Assembly: GCA_022785125.1 (NCBI GenBank)
Contig: JALFRA010000011.1
Location: forward strand, 1-41,564
Origin: Clostridiales bacterium
GTDB taxonomy: Bacteria > Bacillota > Clostridia > Oscillospirales > Oscillospiraceae
Direction: 5' to 3'
DNA length: 41,564 bases
Below the pieces are notes generated by a model. The model was not told where the DNA came from. It saw only the letters and a list, made by a program, of their open reading frames with translations, and ran no database searches. Positions 1 to 41,564 of this stretch are shown here, in pieces (position 1 is the stretch's first letter; each line of letters starts with the position of its first letter). A program made the translations under genes and the position numbers.

Positions 1-449
1 TCCTCGGAGTCATGGCTGGTGATCTGGTTGGTCCAGTAGAACTCGTTGAACAGCTCCTCGCCCAGGATCTGCTTCATCTCGGACACGGTGGCACGGGGAT
101 GCAGACCGTTGGAGAACATGAACAGGATGTCCTTCTTCTCCACGCCGGCGGCGTACAGCTCATCCAGGCAGGCCCGGATGGACACCTTCCGGTGGGAGGT
201 GGGCTGGCAGCCGCCCTTTACGATGTCGGGGATGACGAAGACCACGGTCTTGCCGGGGCCGGCCAGCTCCTTCAGTGCGGGCATACCCATGGGGTTGCGG
301 ATGGACTCCAGGGTGGCGTTGTACAGGCTGTCCCAGTCCTGGGGCAGACACTGAGGATCGGGCACGGTGGTGCCGGGGATGAACACGTCGGTGTTGTCGG
401 GCAGGTTGGCGCTCATCAGGCCGTGGCCGTATTCAAAATCAAGCTTCAT
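1..449 (-). CDS. LarA-like nickel-dependent racemase family protein, partial (C-terminus beyond window)
   Basis: The first ~149 residues of a LarA/DUF2088 family protein; the gene runs off the left edge. The ATG at 449 opens with MKLDFEYGHG, and residues ~107-112 read NGLHPR, matching the conserved histidine/arginine motif of the LarA N-terminal domain. LarA enzymes use a pincer nickel cofactor to racemise or epimerise 2-hydroxyacids (lactate, malate, hydroxyglutarate, gluconate). The family's usual DxTRP-type segment is replaced here by IPDIVKGGCQP, so the substrate is uncertain and may not be lactate. The gene lies 11 bp downstream of the TPI-like gene and is likely the last visible member of the amino-sugar operon. 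The assignment to family is good; the assignment of substrate is not possible. Confidence 0.75.
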   Translation of the reverse strand, partial: MKLDFEYGHGLMSANLPDNTDVFIPGTTVPDPQCLPQDWDSLYNATLESIRNPMGMPALKELAGPGKTVVFVIPDIVKGGCQPTSHRKVSIRACLDELYAAGVEKKDILFMFSNGLHPRATVSEMKQILGEELFNEFYWTNQITSHDSE

Positions 450-460
450 GTGTGTTCTCC

Positions 461-1297
461 TTACTTACCAAGATAGGTCTTGATGATCTCCAGATACTCG
501 TCGGGGTAGAAGCCGATCTCACCCTGGAACCGGGTCAGGGCGATGAGGCCGCCGTCGATCTCGTCGATGGAGGCCAGCATCTCGGCGTTGTCCACCTTCA
601 GGCCGCCGCCGTACACCACGTCCAGACCGCCGGTCACTTCCTTGACAAACTTGGCGATCTTGGTGATGTAGGGCTTATCGGCGGGGGTCTTGCCGGGGCC
701 GATGGACCAGATGGGCTCGTAGGCGATGACCACCTTGGAGGTGTCCACGCCGTCCAGGCCGATCTTCAGCTGGTCGCCCAGCACCTGCTGCCACTGCTCC
801 TGCTCCTCGCTCTTCTCGCCGATGCAGTAGAGCACGGTCAGGCCCTGCTCGATGGCCAGCTTGATCTCCTGGTTGAGCAGGCGGTTGACGGCGGCGGTAT
901 CGGTGACGCCGGCCTCAGCCAGCACGCCCATCTTATCGTTGCGCTCCTCGCAGTGGCCGATGATGGTGGAGGTGCACCCCATGGCCTTCACGATGGAAGC
1001 GGGACGGTTGGTGGTGAAGGCGCCAAAGTTGCCGCCCACAGCGGTGTTCATGCGGTAGACGCTCTGGGAGCCCACCTGCACGGGGCTGTTCTCACACTGG
1101 GCAGCCACAGCGCCCAGGATATGGGCTTCGGGGAAGTACTGGACGAACTCCACCTCGGTGGGATCGTAGTGCTTCAGGCCCTCCTGGGTGTGCTCCACGA
1201 TGTACTTGCCCCAGTCAGCCACCGGGGCGATGCGGTTGACGCCGCCGAATTCCACGGGCACGTCGAACCGCTTCAGATTCAGATACAGATGCTTCAT
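461..1297 (-). CDS. Divergent triosephosphate isomerase family protein
   Basis: A 278-residue TIM-barrel isomerase, slightly longer than the usual ~250. The catalytic residues expected of triosephosphate isomerase are present: N7 and K9 in YLNLKRF (the family has NWK), the histidine in IGHCEER, and the glutamate in AYEPIWSIGPGKTP, which also gives the mobile loop 6. However, the phosphate-gripping positions differ: the usual YGGS is YGGG, and the usual GALVGGASL is GGLIALTRF. It may act on a larger phosphorylated ketose or aldose, as the erythrulose-phosphate isomerases of this family do. It follows the aldolase gene by ~98 bp, with a hairpin between them, and precedes the LarA-like gene. TPI family membership is secure; a role as the housekeeping glycolytic enzyme is doubtful. 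Confidence 0.8.
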   Translation of the reverse strand: MKHLYLNLKRFDVPVEFGGVNRIAPVADWGKYIVEHTQEGLKHYDPTEVEFVQYFPEAHILGAVAAQCENSPVQVGSQSVYRMNTAVGGNFGAFTTNRPASIVKAMGCTSTIIGHCEERNDKMGVLAEAGVTDTAAVNRLLNQEIKLAIEQGLTVLYCIGEKSEEQEQWQQVLGDQLKIGLDGVDTSKVVIAYEPIWSIGPGKTPADKPYITKIAKFVKEVTGGLDVVYGGGLKVDNAEMLASIDEIDGGLIALTRFQGEIGFYPDEYLEIIKTYLGK

Positions 1298-1320
1298 GTA
1301 GTTGCTCCTTCTCTCAGGCA

Positions 1321-1343
1321 GGGCGGGGGACTGGCCCCCGCCC
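1321..1343. other. Intergenic GC-rich hairpin between the aldolase and TPI-like genes
   Basis: GGGCGGGGG at 1321-1329 pairs with CCCCCGCCC at 1335-1343 around a 5-nt loop. No long U-run follows on the minus strand, so it looks like an mRNA-stability or processing element, or a partial terminator, that lowers expression of the downstream genes. A second weak stem (GGGCC/GGCCC around an A-rich loop) lies at about 1360-1382. Confidence 0.5.
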
Positions 1344-1395
1344 GTCTTATACCGATCGTAGGGGCCGGTTTTTTATCGGCCCATCTTTGCCATTC

Positions 1396-2544
1396 TTACT
1401 TGTTGTAGAAGGCGATCATGTCCTCCAGGGACTTCTGCTCCACCAGAGGAGCCTTGCCGTAGGAGCCGAAGTTGACGATCAGGGAGCCCACGGCCTCCTT
1501 CACGCCGGCCTCCACCCGGCTCATCAGCAGGGCCACGTCCTCGTCGGGCACATTGCCGGTGAGGACGGTGTCCATGATGGGGGGGAAGAACACGCGGGGA
1601 TCGAAGGCAGCCTTCTTCTCCTCCAGCAGGGCGTACACGCCGCCGATGGAGGGGCTGTTCTGCAGCTCGGGCTTCTGAGCGAAGAGCTCCTTCATGTTGC
1701 GGGTGACGGCCAGACGGATGTCGGTGTCCACGTTGATCTTGCGGATGCCGCAGGGAATGGCCTCCATCAGGCGCTCAACCTGGATGCCGTAGGCATTCTG
1801 GATGTCGCCGCCCAGGTCGTTGATCTCCTTGACGATGTACTGGGGCACGGTGGAGGAGCCGTGGGACACCAGGGCGCAGAAGATGCCCAGACGGTTGATG
1901 CACTCCTTGATGGCGATGGGGATCTCCTTGCGGAGCTTGGCGTCCTTGCCCTTGTTGGCGCCGTGCTGGGTGCCGTAGGAGATGGCCAGGGCGTCCACGC
2001 CGGTCTTCTGGATGAACTCCACAGCGTCCAGGGGGTTGGTGTAGGTGGAGGTGGCGGCGAACACGTGGTCCTCCTGGCCGCCCAGCACGCCCAGCTCGCC
2101 CTCAACGGACACGCCGCGGGCGTGGGCATACTTGACCACCTCGCGGGTCAGCTCGATGTTCTGCTCCAGGGGCAGAGAGGAGCCGTCGATCATGACGGAG
2201 GTATAACCGCCCTCAATGGCGGCCACGCAGGAATCGAAGTCCTTGCCGTGGTCCAGGTGGAGCACCACAGGGATGGGGGAGTTCTCGCCGTACTTCTTCA
2301 CGGCGTTGGCGATGTTGCGGGCGCCCTTCTTCTTGTCCTCCAGAGTGCCGTTGGCAAAGTCCACACGACCGCCCATGAAGGCGTTGGCCAGGTCGGCGCC
2401 CTGCAGGATGGCGGGGGAGCGGAAGGTCTCGTGCATCTCGATCACGGCCTTGGCCTGGGCCACGGCGTTCACGTTAAAAGCGCCCTGAGCGTAGTTGTAC
2501 TTCTCAGCGGCTTCCATCAAAGGTCTCAGGGGTACCAAAGGCAT
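1396..2544 (-). CDS. fba: Class II fructose-1,6-bisphosphate aldolase
   Basis: A 382-residue class II (zinc) aldolase that cleaves fructose 1,6-bisphosphate, or a related ketose bisphosphate, to glyceraldehyde 3-phosphate and dihydroxyacetone phosphate. The metal and catalytic segments are visible: HLDHGKDF (catalytic Asp and first zinc His), ISYGTQHGANKG (second His), VSHGSST (third His), and INVDTDIR (phosphate binding). It is longer than the ~285-residue GatY type and resembles the CbbA-like long subclass. The start at 2544 is chosen over an upstream in-frame codon because TAAGGAGGAAC lies just before it and overlaps the nagA stop. Together with the isomerase homologue downstream it forms a lower-glycolysis block within an amino-sugar operon, but no phosphofructokinase gene is present in the window. 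Confidence 0.9.
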   Translation of the reverse strand: MPLVPLRPLMEAAEKYNYAQGAFNVNAVAQAKAVIEMHETFRSPAILQGADLANAFMGGRVDFANGTLEDKKKGARNIANAVKKYGENSPIPVVLHLDHGKDFDSCVAAIEGGYTSVMIDGSSLPLEQNIELTREVVKYAHARGVSVEGELGVLGGQEDHVFAATSTYTNPLDAVEFIQKTGVDALAISYGTQHGANKGKDAKLRKEIPIAIKECINRLGIFCALVSHGSSTVPQYIVKEINDLGGDIQNAYGIQVERLMEAIPCGIRKINVDTDIRLAVTRNMKELFAQKPELQNSPSIGGVYALLEEKKAAFDPRVFFPPIMDTVLTGNVPDEDVALLMSRVEAGVKEAVGSLIVNFGSYGKAPLVEQKSLEDMIAFYNK

Positions 2545-2557
2545 AATAAGTTCCTCC

Positions 2558-3700
2558 TTAATTCTCTCCGGCGTATACGTTGACGCCGGCCACATAGGTT
2601 GCAGTTACATTCAGATCTTGGTCCAGAACCACCAGATCGGCGTCCTTGCCGGGGGCGATGGAGCCCTTCCGGTGGTCCATACCGATGAGGCGGGCGGGAT
2701 TGACAGTCAGCAGGGGGAGCACCTTTTCCACGCTCTCCCCGGTGAACTTCACCAGGTTCTTCATGGCCTGACCAGTGGTCAGAGTAGAACCGGCCCGGAC
2801 ACCATTGGAGGCCAGCTTGGCGTCGCCGTCCTCCACCACCACGTCGTTGACGCCCAGCTTATAATGTCCGTCGGGCAGACCGGCGGCCTGGATGGAGTCG
2901 GTTACCGCCACCACCTTGTCCCAGCCCTTGCAGGCCAGGAGCATCCGGACAGAGCCGGGATGCAGATGACGGCCGTCGCAGATGGCCTCGCAGCACACGG
3001 GGCGCTCCAGAACCGCGCCCATAATGCCGGGACGGTGCTGGTGGAACAGACCCATAGCGTTGAAGGTGTGGGTGCAGGCCTGTGCACCGGCGTCAATGGC
3101 GGCGCAGCTGGTCTCGTAGTCGGCACCCGAGTGGCCGATGGCCACGGTGGTGTGACCGGCGATCTCAGCGATCATGTCCACCACGCCCTCCACCTCAGGG
3201 GAGACGGTGATGTAGCGCACCGCGCCGTCAGCGGCCTGCTGGTACTTGCGGAAAAGGTCCGCATTGCCCTTCTGCAGCAGATGCTCGGGCATAGCGCCCT
3301 TGTACTCCACCGACAGGAAGGGACCTTCCAAATGGATACCCATGAGCTGGGCCCCGGTGATGGGGGCGGCCATGGCGGCCTTGGCCTGGTCGATGCACCA
3401 CAGGGTCTGCTCCTCGGTGTCGGTGAGGATGGAGCACAGCCAGCCGGTAGTACCGTTTTTGGCAAAGAACTTACCGATCTTGGCCAGGTCTTCGGCGGTG
3501 GCCGCATTCACGTCCACACCGTCGCCGCCGTGGGTGTGCAGGTCCAGGAAACCGGGAACCAGCAGCTTGCCGCCCAGATCCACCACCTCATCGGCCTTGC
3601 CGGAGAATCCGGCCACCCGGCCGTCCTGCACCAGCAGGTCGGTGTCCTGGAACTGGCCGTCCACATAGACGCGGCCGTTGGTAAAGAGGGTTCGTTTCAT
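2558..3700 (-). CDS. nagA: N-acetylglucosamine-6-phosphate deacetylase
   Basis: A 380-residue amidohydrolase that removes acetate from GlcNAc-6-phosphate, the committed step of amino-sugar use. The family signatures are present in order: DLHTHGGDG (metal-binding HxH), GIHLEGPFL (metal Glu), GHSGADYE, HTFNAMG (metal and substrate His), and VTDSIQAAGLPDG (catalytic Asp). The start at 3700 is preceded by an AGGT element; an upstream extension would run into nagB. Only 8 bp separate it from the nagB stop, and its own stop overlaps the aldolase ribosome site, so the genes are probably translationally coupled. It would receive GlcNAc-6-P from mucin or peptidoglycan sugars, including ManNAc released by the sialidase route, although the nan catabolic genes are not in this window. 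Confidence 0.93.
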   Translation of the reverse strand: MKRTLFTNGRVYVDGQFQDTDLLVQDGRVAGFSGKADEVVDLGGKLLVPGFLDLHTHGGDGVDVNAATAEDLAKIGKFFAKNGTTGWLCSILTDTEEQTLWCIDQAKAAMAAPITGAQLMGIHLEGPFLSVEYKGAMPEHLLQKGNADLFRKYQQAADGAVRYITVSPEVEGVVDMIAEIAGHTTVAIGHSGADYETSCAAIDAGAQACTHTFNAMGLFHQHRPGIMGAVLERPVCCEAICDGRHLHPGSVRMLLACKGWDKVVAVTDSIQAAGLPDGHYKLGVNDVVVEDGDAKLASNGVRAGSTLTTGQAMKNLVKFTGESVEKVLPLLTVNPARLIGMDHRKGSIAPGKDADLVVLDQDLNVTATYVAGVNVYAGEN

Positions 3701-3708
3701 AGGGTACC

Positions 3709-4524
3709 TCAGAAGGGCTGGCCGGCGGCCAGGGAGTTGGTGAAGATGATGGCATCGGGATGGTTCTGCAGCAGGCTGGCGGGGAAGTGAGCGGTCACCT
3801 CGCCGTAAGCGGCCTGACGGACCACGGAGCGGTGCCACTCACGGAACACGCCCAGACGGACCTTGCGGGCGCCCAGGATCTGCTTGATGCCGATGGTGAC
3901 GGCACGGTGGGGCATGGCGTCGATGGCGCCGCAGCGGTCGCCGATGGCGTTGGCGGTGCGGGTCTCGGGATTCAGGGACAGGGCCCGGGTGCCCTGAGCG
4001 GCAAACTCCTCGGCGGTCATGTCCTCACGGGACTCATTGAAGGCCAGATGACCGTTGATGCCGATGCCGCCGAAGGCGATGTCCACGCCGCCCAGCTCCT
4101 CGATCAGGCGATCCACATAGCCGGGGTCGGCGGGGTTGGGGAACACCCGCTGCTCGGCGGGCATGAGCAGCTCCTCGTCGATCTGGCTGTACACGGTGCG
4201 CTCCATGAACCCCCGGAAGGACAGGGGGCTCTCCTTCTCGATGTAGGTATCGTCGTCATTGAGATACTCGTCCATGTTGATGAACCAGCAGTTCTTCAGG
4301 CTGATCCGGTCCCGGTTCACCAGGCGGACAAAGATGGGGTACTGGCCAACAGGGCCCACGGGGCAGATAAAGACGGTCTTCTCGTTCTTCTCATTATGGG
4401 CCTTGATGGTGTTGATCATCTCCATGGCGATCTCATAGAACACCTCGCCGGAGTCCCCCAGCTTCACAACGGGAATCTTGGCGTCTTTGCCCAGGTCCTG
4501 GGCGGAAATGTGATAATAGTCCAT
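3709..4524 (-). CDS. nagB: Glucosamine-6-phosphate deaminase-like protein with altered active site
   Basis: A 271-residue member of the NagB / 6-phosphogluconolactonase sugar-isomerase family, next to nagA. The INMDEYL motif (the family's catalytic Asp) and GIGINGHLAFNE are clear. In canonical NagB the latter reads GxGxDGHIAFNEP, where the Asp belongs to the Asp-His-Glu ring-opening triad; here that Asp is Asn. The N-terminal phosphate loop, normally rich in Gly/Ser/Thr (TGSTP type), is replaced by CPVGPVGQYP. It may be a deaminase with relaxed or changed specificity, or a related aldose-ketose isomerase. AGAAAGGAAG precedes the ATG at 4524. Its position next to nagA supports an amino-sugar role; the precise reaction should not be taken for granted. 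Confidence 0.78.
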   Translation of the reverse strand: MDYYHISAQDLGKDAKIPVVKLGDSGEVFYEIAMEMINTIKAHNEKNEKTVFICPVGPVGQYPIFVRLVNRDRISLKNCWFINMDEYLNDDDTYIEKESPLSFRGFMERTVYSQIDEELLMPAEQRVFPNPADPGYVDRLIEELGGVDIAFGGIGINGHLAFNESREDMTAEEFAAQGTRALSLNPETRTANAIGDRCGAIDAMPHRAVTIGIKQILGARKVRLGVFREWHRSVVRQAAYGEVTAHFPASLLQNHPDAIIFTNSLAAGQPF

Positions 4525-4551
4525 GTGGATCTTCCTTTCTATAACGGTATA

Positions 4552-5223
4552 TCAATGCTTAAACAAGTGGATCACGTTCAAATCCCGGATGGTGTCCACG
4601 ATCTCCTTGGTCCGGCTGCAGCCGAACTTCCGCAGCAGGCTCTTGATCTGGGTCTTGACGGTGACTACCTCCACGCACCGCTCCGCAGCGATCTCCTTGA
4701 TCTTTTTATCCTCCAGCAGCAGACGCACCAGGTCCCGCTCCGCGGCGGTGAGCTGGGAGACCGTACTGATAAAGAAGAGCAGGGACCGTTCTGAGGTGCG
4801 CAGGCGGGAATACTCCTTGAGCAGCAGGTTCTGGATCTTGCCGTCCAGCATAGGCTGCCCCGCATAGGCGCTGCGGATGTGCTGGAGCAGCTCGGCATCC
4901 TCGCAGCCTTTCACGATATAATCCACCGCGCCTGCGCCCATGGAGGTGAGGATCATATTATCGGTCTCATGGGCGGTGAGAAAGATGATCTTGGCCTCCG
5001 GCTTTTTTTCCAGGATATATTCGGTAGCCTGGATGCCGGCGGTGGTGGTCTCCATCTCAATGTCCATAAGAATGAGATCGAAGTCGGTCTCCAGGGCCAG
5101 AGCCTCGATCTCCTTTCCGCTGGCGGCGCTGCCCACCACGGTCATATCCTCCTGCTGGTTGAGAACATCGCACAGATCCTCCCGGATCAAATCGAAGTCC
5201 TCAGCAACCAAGATGCGAATCAT
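4552..5223 (-). CDS. NarL/LuxR-type response regulator
   Basis: A 223-residue response regulator with a receiver domain at residues 1-120 and a helix-turn-helix at ~155-215. Acidic residues E9/D10 open the receiver, the phospho-acceptor Asp sits in DLILMDIEME, the conserved Thr in IIFLTAHE, and the conserved Lys in DYIVKG. The output domain reads LTAAERDLVRLL..KIKEIAAER, typical of LuxR-type DNA binding. The start at 5223 is chosen because it gives the standard receiver N-terminus; it overlaps the kinase gene by 23 bp, so the two are coupled. Only 27 bp separate it from nagB, implying that the two-component system is co-transcribed with the amino-sugar genes it probably regulates. Confidence 0.88.
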   Translation of the reverse strand: MIRILVAEDFDLIREDLCDVLNQQEDMTVVGSAASGKEIEALALETDFDLILMDIEMETTTAGIQATEYILEKKPEAKIIFLTAHETDNMILTSMGAGAVDYIVKGCEDAELLQHIRSAYAGQPMLDGKIQNLLLKEYSRLRTSERSLLFFISTVSQLTAAERDLVRLLLEDKKIKEIAAERCVEVVTVKTQIKSLLRKFGCSRTKEIVDTIRDLNVIHLFKH

Positions 5224-6736
5224 GCTCTCTCCCCTTCTGCCCTCTGCAGGCGGTACCATAACGGGGCAGCAAAATGAAGAAGGAGGCTCCTCCCTCCGGC
5301 CGGTTTTCCACCCGAAGGGAACCCAGATGGCTGCGCACGATGGTACGGACATGGTACAATCCCATGCCCCAGTTGAAATTGCTGTTCTTGCTGGAATAGA
5401 AGGGTTCAAAAATATGTTTGAACTCCTCCGCCTTGATGCCCGGCCCGTGGTCCTTGACCTCCAGGACGGTATATAACCGCTCCTGATGACTCACCAACTC
5501 CACCGGCCTGGCCTCCTCGTAGCCGATGGTGGCCTCCCAGGCGTTGGTCAGCAGGTTGTACAAAGCCTCGCTGAGATAGTTCTCGTCGGCCAGCACCTGG
5601 ATCTCCCGATCCATCTGCAATCTGACCCGTCCGTCGGGGTACTTCTTATGGAACCGGTCCATAGTGATCTCCTCCAGGCGACCCAAGGTGACCGGAACCA
5701 GACGCACCGACTTGGCCTTGACCGTCCGATAGAGCTCCTCGGAGCGGCTGATAAGCAGCTCGTTGTTTTCACACAGACTATGGAAGTAGTTTCCTACCCT
5801 CTCCAGGTCGGGCTCCTCTTTTTGCAGCTCCACCCGGATACGTTTATAGAGCACCCGGTTGGCCAGCAGCTGATTTTTGATGCTGTGAACAAAGACTGAC
5901 GCGCCGGTTCGGGCCACGTCGAACTTGCGCTCCAGCACCACCTCGTCCCGGTCGCTGACAAAGCTGGTCTGGGTATAGCGCAGCAGGCTGCCCAGACCCA
6001 GGATCCCGCATACCAGGTTGACCACCACCAGAACCACATAGCCCCCCACACTCAGGGCAAACTGGAGGTAGCCCACGCCCTTGATCCAGGTATAGTCGTA
6101 GCTGTAAAACCGATAGATTTGGCCGGGGTCCTGGCCGCAGTACAGCACATACAGAATGGCCAGCGCTACCAGTGAAATAACGATAGGAAGAAACTTTCGC
6201 CGGGAAAAATGCATGGTGGTGGAGCAATATTCCACAATCAGCAGCCCCACCGCCAGCACCACATAGCACATGACCCAGATGTAGGAGAACTGGACCAGTA
6301 CATCCTTTATTGCCGGGAACTTCACCACCAGGCTCCGGTACACATTGGGGTAGTAGAGCACCAGCGAGGCCACAGGCAGCACCAGCACCAGCTTGCGGGC
6401 CAGGGGTATTTTCCCCATAGCCAGCATAGAGTACTGAAACGCCAGTTCCAGCAGGAAGAGCGGGAACAAATAGCGGCCCACGGCCACGATATAGCCCAAC
6501 TGTCCCAGGGTAATAAAGCGGTACTGTACCCAGATCCGGATCTTATGGCTGAAAAACAGGAAATTCATGACCTCCTGGGACAAGCCGCCCTTCTTGGCGA
6601 TAAAAACCATCAGCCCGACAAAATAGACCGTCAGGCTCAGGCAAAGCCCCACCAGCAGCAGGGATTCCCAGTTCTTTTTGACACACAGCACCAGAACAGA
6701 GCCGATCAGCAGTCCCACTGCCAACAACAGAAGCAT
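5201..6736 (-). CDS. Membrane sensor histidine kinase
   Basis: A 511-residue kinase with about seven predicted membrane helices in residues 1-260, then a dimerisation/phosphoacceptor region and a HATPase domain. The likely phospho-acceptor is in VFVHSIKNQLLA, the N-box in LYNLLTNAWEA, the G1 box in DHGPGIKAEE, an F-box in IFEPFYSSK, and the G2 box in NWGMGLYHVR. The long membrane region, without an obvious extracellular ligand domain, suggests sensing of a small or membrane-associated signal. The start at 6736 follows GAGGGAGG with good spacing. It overlaps the response regulator gene and heads the amino-sugar operon, so it plausibly senses a sugar or a cell-envelope product. Confidence 0.88.
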   Translation of the reverse strand: MLLLLAVGLLIGSVLVLCVKKNWESLLLVGLCLSLTVYFVGLMVFIAKKGGLSQEVMNFLFFSHKIRIWVQYRFITLGQLGYIVAVGRYLFPLFLLELAFQYSMLAMGKIPLARKLVLVLPVASLVLYYPNVYRSLVVKFPAIKDVLVQFSYIWVMCYVVLAVGLLIVEYCSTTMHFSRRKFLPIVISLVALAILYVLYCGQDPGQIYRFYSYDYTWIKGVGYLQFALSVGGYVVLVVVNLVCGILGLGSLLRYTQTSFVSDRDEVVLERKFDVARTGASVFVHSIKNQLLANRVLYKRIRVELQKEEPDLERVGNYFHSLCENNELLISRSEELYRTVKAKSVRLVPVTLGRLEEITMDRFHKKYPDGRVRLQMDREIQVLADENYLSEALYNLLTNAWEATIGYEEARPVELVSHQERLYTVLEVKDHGPGIKAEEFKHIFEPFYSSKNSNFNWGMGLYHVRTIVRSHLGSLRVENRPEGGASFFILLPRYGTACRGQKGREHDSHLGC

Positions 6737-6770
6737 ATCGTATCCTCCCTCAGTTGCGGTCTCCGGTGCT

Positions 6771-6799
6771 ATTGTATCCGCTCATTCCGGCTTTGTAAA
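6771..6799 (-). promoter_or_regulatory. Vegetative promoter of the two-component/amino-sugar operon
   Basis: Reading the minus strand, TTTACA (6799-6794) is followed after 17 bp by TACAAT (6776-6771). Transcription would begin ~30 bp before the kinase ATG at 6736. There is no closer promoter and no terminator down to the LarA-like gene, so one transcript probably covers all seven genes. Confidence 0.65.
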
Positions 6800-6818
6800 G
6801 AAGTTGCTTGCACGGGAA

Positions 6819-6850
6819 AGGGGCGGCGGCGGTATTCCGCCGCCGCCCCT
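6819..6850 (-). terminator. GC-rich hairpin terminating the ABC transporter operon
   Basis: AGGGGCGGCGGCGG at 6819-6832 pairs with its exact complement at 6837-6850 around a TATT loop. It lies 13 bp after the stop of the substrate-binding protein gene on the minus strand. The following CTTTCCC is only weakly U-rich, so termination may be incomplete. Confidence 0.65.
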
Positions 6851-6862
6851 CCTGGGGTCAGA

Positions 6863-7918
6863 TTAGTAATTGCCGGCCTCGGTCATCAGATCGAAGTCCA
6901 CATAATCCTCTACGGGGCACACATCCTCTTCGGTGATGGAGCCGCCGGCCAGCAGGTTCTTCTGCTGCAGCTCATAGTAGCCCTTGACGGTGCCGTCAGC
7001 CACGCCGTCCACCACTTCCTTGCCGGTGAGCCAGTCGGCGTCGCCGCGCTGATTGTACATGGTATCGTAGTCCAGAGCAGCCTGGGCGGCGCACCACTGA
7101 GCGACCTCGTCATGATGCTCATCAGCGGCGTAATCCATAGCCTTCATCAGAGCGCGGACGAAGCGAACGGCCACGTCGCGGTTCTCTTCCAGGTACTTGG
7201 GGGTGGCGATCCAGCTGGCCAGAGACACGGTGGTATCGGAGAAGGTCATGTTGTCAGCCAGCTTGGTGGTGCCCTCCATGCCCTCCAGGATGGTCAGGCT
7301 GTTGGGGGACCAGGTGGCGCAAGCGTCCACGCCGCCGGACATCATGGCGGTCACGATGGAGGGAGCGTCCATATCCATGGCCTGGATGTCGTCCATGGTC
7401 ATGTTGTGGGCAGCCAGAGCGTTGCGCAGGATGTCCTCGCTGGAGGTGCCGGAAGAATAGGCAACAGTCTTGCCCTTCAGGTCCTCAACGGTGGAGATGC
7501 CAGGGCCGCCGATGAGGGCGTCGCCGTTGGAGATGTGGGACAGAGCGATGATGGTGGCGTTGCCCTGGACGCACAGCTTATGAGCGCCCTGGCCAATGTA
7601 GCCGAAGTTCACGGAGCCGTTCTCCATGGCGGCAATGATAGTGGGGCCGTCCTCGAACTGAGTCAGGGTGACATTCAGGCCCTCTTCCTCAAAGAAGCCC
7701 TTCTCCTTGGCGGTCATCACGCTCCACAGGCCGCCGTAGTTGGGCATATAGCCCACGTTGATGTTGACAGTCTCAACAGAGGGGGTCTCGGAGTTGCCGG
7801 AGGGGGTACCGGTGTTGCCGGAGGGGGTGCTGGTGGTGTCGCCACCGCCGCAGGCAGCCAGGGCGCCGCCCAGCATGGCCACGGTCAGGAGCATGGCAAG
7901 AAACTTCTTCACGTTCAT
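6863..7918 (-). CDS. ABC transporter substrate-binding lipoprotein (NrtA/SsuA/ThiY-like)
   Basis: A 351-residue periplasmic-binding-protein fold (NMT1/THI5-like superfamily). The N-terminus is a lipoprotein signal with lipobox LAAC at ~19-22, followed by a Ser/Thr/Gly/Pro-rich tether (residues ~24-46). The ligand domain begins with VNINVGYMPNYGG and includes EKGFFEEEGLNVTLTQF and a hinge around LKGKTVAYSSGTSS, all typical of the nitrate, sulfonate and pyrimidine-precursor binders. It is the third gene of the operon, after the permease and ATPase. The ligand cannot be told from sequence; a small organic nitrogen or sulfur compound is the family expectation. Its gene is last, with a hairpin after it. 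Confidence 0.88.
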   Translation of the reverse strand: MNVKKFLAMLLTVAMLGGALAACGGGDTTSTPSGNTGTPSGNSETPSVETVNINVGYMPNYGGLWSVMTAKEKGFFEEEGLNVTLTQFEDGPTIIAAMENGSVNFGYIGQGAHKLCVQGNATIIALSHISNGDALIGGPGISTVEDLKGKTVAYSSGTSSEDILRNALAAHNMTMDDIQAMDMDAPSIVTAMMSGGVDACATWSPNSLTILEGMEGTTKLADNMTFSDTTVSLASWIATPKYLEENRDVAVRFVRALMKAMDYAADEHHDEVAQWCAAQAALDYDTMYNQRGDADWLTGKEVVDGVADGTVKGYYELQQKNLLAGGSITEEDVCPVEDYVDFDLMTEAGNY

Positions 7919-7985
7919 TTCCTCCTATTTTGTTTTTTTGGGGATTCTTTTCCTCTATTGCAACGGCAATGCCGTTCCAATCAAA

Positions 7986-8777
7986 TTACTTACGGACCTC
8001 CAGGTACTCCTGGTAGACCTGGCTCCAGATCTCGTTCTTCAGTTCCAGGAAACGGGGGCTCATCTTGGTCTCCTGGGTACGGGGATAGGGGATGTCGATG
8101 TTGACAATGGACTTGATGCGGCCGGGCCGGGCGGACATGATGATGACCTTCTGAGCCAGGATGATGGCCTCCTCCACATCGTGGGTAATGAAGAAGCAGG
8201 TCTTGCGGTCCTTCTCCCAAGTCTCCAGCAGCTCGGTCTGCAGCTGGGTACGGGTCTGAGCGTCCAGGGCGCCGAAGGGCTCGTCCATCAGCAGCACCTC
8301 GGGGTCGGCGGCATAGGCGCGGGCAATGGCCACGCGCTGCTTCATGCCGCCGGACAGCTCCTTGGGATAGTGGTCGGCAAACTTGGTCAGGTCCACCTTC
8401 TCCAGGTACTTCATGGCCAGATCCTCGGCCTCTTTCCCCTTGATACCCTTCATTTCCAGGGCAAACATCACGTTCTTCTTCACGGTGAGCCAGGGGAACA
8501 GGGCGTACTGCTGGAAGACCACGCCGCGCTCGGTGCCGGTGCCGGTGACCTTCTTGCCCTTGCAGTAGACAGCGCCGGAAGTGGCATCGTGGAGGCCGGC
8601 GATGATGTTGAGCAGGGTAGACTTACCGCAGCCGGAGGGGCCTACCACGCAGATAAATTCATTTTCATAGATGTCCAGGTCCACCCCGTTGAGGGCAACC
8701 ATCTCGCCGTTGCGGGTGTTATATACCTTACGGACGTTATCGATCTTGACGATCAGATTTCTCTCTTCTCCTGCCAT
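7986..8777 (-). CDS. ABC transporter ATP-binding protein (NrtD/SsuB/TauB-like)
   Basis: A 263-residue ATPase that powers the importer. Walker A is GPSGCGKST, the Q-loop is at VVFQQYALFPW, the signature is LSGGMKQR, Walker B is VLLMDEPFGALD, and the switch His is in FFITHDVEEA. The last ~40 residues form the extension seen in this subfamily, with SARPGRIKSIVNIDIPYPR typical of NrtD/SsuB/TauB proteins. Its start overlaps the permease stop by 25 bp, so the two are translated together. A 67-bp spacer with a small AACGGC/GCCGTT dyad (about 7961-7975) separates it from the binding-protein gene. Confidence 0.93.
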   Translation of the reverse strand: MAGEERNLIVKIDNVRKVYNTRNGEMVALNGVDLDIYENEFICVVGPSGCGKSTLLNIIAGLHDATSGAVYCKGKKVTGTGTERGVVFQQYALFPWLTVKKNVMFALEMKGIKGKEAEDLAMKYLEKVDLTKFADHYPKELSGGMKQRVAIARAYAADPEVLLMDEPFGALDAQTRTQLQTELLETWEKDRKTCFFITHDVEEAIILAQKVIIMSARPGRIKSIVNIDIPYPRTQETKMSPRFLELKNEIWSQVYQEYLEVRK

Positions 8778-9538
8778 CCCGTCAGCTTCCTTTCCAAGAA
8801 TTTGATGATTTTTTCAAGAGTGATACCGATGATGCCGATGATGATGACGTAGGCCAGCATGGGGGCCGCGTCAAAGCTGTTGTTCAGAGACCGGATACGC
8901 ATACCCAGGCCGGCCATGGCGCCGGTGGACTCAGCTGCGATCAGAGTGGTCAGAGCAACGGAAGCGCCCAGCCGCACAGCGGTGAGGATGAAGGGCAGGG
9001 TGGCGGGGGTAATGACCCGGACGAAGATGTCCCGGTCGGTGGCGCCCAGAACCCGGGCGGCCTTGATGAGGGTCTCATCCACGTTGATCACGCCCTGATA
9101 GATGGTCACGCACATGATGAGGAAACAAGCGATGGTGATCACGATCACCTGGGGCAGCCGGCCCACGCCGGCGCAGATCACGATCAGAGGCACATAGGCC
9201 AGAGGGGGGATGTTACGGATGAACTGAATCCAGGGCTCCAGGATGTTGCGCACCGGCACATACCAGGCCATCAGGATGGCCACAGGCAGGGCGATGACAA
9301 AACCGATGGCGTAACCCATTGCCACGGAGATCAAGCTGCTGCTCAGGTCCTGCCAGAACACGCCGCGCTCCACCATGGTCATGAGACCCTGAATGGTCAC
9401 CACGACATTGGGGAAAGCCCGGGACGTCTGGGGAATGATGGACATGATGTACCAAACCAGCATGGCCACCGCAAAAGAGATGAGCAGCCAGACCTTTGAT
9501 GGAATCCGGCTGGCAAGGGACTGTTTTTTCTGTTCCAT
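8753..9538 (-). CDS. ABC transporter permease (NrtB/SsuC/TauC-like)
   Basis: A 261-residue membrane permease with about six helices. The EAA-type cytoplasmic loop that docks the ATPase reads DETLIKAARVLGATDRDIFVRVITPATLPFILTAV across residues ~157-192. The N-terminal helix VWLLISFAVAMLVWYIM is preceded by a basic stretch. It is the first gene of the operon, preceded by AGAAGGAGCG and a ~225-nt untranslated leader. Together with the following two genes it makes a complete importer with one permease type (homodimer expected). Confidence 0.9.
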   Translation of the reverse strand: MEQKKQSLASRIPSKVWLLISFAVAMLVWYIMSIIPQTSRAFPNVVVTIQGLMTMVERGVFWQDLSSSLISVAMGYAIGFVIALPVAILMAWYVPVRNILEPWIQFIRNIPPLAYVPLIVICAGVGRLPQVIVITIACFLIMCVTIYQGVINVDETLIKAARVLGATDRDIFVRVITPATLPFILTAVRLGASVALTTLIAAESTGAMAGLGMRIRSLNNSFDAAPMLAYVIIIGIIGITLEKIIKFLERKLTGWQEKREI

Positions 9539-9753
9539 TCTCTTCGCTCCTTCTTACGATTGATCCGATATACGCAAGGTTGGGATAAGCAGCCCCGCAT
9601 TTTGGATAAGTGTAGTATAGAAGCTTTCTCAAAAAAAGAAAAGTATGAATTTTCATCATCCCTGCCTCTCCTTTTATACATGATTCGCCCCCCACTCTTT
9701 AAACCGCGCCTTTGACGTTCGCCTCCCGCCGCCTCGTTTCCTTTTGTGCAATA

Positions 9754-9780
9754 TCATATAAAACAAGTAGGTTTATATGA
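9754..9780. promoter_or_regulatory. 9-bp-arm inverted repeat, candidate operator for the ABC operon
   Basis: TCATATAAA (9754-9762) and TTTATATGA (9772-9780) form a perfect dyad with a 9-bp spacer. The right arm contains the -10 hexamer of the minus-strand promoter described next, and the left arm covers its start point, the usual placing for a repressor operator. The regulator is not obvious in the window. The 488-bp stretch 9539-10026 otherwise holds only promoters, leaders and a terminator-like hairpin. Confidence 0.55.
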
Positions 9781-9801
9781 CTTTTTTACCGGCTGTGACA
9801 A
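9772..9801 (-). promoter_or_regulatory. Candidate promoter of the ABC transporter operon
   Basis: On the minus strand TTGTCA (9801-9796) is followed after 18 bp by TATAAA (9777-9772). It would give a leader of about 225 nt before the permease start. I saw no known riboswitch core in that leader. Confidence 0.5.
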
Positions 9802-9826
9802 AGATCTGGAAATTCCTCTTTTCCCC

Positions 9827-9855
9827 TTGAAGCCGGAGCCTGATTCGGTTATAAT
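9827..9855 (+). promoter_or_regulatory. Promoter upstream of the M60 metalloprotease gene
   Basis: TTGAAG (9827-9832), a 17-bp spacer and a perfect TATAAT (9850-9855). Transcription should start near 9862, 165 nt before the protein start, and immediately meets the hairpin at 9889-9922. Confidence 0.7.
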
Positions 9856-9888
9856 TTCCGCGTTATGTTAATAGGGCGGCGCCTTTTG

Positions 9889-9928
9889 ACAAAATGGCCC
9901 GGACCCCCTCCGGCCATTTTGTTTCTTT
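9889..9928 (+). terminator. Leader terminator/attenuator before the M60 protease gene
   Basis: ACAAAATGGCC (9889-9899) pairs perfectly with GGCCATTTTGT (9912-9922), and TTCTTTTTG follows. It has the form of an intrinsic terminator on the plus strand. No plus-strand gene lies upstream, so it either attenuates the protease operon or ends a short ~65-nt RNA. Confidence 0.6.
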
Positions 9929-10026
9929 TTGCCTTCATGCACTAACTTTTACGGCATATCAGTGCCAGAGCGCACTTCTTTCGCAGCCCACAGACCACAG
10001 GCCCCACGGAAAGGAAGGTTCTCATT

Positions 10027-13000
10027 TTGATACATTCACGTCGCATCATCTCCGGTTTACTGAGCGTGGCCATTGCGGCAGGTTCCTGCACTGCCTGGCT
10101 TCCGGCCGCCGCCGCTGGCCCGCAGGAGCCCCCCGCTTTTCAGGCCCGGCAAACAGTCACAGGTTCCATCGCCCTTACCCTGCGCTTTGATCTGCCCCAG
10201 CGGGTGGACGAAGTGAAGCGCCGGGACATCCGGCTCCATCTGACAGGCAACGGCAAGAATATCATTATTTCCATGGAGGACGGCTCCGCCACAGGCGCTG
10301 ACGGTCTTTCTGTCTCCTGGGAGGCACAAAACACCCAGGGCGCCCCTCTCTCCACCGAGCAGCAGCTGGGTGCCTATCAGGCCGTCATCTCCGGTCTGCC
10401 CCTGGGAGACTACACCATGACCGTCACCGGCACGGGCTATGCCACCTGCGCCACTCAGGTGACCCTTCAGGACTACTCCCAGCACGTGTTGATGAGCACC
10501 GCCGACGGCACCTTCTCCCTGGGCGATGTGACCGGAGACGGCGCGGTAACCGTTGACGACCGGACCGCGCTGGACGCCCAGCTGGGCCTGACCGGCGATC
10601 TGGCCACCTACGACCTCAACGGCGACGGTGTGGTGGATGTCTCCGATCTTTCTTATATCAATAAGATGATGGATCTGGAGGCCGATCCCCGCATCCTGTC
10701 CACCGCCGCCATTGTGGCTCCCACAGTGGATGAGGATACCGTGACTTTTACCGAGGGCTCTGCGGCGGATCTGTTTGCCGGAGATACCTCCGTTACCCTC
10801 AAGCCCGCTGACGACGCCGGCGCGCTTTCCATTCCCATCGCCTTTGACAGCGCCGTCACCATGAGCGAGATCTCCATCTCCTCTCCCAGTGTGGACGGCG
10901 CCATTCAGGCGGGCACCGCCATCGTGGAAACCGAGGACGGTCAGACTCTGGAGGTCCCCTTTGACGCCTCGGCGCCCGAAGGGATTCACGCTACGAGCCG
11001 GGTGGCCGGTCAGAACCTGGTGACCATTGATCTGGGCAAGAAGGTCCCGGTCAAAAAGGTCACCATCACCGTCACGAAGGTGGAGGGCCAGACCGGTGAC
11101 AAGCCGGAGTTTGCTACTGTTACCCAGATCGAGTTCCTCAAGGATATCGTATCCGAGGAATCCAAGTCGGATGCCCAGGTGAAAGGTCTGGCCGCCACGG
11201 TGGGCGACGGGGAGGTCACTCTGGTGTGGGACAGCCTGCCCAACGTTTCCGGCTACACCGTCAACTACGGCACCAGCAAGAATGCCCTGAGCAGCAGCGC
11301 CGGAGCCGGTGCCAACCGCATCACCATCTCCGACCTGAAGAACAACACCACCTATTATTTCCAGGTCACCGCCGTCAGCGGCAGCTGGAGCGGCACCCCT
11401 TCCGCCATCCTGGCCGCCACCCCCCTGCCCGCCAGCGTCCCCGGCGCCCCCTCCAACCTGATGGTGACGCCGGCTGACAGCGCGCTGCGTCTGAACTGGG
11501 GCAGCACCAAGGACGCCACCTATTACCAGGTGTTCTACCGGGAGCAGGGCGCGTCGGAGTTCGTGGCCTGGGGCGGCAGCACCACCGCCACCAGCGCGGT
11601 CATCACCGGGCTGACCAACGGCGCCGTCTACGAGGTGGCCGTCAAGGCGGGCAACCTCCACGGCGCCGGTCCCTTCTCCGCCACTGCCGCCGGCGCCCCC
11701 AAGAAGGAGGGCTTCGACCTGCCCCAGCTGCCTACCGACGGGCGCATCGGCAACGGGGAGATCACCTCCATCGTCATGCAGGACCCCTCCAACGTGAACC
11801 GGCAGCTGTGCCCCAACTTTGATGTGACCACCGACCTCACCGACAACGATCCCAATACCTACTGGATCGCCGCTACCTACACCCAGAACAGCGACATCAC
11901 CTACACCTTTGAAACCACCCACGATATGAACTATCTGCTGGTGGTCCCCTATCTGGATGCCACCTACAAAAACCGCATTGCCAATTACACCATCACCCTG
12001 AAGGGGGAGGACGGCCAGGTGCTGGCCACCTATTACCGGGACGGCGTCAATATCACCGGCAGCAACTACTACATTCTCTCCTTCCCCGAGACCAAAAACG
12101 TCAAGAGCGTTACCCTGGCTCTGGGCGAAAAGACCGGCGGCCCCCGTGTCAGCGTTTCGGAGATCGCCTTCTATGAGAGCGAAAACCTGGTCAGCGGCAT
12201 CGCCGACCTCTTTACCGACGGTACCTTCACCGCGCTGAAGGGCACGGTACAGCAGCAGACCATCACCCATCTGCAGGACCGCCTCAACGCGCTGGGCAGC
12301 TTCTATCTGGACCGCGCCCGGCTTCAGGATGAGCTGGACCTGGCTCAGGCTCTGCTGGAGCAGAGCAGCGACGCGCTGGGCCTGGTGAAGAATGACTTCC
12401 AGAGCCGCAGCACGTCCGCTGCCCCCGATCAGGCCGCGGGCCAGACTGCCAGCGACCTGCAGCCTCTGGGCGTCACCGCCCGGGCGGGCTCCGTCGTGGC
12501 CATCTACGCCGAGCTGCCCGACGACGCCACCGTCTATGTGGTGCCCACCCAGTTCTACGGTGAGTCCGGCGTGTGGAAGGGCACTCCCGTGGCCCTGAAG
12601 AACGGCCGCAACTACATCACCGTGGAGAAGATCGGCTCCCTTACCGACACCCGGGGCGGCATGCTCTATCTGACCTACAGCGGCAGCCATCCCGAGCAGA
12701 TCAAGCTCCAGATCCGCGGGGACAGCAATGTGTACTCCATGCCCGTGCTGGAGCTGTCCGGCTGGTACACCATGGGCGACTCCGCCCGCAAGGACGCCAT
12801 CCGGGCCTATATCCAGACGCTGGAGTCCTATGTATCCGGTCTGTCCGGTACCAGACTGACCACCGACGTCCGCAACGCCACCGAGATCTCCACCCCCAGC
12901 GTGCTCCTCTCCCTCCCCGCCGACCAGGTCCTCTCCGGCCTGAAGGGCGTGGGCAACAATGAGGACGCCATGGTGGAGACTATGTATCAGAACATCCTGG

Positions 13001-14838
13001 CCTGGGAGGAAGAGCTCTTTATCGCCAATAAGGTCCAGGGCATCATCCCCTCTGACGCTGCCCTGTCTGGCTACACCTATCCCATGACCACCCGCCAGAA
13101 CATCCGCTATATGCGTATGTTCGCCGGAGCCTTCATGTATGCCGCCGGCAACCATATCGGCGTGGAGTACGGCTCCACCTCCGCCCTGGTCCAGGGCAAG
13201 CCCACCTCCGCTACCGGGGCCGGTCAGGCCAACGGCCTGTTTGGCTGGGGCATCGCCCACGAGATCGGCCACAACATGGACAAGCTGGGCCGGGCCGAGT
13301 GCACCAACAACATCTACTCCCTGGCCCTCCAGGCCTGGGACGGCTCCGCCATGACCGTGAGCACCCGCCTCACTGAGGACGGGCGCTGGGAGCAGATCTT
13401 TGACAAGGCGGCCCAGGGCCGCCCCGGCTCCGCCAACAACGTGTTCGTGCAGCTTGGTATGTACTGGCAGCTCCACCTGGCCTACGATGAGGCCGATCAG
13501 CCCCTGGCCTTCTACAATGCCTTCTTCAAGGCCTGGAAGTCCGGCGCCTACAGCGGCTATTCCTACGACGAGCGGGTGGCTCTCATCGCCTCCCAGGTGG
13601 CCGACCGGGATCTGACCCAGTTCTTCACCCGCTGGGGCATGACCCTCAGCGGCGGCGTGAAGGACATCCTGAACGACTACCCCGCCGAGGAGCGGGCCAT
13701 CTGGTACCTGAACGACGCCTCCCGCACCTACCGGCTCCAGAGCGGCAGCGCCGCCGAGGGCACCGCCTCTGTCACCGCCTCCGTCAACGAGTCTGAGGTG
13801 ACCCTGACCATCAGCCACACTGACAGCGGCAAGATCCTGGGCTATGAGATCCGCCGCAACGGCACCCCCATCGCCTTTACCACCGAGACCACCTATGTGG
13901 ATGACCTGGGGGCTGCCAACAACCTGACCTACACCTACACCGTGGTGCCCGTGGACAAGCTGGGCAACCTGGGAACCTCCGCCCAGAGCAGCGAGGTCCG
14001 GGTAGCCTACGACAAGACCATCAGCACCGATCTGTACGACCTGGCCCGGAGCGAGGACGGCGCCATTACCATCACCATGAAGGGCGGCACGTCCGTCCCC
14101 GTCACCGGCATCAAGGTGACCGGCACCGACCTGTCCGGCAGCTACACCGTGAAGGTGAAGGCTGACGCCAACGGGGAGGCATGGACCACCGCCAAGACCG
14201 GCACGCTGTCCGAGGACACTGTGGTGGCCTACTTCAATAAGCCCGGCGTGGGCCCCGAGGATACCCGCATCTGGACCTATGACGCCGCCGTGGTGGAGAT
14301 CACCGGCATCCCCGCCGACGCCGACCTGGCCCTGCTGGACTACCCCGGCGACCGGGTGGACTTCTACGAGGGCGCCGCTGTGGGCATCCTCAAGGATGCC
14401 TACGAGGACATTCCCGCCGGTACCCTGGTGATCCTGGGCACCTACCGGGGCGATCCCGTGTACAACTATGTGGAGATCGAGGCCCGGTACAGCACTACCC
14501 CCGAGGCCGGTGAGGTGACCACCATTGAGCGGGCCATGAACGGGGAACTCTACCTGCTGGCTGAGATCCCCGCCGACGGTGCGGTGAGCGACACCAGCGA
14601 CGGCTTCTTCCTCTTCGTGCCCGACATGGAGGCGGAGGCCGCACTCAACGCCCAGAGCCACGTCACCGACCCCTATCCCCTGGAGATCCGGGCCAACTTC
14701 TACCGCACCGACGATCCCAATAGCGCTGACAGCAAGCGCCTGACCAGCCAGACTCTGTGGCTCAGCTTCCCCGACGGCGGCGATGACGAGGACCAGGTGT
14801 CCCTGCCCGTCATCGAGCTGAAAAGCGACTTGAGCTGA
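10027..14838 (+). CDS. Secreted M60 (enhancin-type) metalloprotease with dockerin, FN3 and carbohydrate-binding-like domains
   Basis: A 1603-residue secreted protein. It starts at a TTG (10027) after GGAAAGGAAGG, which gives a good signal peptide ending near AAAA (residues ~27-30). Domains in order: a beta-rich N-terminal domain (~35-160); a dockerin (165-217) with two calcium loops, DVTGDGAVTVDD and DLNGDGVVDVSD; a beta-sandwich (~225-375); two fibronectin type III domains (~382-565); a discoidin-like region (~570-720); a peptidase M60 domain (~815-1225); a third FN3-like domain (~1245-1330); and a C-terminal beta domain. The protease core is HEIGHNMDKLGRAE at 1078-1091, a complete gluzincin HExxH-x8-E motif. 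M60 enzymes cleave O-glycosylated mucin-type proteins. It has no SLH domain or sortase signal of its own, so anchoring may depend on the dockerin and the next gene, which begins 8 bp downstream. Confidence 0.9.
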   Translation: MIHSRRIISGLLSVAIAAGSCTAWLPAAAAGPQEPPAFQARQTVTGSIALTLRFDLPQRVDEVKRRDIRLHLTGNGKNIIISMEDGSATGADGLSVSWEAQNTQGAPLSTEQQLGAYQAVISGLPLGDYTMTVTGTGYATCATQVTLQDYSQHVLMSTADGTFSLGDVTGDGAVTVDDRTALDAQLGLTGDLATYDLNGDGVVDVSDLSYINKMMDLEADPRILSTAAIVAPTVDEDTVTFTEGSAADLFAGDTSVTLKPADDAGALSIPIAFDSAVTMSEISISSPSVDGAIQAGTAIVETEDGQTLEVPFDASAPEGIHATSRVAGQNLVTIDLGKKVPVKKVTITVTKVEGQTGDKPEFATVTQIEFLKDIVSEESKSDAQVKGLAATVGDGEVTLVWDSLPNVSGYTVNYGTSKNALSSSAGAGANRITISDLKNNTTYYFQVTAVSGSWSGTPSAILAATPLPASVPGAPSNLMVTPADSALRLNWGSTKDATYYQVFYREQGASEFVAWGGSTTATSAVITGLTNGAVYEVAVKAGNLHGAGPFSATAAGAPKKEGFDLPQLPTDGRIGNGEITSIVMQDPSNVNRQLCPNFDVTTDLTDNDPNTYWIAATYTQNSDITYTFETTHDMNYLLVVPYLDATYKNRIANYTITLKGEDGQVLATYYRDGVNITGSNYYILSFPETKNVKSVTLALGEKTGGPRVSVSEIAFYESENLVSGIADLFTDGTFTALKGTVQQQTITHLQDRLNALGSFYLDRARLQDELDLAQALLEQSSDALGLVKNDFQSRSTSAAPDQAAGQTASDLQPLGVTARAGSVVAIYAELPDDATVYVVPTQFYGESGVWKGTPVALKNGRNYITVEKIGSLTDTRGGMLYLTYSGSHPEQIKLQIRGDSNVYSMPVLELSGWYTMGDSARKDAIRAYIQTLESYVSGLSGTRLTTDVRNATEISTPSVLLSLPADQVLSGLKGVGNNEDAMVETMYQNILAWEEELFIANKVQGIIPSDAALSGYTYPMTTRQNIRYMRMFAGAFMYAAGNHIGVEYGSTSALVQGKPTSATGAGQANGLFGWGIAHEIGHNMDKLGRAECTNNIYSLALQAWDGSAMTVSTRLTEDGRWEQIFDKAAQGRPGSANNVFVQLGMYWQLHLAYDEADQPLAFYNAFFKAWKSGAYSGYSYDERVALIASQVADRDLTQFFTRWGMTLSGGVKDILNDYPAEERAIWYLNDASRTYRLQSGSAAEGTASVTASVNESEVTLTISHTDSGKILGYEIRRNGTPIAFTTETTYVDDLGAANNLTYTYTVVPVDKLGNLGTSAQSSEVRVAYDKTISTDLYDLARSEDGAITITMKGGTSVPVTGIKVTGTDLSGSYTVKVKADANGEAWTTAKTGTLSEDTVVAYFNKPGVGPEDTRIWTYDAAVVEITGIPADADLALLDYPGDRVDFYEGAAVGILKDAYEDIPAGTLVILGTYRGDPVYNYVEIEARYSTTPEAGEVTTIERAMNGELYLLAEIPADGAVSDTSDGFFLFVPDMEAEAALNAQSHVTDPYPLEIRANFYRTDDPNSADSKRLTSQTLWLSFPDGGDDEDQVSLPVIELKSDLS

Positions 14839-14846
14839 ATGAAAGG

Positions 14847-16139
14847 ATGAAACCGTTGCGTAAACTCTCCCTGTTTTTCCTGACGCTCTGCCTGATGGCA
14901 GCCACCCTCATTCCCGGGGCGGCTGCCGCCGGCGGGCTCCGGCTGGTGGTCTCCTCTCAGGAGCCCGCCGCCACCCAGACCGTGGGCTTTTCCGGCCTGC
15001 CCTCTGACTGCCAGAGCCTTCAGGCCACCTTTACCCTCTCCGACCAGGACGCCTCCTACGGTTTTGCTCCTGACCAGACCCTGGCCGGCCGTACCGGCGT
15101 CTACGTCACCGCCAAGCAGAACGGCGCCAGCGTGACGGTGTATGCCACCGCCAAGTCCGGCACGCTGTCCGACGACGGCTCCCTCACCCTGGGCACCATC
15201 TCCTCCGCCGACGGCGCCGCCACCTTTACCGTGGAAAAGGCCATTGACCTGAAGCTGATCACCTCCGACAACACGGAGACCACCTATCCCTCCGCCGACG
15301 AAGAGGGCGCCGCCCCAGGCGCCGTTTCCTATGCCATTACCGTCAAGGAGAGCTCCGGCGGCTCCATCACCGCCAGCCGTACCCGGGCCAACAAGGGCCT
15401 GACCATCACCCTCACCGCCAAGGCGGGCGAGGGCTACAAGCTGGACACCCTTACCGTGACCGACAAGAACGGCAATGCGGTGAAGCTCACCGACAAGGGC
15501 AGCGGTAAGCACACCTTTACCATGCCCGCCTCCGCCGTCACGGTGTCCGCCTCCTTTGTGAAGGTCGACGCCCCTGTGGACCCCGGCCTGCCCTTCACCG
15601 ACGTGGTCTCCGGCAGCTGGTACTATGACAGCGTGGCCTATGTCTATGAGCAGGGCCTGATGGGCGGCACCAGCCAGGGCCGGTTCTCTCCCGACCTGAC
15701 CACCAGCCGCGCCATGATCGTCACTATCCTCTACCGCCTGGAGGGCAGCCCCGCCGTCACCGGCGGCGCGTCCTTTGCAGATGTGGCCTCTGGCCAGTGG
15801 TACTCCGACGGTGTGGCCTGGGCCAGTGCCAACGGCATTGTCACCGGCTACTCCAACGGCAGCTTCGGCCCCGATGATACCATCACCCGGGAGCAGATGG
15901 CCGCCATCCTCTACCGGTACGCCCGCTACAAAGGCTGCGACCTGTCCGCCCAGGCTGATCTGGACGGCTACTCCGACGCCGCTCAGGTGTCCGCCTATGC
16001 CGCCGACGCCATGGAGTGGGCGGTGGGCTCCGGCCTTATCACCGGCACCAGCGGGACCACCCTCTCTCCCGCCGGTTCTGCCACCCGGGCCCAGGCCGCT
16101 GTGATTCTGGCCCGCTTCTGCCAGACCCTGGCCCAGTGA
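14847..16139 (+). CDS. SLH-anchored surface protein with cohesin-like N-terminal domain
   Basis: A 430-residue exported protein, with a signal peptide to about residue 28. Residues ~29-150 form a beta-rich domain. Its run of strands (VGFSGLPSDCQSLQATFTLS, then GVYVTA, VTVYATAKSGTLSDDGSL, AATFTVEKAI) resembles a small cohesin, but this is my inference. Residues ~162-240 are an 80-residue repeat that is almost identical to one in the neighbouring sialidase. Residues ~248-428 are three SLH modules (LPFTDV.., ASFADVASGQWYSDGVAWA.., and a third around YSDAAQVSAYA), which bind cell-wall polymers. It is probably co-transcribed with the protease and ended by a strong terminator. A plausible job is to hold the dockerin-bearing protease on the cell surface. 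AAAGG lies very close to the ATG, suggesting coupled translation. Confidence 0.82.
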   Translation: MKPLRKLSLFFLTLCLMAATLIPGAAAAGGLRLVVSSQEPAATQTVGFSGLPSDCQSLQATFTLSDQDASYGFAPDQTLAGRTGVYVTAKQNGASVTVYATAKSGTLSDDGSLTLGTISSADGAATFTVEKAIDLKLITSDNTETTYPSADEEGAAPGAVSYAITVKESSGGSITASRTRANKGLTITLTAKAGEGYKLDTLTVTDKNGNAVKLTDKGSGKHTFTMPASAVTVSASFVKVDAPVDPGLPFTDVVSGSWYYDSVAYVYEQGLMGGTSQGRFSPDLTTSRAMIVTILYRLEGSPAVTGGASFADVASGQWYSDGVAWASANGIVTGYSNGSFGPDDTITREQMAAILYRYARYKGCDLSAQADLDGYSDAAQVSAYAADAMEWAVGSGLITGTSGTTLSPAGSATRAQAAVILARFCQTLAQ

Positions 16140-16152
16140 TCCGTCCTGTTTC

Positions 16153-16201
16153 AAAACGCGTCCCCGGCTCTGTAAATACAGAGCCGGGGACGCGTTTTTT
16201 G
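16153..16201 (+). terminator. Strong intrinsic terminator after the protease/SLH operon
   Basis: A perfect 21-bp stem: arms at 16153-16173 and 16178-16198, a 4-nt loop, and a T-run into 16200. It separates the two-gene operon from the sialidase gene. Confidence 0.92.
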
Positions 16202-16310
16202 ACCCACGGCTCCTTTCTGTTATAATGCCCTTTTTCATCGAAATGTCTGCATTTTCCCATCATACCCAAAAGTTCCCTGTACGTTTTACCCAATATTAAG
16301 AAATAATTTT

Positions 16311-16354
16311 TTGCACTTCCGTGCAATGAAAAATATTTTCCTCGATGGTATAAT
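16311..16354 (+). promoter_or_regulatory. Sialidase promoter with upstream dyad
   Basis: An extended -10, TGGTATAAT, has its hexamer at 16349-16354; 17 bp upstream is ATGAAA (16326-16331), a 4/6 match to -35. A TTGCAC/GTGCAA dyad (16311-16316 and 16321-16326) touches the -35 and could be a regulator site. The leader to the GTG start is ~75 nt. Confidence 0.55.
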
Positions 16355-16435
16355 ATTTCCATCTCTTTGACGTCCGCCCCACCCGGCGTCAAGTACCGCT
16401 CCGCACCATCTGATGAAACGAAAGGAAGGATCAAT

Positions 16436-19400
16436 GTGAAACACACCTGGAAACGCCTGTTGTCGCTGTTCATGAGCCTCTCCCTGTTGGCCGGGCTCAT
16501 GCCGGCGGCTCTGGCCGCCCTGCCCACCGCCTATCAGTATCTTCAGGACACCAATGGGGTGGACTCGGGCGCGGTATACGCCATTTACACCAATGAAGGT
16601 TCTTACAGCAATGACCGCATTCTTTACCACACCGGCAACGGCATGACTGACAAGGTCCAGGCTTCGGTCAGCAACGATCAGTTGACCCTGAACGGCAAGT
16701 TTGATGCCTCCCGCCAGCTGTGGACCATCACTGCTCTGGACAACGGCTACACCGTCCGCAGCGTGGACAGCGGCCGGTACCTGGATCTGACCAACGCCAG
16801 CGCCACCAACGTCAATACCTCTGCCGATCCGGTGGTCCTGACCATCAACTTTACTGAGGAGACCGGGCTGTACTCCTTCACCCAAAGCAGCGGACAGTCT
16901 CTTTCCTACAACGGAAGCGGCAACTTCTTCTCCAGCGAGACCGCCTATGGCTTCCGCCTCTACAAGCAGGCCGAGGTGGCGCCCGACATGGCTCCCGGCG
17001 CCGACTCCGGTACCAGCAACGGCCAGCCCTTTGTGAAGGAGGACACCGACAGCCAGTACTTCCGCATCCCCGCCCTCATTACCCTGGACAACGGCTGGAT
17101 CGTGGCGGGCTCCGACATCCGCTGGCGCACCGTCGGCGACTCTCCCCAGAACCTGGACACCATCGTCAGCCTCTCCAAGGACGGCGGCCAGACCTGGGAC
17201 TGGGAAGTGGTAAACTACTATGACGATATGGCCGACAATGCTACCGGCCAGACCAGCGCCTCCTTCATTGACCCCTCCATCCTCCAGGCCGAGGATGGCA
17301 CCGTCCACATGGTGGTGGACGCCTGCCCGTCCTATGTGGGTCTTATGTACGGCAACAAAATGGGCTGGGAGAGTTCCGGCTTTGACGAGCAGGGCCGCCT
17401 GCTGGTGACTCACGGTACTGCCGGACGCGATACCTCCCGCACCGTGTCCGACTACACTTACTATGCGGACGTCAACAACGCCGGGGCCGGTGTGGAGCAG
17501 TCGGTCGACGGCGAGACCATCACCCTCTATCCCATCTGCAAGGCTGAGGACGACAGCCGGACCGGCGTCTGGGTAGATGCCTGGCTGAACATATATACGG
17601 AAGAGGACGGCGTCATCACCCCCGATCTGTGCCTCCAGCTGAGCAGCTCCGACGCGGTACAAAGCAACCTGTTCTACCGCAACTCCGAGTGGAAGGCCTA
17701 CCCTGTGTTCTATATCATGCACCGCTCCGCCACTGTCACCGAGAGCGGCCTGGTATGGAGCGACCCCCAGTTCCTGGACATCAAACTGGCTGAGAACGAG
17801 GCCTTTACCGGCGTGTGCCCCGGCCGGGGCCTGTCCTTCCGGTATGAGGGCAAGGAGCGGCTGGTGTTCCCCCTGTATGACAACGCTACCGGCAAGGAGC
17901 TGGCCAGCGTCATCTACTCCGACGACGGCGGCAAGACCTGGATCCGGGGCCAGCACAACGGCAGCCTGAACGGCGTGGGCAAGACCAGCGAGTCCCAGGT
18001 GGTCCTGCTGCCTGACGGCACCCTGCGGATGTACTCCCGCAACACCATCGGCTCCATCAGCTACGCCGACTCCACCGATGGCGGCGTTACCTGGGGCACC
18101 TGCCAAAAGGACACCGCTCTGGCCTACACCTCCAACTGTATGGTATCCTTTATTAATCTGGACGGCATCCTGGTAGGTCCGGATAACACAGTCTATAAAA
18201 ACCTGATCTTGGCTTCCTATCCCAAGGGTTCCTCTGGTAACCGCACCGACGGCGTGGTCCGCATCGGCTATGTGGACGAAAACAACACCGTGCAGTGGCT
18301 CAACGACGACACCACCCGCTTCAGCGGCGGCTATTCCTACTCCTGCCTGACCCAGCTGTCCCAGCTGGATACCTTCGGCCTGCTTTATGAGTATGCCCCT
18401 GATACCAACACCATCGGCTATGTGGCGCTGGACGTAAACGACCTGTTGGGCGAGAGCTGGTTCCTGCTCAGCGGCGTATCCGATCTGCCCTCCATCTCTC
18501 TGGATCAGACCGTGGTGGATCTGAAGGTGGGCGAGACCGCCACCCTCACCCCCACCTACACCCCCGCTGATGGGGAGGTGCGCTGGACCTCCAGCAACCC
18601 CGACGCGGTCACCGTGGACGGCGGCGTAGTCACCGCCAAAGCCCCCGGCTCCGCCACCATCACCGCCTCGGTCTCCTCCAGCGGCATCACCCGCACCGCC
18701 TCCGCCGACGTGGCGGTCCAGGGCGAGGACGGCATCATCCTGCCCGACCGGTACACCGACGCGGTGGAGAAGACCTATCATGAGGCCTCCACCACTTATG
18801 AACTGGATACCGACGGCATCGACTCCGGCAGCATTTACGCCATCTTCCACACCGGCAGCAGCCGAATCCTGTACCACGCCAGCGGCAGCACCACCAGCGA
18901 TCATGTGACCGGTTCCGCCTCCGGCGGCCTGCTGAAGCTGGACAGCGGTTATGCCGTCACCCGTCAAACCTGGACCGTTACCGGCGACGCTGAAAATGGC
19001 TATGCCATCCAGAGCTGTGAGACCGATGGCCGCTACCTCAACCTGAACGCTGCCACCAACGTGGGCAGCAAGGTACCTGTCACTGATACGACCCAGGCGC
19101 TGACCGTTGCCCCGGTGGACGGCTCCGCCGGCTCCTATACCGTTAGCCGTGTGGTGGATGACCAGACTCTCTATCTGGCTCACGAGAATGGCAGCTCCCA
19201 GCACTATGTGAGCACTTCCGCCGTTCCCTTCCAGTTCTACCGCCAGGTCATCACTGAGGAGGGGTACACCTACACCACTTCCGTCACCGGTCTGGAGACC
19301 CTCATTGCCGACCTGTCCGGGCTGAAGGAAGCAGACTATACCAGCACCAGCTGGACTGCCCTCCAGAACGCCCTGACCGCCGCCCGGAAGGTAGCCAGCA

Positions 19401-20347
19401 CCGGCAGCCAGAGCTTTGATACCGAGCTGGCCGCTCAGACCGCCCAGGCGGTCATTGATCAGGCCGCCAGGGACCTGTATGCTGCCAAGCTGGCGCTGGA
19501 AGCGGCAGACAGCGGCAGCGTGCCCACCACCACCTACGCCATCACGGTAAAGAGCGCCGACAACGGCTCTGTGACCGCCAGCCGCACCCGCGCCTCCAAG
19601 GGCCTCACCATCACCCTGACCGCGAAGGCCGATGAGGGCTATAAGCTGGATACCCTTACCGTCATCGACAAAAACGGCAAAGAGGTAAAGCTGACCGACA
19701 AGGGCAACGGCAAGTATACCTTCACCATGCCCGCCTCCGCTGTCACCGTAAAGGCCTCCTTCGTCAAGGACGACGCTCCCGTGGACACCGGCCTGCCCTT
19801 CACCGACGTAAAGACCGGCGACTGGTTCTTTGAGGCTGCCAAGTACGTCTACGATAACAAGCTGATGGACGGCACCACCACCACCACCTTCGCTCCCCTC
19901 ATGACCACCAACCGGGCCATGGTGGTCACCATCCTGTGGCGGCTGGCCGGCTCCCCGGAGCCTGAGGCCGCTCCGGCCTTCTCCGATGTGGCCGCCGGCA
20001 GCTGGTATACCGACGCCGTGGCCTGGGCCAGTGAGAAGGGCATTGTCACCGGCTACAGCGACAGCGTCTTTGCTCCCGACGACACCATGACCCGTGAGCA
20101 GCTGGCCACGGTCCTGTACCGCTATGTACAGTACACCGGCGGCGGGTTCCAGGGCGCCTGGGCCTTCCCCCTGGACTATGCCGATGCCGATCAGGTGTCC
20201 GCCTGGGCCTATGAGGCCATGTGCTGGTGCACCATGAAGGGCATCATCAACGGCGTGGGCGGCAATACCCTCAATCCGCAGGGTTCCGCCACCCGGGCCG
20301 AGGTGGCGCAGATCCTGATGAATTTCTCCGCCGCCGATCTCACCTGA
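16436..20347 (+). CDS. SLH-anchored multidomain sialidase (GH33)
   Basis: A 1303-residue surface sialidase that releases sialic acid from host glycans. The GTG at 16436 is preferred over an upstream in-frame codon: AAAGGAAGG precedes it and it begins a clean signal peptide (to ~residue 28). Domains: a beta-trefoil-like domain (~30-185), GH33 catalytic domain (~195-690), BIG2-like domain (~690-765), a second beta-trefoil-like copy (~788-945), FIVAR (~951-1022), the 80-residue repeat shared with the previous gene (~1035-1115), and three SLH modules (~1121-1300). The catalytic domain has the FRIP motif at 209-212 and Asp boxes at 247-254 (SKDGGQTW), 495-502 (SDDGGKTW) and 546-553 (STDGGVTW). The ~240-residue gap between the first two boxes implies an inserted domain. 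It has its own promoter and terminator. Confidence 0.92.
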   Translation: MKHTWKRLLSLFMSLSLLAGLMPAALAALPTAYQYLQDTNGVDSGAVYAIYTNEGSYSNDRILYHTGNGMTDKVQASVSNDQLTLNGKFDASRQLWTITALDNGYTVRSVDSGRYLDLTNASATNVNTSADPVVLTINFTEETGLYSFTQSSGQSLSYNGSGNFFSSETAYGFRLYKQAEVAPDMAPGADSGTSNGQPFVKEDTDSQYFRIPALITLDNGWIVAGSDIRWRTVGDSPQNLDTIVSLSKDGGQTWDWEVVNYYDDMADNATGQTSASFIDPSILQAEDGTVHMVVDACPSYVGLMYGNKMGWESSGFDEQGRLLVTHGTAGRDTSRTVSDYTYYADVNNAGAGVEQSVDGETITLYPICKAEDDSRTGVWVDAWLNIYTEEDGVITPDLCLQLSSSDAVQSNLFYRNSEWKAYPVFYIMHRSATVTESGLVWSDPQFLDIKLAENEAFTGVCPGRGLSFRYEGKERLVFPLYDNATGKELASVIYSDDGGKTWIRGQHNGSLNGVGKTSESQVVLLPDGTLRMYSRNTIGSISYADSTDGGVTWGTCQKDTALAYTSNCMVSFINLDGILVGPDNTVYKNLILASYPKGSSGNRTDGVVRIGYVDENNTVQWLNDDTTRFSGGYSYSCLTQLSQLDTFGLLYEYAPDTNTIGYVALDVNDLLGESWFLLSGVSDLPSISLDQTVVDLKVGETATLTPTYTPADGEVRWTSSNPDAVTVDGGVVTAKAPGSATITASVSSSGITRTASADVAVQGEDGIILPDRYTDAVEKTYHEASTTYELDTDGIDSGSIYAIFHTGSSRILYHASGSTTSDHVTGSASGGLLKLDSGYAVTRQTWTVTGDAENGYAIQSCETDGRYLNLNAATNVGSKVPVTDTTQALTVAPVDGSAGSYTVSRVVDDQTLYLAHENGSSQHYVSTSAVPFQFYRQVITEEGYTYTTSVTGLETLIADLSGLKEADYTSTSWTALQNALTAARKVASTGSQSFDTELAAQTAQAVIDQAARDLYAAKLALEAADSGSVPTTTYAITVKSADNGSVTASRTRASKGLTITLTAKADEGYKLDTLTVIDKNGKEVKLTDKGNGKYTFTMPASAVTVKASFVKDDAPVDTGLPFTDVKTGDWFFEAAKYVYDNKLMDGTTTTTFAPLMTTNRAMVVTILWRLAGSPEPEAAPAFSDVAAGSWYTDAVAWASEKGIVTGYSDSVFAPDDTMTREQLATVLYRYVQYTGGGFQGAWAFPLDYADADQVSAWAYEAMCWCTMKGIINGVGGNTLNPQGSATRAEVAQILMNFSAADLT

Positions 20348-20362
20348 TTCTTTTCTTTCCCT

Positions 20363-20398
20363 GAGGGGGCGCTCCATCCTGGAGCGCCCCCTCTTTTT
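20363..20398 (+). terminator. Intrinsic terminator after the sialidase gene
   Basis: GAGGGGGCGCTCC (20363-20375) pairs with GGAGCGCCCCCTC (20381-20393), followed by TTTTT. Confidence 0.92.
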
Positions 20399-20458
20399 CT
20401 TCCCCCCGATTGACAAACCGGGTATAATCTACAGTAACAAAACCTGGGAGGGACCATC

Positions 20459-21814
20459 ATGGAACTCAATGCAGCCGCCCGAGCCACCTTTGACGCCATG
20501 CGGGAGGGCATCACCATCATCGACACCGAAGGGCGGCTGGTTTTCTGCAATCAGGCCTATCTGGAGTTTCTTCGCAAGGAATCGGGGGAACCTCTGGAGT
20601 CGGTGGAGGGCAGATACCTGCGGGATCTGCGCCCCGGCGCCCGGCTGCCCGACGTACTCCAGGCGGGCAAGCCCATCCTCCATATCACCCGTCAGGAGAT
20701 CAAGGACTTCTACTTCGTCAACCTCTACCCCATCTACGAGGGGGACACTCTGGTGGGCGGACTCAGTATAGTTACCTTCCTGGAGGACGCGTACCAGACC
20801 AGAGACGAACTGGAGGCGGTGGAGGCCCGGAGCCGGCAGGTACTGCACAGCATCAGCAAAGCCAACGGCGCCCGGTACACCTTTGACGATATCGTGGCGG
20901 TCACTCCGGCGGTGGCCCAGGTCAAGGACCTGGCCCAGCGCATCGCCGTCACCGATGCCACCGTACTTCTGGAGAGCGAGAGCGGCACCGGCAAGGAGCT
21001 GTACGCCCAGGCCATCCACAACGCCAGCCCCCGCCGGGACGGGGTCTTTGTGGCCATCAACTGCTCCAACTTTAACGCCAATATGCTGGAATCCGAGCTC
21101 TTCGGCTACGCCGAGGGGGCCTTTACCGGCGCCAAGCGGGGCGGCAAGATGGGCCTCTTCGAGGCGGCCTCCGGCGGCACCCTCTTTCTGGACGAGATCT
21201 CTGAGATGGACATAGGCCTCCAGGCCAAGCTGCTGCGGGCCCTTCAGGAGCACACCATCCGCCCGGTGGGCGGCATCAAAGAGGTACAGGTGGATGTGCG
21301 GGTGGTAGCCGCCTGCAACGCCGATCTGCCCGCCTATGTGGCCACCGGCAAGTTCCGCAAGGATCTGTACTACCGGCTGAGCACCTTTCCTCTCCACATC
21401 CCGCCTCTGCGGGAGCGTCCGGGTGACATCCCCACCCTGGCCCAGGCCATTCTGGAGGATTTCTCCCACAAGCTGCGCCGCCCCTTCCGGCTCACCGAGG
21501 ACGCGGTGGCCTGCCTCCAGGCCCACAGCTGGCCGGGCAACGTGCGGGAGCTGCGCAACGTGCTGGAGTTCTCCGCCTACCTCACCCCCTCCGGGGTGAT
21601 CACCAGCGAATCCTTCCCCATGGACCTGCGCCGGGGAGCCGCCACCCAGTCCACCCTCACCCTGGCACAGCGCACCAGAGCCTTTGAAAAGCAGGTCATC
21701 CTGGACCTGCTGGAGCACAACGGTCCCTCCCTGGAGGGCAAGAAAAAGACCGCCCGGGAACTGGGCATCTCCCTGGCCACCCTGTACAACAAACTCTCCT
21801 CCCCGGACGACTGA
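20459..21814 (+). CDS. PAS-containing sigma-54-dependent activator (RocR/PrdR-like)
   Basis: A 451-residue bacterial enhancer-binding protein. A PAS sensor domain (~8-115) is followed by a sigma-54 AAA+ domain (~140-375) and a Fis-type helix-turn-helix (~405-447, with TARELGISLATLYNKL). The sigma-54 contact loop reads GAFTGA, Walker B is GGTLFLDEISEMD, and the arginine finger region is FRKDLYYRL. Walker A is SESGTGKE rather than the usual GESGTGKE: the first glycine is serine. The GAFTGA loop means it should activate a -24/-12 promoter; a near-perfect one lies ~210 bp downstream, ahead of the symporter operon. The PAS domain probably binds the nutrient or its breakdown product. A TATAAT at 20423-20428 may be its own -10. 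Confidence 0.93.
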   Translation: MELNAAARATFDAMREGITIIDTEGRLVFCNQAYLEFLRKESGEPLESVEGRYLRDLRPGARLPDVLQAGKPILHITRQEIKDFYFVNLYPIYEGDTLVGGLSIVTFLEDAYQTRDELEAVEARSRQVLHSISKANGARYTFDDIVAVTPAVAQVKDLAQRIAVTDATVLLESESGTGKELYAQAIHNASPRRDGVFVAINCSNFNANMLESELFGYAEGAFTGAKRGGKMGLFEAASGGTLFLDEISEMDIGLQAKLLRALQEHTIRPVGGIKEVQVDVRVVAACNADLPAYVATGKFRKDLYYRLSTFPLHIPPLRERPGDIPTLAQAILEDFSHKLRRPFRLTEDAVACLQAHSWPGNVRELRNVLEFSAYLTPSGVITSESFPMDLRRGAATQSTLTLAQRTRAFEKQVILDLLEHNGPSLEGKKKTARELGISLATLYNKLSSPDD

Positions 21815-21828
21815 CTCCGCCGGCCATG

Positions 21829-21936
21829 ATTCTAAAATTCAAGAATTTTATTCCAGTATTTTAGAATGCCTTGCGCCATCTGGTTTTTTCTCCCCTCTTG
21901 CCCCAATTCCTTTCGTAAATTCTACTTTTTTAGAAT
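21829..21936 (+). promoter_or_regulatory. Enhancer-like inverted repeats (upstream activating sequences)
   Basis: Three related dyads sit between the activator gene and the sigma-54 promoter: ATTCTAAAAT/ATTTTAGAAT (21829-21838 and 21858-21867), TAAAATTC-AA-GAATTTTA nested inside it (21833-21850), and ATTCTA-N6-TAGAAT (21919-21936). The shared half-site is ATTCTA. They lie ~110-220 bp upstream of the predicted start site, the normal distance for binding by the activator. Confidence 0.65.
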
Positions 21937-22022
21937 CCTTACAAAAGCGCAGCCCCGTGCCGGGGGGAGAAAAATCTTACGGCCAGCGGCTTTTCCGGCT
22001 TTAATCCCCTCCGGCGTCATTT

Positions 22023-22038
22023 TGGCATCTCGCTTGCT
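22023..22038 (+). promoter_or_regulatory. Sigma-54 (-24/-12) promoter of the symporter operon
   Basis: TGGCATCTCGCTTGCT matches the consensus TGGCAC-N5-TTGCW with one change; the invariant GG and GC are exactly 10 bp apart. Transcription should start near 22050, giving a ~120-nt leader. Confidence 0.82.
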
Positions 22039-22170
22039 CTTATTCTGGGTGTGTACACAGACATCTGCTGCCCACCGGCGTTTTCAAGTTGGTTGTGTGA
22101 CATGAGGGATACACGCCCGTGGTCAGGCAGCGGACCAAACCCACAACATACGATTTTCGGGAGGTAGACT

Positions 22171-23556
22171 ATGAGAGCAGCGTTAATGTTTATCCTGATC
22201 GGCGTCATCTGTCTCATCGGCATTCTGGCAGGCAGAAAGGTAAAGAGCGCCGCCCAGTGGGCAAACGGCGGCAAGAACCTGAACTGGGTCACCGTCGGCA
22301 TCCTGCTGGTCACATTCCAGATCGGCGGCACCTCCACCATCGGCGCGGCCCAGAACGGCTATACCCTGGGCGTTGGCGGCGCCTGGTACAGCATCGCCGG
22401 TACCGTGGCCATGATCCTGTCCATGTTCTTCATCACGCACCTGCGCAAGTATATCACAGAGGACACCATCTCCAACTTCATGAAAAACCGCTATTCCTCC
22501 GGCATCAGCAACCTGTACTCCTATGCCTATCTGATCATGGGCTTCATCTACATCCCCATTCAGCTCTTTACCGTGACCACCGTGTTCCGTACCATCATCC
22601 CCTCTCTGGACCTGACCTGGGCCTGCGTCATCGGCCTGGCGCTGGCCATTTCCTACACCGTGGTATCCGGCGTCAGCGGCGCCAACTACGTCAGCAAGGT
22701 GGGCTGCATCCTGATGTACGCCGCCATGGCCATCGGCCTGGTGCTGGTGATGAATCAGACCGGCGGCTTCGCCACCCTGACCAACACCCTGGACGCCAGC
22801 TATTTTGATCTGTTCACCATGCCCGCCAAGACCTGGTTCAGCTGGTTTTTGACCTGCTTTGTGGCCTTCCTCACCATGCAGGCCGCTATCCAGCCCTCCC
22901 TCATCGCCAAGGACGACGCCGCCGCCAAGAAGGGCATTTTCTTCGGTGCCATCCTCAACCTGCCCTGCGGCTTCATCTGCGCTCTGCTGGGCATGGTGTG
23001 CATCGCCATGAACCTGGACGTGGGCGGCAGCAGCTCCCTGGCCTTTGCCACCGTCATTAACACCTACTGCCCCGGCTGGCTCACCGCCCTCATCTTCGCG
23101 TCCATCGCCCTCATCGTCATCTGCACCCTGGCCGGTCAGCTGCTGGCCATCTGCACCATCATCCGTCAGCTGCTGCTGCCTGTGTATGAGAAGAAGCAGG
23201 TCTCCGAGCGCACTCAGCTGACCTACACCCGCCTCATCGCCTTTGTCTACGGCTTTATCACCATCATCCCCACCTTTATGATTCAGCAGTCCTTCCTCAA
23301 CGAGCTGGTCACCGTGCTCATCGCCTGCGTCACCGGCCCCATGTTCTTCGCTCTGGTCGCCGGTATGTTCTGGAAGCGCATGAACGCCAAGGCCGCCGGC
23401 TGGAGCATCGTCTCCGGTATCCTGGTGGGCATCATCTGGGTCATCACCGGTATGAGCGCCTCCTGGCACCCGGTCTATATCATTCTGCCCGTCTCCTCTC
23501 TGGTGGGCTTTGTGGTATGCAAGCTGACCGCCGGCCCTTCCATCGAGAAGAACTGA
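22171..23556 (+). CDS. Sodium:solute symporter family transporter
   Basis: A 461-residue membrane protein with about 12-13 helices, of the SSS family (sodium-coupled uptake of amino acids, sugars, pantothenate and similar solutes). The family core helix is visible as LNWVTVGILLVTFQIGGTSTIGAAQNGY, which normally carries the first sodium site. TCGGGAGGTAG precedes the ATG. It is the first gene of the sigma-54 operon, so its substrate is probably the same compound, or its precursor, as is handled by the M20 peptidase and AtuA proteins. The exact substrate cannot be read from sequence. Confidence 0.88.
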   Translation: MRAALMFILIGVICLIGILAGRKVKSAAQWANGGKNLNWVTVGILLVTFQIGGTSTIGAAQNGYTLGVGGAWYSIAGTVAMILSMFFITHLRKYITEDTISNFMKNRYSSGISNLYSYAYLIMGFIYIPIQLFTVTTVFRTIIPSLDLTWACVIGLALAISYTVVSGVSGANYVSKVGCILMYAAMAIGLVLVMNQTGGFATLTNTLDASYFDLFTMPAKTWFSWFLTCFVAFLTMQAAIQPSLIAKDDAAAKKGIFFGAILNLPCGFICALLGMVCIAMNLDVGGSSSLAFATVINTYCPGWLTALIFASIALIVICTLAGQLLAICTIIRQLLLPVYEKKQVSERTQLTYTRLIAFVYGFITIIPTFMIQQSFLNELVTVLIACVTGPMFFALVAGMFWKRMNAKAAGWSIVSGILVGIIWVITGMSASWHPVYIILPVSSLVGFVVCKLTAGPSIEKN

Positions 23557-23609
23557 TCCGTCCCGCTCTATCACGAAACCGCTGAGTTGTAAAGAAAGGA
23601 TTGTCACCT

Positions 23610-25052
23610 ATGAAATATGTACTCGATCATACCGGCAAGCCCTACGCCAAGCTGTTTGAAGATATTTCCGCCATTCCCCGGGGCAGCTTCAAGGAAGAGA
23701 AGATCGCCGACTTTGTGTGTAACTTCGCCAAGGACCTGGGCCTGGAGTATACCCGGGACAGCGCCAACAATGTGGTGGTGCGCAAGCCCGCCACCCCCGG
23801 ATACGAGGACCACGAGGTGGTCATGCTCCAGGGCCACATGGACATGATCTGGAACAAGCGCCCGGGCAGCACCTTTGACTTTGAAAACGAAGGTCTCAAG
23901 CTGAAGGTCACCGACGACGGCTTCCTGATGGCGGAGGAGACCACCTGCGGCTCCGACGACGGCGTGGCCGTGGCCTATATGCTGGCCATTCTCCAGGACA
24001 AGACCCTGGAGCACCCGGAGCTGGAATGCGTCTTTACCACCGCGGAGGAGCCCGGCCTGTACGGTGTGCAGAAGTTCGACTGCTCCCAGCTGAAGGCCCG
24101 TAAGTATGTCAGCATGGACGGCAACCTGGAGGGCACCAGCCTGCTCATCGCCGCCGGCGCCGCCAACGCCCGCTTCACCAAGCGCTTCCAGCGGGAGGCG
24201 CTGGAGGGAGCCACGGAGCTGTCCATCCGGGTCCACGGCCTGACCGGCGCTCACGTTCAGTTCCAGGAGCGGCAGCTGGCCAACGCCATCAAGACGGCGG
24301 TCCGCATTGTCTACTACATCCGCAAAGAGGTGCCCTGCCGCCTGGTGAGCCTGGACGGCGGCAGCGTGACCACCATTCCGGTGGACTGCACCGCCCGCAT
24401 TGCCCTGGCTCCCGAGCATATGGCCAAGGCGGAAGAGATCGCCCGCCGGGTGCTGGATGAGGTCAGGTTCGAGCACAAGGAAAGCGACCCCAACATGACC
24501 CTCACCCTGAGCCAGCAGGCCCACAGCGCCCCCGCCATGCCGGAGGAGGTCACGGACAAGGTAATCACCCTGCTCCATCTGCTCCCCGCCGGTCTGGTGG
24601 ACACCAGCCTGGTGTTCCCCGGCCTGCCCATCTCCTCCTTCAGCCTGGAGACCATCGAAACCAGCGACGACTCCATCACCTGGTTCTACCGGCCCACCAG
24701 CGCCATCACCTCCAAGATGCTGGATATGGACGAGCAGAGCCGGCTGCTGGCCCAGCTCTTCGATGTGGAATATGAGGTGGAAAACTACTTCTACGGCCAC
24801 AATGTGGAGGCCAACACCCCCTTCTACAACGTGTTCGATGAGGTGTGGTTTGAGCAGAACGGCGAACACATCCGCCCCATCGGCGCCCACTACGGCAACG
24901 AGATCGGCTTCTTCCTGCGCAATATGCCCTGGCTGGATATGATCCTGCTGGTGGCCACCCATTATCAGGCCCATACCCCCGACGAGAAGCTGGATCTGGC
25001 CTCGTTTGACCGCTGCTATCGCTGCCTGGTGGAGATTCTGCGGCGGGTCTGA
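23610..25052 (+). CDS. M20-family aminoacyl-histidine dipeptidase-like (PepD-type)
   Basis: A 480-residue cytoplasmic zinc dipeptidase of the PepD branch of family M20, close to the typical length. Metal and catalytic motifs in order: LQGHMDM (His/Asp), CGSDDGVAVA (bridging Asp), TTAEEPGLYG (general base Glu pair), SMDGNLEG (Asp) and GAHYGNEIG (final His). The ATG at 23610 is chosen over a TTG at 23601 because AAAGGA ends at 23600 and needs spacing. PepD enzymes hydrolyse dipeptides such as Xaa-His. In this operon it may release the compound used by AtuA from an imported dipeptide or amide conjugate. Confidence 0.88.
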   Translation: MKYVLDHTGKPYAKLFEDISAIPRGSFKEEKIADFVCNFAKDLGLEYTRDSANNVVVRKPATPGYEDHEVVMLQGHMDMIWNKRPGSTFDFENEGLKLKVTDDGFLMAEETTCGSDDGVAVAYMLAILQDKTLEHPELECVFTTAEEPGLYGVQKFDCSQLKARKYVSMDGNLEGTSLLIAAGAANARFTKRFQREALEGATELSIRVHGLTGAHVQFQERQLANAIKTAVRIVYYIRKEVPCRLVSLDGGSVTTIPVDCTARIALAPEHMAKAEEIARRVLDEVRFEHKESDPNMTLTLSQQAHSAPAMPEEVTDKVITLLHLLPAGLVDTSLVFPGLPISSFSLETIETSDDSITWFYRPTSAITSKMLDMDEQSRLLAQLFDVEYEVENYFYGHNVEANTPFYNVFDEVWFEQNGEHIRPIGAHYGNEIGFFLRNMPWLDMILLVATHYQAHTPDEKLDLASFDRCYRCLVEILRRV

Positions 25053-25109
25053 TCCCACCGTCTGTCCCCCATTTTGACGCGATTTTGCAGCAGGTAAGGA
25101 GCAATTACT

Positions 25110-26456
25110 ATGAAAAGCATCCGCATTGGCAGCGGCGCCGGCTATGCCGGCGACCGGCTGGAGCCCTCTCTGGAGCTGATCGAGAAGGGCAATCTGGACT
25201 ACATCAGCTATGAATGCCTGGCCGAGCGCACCATCGCCATCGGCCAGCAGGCCAAGCTGAAGGACCCCTCCAAGGGCTACAACAGCCTGTTGGAGCACCG
25301 CATGGAGAAGGCCCTTCCCCTGTGCTGGAAGCACAAGGTCAAGCTCATCACCAACATGGGCGCGGCCAACCCCCAGGCCGCCGCTCAGAAGTGCGTGGAG
25401 ATCGCCCGCAAGCACGGTCTCACCGGCATGAAGATCGCCTGCGTCACCGGCGACGACCTGCTGCCCGTGATCGACAAGTACATGGACGCCGAGGTGTGGG
25501 AGAATCACAAGCCCCTGAAGGAGCTGCCCGGCGAGATCGTCTCCGCCAACGCCTACATGGGGGTGGAGGGCATCCTGAAGGCCCTGGACATGGGGGCCGA
25601 TGTGGTGATCACCGGCCGTGTGGCCGACCCCGCCATCTTCATGGCCCCCATGATCCACGAGTTCGGCTGGTCCCTGGACGACTGGGACAGGCTGGGCAAG
25701 GGCACCATCATGGGCCACCTGCTGGAGTGCGGCGGCCAGGTCACCGGCGGCTACTTTGCCGAGCCCGGCAAGAAGGACGTGCCCGGCCTGGGCCACCTGG
25801 GCTTCCCCATCATCGAGGCCTGTGAGGACGGCTCCTTCTTCGTTACCAAGGTGCCTGAGGCCGGCGGCATGGTCACCGTGGAGACCTGCTCCGAGCAGAT
25901 CTGCTACGAGATCCACGACCCGGAGAACTACCTGACCCCCGACGTGGTGGCAGACTGCAAGCTCATCACGTTCACCGAGATCGGCAAGGACATGGTGCGG
26001 GTGGAGGGCGTCACCGGCAAGCCCCGCACCGACACCTTCAAGTGCTCCATCGGCTACAAGGACTGCTTCATCGGCGACGGTGAGATCAGCTACGGCGGCC
26101 CCGGCTGCGCGGCCCGGGGCAAGCTGGCTCTGGAGATCCTGAAGGAGCGGCTGGAGCTGGTGGCTCCCAACGTGTTTGAGGAGCTGAAATTCGACCTCAT
26201 CGGCTGCAACAGCCTGTACTGGAATCCCGATCACCAGTACAACCAGGAGCCCAGCGAGGTGCGGGTCCGGGTGGCCGGCCGTGCCAAGACAAAGGCGGAA
26301 GCCGACCTCATCGGCAACGAGGTGGAGGCTTTGTACACCAACGGTCCCGCCGGCGGCTGCGGCGCCGTGAAGCACACCCGGGACATCGTGTCTGTGGCTT
26401 CCATTCTGGTGAGCCGCCACGACGTCAAGCCCCAGGCCCAGCTGTTCGAGGTCTGA
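25110..26456 (+). CDS. AtuA family protein (acyclic terpene utilisation, DUF1446)
   Basis: A 448-residue protein of the AtuA/DUF1446 family, with the characteristic opening IRIGSGAGYAGDR, the segment NMGAANPQAAAQKC, ITGRVADPAIFMAP and the late ISYGGPGCAARGKLA. The family was named for citronellol/geraniol use in Pseudomonas, where its exact reaction is not settled. In anaerobic gut bacteria homologues occur in operons without any terpene genes, so that name should not be taken as function here. TAAGGAGCAA precedes the ATG, 57 bp after the dipeptidase stop. The next gene is the small domain that is fused to AtuA in other lineages. Confidence 0.88.
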   Translation: MKSIRIGSGAGYAGDRLEPSLELIEKGNLDYISYECLAERTIAIGQQAKLKDPSKGYNSLLEHRMEKALPLCWKHKVKLITNMGAANPQAAAQKCVEIARKHGLTGMKIACVTGDDLLPVIDKYMDAEVWENHKPLKELPGEIVSANAYMGVEGILKALDMGADVVITGRVADPAIFMAPMIHEFGWSLDDWDRLGKGTIMGHLLECGGQVTGGYFAEPGKKDVPGLGHLGFPIIEACEDGSFFVTKVPEAGGMVTVETCSEQICYEIHDPENYLTPDVVADCKLITFTEIGKDMVRVEGVTGKPRTDTFKCSIGYKDCFIGDGEISYGGPGCAARGKLALEILKERLELVAPNVFEELKFDLIGCNSLYWNPDHQYNQEPSEVRVRVAGRAKTKAEADLIGNEVEALYTNGPAGGCGAVKHTRDIVSVASILVSRHDVKPQAQLFEV

Positions 26457-26482
26457 GTCCAACAGAAAGGAAGCACTGCGCC

Positions 26483-26782
26483 ATGAAACTCTGGGATATC
26501 GCACATTCCCGTACCGGCGACAAGGGCAACATCTCCAATATCTCCCTCATCGCCTACGACCCCAAGGACTACGACCTGCTCAAGGAGAAAGTCACCGCCG
26601 AGAAGGTGAAGGAGCACTTCAAGGGCATGGTCCAGGGCGAGGTGGTCCGCTATGAGCTGCCCAACATCCACGCCCTCAACTTCGTGCTGTACGCCGCCCT
26701 GGGCGGCGGCGTCACCCGCTCTCTGTCCATTGATATGCACGGCAAGGGCCTGTCCTCCTATCTGCTGGATATGGAGATCTGA
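26483..26782 (+). CDS. AtuA C-terminal-like small protein
   Basis: A 99-residue protein matching the AtuA-like C-terminal domain: DIAHSRTGDKGNISNISLI near the start, then VVRYELPNIHALNFVLYAALGGGVT. In many bacteria this domain is the C-terminal part of one long AtuA protein; here it is a separate gene 26 bp after atuA, preceded by GAAAGGAAG. The two most likely form a complex. A long bidirectional terminator follows. Confidence 0.88.
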   Translation: MKLWDIAHSRTGDKGNISNISLIAYDPKDYDLLKEKVTAEKVKEHFKGMVQGEVVRYELPNIHALNFVLYAALGGGVTRSLSIDMHGKGLSSYLLDMEI

Positions 26783-26813
26783 CCCCTCCCCGTTTTCCCC
26801 CCTCCCCATCACA

Positions 26814-26859
26814 AAACATGAGCTGGGCGCGGCAAAATTGCCGCGCCCAGCTCATGTTT
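26814..26859. terminator. Bidirectional terminator between convergent operons
   Basis: A perfect 22-bp stem with a 2-nt loop (arms 26814-26835 and 26838-26859), flanked by T-rich sequence on both strands. It ends the plus-strand AtuA operon and the minus-strand sel/GNAT operon. Confidence 0.9.
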
Positions 26860-26866
26860 GTTTCGG

Positions 26867-27142
26867 TTACTCCGCCAGCAGATCCCGCTGGTCCGGGTGG
26901 CTCTCAAACCACTTGACCGCATAGGAGCAGGTGGCCACCGCCTTCATGTCCCGGCCGCGGATCTGGTCCACGGCCCCCTGCACCAGCTGGCCCGCCACCC
27001 CCTGGCCCCGAAGGGAGCCATCCACAAAGGTGTGGTCAATGTTGGCCACGCCGGGCCGGTCCTCCGGGAAGGTGATCTCGGCGATCAGCTTGCCCTCCTC
27101 ATTTTCGGCCCACAGCCGGCCGGGCTTGCTCTGAAATTCCAT
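26867..27142 (-). CDS. Small GNAT-fold N-acetyltransferase (YjdJ-type)
   Basis: A 91-residue compact acetyltransferase of the YjdJ/Acetyltransf_CG type. The central segment IDHTFVDGSLRGQGVAGQLVQGAVDQIR contains the acetyl-CoA loop RGQGVAG, and ATCSYAVKWFESHPD is the typical end. The start at 27142 follows AAAGGAGGAAG. It lies 26 bp after tRNA-Sec on the same strand with no terminator between, so it may be carried on the selA-selB-tRNA-Sec transcript. The substrate is unknown, and a link to selenium is not implied by the family. Confidence 0.85.
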   Translation of the reverse strand: MEFQSKPGRLWAENEEGKLIAEITFPEDRPGVANIDHTFVDGSLRGQGVAGQLVQGAVDQIRGRDMKAVATCSYAVKWFESHPDQRDLLAE

Positions 27143-27168
27143 GGGGCTTCCTCCTTTTATTTTGATAG

Positions 27169-27264
27169 TGGCGAGGGCGGGTGCGAATCGAACACACCAG
27201 GACGGGAACGCCGTCCTCAACGGTTTTGAAGACCGCGGGGCTCACCAGATACCCTTCCGCCCCC
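27169..27264 (-). tRNA. selC: Selenocysteine tRNA, anticodon UCA
   Basis: A 96-nt tRNA reading the minus strand. An 8-bp acceptor stem (5' GGGGGCGG with 3' CCGCCCTC, one G-U pair) is followed by discriminator G and an encoded CCA. The anticodon stem is GCGGT/ACCGT with loop CTTCAAA, giving anticodon TCA. The long variable arm is GGACGG/CCGTCC, and the T arm is GTGTG-TTCGATT-CGCAC. The 8-bp acceptor plus 5-bp T stem and the long variable arm are hallmarks of bacterial tRNA-Sec. It begins 13 bp after the selB stop codon and so completes a selA-selB-selC cluster. Confidence 0.95.
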
Positions 27265-27277
27265 ATATGGCGGGGAG

Positions 27278-28813
27278 TTACACAAATCTCCGACCCTCCC
27301 CGATTTTTCGGGTGATTCTCACCCGGTCCCAGTATTCCAGCAGCAGCAAAGCATACTTCCGGGAGATCCCCAGTTCATCCCTGGCCTGAGCCAGGGTGAA
27401 CATTCCTGTGCCGAACCGGGCTTTCATCCTGTTTTGCGCCTCCAGGCATTTCTCCCCCCAGGCCCGCACCTTGGGGGACAGCGGGGTGAGCACACCCCGG
27501 TCGGCCAGGGTCCGGCCCACCCGGCGGCAGGCCGCCTCCCGGCCGGGGAAGGACCGCTCCACCTCCTCGTTGGCGGGGGGCTCCAGTCCAGCCGCCCGGT
27601 AAATCTGGCATAGTTTTTTCTCCAGCGCCGGGTCGCTTTCTGGTGCTGGGGGCGGCGGCGCTTCTCTGACCGGTTCCGCCGGGCGGGGCAATTCCTTCCC
27701 CGCCGCCAGGGCGGCCAGCCGGGTCAGCCGGGCATGGTCCAGCCGCCCCTTGGCGGGCGGCTCCAGGTCCAGAACCACCCCGCCCCCCACGGTGACCACC
27801 GGGGAGAAGAAGCGCACCACGAACCGGTCCCCCCGCAGAGCGGCCAGAGGCTGGTCCAGCCGCAGCTGGGCAAAGCCCTCCTCCCCCGGCTCCAGTCTGT
27901 CCCGGCCCAGCAGGATGCACCGGCACAGGATGGCTCGTCCGCCGTGGTGGAGATGAAGGGTGGAATTATTTTTAATGGAGTAGGGGGCCTGAGGCAGTAC
28001 CTTCAGGGCCACATCCAGCCGCTGGGTGAGGGTAAGCCTGTCCGCCGGTGCCAGGGTGTCCCCACGGGATACCTCCCCCCGGTCCACTCCCGCCAGATTG
28101 ACCGCCGCCCGGCTGCCGGGGGTCAGCTCCTCCTGGTCGGTACCGTGGCTCTGGAGACCCCGCACCCGGGCAATTTTATCCCCCGGCCAGAGGCGCACCC
28201 TGTCCCCCCGACGGAGGAAGCCGCCGGTGAGAGTGCCGGTGACCACGGTGCCGCTGCCCGCCACCGAAAAGACCCGGTCTACATGGAGGCGATAGTCTCC
28301 TCCGCACTCCAGAGGGGGCGTCTCTTCCACCAACTTTGCCAAAGCTTTCTTCAATTTCTCAAGCCCCTCCCCCGTCACCGCCGAGGTAGGGATGATGGAT
28401 GCGCTCTCCAGGAAGGTGCCTTTCACCAGGGCGCGTACCTGCTCCTCCACCCCCGGTTTGATGCCCAGATCAGCCCGGGTGAGGGCGATGACTCCCCCCT
28501 GTAGGCCCAGCAGGGACAGGATGGCCAGATGCTCCCGGGTCTGGGGCATGGGTCCCTGGTCGGCGGCGATGGCCAGCACCACCAGATCCATACCGGCGCA
28601 GCCGGAGAGCATGGTGGGCACAAACTTTTCATGGCCGGGCACATCCACGATGCTCACCATCTGCCCCCCCGGCAGGGTCAGGGGGGCGAAGCCCAGCTCG
28701 ATGGTGAGGCCCCGGCGGCGCTCCTCCGCCAGCCGGTCGGTGTCCACTCCAGTGAGGGCCTTCACCAGGGCGGTCTTGCCGTGGTCCACATGGCCCGCGG
28801 TACCCAGGATCAT
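27278..28813 (-). CDS. selB: Selenocysteine-specific elongation factor, short form
   Basis: SelB delivers selenocysteinyl-tRNA to UGA codons marked by a SECIS hairpin. GTPase motifs: GTAGHVDHGKT (G1), VDVPGHEKF (G3) and TRADLG (G4). Domains I-III occupy ~1-352. The C-terminal part begins with a Pro-rich linker and ends with LGISRKYALLLLEYWD, the RNA-binding winged helix. At 511 residues it is about 100 shorter than most bacterial SelB proteins (~610-640), and the winged-helix region seems to have lost a segment. The ATG at 28813 overlaps the selA stop (ATGA) and has AAAGGAGA before it; a GTG at 28831 is less likely. Confidence 0.93.
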   Translation of the reverse strand: MILGTAGHVDHGKTALVKALTGVDTDRLAEERRRGLTIELGFAPLTLPGGQMVSIVDVPGHEKFVPTMLSGCAGMDLVVLAIAADQGPMPQTREHLAILSLLGLQGGVIALTRADLGIKPGVEEQVRALVKGTFLESASIIPTSAVTGEGLEKLKKALAKLVEETPPLECGGDYRLHVDRVFSVAGSGTVVTGTLTGGFLRRGDRVRLWPGDKIARVRGLQSHGTDQEELTPGSRAAVNLAGVDRGEVSRGDTLAPADRLTLTQRLDVALKVLPQAPYSIKNNSTLHLHHGGRAILCRCILLGRDRLEPGEEGFAQLRLDQPLAALRGDRFVVRFFSPVVTVGGGVVLDLEPPAKGRLDHARLTRLAALAAGKELPRPAEPVREAPPPPAPESDPALEKKLCQIYRAAGLEPPANEEVERSFPGREAACRRVGRTLADRGVLTPLSPKVRAWGEKCLEAQNRMKARFGTGMFTLAQARDELGISRKYALLLLEYWDRVRITRKIGEGRRFV

Positions 28814-30159
28814 GGCCGTTCTCCTTTCCACGCCCCCAAGGCATCCCGGATGATGTTTTCCTCCTCCGACAGCAGGGTACGCACGTCCAGCAGCAGTTTC
28901 CCTTTATGGATACGGCCCAAAATGGGGGTAGACCACCCCCGGAGGAAAGCCTCCAGCTCCTCCGCCGGCTCCAGCGCCACCGCCCAGGAGGGCAGCTCCT
29001 CCCCGGGCATGGTGCCGCCCCCCGCCTCTCCGGCGGTCTCCACCGCCTCACAGGGGCAGAAGGGGAAGATCAGGGCGGCCAGTCCCTCCGCCCTTCGCCG
29101 CAGGTCCTGGGGCTTGGCCTCCAGCATGGCCCGGGCAGGGACAGGCACCCCGTCCCGCCAGTCCAGCAGGGTTGCCTCCAGGGCCGCCAGGGACAGCTTG
29201 TCCAGCCGCAGGGCACGGGCCAGGGGATCGGTTTTCAGCCGCCGGATGGTCTCTCCCCTGCCCACCAGGATACCGGCCTGGGGCCCGCCCAGCAGCTTGT
29301 CCCCGGAGAAGCATACCACGTCGACAACCGCTGTCCACTTCGCCACAGTGGGGTAGTCCTGAGGCCAGGGGCCGGGGCCCAACGCCCCGCTGCCCAGGTC
29401 GCACAGCAGGGGGACCTGATATCGGGTGGCCAGGGCGGCCAGTTCCTCCACCTCCACGCTCTGGGTGAAGCCCACCACTCTGAAGTTGCTTGGGTGGACC
29501 TTCAGCAGGGCCTGGGCCTCCCCGCTCTTCAAAACGGCTTCATAGTCGGACAGCCGGGTCTTGTTGGTAGCCCCCACCTCCACCAGCCGGGCGCCGCTGC
29601 GGGCCATCACGTCGGGTACCCGGAAGGAACCGCCGATCTCCACCAGCTCTCCCCGGGAGATGGCCACTCCCATGCCGGGGGTGAGGGCGGACAGCATGAG
29701 CAGCACCGCCGCCGCGTTATTGTTCACCGCAAAGGCCCCCTCCGCCCCGGTGAGCTCCTTTAGCAGCTCCTCCACCCGGCCGGTGCGGCTGCCCCGCTTG
29801 CCTGCGTCCAGGTCGTACTCCAGGTTGGAGTAACCCTCCGCCGCCTGGGCCACCGCCTCCGCCGCCCGGCGGCTGAGGGGCGCACGGCCCAGATTGGTGT
29901 GGAGGGCAACGCCGGTGGCGTTGACCACCCGGCGCAGGCCGGGCCGGGCCAGTTCCTCGGCCGCCTGACGGGCCTGCTGGGCCAGGATGTGCAGCTCGGG
30001 CACCTGAGTCCCTCCCGCCCGTAGGGTATGGCGCAGCTGGTCCAGCACCCGGTTTGCCCCCGCCTTCTGGGCGGAGCGGGGCAGGCCGCTGCCCGCCAGG
30101 GCCGGGCTGGCCAGCAATGCGTCCATCCGGGGCAGTACTGACAGGTCTGATTGGCCCAC
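28810..30159 (-). CDS. selA: L-seryl-tRNA(Sec) selenium transferase
   Basis: A 449-residue PLP enzyme that converts seryl-tRNA-Sec to selenocysteyl-tRNA-Sec using selenophosphate. The PLP lysine is K288 in CFSGDKLLGGPQAG; the N-terminal tRNA-binding domain and the segment RRVVNATGVALHTNLGRAPLS are typical. It starts at a GTG (30159) after AAGGAGGTGACGTT. It is the first gene of the sel operon; selD (selenophosphate synthase) is not in the window and must be elsewhere. Confidence 0.95.
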   Translation of the reverse strand: MGQSDLSVLPRMDALLASPALAGSGLPRSAQKAGANRVLDQLRHTLRAGGTQVPELHILAQQARQAAEELARPGLRRVVNATGVALHTNLGRAPLSRRAAEAVAQAAEGYSNLEYDLDAGKRGSRTGRVEELLKELTGAEGAFAVNNNAAAVLLMLSALTPGMGVAISRGELVEIGGSFRVPDVMARSGARLVEVGATNKTRLSDYEAVLKSGEAQALLKVHPSNFRVVGFTQSVEVEELAALATRYQVPLLCDLGSGALGPGPWPQDYPTVAKWTAVVDVVCFSGDKLLGGPQAGILVGRGETIRRLKTDPLARALRLDKLSLAALEATLLDWRDGVPVPARAMLEAKPQDLRRRAEGLAALIFPFCPCEAVETAGEAGGGTMPGEELPSWAVALEPAEELEAFLRGWSTPILGRIHKGKLLLDVRTLLSEEENIIRDALGAWKGERP

Positions 30160-30191
30160 AACGTCACCTCCTTATCACGACAGTTGCTTGC

Positions 30192-30200
30192 AGTATACCA
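30192..30200 (-). promoter_or_regulatory. Extended -10 promoter of the sel operon
   Basis: On the minus strand TGGTATACT gives an extended -10 with hexamer at 30197-30192, about 33 bp before the selA start. The -35 region is poor (TGCCTG at 17 bp). Confidence 0.5.
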
Positions 30201-30283
30201 CAGTTTTCCTCGTTCAGGCACATAAACTTTTTGGTTTTCAGAAACAGGGGCAAAAATATGTATAAGACAAGGGAACATTCTAA

Positions 30284-30313
30284 TTGACAGGTTACTTACC
30301 CTGCGGTTATCAT
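30284..30313 (+). promoter_or_regulatory. Promoter of the [FeFe] hydrogenase gene
   Basis: TTGACA (30284-30289), an 18-bp spacer and TATCAT (30308-30313), ~50 bp before the hydrogenase ATG. Confidence 0.65.
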
Positions 30314-30363
30314 GCTGTTAGTGAAATTGGAAGAGGAAAGATGATTGGAAGGAGTGTTATCCA

Positions 30364-31800
30364 ATGCGCGTATTTGAAACCAGCGTACAGGAGCTTAAGC
30401 ACGAGGTGCTGCGTTCCGTGGCCCGGCTGGCCTGGAATGACGATCTTCAGACCGGCATTCTGGACATCCCCGAGGAACTGATTCCCGGCCCTGAGGCCAA
30501 GATGCGCTGTTGTATTTATAAGGAACGGGCCATCATTTCCCAGCGTGTGAAGGTGGCCATGGGCGGCGACAAGACCAACCCCAACCTGGTGGAGGTACTG
30601 GACATCGCCTGCGACGAGTGCCCCGTCACCGAGATCTCCGTGGGTCCCTCCTGCCGGGGCTGTATCGCCACCCGCTGTATCCACACCTGTCCCAAGGACG
30701 CCATCACCATTGTGGATCACAAGGCCCAGATCGACCACAAGAAGTGCATCACCTGCGGCAAGTGTATTACCGCCTGCCCCTACGGCGCCATTGAAAAGAA
30801 GACCCGTCCCTGTGAGCGGGGCTGTAAGGCTGGCGCCATCTCCATGGGCGAGGACAAGAAGGCCTTTATCGATCCCGCCAAGTGTACCTCCTGCGGCGCC
30901 TGCATCTACCAGTGCCCCTTCGGCGCCATTATGGACAAGTCTTTCATCGTGGACGCCATCCAGATGCTCCAGGGTGCAGAAAAGTGGGGCTTCAACGTCT
31001 ATGCCGCCGTGGCTCCCTCTATCGCCGGTCAGTTTGCCCCCGCCGATCTGGGCCAGGTGGTCACCGGTCTGAAGATGCTGGGTTTCCACGACGTGATCGA
31101 GGTTGCCCTGGGCGCCGACATGACCGCCAAGACCGAGGCCGGTGAGCTGGAGGAGAAGGGAATGCTGGCCTCCTCCTGCTGCCCCGCCTTTGTGGACTAT
31201 GTGGAAAAGAACTTCCCCGACCAGGCTCACCTGATCTCCGAGACTCCCTCTCCCATGATTATGGCCGCCCGGCACATCAAGCGGAAGGACCCCTCCGCCA
31301 AGGTCATCTTCATCGGGCCCTGTGTGGCCAAGAAGATGGAGGTCAAGCTGGGCAAGACCATGCGGGCGGTGGACAGCGCCCTCACCTTCGAGGAACTGTA
31401 CGCCATGTTTGAGTCCCGGAACATCGACGTATCCAAGCTGGACGACACCGAGCTGGACCAGGCCAGTGGTTTTGGCCGTTCCTTCGCCCACAGCGGCGGC
31501 GTGTCCGCCGCCGTGGTCCAGGCTCTGAAGGAGCGGGGCAGCTCCTTCCAAGCCAAAGCCATGCCCTGCAGCGGCTTTGAGGCCTGCAAGCTGGCCTTCC
31601 TGAAGGTCGCCAAGGGCATCGGCGACTTTAACTTCATTGAGGGCATGGCCTGCGAAGGCGGCTGTGTCCAGGGCCCTGCTCAGCTCATCCGCTCCCCCAG
31701 AAACCAGGGCGACGTGGACCGCCACGCCAAGCAGGCCGAGGGCCGCACCATTGAGGGTGCCATCTCCGACGCGGAGAAGAACGACTCTGCTGACGAGTAA
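30364..31800 (+). CDS. [FeFe] hydrogenase, group-B-like, with multiple 4Fe-4S clusters
   Basis: A 478-residue iron-only hydrogenase. The N-terminal half has four cysteine clusters typical of 4Fe-4S sites, including CITCGKCITACP and CTSCGACIYQCP, for electron transfer. The catalytic domain has the three H-cluster motifs in their group B forms: SSCCPAF (L1), GPCVAKK (L2) and GMACEGGCVQGP (L3). It would make or oxidise hydrogen during fermentation with ferredoxin as partner. It is monocistronic, with its own promoter and terminator, divergent from selA. No in-frame TGA replaces a cluster Cys, so it is not itself a selenoprotein. AAGGAG precedes the ATG. The maturases HydE/F/G are not in the window. 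Confidence 0.9.
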   Translation: MRVFETSVQELKHEVLRSVARLAWNDDLQTGILDIPEELIPGPEAKMRCCIYKERAIISQRVKVAMGGDKTNPNLVEVLDIACDECPVTEISVGPSCRGCIATRCIHTCPKDAITIVDHKAQIDHKKCITCGKCITACPYGAIEKKTRPCERGCKAGAISMGEDKKAFIDPAKCTSCGACIYQCPFGAIMDKSFIVDAIQMLQGAEKWGFNVYAAVAPSIAGQFAPADLGQVVTGLKMLGFHDVIEVALGADMTAKTEAGELEEKGMLASSCCPAFVDYVEKNFPDQAHLISETPSPMIMAARHIKRKDPSAKVIFIGPCVAKKMEVKLGKTMRAVDSALTFEELYAMFESRNIDVSKLDDTELDQASGFGRSFAHSGGVSAAVVQALKERGSSFQAKAMPCSGFEACKLAFLKVAKGIGDFNFIEGMACEGGCVQGPAQLIRSPRNQGDVDRHAKQAEGRTIEGAISDAEKNDSADE

Positions 31801-31812
31801 TATTCAAACACG

Positions 31813-31855
31813 CTCCGGCGGACCGGACCTGCGGGTCGGTCCGCCGGAGTTTTTT
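31813..31855 (+). terminator. Intrinsic terminator after the hydrogenase gene
   Basis: CTCCGGCGGACC (31813-31824) pairs with GGTCCGCCGGAG (31838-31849), with a smaller inner stem, and is followed by TTTTTT. Confidence 0.9.
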
Positions 31856-31885
31856 GCTGTTTCCAAATGAAACCATGGCCTCGAC

Positions 31886-31915
31886 TGCATAGGCAAAAGA
31901 AACCTGCGGATACTA
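31886..31915 (+). promoter_or_regulatory. Sigma-G-like forespore promoter of spoVT
   Basis: TGCATA (31886-31891), a 17-bp spacer and GATACTA (31909-31915). This fits the Bacillus sigma-G pattern (TGMATA, then CATWMTA) with one mismatch, and spoVT is a known sigma-G target in Bacillus. No vegetative hexamers are seen in the same gap. Confidence 0.6.
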
Positions 31916-31950
31916 AAAGGCGTAACCAAAACCGCAGGAGGAGAAGCGAC

Positions 31951-32493
31951 ATGAAAGCGACTGGTATCGTGCGCCGGATCGACGATCTGGGGCGCATCGT
32001 GATCCCCAAGGAGATCCGCCGCACCATGCGGATCCGGGAGGGCGACCCCCTGGAGATCTACACCGACAAGGACGGCGGCGTCATCTTCAAAAAATATTCT
32101 CTTATGAACGGATTGGGGGATTTTGCCGGCCATCTGTGCGAGACTCTGAACAAGACCACCGGCGAGATCGCCGTCATTACCGACCGGGACAGCTGCATCG
32201 CCGTGGCCGGCAGCGGACGGCGGGATCTGGCGGACAAGCAGATCTCCCCCGCCCTGGAGCAGATCATGGAGGGCCGCCAGATCTACCAGCACAAGGATGG
32301 CGGCTCTCCCGTCCCCGTGTGCGAGGGCAGCGACACCTATCTGGTGTCCTGCGCCGCCCCCATCCTCTCGGAAGGGGATGTGCTGGGCTGCGTGCTCTTC
32401 GCCGGTACGGATGGGACCTTGCAGAACAGCGAGACTCAGTACAAGCTGGTCCAGACCATTGCCGGCTTCCTGGGCCGCCACATGGAGCCCTGA
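31951..32493 (+). CDS. spoVT: Stage V sporulation protein T
   Basis: A 180-residue forespore transcription factor. The N-terminal AbrB-type swapped-hairpin DNA-binding domain is MKATGIVRRIDDLGRIVIPKEIRR onward (residues 1-50), followed by a GAF-like domain (~60-178) containing ITDRDSCIAVAGSG. Length and domain order match SpoVT of Bacillus (178 residues) rather than the short AbrB. The ATG at 31951 follows GCAGGAGGAGAAG. It tunes sigma-G genes in the developing spore, and sleB, a typical spore gene, lies ~600 bp away. Confidence 0.94.
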   Translation: MKATGIVRRIDDLGRIVIPKEIRRTMRIREGDPLEIYTDKDGGVIFKKYSLMNGLGDFAGHLCETLNKTTGEIAVITDRDSCIAVAGSGRRDLADKQISPALEQIMEGRQIYQHKDGGSPVPVCEGSDTYLVSCAAPILSEGDVLGCVLFAGTDGTLQNSETQYKLVQTIAGFLGRHMEP

Positions 32494-32496
32494 TCC

Positions 32497-32525
32497 TTGT
32501 AACAGACCGCCTCCTTTGCTATACT
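32497..32525 (+). promoter_or_regulatory. thpR promoter inside a hairpin loop
   Basis: TTGTAA (32497-32502), a 17-bp spacer and TATACT (32520-32525). The -10 hexamer fills most of the 10-nt loop of the 16-bp hairpin described next, and the spacer is its left arm. The start site should be near 32532, at the beginning of the right arm. Confidence 0.6.
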
Positions 32526-32547
32526 GTGGGCAAAGGAGGCGGTCTTT
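32504..32547 (+). terminator. Perfect 16-bp hairpin: spoVT terminator covering the thpR ribosome site
   Basis: AGACCGCCTCCTTTGC (32504-32519) pairs exactly with 32530-32545, ending in TCTTT. The right arm includes AAAGGAGG, the thpR Shine-Dalgarno sequence. Read-through RNA from spoVT would fold and hide it; RNA started at the loop promoter would lack the left arm and leave it open. Confidence 0.7.
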
Positions 32548-33075
32548 ATGCGTCTGTTTTGGGGCGTGGAACTGCCAACCGTCTGGCACGAGGCGCTGGA
32601 CCGGGGAGCCGCCGCGCTGAAGCAGGCCGGAGTGCAGGCCAATTTTACCCGGCGGGACAACTATCATCTCACGCTGGTCTTTCTGGGGAATACCGACCGG
32701 GCGGAGGCGGCTGCCGCCGCCCTGGACCAGGTGGACGCTCCCCCCTTTTCCCTCCGCTCCGCCTCTCCGGGCTGTTTTTCCAAAAAGGGCGGGGACATCT
32801 GGTGGCTGGGGGTGGAGCCTCTCCCCGGCCTGATGGCCGCCCAGCGGCAGCTGGAGAACGCCCTGCGCCAGGCCGGGTTTAACCCGGAGGCACGCCCCTA
32901 CCGCCCTCACATCACCCTGGCCCGGAAGGTGCGCTCCCCCGCCGGGCTGGAGCCTCTCACCGTCCCGGGACGGTTCCCCCCTCTGGAAACGAAGGTAAAC
33001 CGGCTCACCCTCTTCTCCTCGGAGCGGGTGGACGGCGTGCTGCGCTATCTGCCTCTGTACCGGACGGCACTTTGA
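32548..33075 (+). CDS. thpR: RNA 2',3'-cyclic phosphodiesterase
   Basis: A 175-residue member of the 2H phosphoesterase (LigT/ThpR) family, which opens 2',3'-cyclic phosphate ends of RNA to 2'-phosphates. Both catalytic HxTx motifs are present: HLTL in NYHLTLVFLG (residues ~40-43) and HITL in YRPHITLARK (~121-124). FWGVELP is the usual N-terminal strand. The length is normal. AAAGGAGG sits 8-9 nt before the ATG but inside the hairpin arm. Confidence 0.92.
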   Translation: MRLFWGVELPTVWHEALDRGAAALKQAGVQANFTRRDNYHLTLVFLGNTDRAEAAAAALDQVDAPPFSLRSASPGCFSKKGGDIWWLGVEPLPGLMAAQRQLENALRQAGFNPEARPYRPHITLARKVRSPAGLEPLTVPGRFPPLETKVNRLTLFSSERVDGVLRYLPLYRTAL

Positions 33076-33081
33076 TATGTA

Positions 33082-33100
33082 GCGGGCGGAAACCGCCCGC
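33082..33100. terminator. Shared terminator between convergent thpR and sleB
   Basis: GCGGGCGG (33082-33089) and CCGCCCGC (33093-33100) with an AAA loop lie in the 27-bp gap between the two stop codons. There is no strong T-run on either strand. Confidence 0.6.
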
Positions 33101-33102
33101 GC

Positions 33103-33762
33103 TCAGGCACAAAACCGGTGGTTGCCGATCTGGAGGATGAGAGGCCGGCTCCAGATCCAGCTGCTGGTGGCGGTGGCGGGGTTGAAATAATAGATGGCCC
33201 CGCCGCTGGGGTCCACACCGTTGAGGGCGTCCTGGGCCGCCCGTACCGCCGACTGGGCCACCGGCTCGTTAAACTGGCCGTCCACCATGCAGGTGAAGGC
33301 CCCCGGCTGGTACACCACCCCGGCGATGGTGTTGGGGAAAGAGGGGTGCTCCACCCGGTTGAGGATCACCGCTCCCACCGCCACTTGACCGCTGTAGGGC
33401 TCGCCCCGGGCCTCCGCCGAGATCACCCGGGCCAGCAGATCCACACTGGCGTCCTGGGTGGGTGCGCCCCCGCCCGACATTCCCAGGGCCTTCAGGGTGG
33501 CGGGGCCCACGATGCCGTCGGCGGTCAGGCCATTTTTCCGCTGAAAATACTTCACCGCCTGGGTGGTCTGGCTGCCGAAGACCCCGTCCACCGCACCGTC
33601 ATAGTAACCCCAGTTCTTCAGTTTGGTCTGGATCACCCGCACCTGCTCCCCGCTGGAGCCCTGCCGGTAGGTGGCCGCCTGGGCCTGCTGGGCAAAGGCA
33701 ATGAGGGAAATGTTGACCGCGAACACCAGAGCCAGCGCCGCGATGCGCCTGCGTCTGTTCAT
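33103..33762 (-). CDS. sleB: Spore cortex-lytic enzyme SleB
   Basis: A 219-residue exported hydrolase: signal peptide (~1-29), a peptidoglycan-binding domain (~33-93, with VRVIQTKLKNWGYYDGAVDGVFGSQT), and a C-terminal hydrolase_2 domain (~105-219) with LLARVISAEARGEPYSGQVAVGAV containing the catalytic Glu. SleB is a lytic transglycosylase that degrades spore cortex peptidoglycan at germination. The start at 33762 follows GGAGGGGTAGG; longer in-frame starts would lack the signal peptide. No ypeB partner is adjacent, which is unusual compared with Bacillus. The opposing strand carries a small protein gene. Confidence 0.92.
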   Translation of the reverse strand: MNRRRRIAALALVFAVNISLIAFAQQAQAATYRQGSSGEQVRVIQTKLKNWGYYDGAVDGVFGSQTTQAVKYFQRKNGLTADGIVGPATLKALGMSGGGAPTQDASVDLLARVISAEARGEPYSGQVAVGAVILNRVEHPSFPNTIAGVVYQPGAFTCMVDGQFNEPVAQSAVRAAQDALNGVDPSGGAIYYFNPATATSSWIWSRPLILQIGNHRFCA

Positions 33763-33925
33763 ACCTACCCCTCCAATCTCACTGGAGGTAGTGTACGGCG
33801 GCGGCGGGCCGGTTATGTGTGCCAATCCCTTCCTGCCTGCATAGCGCCAGTTGTTTTTGGCAATACTGGTACAAAACAGGAAAGGATGTGGGCAGGTGGT
33901 ACAAGGCGTATCCCGGCAGGTCATT

Positions 33926-34165
33926 GTGGTAAAATCCCCCGACCCCCGATTTTTTGAACAGGCCATTTTTATTGTGAAGGAGGACGCCTTCGGCAAGGGG
34001 GCCTCCGCCGAGGCGGTGCTCCACGAGGCCCGCCTTGCGGCCGACGGCTACCTCAAACGTTCCTCCGGCTGGCGGCGGGCGTGCCGGAAGATCCCCGCCC
34101 CGGTGTATGCCGCCGGCGGCGCCCTGGGAGCCACGGTATGCTGGCTGCTGGCCCTTCTGCTGTAA
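33926..34165 (+). CDS. Small membrane-anchored protein of unknown function
   Basis: A 79-residue protein with SPDPRFFEQAIFIVKEDAF at the start, a charged central helix, and a C-terminal membrane helix (VYAAGGALGATVCWLLALLL). The FFEQAIFIVK segment resembles short conserved proteins of unknown function seen in clostridia. I chose the GTG at 33926, with GGCAGG a few bases before; a GTG at 33896 is possible. It is divergent from sleB and may share its sporulation timing, but this is inference. Confidence 0.6.
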   Translation: MVKSPDPRFFEQAIFIVKEDAFGKGASAEAVLHEARLAADGYLKRSSGWRRACRKIPAPVYAAGGALGATVCWLLALLL

Positions 34166-34169
34166 ACAC

Positions 34170-34198
34170 GGCAGGCGCAAAAACGCGCCTGCCTGTTT
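34170..34198 (+). terminator. Intrinsic terminator after the small membrane protein
   Basis: GGCAGGCGC (34170-34178) pairs with GCGCCTGCC (34185-34193), followed by TGTTTGCTTT. Confidence 0.75.
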
Positions 34199-34298
34199 GC
34201 TTTAAAACAGAAAAACGGTTTGGCTTACTGCGGCAGCGCCCCTTTGGGATGCTGCCGCCCGCTTTACAAAAAGTTCACAAAGCAAGCACGAAATCCTC

Positions 34299-34327
34299 TT
34301 GCTTTTTCTATAAGACTGGAGTATTAT
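34299..34327 (+). promoter_or_regulatory. Promoter of the blaI-M56 pair
   Basis: TTGCTT (34299-34304), a 17-bp spacer and TATTAT (34322-34327). The -10 and spacer are inside the left arm of the large dyad at 34310-34355. The region from here to ~36800 is clearly AT-richer than its surroundings. Confidence 0.6.
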
Positions 34328-34355
34328 AGGTTCGTCAATAATACTCCAGTCTTAT
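34310..34355. promoter_or_regulatory. 18-bp-arm dyad, candidate BlaI-type operator
   Basis: ATAAGACTGGAGTATTAT (34310-34327) and its exact complement (34338-34355) flank a 10-bp spacer. The dyad covers the -10 box and start point of the blaI promoter, 27 bp before the ATG. The inner ACTGGAGTA/TACTCCAGT units fit the idea of two repressor dimers, giving autorepression. Confidence 0.7.
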
Positions 34356-34381
34356 CACTTATGCAGAAGGAGGATGATTTT

Positions 34382-34741
34382 ATGGAAGTCAAGCTGTTTG
34401 ATTCCGAGCTAAAAGTCATGGACGTTCTCTGGCGGGAAGGAGATCAGCCCGCCAAGTATGTTGCGAAAACATTGACAGATGAACTGGGCTGGAATGTCAA
34501 TACCACTTACACATTGATCAAGCGCTGCATCAAAAAAGGCGCCATTGAACGAACAGAGCCCAATTTTATGTGCCGCGCATTGATCCCAAAGAAAGATGTA
34601 CAGGAGGCAGAAACAAACGAGCTGATCAACAAGATCTATGATGGTTCGGCTGATAAGCTGTTTGCCGCTCTGTTGAGCCGGAAAAAGCTATCTGCCGAGC
34701 AGATCGACAAATTGAAACAGATCGTAGGCGATTTGGAATGA
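34382..34741 (+). CDS. BlaI/MecI/CopY family transcriptional repressor
   Basis: A 119-residue winged-helix repressor. The DNA-binding domain (~5-75) contains LKVMDVLWREGDQPAKYVAKTLTDELGWNVNTTYTLIKRCIKKGAIER, split by the recognition helix at NTTYTLIKR; the rest is a dimerisation helix pair. In this family the partner membrane protease triggers cleavage of the repressor and relieves repression. AGAAGGAGG precedes the ATG at 34382. The stop codon touches the ribosome site of the M56 gene, so the two are coupled. Base composition is AT-richer than the chromosome around it, suggesting acquisition. Confidence 0.9.
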   Translation: MEVKLFDSELKVMDVLWREGDQPAKYVAKTLTDELGWNVNTTYTLIKRCIKKGAIERTEPNFMCRALIPKKDVQEAETNELINKIYDGSADKLFAALLSRKKLSAEQIDKLKQIVGDLE

Positions 34742-34751
34742 GGTGATGAGT

Positions 34752-36716
34752 ATGAGCCTGCTGCACATGAGTTTCGCCGGTGCGCTCATGATCGTAGTCA
34801 TCACGGTCATTCGCGCATTCCTCCTTTATCGTGTGCCGAAAAAGACCTTCATGGTACTTTGGGGAATTACACTGGCACGGCTGCTCCTTCCATTTTCCAT
34901 CCCTTCCACGTTCAGTGTATATACATTTTTTGAAAAAAAGCCGGTTGTAAGCAGCCCAGGGAACGGAGCGGTCCTTACGTTAGGCACGGCCCTTCAGGAA
35001 GGCCAGGTGGCCGCCGCTCCCCATCATATGTCAAACCCTGATATCACCGTTTCTGTATGGGCCGTCATCTGGGCAATCGGAGCGCTGATCTGCGCGGTCA
35101 TTTTCTTTATGACTTACCGGAAATGCTGCCGGGAGTTTCAAACCTCTCTGCCGGTGGACAACGATTTTACCCGAAATTGGTTAAGCTGTCATCCATGCAA
35201 GCGTCCCATTCAAATTCGTCAGTCCCAGTTGGTGCTGGCGCCCCTCACCTTTGGTGTCCTCCGACCGGTGATCCTGATGCCCAAGGGGACAGACTGGAGC
35301 GACAAAAGGACGCTGCAATATGTGTTGGCCCATGAATTTGTACACATCCGAAGATTTGATGCCATAACAAAACTGATTCTGACCGCAGCCCTTTGTGTCC
35401 ATTGGTTTAACCCGTTTGTGTGGGTCATGTATATCCTGTCCAACCGGGACATGGAACTATCCTGTGACGAAGCTGTGGTGCGCCTCTTTGGGGAAGATAC
35501 GAAGTCCTCTTATGCGCGTACGCTCATCGCCATGGAAGAAACAAAAGGCGGAATGGTCCCTCTTTGTAATCATTTCAGCAAAAATGCGCTGGAAGAAAGG
35601 ATGACAGCCATTATGAAAATCAAAAAAAGTACCGTCTTGTCCATTTCCCTGGCAGTACTGATTGTTGCCGGAACTACAACTGCCTTTGCCACTTCCCCAA
35701 AGGCCGAGGATCGCAAAGCAAATTTCACAACGCTTATGGCCGGAATTGAAAAAACATATACCAAAGACGGAAAGACCTACCATGTTCTTGGAGATGGCAG
35801 CATGATGGAAGAATCCGAATATCTGAAAAAGTATCCTGTGCCGGAAGTAGAATGGTGGACATATGAGGAATACAAAGAGTGGCTTGAAAACGAGAAAAAA
35901 GAACTCCAAAGTATGCTCGGAGAAACCGGACGCGTAAATGGTGAGAAATTTACCTGGACGCAGGAAAAGATTGATGAAACCATCGCCATGAATGAGAAAA
36001 TATTACAGGAAATCAAGGATGGTGTGAAGCATTCCAAAACAGTGGATGGCCAAGAGGACGTTCTGATCGCTATGAATCCAGGCCCAATTGACACAACCGC
36101 TGAGGTCTCAATGGATATTAATTCGACGGAATCGGATGAGTTAACACAGAAAAAAATGTTGGATTTATATGGAAATTATGGCATCTCATTTGATAAAAGC
36201 GGAAATATGTTGTTTCAAGGCGATTTGGTCAGATTGTTTTGGGATGGTGTAGACGTTGGCGACGGTGCATCATCTGTCCTCTGCCAATATTACAACGAAA
36301 AGGGCACGGTAGATGTCCACACCGTCCGTTCTGTAATCGATAATGGTGACGGCAGCGTCGATCCTTTTGGTAAACTTATCAAAATTGTAAAGGATAGCCA
36401 GGAGGTGTTTGATCGGCGGGATGTGGACGACTATCTGTTCGACGGGCCATCCACCACCACGGCTTCAGGCTTTTCCAACCCCAATGATGGAACAAGTTTC
36501 GCAGAACTGATGAAAAAATACGCAGAATTTGGAATTCGGTATGAGAGCGGCGATGGAACAGGAAATATCTATTATAACAATCAACTGGTGAAAACATTTG
36601 TAGATGAAAACAAACAGGGCGATGTGTTCACCTTATCTTCCGAAGACGGCGGAGAAATTGTGGTCTATACGATATATGATAAAAACGGGACCTTAACAGG
36701 CGTCAAAATCAAATAA
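34752..36716 (+). CDS. BlaR1-like M56 membrane metalloprotease with non-beta-lactam sensor domain
   Basis: A 654-residue sensor protease. The N-terminal half has membrane helices and the M56 zinc motif HEFVHIRRFD (H194, E195, H198). A fourth helix (~294-315) leads to an extracellular part of ~340 residues. In BlaR1 this would be a penicillin-binding domain with SxxK, SxN and KTG motifs; I see none here. The end instead holds two related repeats, YGNYGISFDKSGNMLFQGDL (about 475-495) and a similar YAEFGIRYESGDGTGNIYYN block (about 590-610). The signal is therefore probably not a beta-lactam. The ATG at 34752 has AGGTGA 5 bp before. Confidence 0.87.
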   Translation: MSLLHMSFAGALMIVVITVIRAFLLYRVPKKTFMVLWGITLARLLLPFSIPSTFSVYTFFEKKPVVSSPGNGAVLTLGTALQEGQVAAAPHHMSNPDITVSVWAVIWAIGALICAVIFFMTYRKCCREFQTSLPVDNDFTRNWLSCHPCKRPIQIRQSQLVLAPLTFGVLRPVILMPKGTDWSDKRTLQYVLAHEFVHIRRFDAITKLILTAALCVHWFNPFVWVMYILSNRDMELSCDEAVVRLFGEDTKSSYARTLIAMEETKGGMVPLCNHFSKNALEERMTAIMKIKKSTVLSISLAVLIVAGTTTAFATSPKAEDRKANFTTLMAGIEKTYTKDGKTYHVLGDGSMMEESEYLKKYPVPEVEWWTYEEYKEWLENEKKELQSMLGETGRVNGEKFTWTQEKIDETIAMNEKILQEIKDGVKHSKTVDGQEDVLIAMNPGPIDTTAEVSMDINSTESDELTQKKMLDLYGNYGISFDKSGNMLFQGDLVRLFWDGVDVGDGASSVLCQYYNEKGTVDVHTVRSVIDNGDGSVDPFGKLIKIVKDSQEVFDRRDVDDYLFDGPSTTTASGFSNPNDGTSFAELMKKYAEFGIRYESGDGTGNIYYNNQLVKTFVDENKQGDVFTLSSEDGGEIVVYTIYDKNGTLTGVKIK

Positions 36717-36795
36717 ATGATATCCGGTATCCCGTTTGAAGGAAGTAGCAAAACACTGTCTTTCCACATTTATGGTGTAAAAGGCCGCCTATCTA

Positions 36796-36804
36796 TGGTA
36801 CAAT
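36796..36804 (+). promoter_or_regulatory. Extended -10 promoter of the phosphatase-MiaA fusion gene
   Basis: TGGTACAAT at 36796-36804, with a weak TGTAAA -35 17 bp upstream of the hexamer. It lies ~48 bp before the ATG at 36852. Confidence 0.45.
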
Positions 36805-36851
36805 CAACCTGTTACATCATGACTGAAGTTTTAGGAAGGGATACAGGAGCG

Positions 36852-38204
36852 ATGACCAAAATACTGTTTGTGTGCCACGGCAATATCTGCCGCAGCCCCA
36901 TGGCTGAGTTTGTGATGAAGGATCTGGTCAGGAAGGCAGGGCTGGAGGATCAGTTCACCATCGCCTCCGCCGCCACCAGCGCCGAGGAGATCGGAAATCC
37001 GGTCTATCCCCCCGCCCGGCGCAAGCTGGCCGAACATGGCATCGGCTGCTCCGGCCACGCCGCCCACCAGCTAAATGCGGCGGACTACGGCCAGTGGGAC
37101 CTGTTCCTGGGCATGGACAGCGCCAACCTGCGGAATATGCGCCGGCTCTTTGGCGGCGACCCGGATGGCAAGGTCAAGGCCCTGCTGTCCTATGTGGGGG
37201 AGGACCGGGACATCTCCGACCCCTGGTACTCCGGCGACTTTGAGGCCACCTGGCAGGATGTGTACGCCGGCTGCTCCGCCCTGCTGGCCGCCCTGACTCA
37301 GGAGCAGCTGCCCCGTCTGGTGGTAGTGCTGGGCACCACCGCCTGCGGCAAGAGCGGCCTGGGGGTGGAGCTGGCCAAGCGCTTTGGCGGCGAGATCGTG
37401 TCCGCCGACTCCCGGCAGGTGTACACCGGCCTGGACCTGGGCACCGGCAAGGTGACCGAGGAGGAGATGGACGGCGTGCCTCACCATATGCTGGACGTGG
37501 TGGCCCCCAACCAGCCCTACTCGGTGGCCGACTTCCAGGCGGGGGCCTATGCCGCCATCGACGATATCATCGCCCGGGGGAAGGTGCCCTTCCTGGTGGG
37601 AGGCTCCGGGCTGTACGTCCGGGCGGTGACCGAGGGCTTTGCCTTCACCGACGCCACCCCCGACCCCGCCCTGCGGGCCGAGCTGGAAAGCAAGACCGCC
37701 GCGGAACTGTACGCCATCCTGCAGGAAAAGACGGGAGTTACCCTGGCCAACGGGGAGGAGAACAACCACCAGCGGCTGGTACGCTCGGTGGAGAAGGCCC
37801 TGGCCGACGGCTGGGAGGCCCCTCAGGCCCATCCCCGCTACCGCTGCCTGCTGCTGGGGGTCAACTTCCCCCGGGAAACAGTATGTCAGCGCATCGACGA
37901 CCGGCTCCAGGCCCGCATTGACGCGGGTATGATCGAGGAAGTGGCCGGTCTGCGGAAAGCCGGGGCCACCGACGCGTTCCTGGAGGGTCTGGGGCTGGAG
38001 TACCGCTATATCCTTCGCTACCTGAAGGGGGAGATCCCCTCTCTGGACGCTCTGAAGGACGAGCTGGGCCGGGCCATCAAGCGCTTTGCCAAACGGCAGG
38101 TCCAGTGGTTTAACCGGGATAAGGACGTGCTGTGGCTGGACATGGAGGGGGATTTCCTCACCCAGGCCACCCAGGCTGTGGAACAGTTTTTGAAGGGCCA
38201 GTAA
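36852..38204 (+). CDS. miaA: Fusion: low-molecular-weight protein tyrosine phosphatase + tRNA dimethylallyltransferase (MiaA)
   Basis: A single 450-residue frame. Residues 1-145 are a low-molecular-weight tyrosine phosphatase: CHGNICRS (catalytic C8 and R14, the CX5R loop) and DPWYSGDF with the acid D123. After a linker of about ten residues, 155-450 is MiaA, which adds a dimethylallyl group to A37 of tRNAs reading UNN codons. MiaA features: P-loop GTTACGKS (161-168), SADSRQVYTGLDLGTGKVT, PHHMLDVVAP and VGGSGLYVRAV. Both halves look complete and their active-site residues are intact. The ATG at 36852 follows ACAGGAGCG. Such a fusion is unusual. In MiaA the P-loop is normally GPTASGKS, so this may be a divergent paralogue. 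Confidence 0.88.
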   Translation: MTKILFVCHGNICRSPMAEFVMKDLVRKAGLEDQFTIASAATSAEEIGNPVYPPARRKLAEHGIGCSGHAAHQLNAADYGQWDLFLGMDSANLRNMRRLFGGDPDGKVKALLSYVGEDRDISDPWYSGDFEATWQDVYAGCSALLAALTQEQLPRLVVVLGTTACGKSGLGVELAKRFGGEIVSADSRQVYTGLDLGTGKVTEEEMDGVPHHMLDVVAPNQPYSVADFQAGAYAAIDDIIARGKVPFLVGGSGLYVRAVTEGFAFTDATPDPALRAELESKTAAELYAILQEKTGVTLANGEENNHQRLVRSVEKALADGWEAPQAHPRYRCLLLGVNFPRETVCQRIDDRLQARIDAGMIEEVAGLRKAGATDAFLEGLGLEYRYILRYLKGEIPSLDALKDELGRAIKRFAKRQVQWFNRDKDVLWLDMEGDFLTQATQAVEQFLKGQ

Positions 38205-38307
38205 AAAGAACCTGTCATAACGCAAATACAGCGCACAGTATTTCTATCTAAATAGACATATAGGGCCGCTAACGCCCCCATTTCGTTCTTTTCTTTGAAA
38301 AATATGT

Positions 38308-38363
38308 AAAAGCACTTTTGCACTGACACCACATGGAATGTCAGTGCGAAAGTGCTTTTGTAC
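38308..38363. terminator. Long hairpin terminator between convergent genes
   Basis: A 21-bp stem (38308-38328 with 38339-38359) containing one G-U pair, with a 10-nt loop and A/T runs at both ends. It serves the fusion gene and the convergent small membrane protein gene. The rest of 38205-38400 has no other feature I can support. Confidence 0.8.
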
Positions 38364-38400
38364 GCTCTTATGCGGATTCTGGGGGCAGCTGAGGTTCGCG

Positions 38401-38733
38401 CTACGTTTTTCCAATCGCCTCTATTTTATGCACTTCCCCTTTATGTGTTACAATACTCTGATTGCGCTCACAGTTTACCGTGTCTCCTATATTTACCTGC
38501 TCATAGTCACTTTCACTGCACGATAAAGTAAATTGTTCGCCGGTTGCTTCTTGAATCACAATATAATGGTCATCCCTGGACTCAGACTTATCTATAATTG
38601 TGACTTCTCCTGCCATTGGATAGTAACTTTTTTGCACATAGTAAACCCGATATGCAGCATAGCTTCCACCGACCACGGCCACAACTACAACCAATAGTGC
38701 GGCTACCAAAAGAATCTTTTTATGGCTTTTCAC
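38401..38733 (-). CDS. Small signal-anchored extracellular protein of unknown function
   Basis: A 110-residue protein with one N-terminal membrane anchor (KILLVAALLVVVVAVVGG) and a ~75-residue outside domain rich in beta strands (AGEVTIIDKSESRDDHYIVIQE.., then VNIGDTVNCER). The outside part looks like a small barrel, like the DUF-type OB-fold proteins of Gram-positives, but I do not recognise a family with certainty. The start is a GTG at 38733 after AAAGGAGAAATTGCA. The gene is AT-rich compared with neighbours and stands alone between terminators. Confidence 0.7.
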   Translation of the reverse strand: MKSHKKILLVAALLVVVVAVVGGSYAAYRVYYVQKSYYPMAGEVTIIDKSESRDDHYIVIQEATGEQFTLSCSESDYEQVNIGDTVNCERNQSIVTHKGEVHKIEAIGKT

Positions 38734-38799
38734 TGCAATTTCTCCTTTATTAAACTGGGACCTGGACCTTATCTCACTGATATATTGTTATGTACAAAT

Positions 38800-38808
38800 A
38801 TTATACCA
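38800..38808 (-). promoter_or_regulatory. Promoter of the small signal-anchored protein
   Basis: TGGTATAAT on the minus strand, hexamer at 38805-38800, ~70 bp before the GTG start. The -35 is weak. The rest of 38734-39050 (317 bp) holds a short CCGAAACTTCGG palindrome and the terminator at 39005-39038, with nothing else clear. Confidence 0.45.
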
Positions 38809-39004
38809 TATTTTACTCATAGCTGTAGAAGATGTTTATTATGAAAAAGTGATAGCCGTTTTACTGTCTTCCGCTCTTGATGTCTCCATTTTTCTCAGGC
38901 TGCTTTTCTCCCCCTGCCGCTGCAATCAATGCTCTCTGGTGTTGAGGTAAACCCCACGGCTGCCCCAGCAGAATTCCTTCCGAAACTTCGGACTTCCATA
39001 AAGC

Positions 39005-39038
39005 AACAGCCGCTGCGGAAGCTTCCGCAGCGGCTGTT
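39005..39038 (-). terminator. Palindromic terminator after the ttcA-like gene
   Basis: A perfect palindrome of two 17-base halves (39005-39038), 12 bp past the stop codon of the minus-strand ATPase gene. A short TTT follows on that strand. Confidence 0.65.
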
Positions 39039-39050
39039 TACATTTGGATC

Positions 39051-39806
39051 TTATCCCTCGGGCAGGGGCACCCGGCGGTGTTCCACCGGTCCCCAGGCGG
39101 GCAGGGGCAGGCCCTGCATAGCGCCGAACACCCGGCTCTTCAAACCGGGGTACTGCTGGTCCAGGGTATGGATCAGCTCCTTGACCTCCTGCCGCTTGGT
39201 GTAGCCGTCGGCGGGGCAGGGATTGAACACCACCGGCAGGTGGTTGCGCTCGGCGGCGTTGCGGATAAGGCCCTCCCCGCAGTAGAGCATGGGCCGGATC
39301 TGGCTGATGCCCATCCGGTCCAGCCAGGTCACCGGCTGGAAGCAGGACAGCCGTCCCTCGTAGAACAGGGACAGGAAGAAGGTCTCCACCGCGTCGTCAA
39401 AGTGGTGGCCCAGCGCGATCTTGCTGATGCCCCGCTCCTTGATGGCGTTGTGGAGGGCGCCCCGGCGCATTTTTGCGCACATGGAGCAGGGATTCTTCTC
39501 CTTCCGCAGGTCGAAGATGATGTGGTGGATCTCGGAGGGCAGGAGGGTAAAGGGCACGTTAATCTGCTCACAGTAGGCAGCCACCGGAGCGAAGTCCATC
39601 CCCTCGCCCCCGTCCACATGGCCCATGTCCAGGGTATAGGCCTCCACGGTGAAGGGTTTGGGATAGAACTCCCGCAGCCGGGCCAAAGCGGTGAGCAGCA
39701 CCAGAGAATCCTTGCCGCCGGACACCCCCACGGCGATGCGGTCTCCGGCCTGGATCATGTCGTAATCCTCCACACAGCGGCGGACATAGCTCAAAATCTT
39801 GTTCAT
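39051..39806 (-). CDS. TtcA-like PP-loop ATP pyrophosphatase (tRNA thiolation family)
   Basis: A 251-residue adenine-nucleotide alpha hydrolase. The PP-loop is GVSGGKDSLVLL (residues ~28-39) and the CxxC pair is PCSMCAKMRRGAL (~106-118), with a third Cys in VVFNPCPADGYTKR; LGHHFDDAVETFFLSLF is the conserved segment after it. TtcA puts a 2-thio group on C32 of some tRNAs with an iron-sulfur cluster held by the cysteines. Clostridial homologues also include other tRNA 2-thiolation enzymes, so the target base is uncertain. The start at 39806 follows TTGAGGTGCC. With the MiaA fusion nearby, there are two likely tRNA-modifying enzymes in this stretch. Confidence 0.85.
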   Translation of the reverse strand: MNKILSYVRRCVEDYDMIQAGDRIAVGVSGGKDSLVLLTALARLREFYPKPFTVEAYTLDMGHVDGGEGMDFAPVAAYCEQINVPFTLLPSEIHHIIFDLRKEKNPCSMCAKMRRGALHNAIKERGISKIALGHHFDDAVETFFLSLFYEGRLSCFQPVTWLDRMGISQIRPMLYCGEGLIRNAAERNHLPVVFNPCPADGYTKRQEVKELIHTLDQQYPGLKSRVFGAMQGLPLPAWGPVEHRRVPLPEG

Positions 39807-39916
39807 AGGCACCTCAAAAAATCGAAAATTGAAATGGAGCATTCAAGAGAAAGCAAGAGATATCACGCGATTTCAAGAGCATACACTTTTTCTATTTAAA
39901 AAAATCGGAAAACGTG

Positions 39917-39945
39917 TTGACACTCTGCAGTCAAGGTATTATAAT
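39917..39945 (+). promoter_or_regulatory. Consensus promoter of rplM-rpsI
   Basis: A perfect TTGACA (39917-39922), a 17-bp spacer and a perfect TATAAT (39940-39945), as expected for a ribosomal protein operon. Start near 39952. Confidence 0.85.
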
Positions 39946-39951
39946 ACAAAA

Positions 39952-40030
39952 CGCTCCAATCGTAAAGATTGGGGCCTGTATTCTGTTTAGACATATTTTT
40001 TAAGATATCATCAAAATTGGAGGTTTCACC
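39952..40030 (+). promoter_or_regulatory. rplM leader, candidate L13 autoregulatory leader
   Basis: A ~79-nt untranslated leader with a stem CTCCAATC (39954-39961) / GATTGGGG (39967-39974) at the very 5' end, then a U-rich stretch and the ribosome site TTGGAGG. Firmicutes rplM genes often have an L13-binding leader here. The position fits, but I could not check the covariance model. Confidence 0.4.
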
Positions 40031-40462
40031 ATGTCCACTTTTATGGCCAACAAGGGGAACATCGTCCGCAAGTGGTATATCCTCGATGCGGCTGGTAAGC
40101 CCCTGGGCAAGACTGCCGCCACCGCGGCCAACCTGCTGCGCGGCAAGCACAAGCCCGAGTATACTCCTCACGCTGACTGCGGTGACTTCGTCGTGGTCGT
40201 CAACGCCGAGAAGGCCGTTCTGACCGGCAAGAAGCTGGAGCAGAAGTATTACCGCACCCACTCCGGTTGGGTGGGCGGCCTGAAGGAGACCCCCTACCGC
40301 CTGCTGATGCAGCAGAAGCCCGAGCTGGCCATGCGTGTGGCCATCCGCGGCATGATGCCCCGCAACATCATCACCAAGGATTCTCTGTCCCGCCTGCACA
40401 TCTACCGCGGCGCTGAGCATCCCCACAACGCCCAGAAGCCCGAAGCCTGGGCGGCCAACTGA
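40031..40462 (+). CDS. rplM: 50S ribosomal protein L13
   Basis: A 143-residue L13. [23 protein letters not shown] and the central [29 protein letters not shown] are standard, with [10 protein letters not shown] near the end. The ATG follows TTGGAGGTTTCACC. It is followed by rpsI after 17 bp, the usual pair across bacteria. Confidence 0.98.
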
Positions 40463-40479
40463 GCAGGAGGTACAAAGGA

Positions 40480-40884
40480 ATGTATAAGAGCAAGAAGCCT
40501 TATCTGTATGGCACCGGCCGCCGGAAGTCCTCCGTGGCCCGCGTGCATCTGTTCCCCAACGGCACTGGTGCTATCACCATCAACGGCCGTGATATCGACG
40601 ACTACTTCGGCCTGGAGACCCTGAAGCTGATCGTGCGTCAGCCTCTGGCCACCACCGACACCCTGGGCAAGGTGGACATCGAGACCACCGTTACCGGCGG
40701 CGGCGTGACCGGCCAGGCCGGCGCCATCCGCCACGGCATCGCCCGTGCCCTGCTGCAGGTCAACCCCGAGTACCGCGCTGCCCTGAAGGCTGCCGGCTTC
40801 CTGACCCGCGATCCTCGTATGAAGGAGCGTAAGAAGTACGGCCTCAAGGCTGCCCGTCGCGCTCCGCAGTTCAGCAAGCGCTAA
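40480..40884 (+). CDS. rpsI: 30S ribosomal protein S9
   Basis: A 134-residue S9 with [15 protein letters not shown] at the start, [15 protein letters not shown] in the middle, and the conserved basic tail ending QFSKR that reaches the ribosomal P site. GCAGGAGG precedes it. The gene is intact to its normal C-terminus. Its 3' end is a known integration target for conjugative elements in streptococci, and mobile-element sequence seems to begin just after it here. Confidence 0.98.
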
Positions 40885-40902
40885 ACTTTATCAAAAGTGG
40901 TC

Positions 40903-40937
40903 AAAAACCCCGGAACTACGCGGTTTCCGGGGTTTTT
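40903..40937 (+). terminator. Intrinsic terminator after rpsI
   Basis: AAAAACCCCGGAA (40903-40915) pairs with TTCCGGGGTTTTT (40925-40937). Confidence 0.92.
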
Positions 40938-40950
40938 CCTTTTCAAATGG

Positions 40951-41156
40951 TTTGACGCAATTTGACAGAACGAAGCCTCTTTTAACCCGTTTTCTATGGG
41001 TTAAATGGTGGACAACCACCCCAAAAAGAGGGCTTATGGGTTAAAAAATAGGACAACCGAGACGCGATTTTGGGATGCCAAGGGGATGTTTATTTATACA
41101 TCTCCAAGAGACCTTTTTCGTGAAAACGGTTTGTCTGAATTTGACCTAATTTGAAC
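40951..41156. repeat. Direct and inverted repeats between rpsI and parA (possible att/integrase-binding region)
   Basis: Two repeat families lie here. TTTGACNNAATTTGA occurs at 40951-40965 and 41140-41154 in the same direction. TATGGGTTAAA followed by GGACAACC occurs at 40995-41017 and 41035-41058. TTTAACCC (40981-40988) and GGGTTAAA (40998-41005) also form a dyad. Such closely spaced repeats are what integrase or excisionase arm sites, or replication/partition sites, of a mobile element look like. The 443 bases 40885-41327 have no gene I can support. Confidence 0.5.
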
Positions 41157-41180
41157 AAAAGAGAATAAATCTAATCGCCA

Positions 41181-41211
41181 AGCGCTCAGTATTTTCTACT
41201 GGGCGCTTTTT
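41181..41211 (+). terminator. Hairpin terminator at the putative element edge
   Basis: AGCGCTCAGTA (41181-41191) pairs with TACTGGGCGCT (41197-41207) with one G-U pair, followed by TTTT. Confidence 0.6.
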
Positions 41212-41242
41212 GCGTTTCCGGGGAATTTCATTCCGGGATAAG

Positions 41243-41285
41243 AAAAGGCCGTCACTTTCAATTTTTGAAGTGGCGGCTTTTTCTA
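41243..41285 (+). terminator. Second hairpin terminator before parA
   Basis: An imperfect stem between AAAAGGCCGTCACTT (from 41243) and AAGTGGCGGCTTTTT (to 41282). Together with the previous hairpin it would insulate parA from rpsI transcription. Confidence 0.5.
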
Positions 41286-41327
41286 TTTCCAGAAGCCATA
41301 GAACAATTCAGAAATGAGGTGAAGTCA

Positions 41328-41564
41328 TTGAACACGCAAATCATCGCCATCGCCAACCAGAAAGGCGGCGTTGGCAAGACAACCACCTGCGCGAACCTGG
41401 GGATTGGGCTGGCGCAGGCCGGAAAGAAAGTGCTGCTGATCGACGGGGACCCGCAAGGCAGCCTGACCATCAGCCTGGGCCACCCCCAGCCGGACAAGCT
41501 GCCCTTTACCCTGTCCGACGCGATGGGCCGTATCCTGATGGACGAGCCGCTGCGCCCCGGCGAG
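41328..41564 (+). CDS. parA: ParA family ATPase, partial (runs off window)
   Basis: The first 79 residues of a ParA/Soj-type partition ATPase. The deviant Walker A KGGVGKTT is at ~12-19, and [13 protein letters not shown] is the next motif. It starts at a TTG (41328) with GAGGTGAAGTCA before it. ParA proteins with a near-identical style of N-terminus head the conjugation regions of Tn1549-like and related integrative conjugative elements in gut clostridia, so this is more likely an element gene than the chromosomal soj. The C-terminus is outside the window. Confidence 0.88.

Follow-up and report, generated by a model that had tools for sequence, protein, structure and literature searches.

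A putative two-gene surface tether for a dockerin-bearing M60 peptidase in Clostridia

Results

Organisation of the locus

The window analysed here is a stretch of 41,564 nucleotides from a Clostridiales bacterium (assembly GCA_022785125.1, contig JALFRA010000011.1), which is probably an inhabitant of the animal gut. An earlier note on this DNA had placed three open reading frames at 10027-14838, 14847-16139 and 16367-20347, in agreement with the ORF list. The locus comprises the following features:

9827..9855 (+): promoter-like site (10 of 12) upstream of the peptidase gene (promoter scan, weak)
10027..14838 (+): gene for a secreted M60 metallopeptidase with an X-dockerin dyad, 1603 aa (ORF list, Pfam)
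10159..10491 (+): X module, a predicted beta domain upstream of the dockerin, residues ~45-155 (AF2, Foldseek)
10516..10680 (+): dockerin, calcium loops from residues 167 and 196 (Pfam Dockerin_1, calcium-ligand conservation)
11836..12147 (+): F5/8 type C domain (CBM32-like), with fn3 domains before it (Pfam)
13042..13638 (+): M60 catalytic domain (Pfam Peptidase_M60)
13258-13275 (+): HEIGHN zinc motif, residues 1078-1083 (motif)
14847..16139 (+): gene encoding the candidate wall-anchored receptor (430 aa), made up of a signal peptide, then ND, one InlB-like repeat and finally three SLH modules
14928..15314 (+): ND (residues 28-156), predicted cohesin-like domain and candidate socket for the dockerin (AF2, Foldseek)
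15330..15563 (+): divergent InlB B-repeat (Flg_new_2) linker domain (Pfam, E 5.2e-12)
15591..16100 (+): three SLH modules (15591-15713, 15771-15902, 15969-16100), wall anchor
16153..16200 (+): strong hairpin and T run, which probably terminate the two-gene unit (RNA fold)
16367-20347: gene for a BNR_2 (sialidase-type) protein with three SLH modules (Pfam)

The 10027 protein matches Peptidase_M60 at residues 1006-1204 (Pfam, E 2.6e-17), and its HEXXH-containing PF13402 domain, recognised by both Pfam and the motif, makes it a member of the M60 family. It also carries fn3 domains (E 5e-16) and an F5/8C domain (E 8.7e-6) whose 26.3 bits lie below the cut-off of 28.2. Solved structures related to the protease include F5/8C proteins and ZmpA/ZmpC, and by analogy with the Zmp relatives its substrate would be O-glycosylated mucin. 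As the earlier note had read it, the enzyme appears to lack an anchor of its own: Pfam (E<=1) found no SLH, sortase or cell-wall domain. The promoter-like site upstream is considered weak because the scan of the whole stretch returned five such sites against 2.7 expected.

Dockerin_1 was located at residues 165-214 with both calcium loops intact, matching the dockerin originally described. Over the whole protease it scored 19.9 bits, short of the 22.9 cut-off; the segment on its own gave 23.6 bits and the scan of the genome 26.1 bits. In an alignment of 77 rows that counts the window, 74 place D, N, S, T, E or G at positions 1, 3, 5 and 12 in each loop; the profile match together with the paired calcium loops assigns the domain to the type I dockerins (PF00404). 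In the AF2 model of residues 36-225 (pLDDT 95.9), the X module is predicted to pack ahead of the dockerin as an X-dockerin dyad; Foldseek returned ten matches at E<=1e-3 (best 2.3e-8), six of which are titled as type II or XDoc complexes and four as Clostridium thermocellum scaffoldin complexes.

Eight bp downstream, the 14847 gene encodes a protein with a signal peptide (assigned by eye) and three SLH modules (Pfam, E 1.9e-37) behind a separate domain, just as the earlier note stated. The protein is thus an SLH surface protein, and these modules suggest that it resides at the wall.

The third gene had been read as encoding an SLH-anchored sialidase. The protein type holds, given its BNR_2 and SLH domains; membership in the operon is not supported. 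A hairpin of 21 pairs (-48.1 kcal/mol, z -10.2, RNA fold of 16140-16210), which is missing from the output of a pattern scan, lies 3' of the partner gene, and the listed start of the sialidase gene follows 227 bp past the partner gene, beyond this hairpin and two promoter-like sites. Within the available sequence of 80 loci, a sialidase-like ORF occurs in two, with 58 of 77 loci reaching at least 5 kb past the partner gene. On the grounds of this occurrence and the hairpin at 16153-16200, the sialidase was ruled out as a third part and looks separate from the two-gene unit.

A predicted cohesin-like fold in the partner protein

No Pfam family matched ND (residues 28-156 of the 14847 protein) above cut-off. 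Its AF2 model (pLDDT 94.1) has nine strands, predicted to form the jelly-roll beta-sandwich of cohesins with a moderate match: when the model was compared with the PDB by Foldseek, cohesins made up all six matches at E<=1e-3 and 25 of the 28 top matches (chains from complexes being counted as cohesins by title and length), led by 2jh2 from Clostridium perfringens (E 4.5e-4, TMq 0.53). The six best matches are modest, with TMq of 0.40-0.60 and rmsd of 5.4-8.2 Å.

Sequence comparison gave no such link. Pfam Cohesin was absent from the 25 of 40 families listed for 77 ND members and was not found in nine distant ND partner proteins. Profile-profile alignment (hhalign) against 29 Pfam cohesins, taken from 29 of 30 loci (L125 left out), yielded probabilities of 2.8% and 1.6% for ND alignments of 77 and 18 rows, respectively, and PDB profile searches (phmmer/hmmsearch) as well as an NCBIfam search were negative. 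Since every sequence method tried lacked a cohesin match, membership of ND in PF00963 was rejected, the domain is filed as cohesin-like outside that family, and the cohesin reading is one of fold comparison only. The cohesin-like domain proposed earlier is supported by its predicted fold and the genomic pairing described below, not by any sequence method. A plasmid tblastn search returned 40 records, all below 60% identity, and the five listed cover only the repeat/SLH part.

Cohesins and CBM2/CBM3 modules have a common general fold, and ND could instead be a CBM2/CBM3-type beta-sandwich binding glycans or surfaces; the products of both genes would then still cooperate on mucin, with the dockerin binding something else or stabilising its own protein. 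The missing sequence link to cohesins fits such a domain, as does the presence of CBM3 and CBM2 among the Foldseek matches, where they appear, together with YcnI, after most cohesins. However, cohesins outrank these folds, and cellulose-type CBMs bind via aromatic strips, whereas in ND no tryptophan is conserved and aromatics reach at least 40% in just three alignment columns. Moreover, the occurrence of ND follows that of the dockerin (see below), and the own genome offers no Pfam cohesin over cut-off as an alternative dockerin partner. We regard a CBM-type ND as unlikely.

Conservation of the gene pair

The locus set consists of the best 79 of 206 relatives of ND-bearing queries and is, owing to this choice, a biased sample. 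The ND gene follows the M60 gene in all 77 loci with sequence beyond the protease gene, ND is present in 78 of 78 partner genes examined (window included), and SLH shares the ORF with ND in 75 of 77 loci. From the M60 gene to the partner's first in-frame start the median distance is 4 bp (at most 30 bp in 74 of 75). A dockerin was found in all 77 loci reaching that region, 75 of the 77 segments being recognised by Pfam at E<=0.01. No flanking homologue group occurs in more than 8 of 72 loci upstream or 7 of 69 downstream, so that neighbours differ while the pair stays. Flavonifractor, Pseudoflavonifractor, Oscillibacter, Butyricicoccus and Anaerotignum are among the relatives with the module; the in-cis ND of one locus (L150) is weak (E 0.0015, local search).

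A sliding mirror-tree analysis of 72 pairs revealed no excess of co-divergence between ND and dockerin (partial rho 0.11), both genes sharing ancestry; ND correlated with the catalytic domain at a rho of 0.76, and windows inside residues 690-774 of the protease reached 0.34-0.39. Excluded were truncated loci (L034, L052), split frames (L047, L056, L094), loci with the partner sequence absent (L058, L065) and one with ambiguous letters (L076). Because the ND and M60 genes are inherited together, we consider this outcome uninformative to mildly negative. The top windows lie away from the dockerin, as would be expected if ND bound the peptidase elsewhere, at the catalytic or an adjacent domain, as inhibitor, chaperone or positioner while the dockerin had another role; the same gene pairing would then be expected, too. 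Yet these peaks are weak and shaped by common ancestry, dockerins would be expected to pair with a cohesin-like fold, and the seven dockerin-less M60s come without ND. Binding at another site thus appears very unlikely.

The dockerin-less enzymes stem from a class-wide sample of 393 genomes, which contained 21 M60 ORFs in 18 genomes. ND accompanied 14 of 14 dockerin-bearing M60s compared to none of seven dockerin-less ones (kinship ignored); it lay in the adjoining gene in 13 cases and was a weak match in cis in one (G507). Nine of the 14 came from the whole-genome search and the others, not reported by it, from local search of the M60 loci (G453, G507, G508, G538 and G539). Counting genome-wide finds only, the ratio is 9/14 versus 0/7 (p = 0.007, kinship ignored). 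Dockerin-less status was assigned with a local dockerin profile, and by genome-wide Pfam for G538 only. The locus and genome sets overlap (L027/G143, L030/G182, L042/G211, L049/G071, L050/G316, L068/G344 and L078/G030), and their counts are hence not independent.

The anchors behind ND differ and include SLH, CWB2 (E 1.5e-49), LPXTG and NPXTG-like types, with no recognised anchor found in three ND partners from one family. The distribution of the module is patchy: ND was found in 8 of 200 family genomes and not in G022, a genome of the same genus as the source. Two further ND matches were taken as chance, one in a 2397-aa ORF without M60 or dockerin (G402, E 9e-4) and one partial (G983, E 0.0025).

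A search for other dockerin proteins, which the earlier note had suggested, recovered a single dockerin in the own genome (E<=1), next to a single ND. No Pfam cohesin scored above cut-off there, the sole match of 11.7 bits lying elsewhere than ND; neither the multi-cohesin scaffoldin nor the several dockerin enzymes of a cellulosome or mucinolysome were thus found. Several Pfam cohesins and dockerins do accompany the pair in G420, G516, G507, G608 and G649, where the enzyme might belong to a bigger multi-cohesin complex, on its own or a neighbouring cell, with ND being incidental. In contrast, Pfam cohesins at E<=0.01 are missing from 10 of 21 pair-bearing genomes, and in 9 of the 21 the sole dockerin at this threshold is that of this peptidase (the own genome belongs to both groups), making such a complex highly improbable as the explanation.

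Discussion

A proposed two-gene, one-enzyme surface tether

We propose, with a probability of roughly 80%, that the two genes encode a surface tether in which an ND socket holds one dockerin-bearing M60 enzyme on the wall. The peptidase would be exported without an anchor of its own, carrying the X-dockerin dyad, and the dockerin would plug into ND, a divergent, short cohesin-like socket at the N-terminus of the partner. Such binding would probably need calcium. Docking would probably occur in a single orientation, since it is the second dockerin repeat, not the first, in which the usual recognition positions are conserved. The SLH modules would keep ND at the wall, so that the mucin-cutting enzyme stays cell-bound and its fn3 and F5/8C domains may reach the substrate. 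A role of ND as cohesin-like dockerin receptor is supported by the predicted fold and strongly backed by the genomic pairing. The term "scaffold" used previously is misplaced, as one socket with one dockerin client is a tether.

It further seems fairly probable that ND represents an unrecognised cohesin family, missed by sequence models, that serves as a dedicated one-enzyme tether in several families of Clostridia, anchors being swapped while socket and plug are kept. If true, "orphan" dockerins whose genomes carry no annotated cohesin may find a receptor encoded by the adjoining gene, and cohesins would be under-counted, sequence models being blind to the ND family. The genomes whose sole dockerin is that of this peptidase suggest that the cohesin-dockerin principle occurs as a minimal one-to-one clip. 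In gut Clostridia, a tether would offer one way for M60 mucinases without an anchor to remain on the cell, and it bears on which bacteria break down the mucus layer; two purified domains are enough to test this small pair.

Comparison with known systems

X82 cohesin/dockerin complexes of C. perfringens were reportedly described by Adams in 2008. These complexes (PDB 2jh2, 2vo8, 2o4e, 2w1n) target host glycans and, like the pair, use single cohesin modules, one of which is the closest fold match of ND; according to the available passages of PMC12997984, five of five cohesin proteins are glycoside hydrolases, giving enzyme-to-enzyme links. ND, in contrast, belongs to a wall-anchored protein encoded next to a single peptidase and has no sequence match. 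The Limousia mucinolysome, likewise from gut Clostridia, is mucin-directed with dockerin peptidases (PMC12997984, 2026), and its LPxTG-anchored cSca5 with an N-terminal cohesin resembles the ND partner. In those passages it is described with multi-cohesin scaffoldins and 21 dockerin CAZymes in ET540, mostly Pfam-recognised, as opposed to one dockerin, one client and no Pfam cohesin over cut-off here. Cohesin-dockerin systems acting on host glycans are thus known already, and the host-glycan target, which the earlier note had seen as a departure, is not one. M60, PF13402, enhancin and S-layer are absent from the main text of PMC12997984.

With the M60/PF13402 (enhancin-like, Zmp) mucin peptidases the enzyme has in common the catalytic motif and the fn3 and F5/8C accessories. 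Among 415 M60-like proteins surveyed in 2012, a dockerin is listed in two, and Clostridium and Bacillus entries are labelled "?-anchor" in a figure (PMC3267712); the available passages of that survey contain no partner-gene tether for M60. Titles and abstracts of the literature searched, with little coverage of subscription papers, held no description of the M60/ND pair.

In C. thermocellum, a type II X-dockerin dyad links the scaffoldin (CipA) to anchoring proteins, and the model of the protease's dyad shares this XDoc fold (Foldseek). In the present pair the enzyme itself carries the dyad, without a primary scaffoldin, and ND lacks detectable cohesin sequence likeness. Anchoring scaffoldins of cellulosomes, as described in parts of PMC12484212, combine cohesin and SLH, as would the partner protein.

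A probable two-gene unit

Two adjacent genes probably (roughly 0.8) form an enzyme tether, in which predicted binding of a cohesin-like domain (ND) in the partner protein to a dockerin would clip an M60 peptidase to the cell wall. The features concerned are:

10027-14838, M60 peptidase gene, product of 1603 residues
16199-16226, promoter-like site ahead of the sialidase gene
16326-16354, promoter-like site ahead of the sialidase gene

The peptidase begins with a signal peptide (by eye) and an X-like beta domain. Its dockerin spans residues 165-214 and is followed by two fn3 stretches and an F5/8C-like domain scoring slightly below the Pfam cut-off; the M60 catalytic domain has a HEIGHN motif at residue 1078. 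Among its solved relatives are F5/8C-type peptidases as well as ZmpA/ZmpC, and the dockerin shows a weak resemblance to the one in a solved hyaluronidase chain (2jnk/2ozn, E 0.075). In the partner protein, a signal peptide (by eye) precedes ND (residues 28-156), which is followed by one InlB-like repeat and then three SLH modules. The description in the earlier note stands. Pfam finds no wall anchor in the M60 peptidase, and the SLH partner gene begins 8 bp further on.

The same note names an SLH-anchored sialidase as a third protein after these two. The listed start of its gene lies 227 bp beyond the partner gene, across a hairpin of 21 pairs that carries a T run (RNA folding gives -48.1 kcal/mol and z -10.2; absent from the pattern-scan listing) and the two promoter-like sites (five found in the scanned stretch, 2.7 expected). 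A similar sialidase ORF occurs in 2 of 80 loci, window counted, within the available flanking sequence, which reaches at least 5 kb beyond the partner gene in 58 of 77 loci. From the hairpin, the promoter-like sites and the rarity of the sialidase ORF, we infer that the first two genes are the unit, with the sialidase outside.

The proposed receptor (residues 150-424) and the sialidase (1046-1320) end in a common cassette, an InlB-like repeat with SLH modules (window 15294-16118 and 19502-20326), and the two copies are 62% identical across 276 columns. The similarity looks like the result of copying a single anchor cassette. SLH anchoring is, judging from 145 SLH matches at E<=0.01 on many contigs of the source genome, a main surface-display route of the organism.

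Predicted folds of ND and of the X-dockerin

Sequence comparison gave no link between ND and cohesins (Pfam, NCBIfam, PDB searches, profile-profile comparison). The domain had been proposed to be a cut-down cohesin, and structure prediction agrees, with modest scores. The AlphaFold2 model from 77 sequences (pLDDT 94.1, pTM 0.88) has nine strands, and the six Foldseek hits at E<=1e-3 among 350,542 PDB chains are all cohesins by title, a C. perfringens cohesin first (TMq 0.40-0.60, rmsd 5.4-8.2 Å for the six). The first 28 hits comprise 25 cohesins (by title and chain length), YcnI (2) and one CBM3-like module; CBM2 and CBM3 have the same general fold as cohesins.

For the model of peptidase residues 36-225 (pLDDT 95.9), ten matches reached E<=1e-3 (the best at 2.3e-8; TMq 0.52-0.55). 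Six of them are type II cohesin-dockerin or XDoc complexes by title; the other four chains belong to scaffoldin complexes of C. thermocellum. Calcium positions are preserved in both dockerin loops among aligned relatives. Positions 10, 11, 17 and 18, commonly tied to cohesin recognition, are variable in repeat 1 and more conserved in repeat 2 (I/V, T/V/I, N, R/K), which suggests one binding mode, via the second repeat. In cellulosomes, the X-dockerin dyad is the plug fixing the scaffoldin to anchored cohesins. Anchoring scaffoldins are attached by SLH or sortase, according to passages of PMC12484212.

Co-occurrence of ND, M60 and dockerin

ND is present in 8 of 200 same-family genomes, own genome counted, and all seven others have an M60 gene immediately upstream (in pieces in two). 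A scan of 84,980 species genomes with an M60 alignment gave 206 relatives, of which the 79 best loci were retained; as closest relatives of ND-bearing queries, they are biased towards the pair. In all 77 of these with sequence beyond the M60 gene, an ND gene follows on the same strand, with SLH in the same ORF in 75; at L043 SLH sits in the next ORF, and at L023 the contig stops before any SLH could be reached. With the window, ND was detected in 78 of 78 partners (i-E 8e-19 or better within the set, four profile rounds), four of which needed the second round. The M60 stop and the first in-frame start are at most 30 bp apart in 74 of 75 cases, and the dockerin is visible in all 77 loci extending to it (Pfam call at E<=0.01 in 75 of 77 segments). 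The flanking genes vary from locus to locus: within 4 kb, no homologous group extends to more than 8 of 72 loci on the upstream side or 7 of 69 on the downstream side. Named relatives include Flavonifractor, Pseudoflavonifractor, Oscillibacter, Butyricicoccus and Anaerotignum lactatifermentans. Sequencing error or decay may account for M60 genes read in two or more frames (L013, L016, L047, L056, L094).

Among 393 class-wide genomes, ND gave ten hits; of the nine outside the own genome, eight adjoin an M60 gene with a dockerin and one is a marginal match. The M60 catalytic region matched in 18 of the 393, giving 21 ORFs (one further ORF from BLAST included). Thirteen of the 14 dockerin-bearing ORFs have an adjacent ND gene and the remaining one (L150) shows weak ND similarity within its own C-terminal part, as against none of the seven dockerin-less ORFs. 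Nine of these 14 ND cases come from the whole-genome search, whereas those of G453, G507, G508, G538 and G539 were picked up only when the M60 loci were searched locally with a profile; the exact probability, naive and uncorrected for ancestry, is 8.6e-6 for 14 of 14 and 0.007 counting just the nine. The L150 protein (L150:6834-13151, from G507, 2106 aa) possibly holds plug and socket within a single chain. ND is rare by these searches, since 398 phylum-wide genomes yielded only the own genome, G211 and one weak partial hit.

Exchangeable anchors

SLH modules follow ND in the window, 75 of 77 loci, G531, and G211, G316 and G344 (the last three also in the 79-locus set). Elsewhere ND precedes three CWB2 repeats (G539, E 1.5e-49), an LPXTG signal (G538, 22.4 bits, cut-off 20) or, by eye, an NP.TG motif with hydrophobic stretch and basic tail (G508, G608, G649; the NCBIfam NPXTG model scored under cut-off on the two scanned, G649 and G508). 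No anchor was recognised behind ND in G420, G453 and G516. Anchor exchange with ND retained is the pattern that a receptor module would show; were ND merely riding with an SLH gene, this variety (SLH, CWB2, LPXTG, NP.TG) would be hard to explain.

Number of clients

The earlier note had envisaged a one-cohesin scaffold beside its client. When the own genome (2.97 Mb, 99.76% complete) was searched for other dockerin proteins, the M60 dockerin was the sole match at E<=1; ND occurs once at E<=10, and no Pfam cohesin scores above cut-off. Of 21 genomes with the pair, 10 lack Pfam cohesins at E<=0.01, nine have a single dockerin hit, in the M60 peptidase, and G118 (split frame) has none. G420, G516, G507, G608 and G649 harbour larger cohesin-dockerin sets, with which cross-talk may occur.

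ORFs of 864-1618 aa with both Pfam cohesins and dockerins (G420 contigs C8 and C16, G516 C16, G453 C2) make up a multi-cohesin system; it occurs in the family in which no anchor was recognised behind ND. Ten dockerin matches in about 31 kb, two cohesin matches near the start (G608:C1:2453952-2484599), look like a separate cohesin-dockerin locus. Three overlapping dockerin matches at 102-base steps in one 1883-aa ORF (G507:C7:76768-77124) are a putative run of dockerin-like half repeats.

Comparison with known systems

Confidence in the tether is held at its level because binding is predicted only, ND is without cohesin sequence homology, CBM2/CBM3 are alike in fold, and a mirror-tree test on 72 pairs ranked the dockerin low, with a partial correlation of 0.11 as against 0.28 for the catalytic region and 0.34-0.39 for windows within 690-774.

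A 2012 M60 survey records dockerin in 2 of 415 proteins and Clostridium and Bacillus entries labelled '?-anchor' (PMC3267712). Among the literature matches listed, none describes such a tether; what appears new is a predicted family of cohesin-like domains that sequence models overlook, placed in an enzyme tether of two genes whose anchor can be swapped. A host-glycan cohesin-dockerin system, which the earlier note set apart from plant-targeting cellulosomes, is not new in itself: PMC12997984 already describes those of C. perfringens and Limousia; M60, PF13402, enhancin and S-layer do not occur in the main text of that Limousia paper. In C. perfringens, single cohesins are borne by glycoside hydrolases, whereas in the window ND sits on an SLH-bearing protein encoded beside the M60 peptidase gene. 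The Limousia mucinolysome was reported in 2026 to combine scaffoldins that bear several cohesins with dockerin-carrying peptidases and a cohesin protein anchored through LPxTG, whereas the own genome has one ND and one dockerin.
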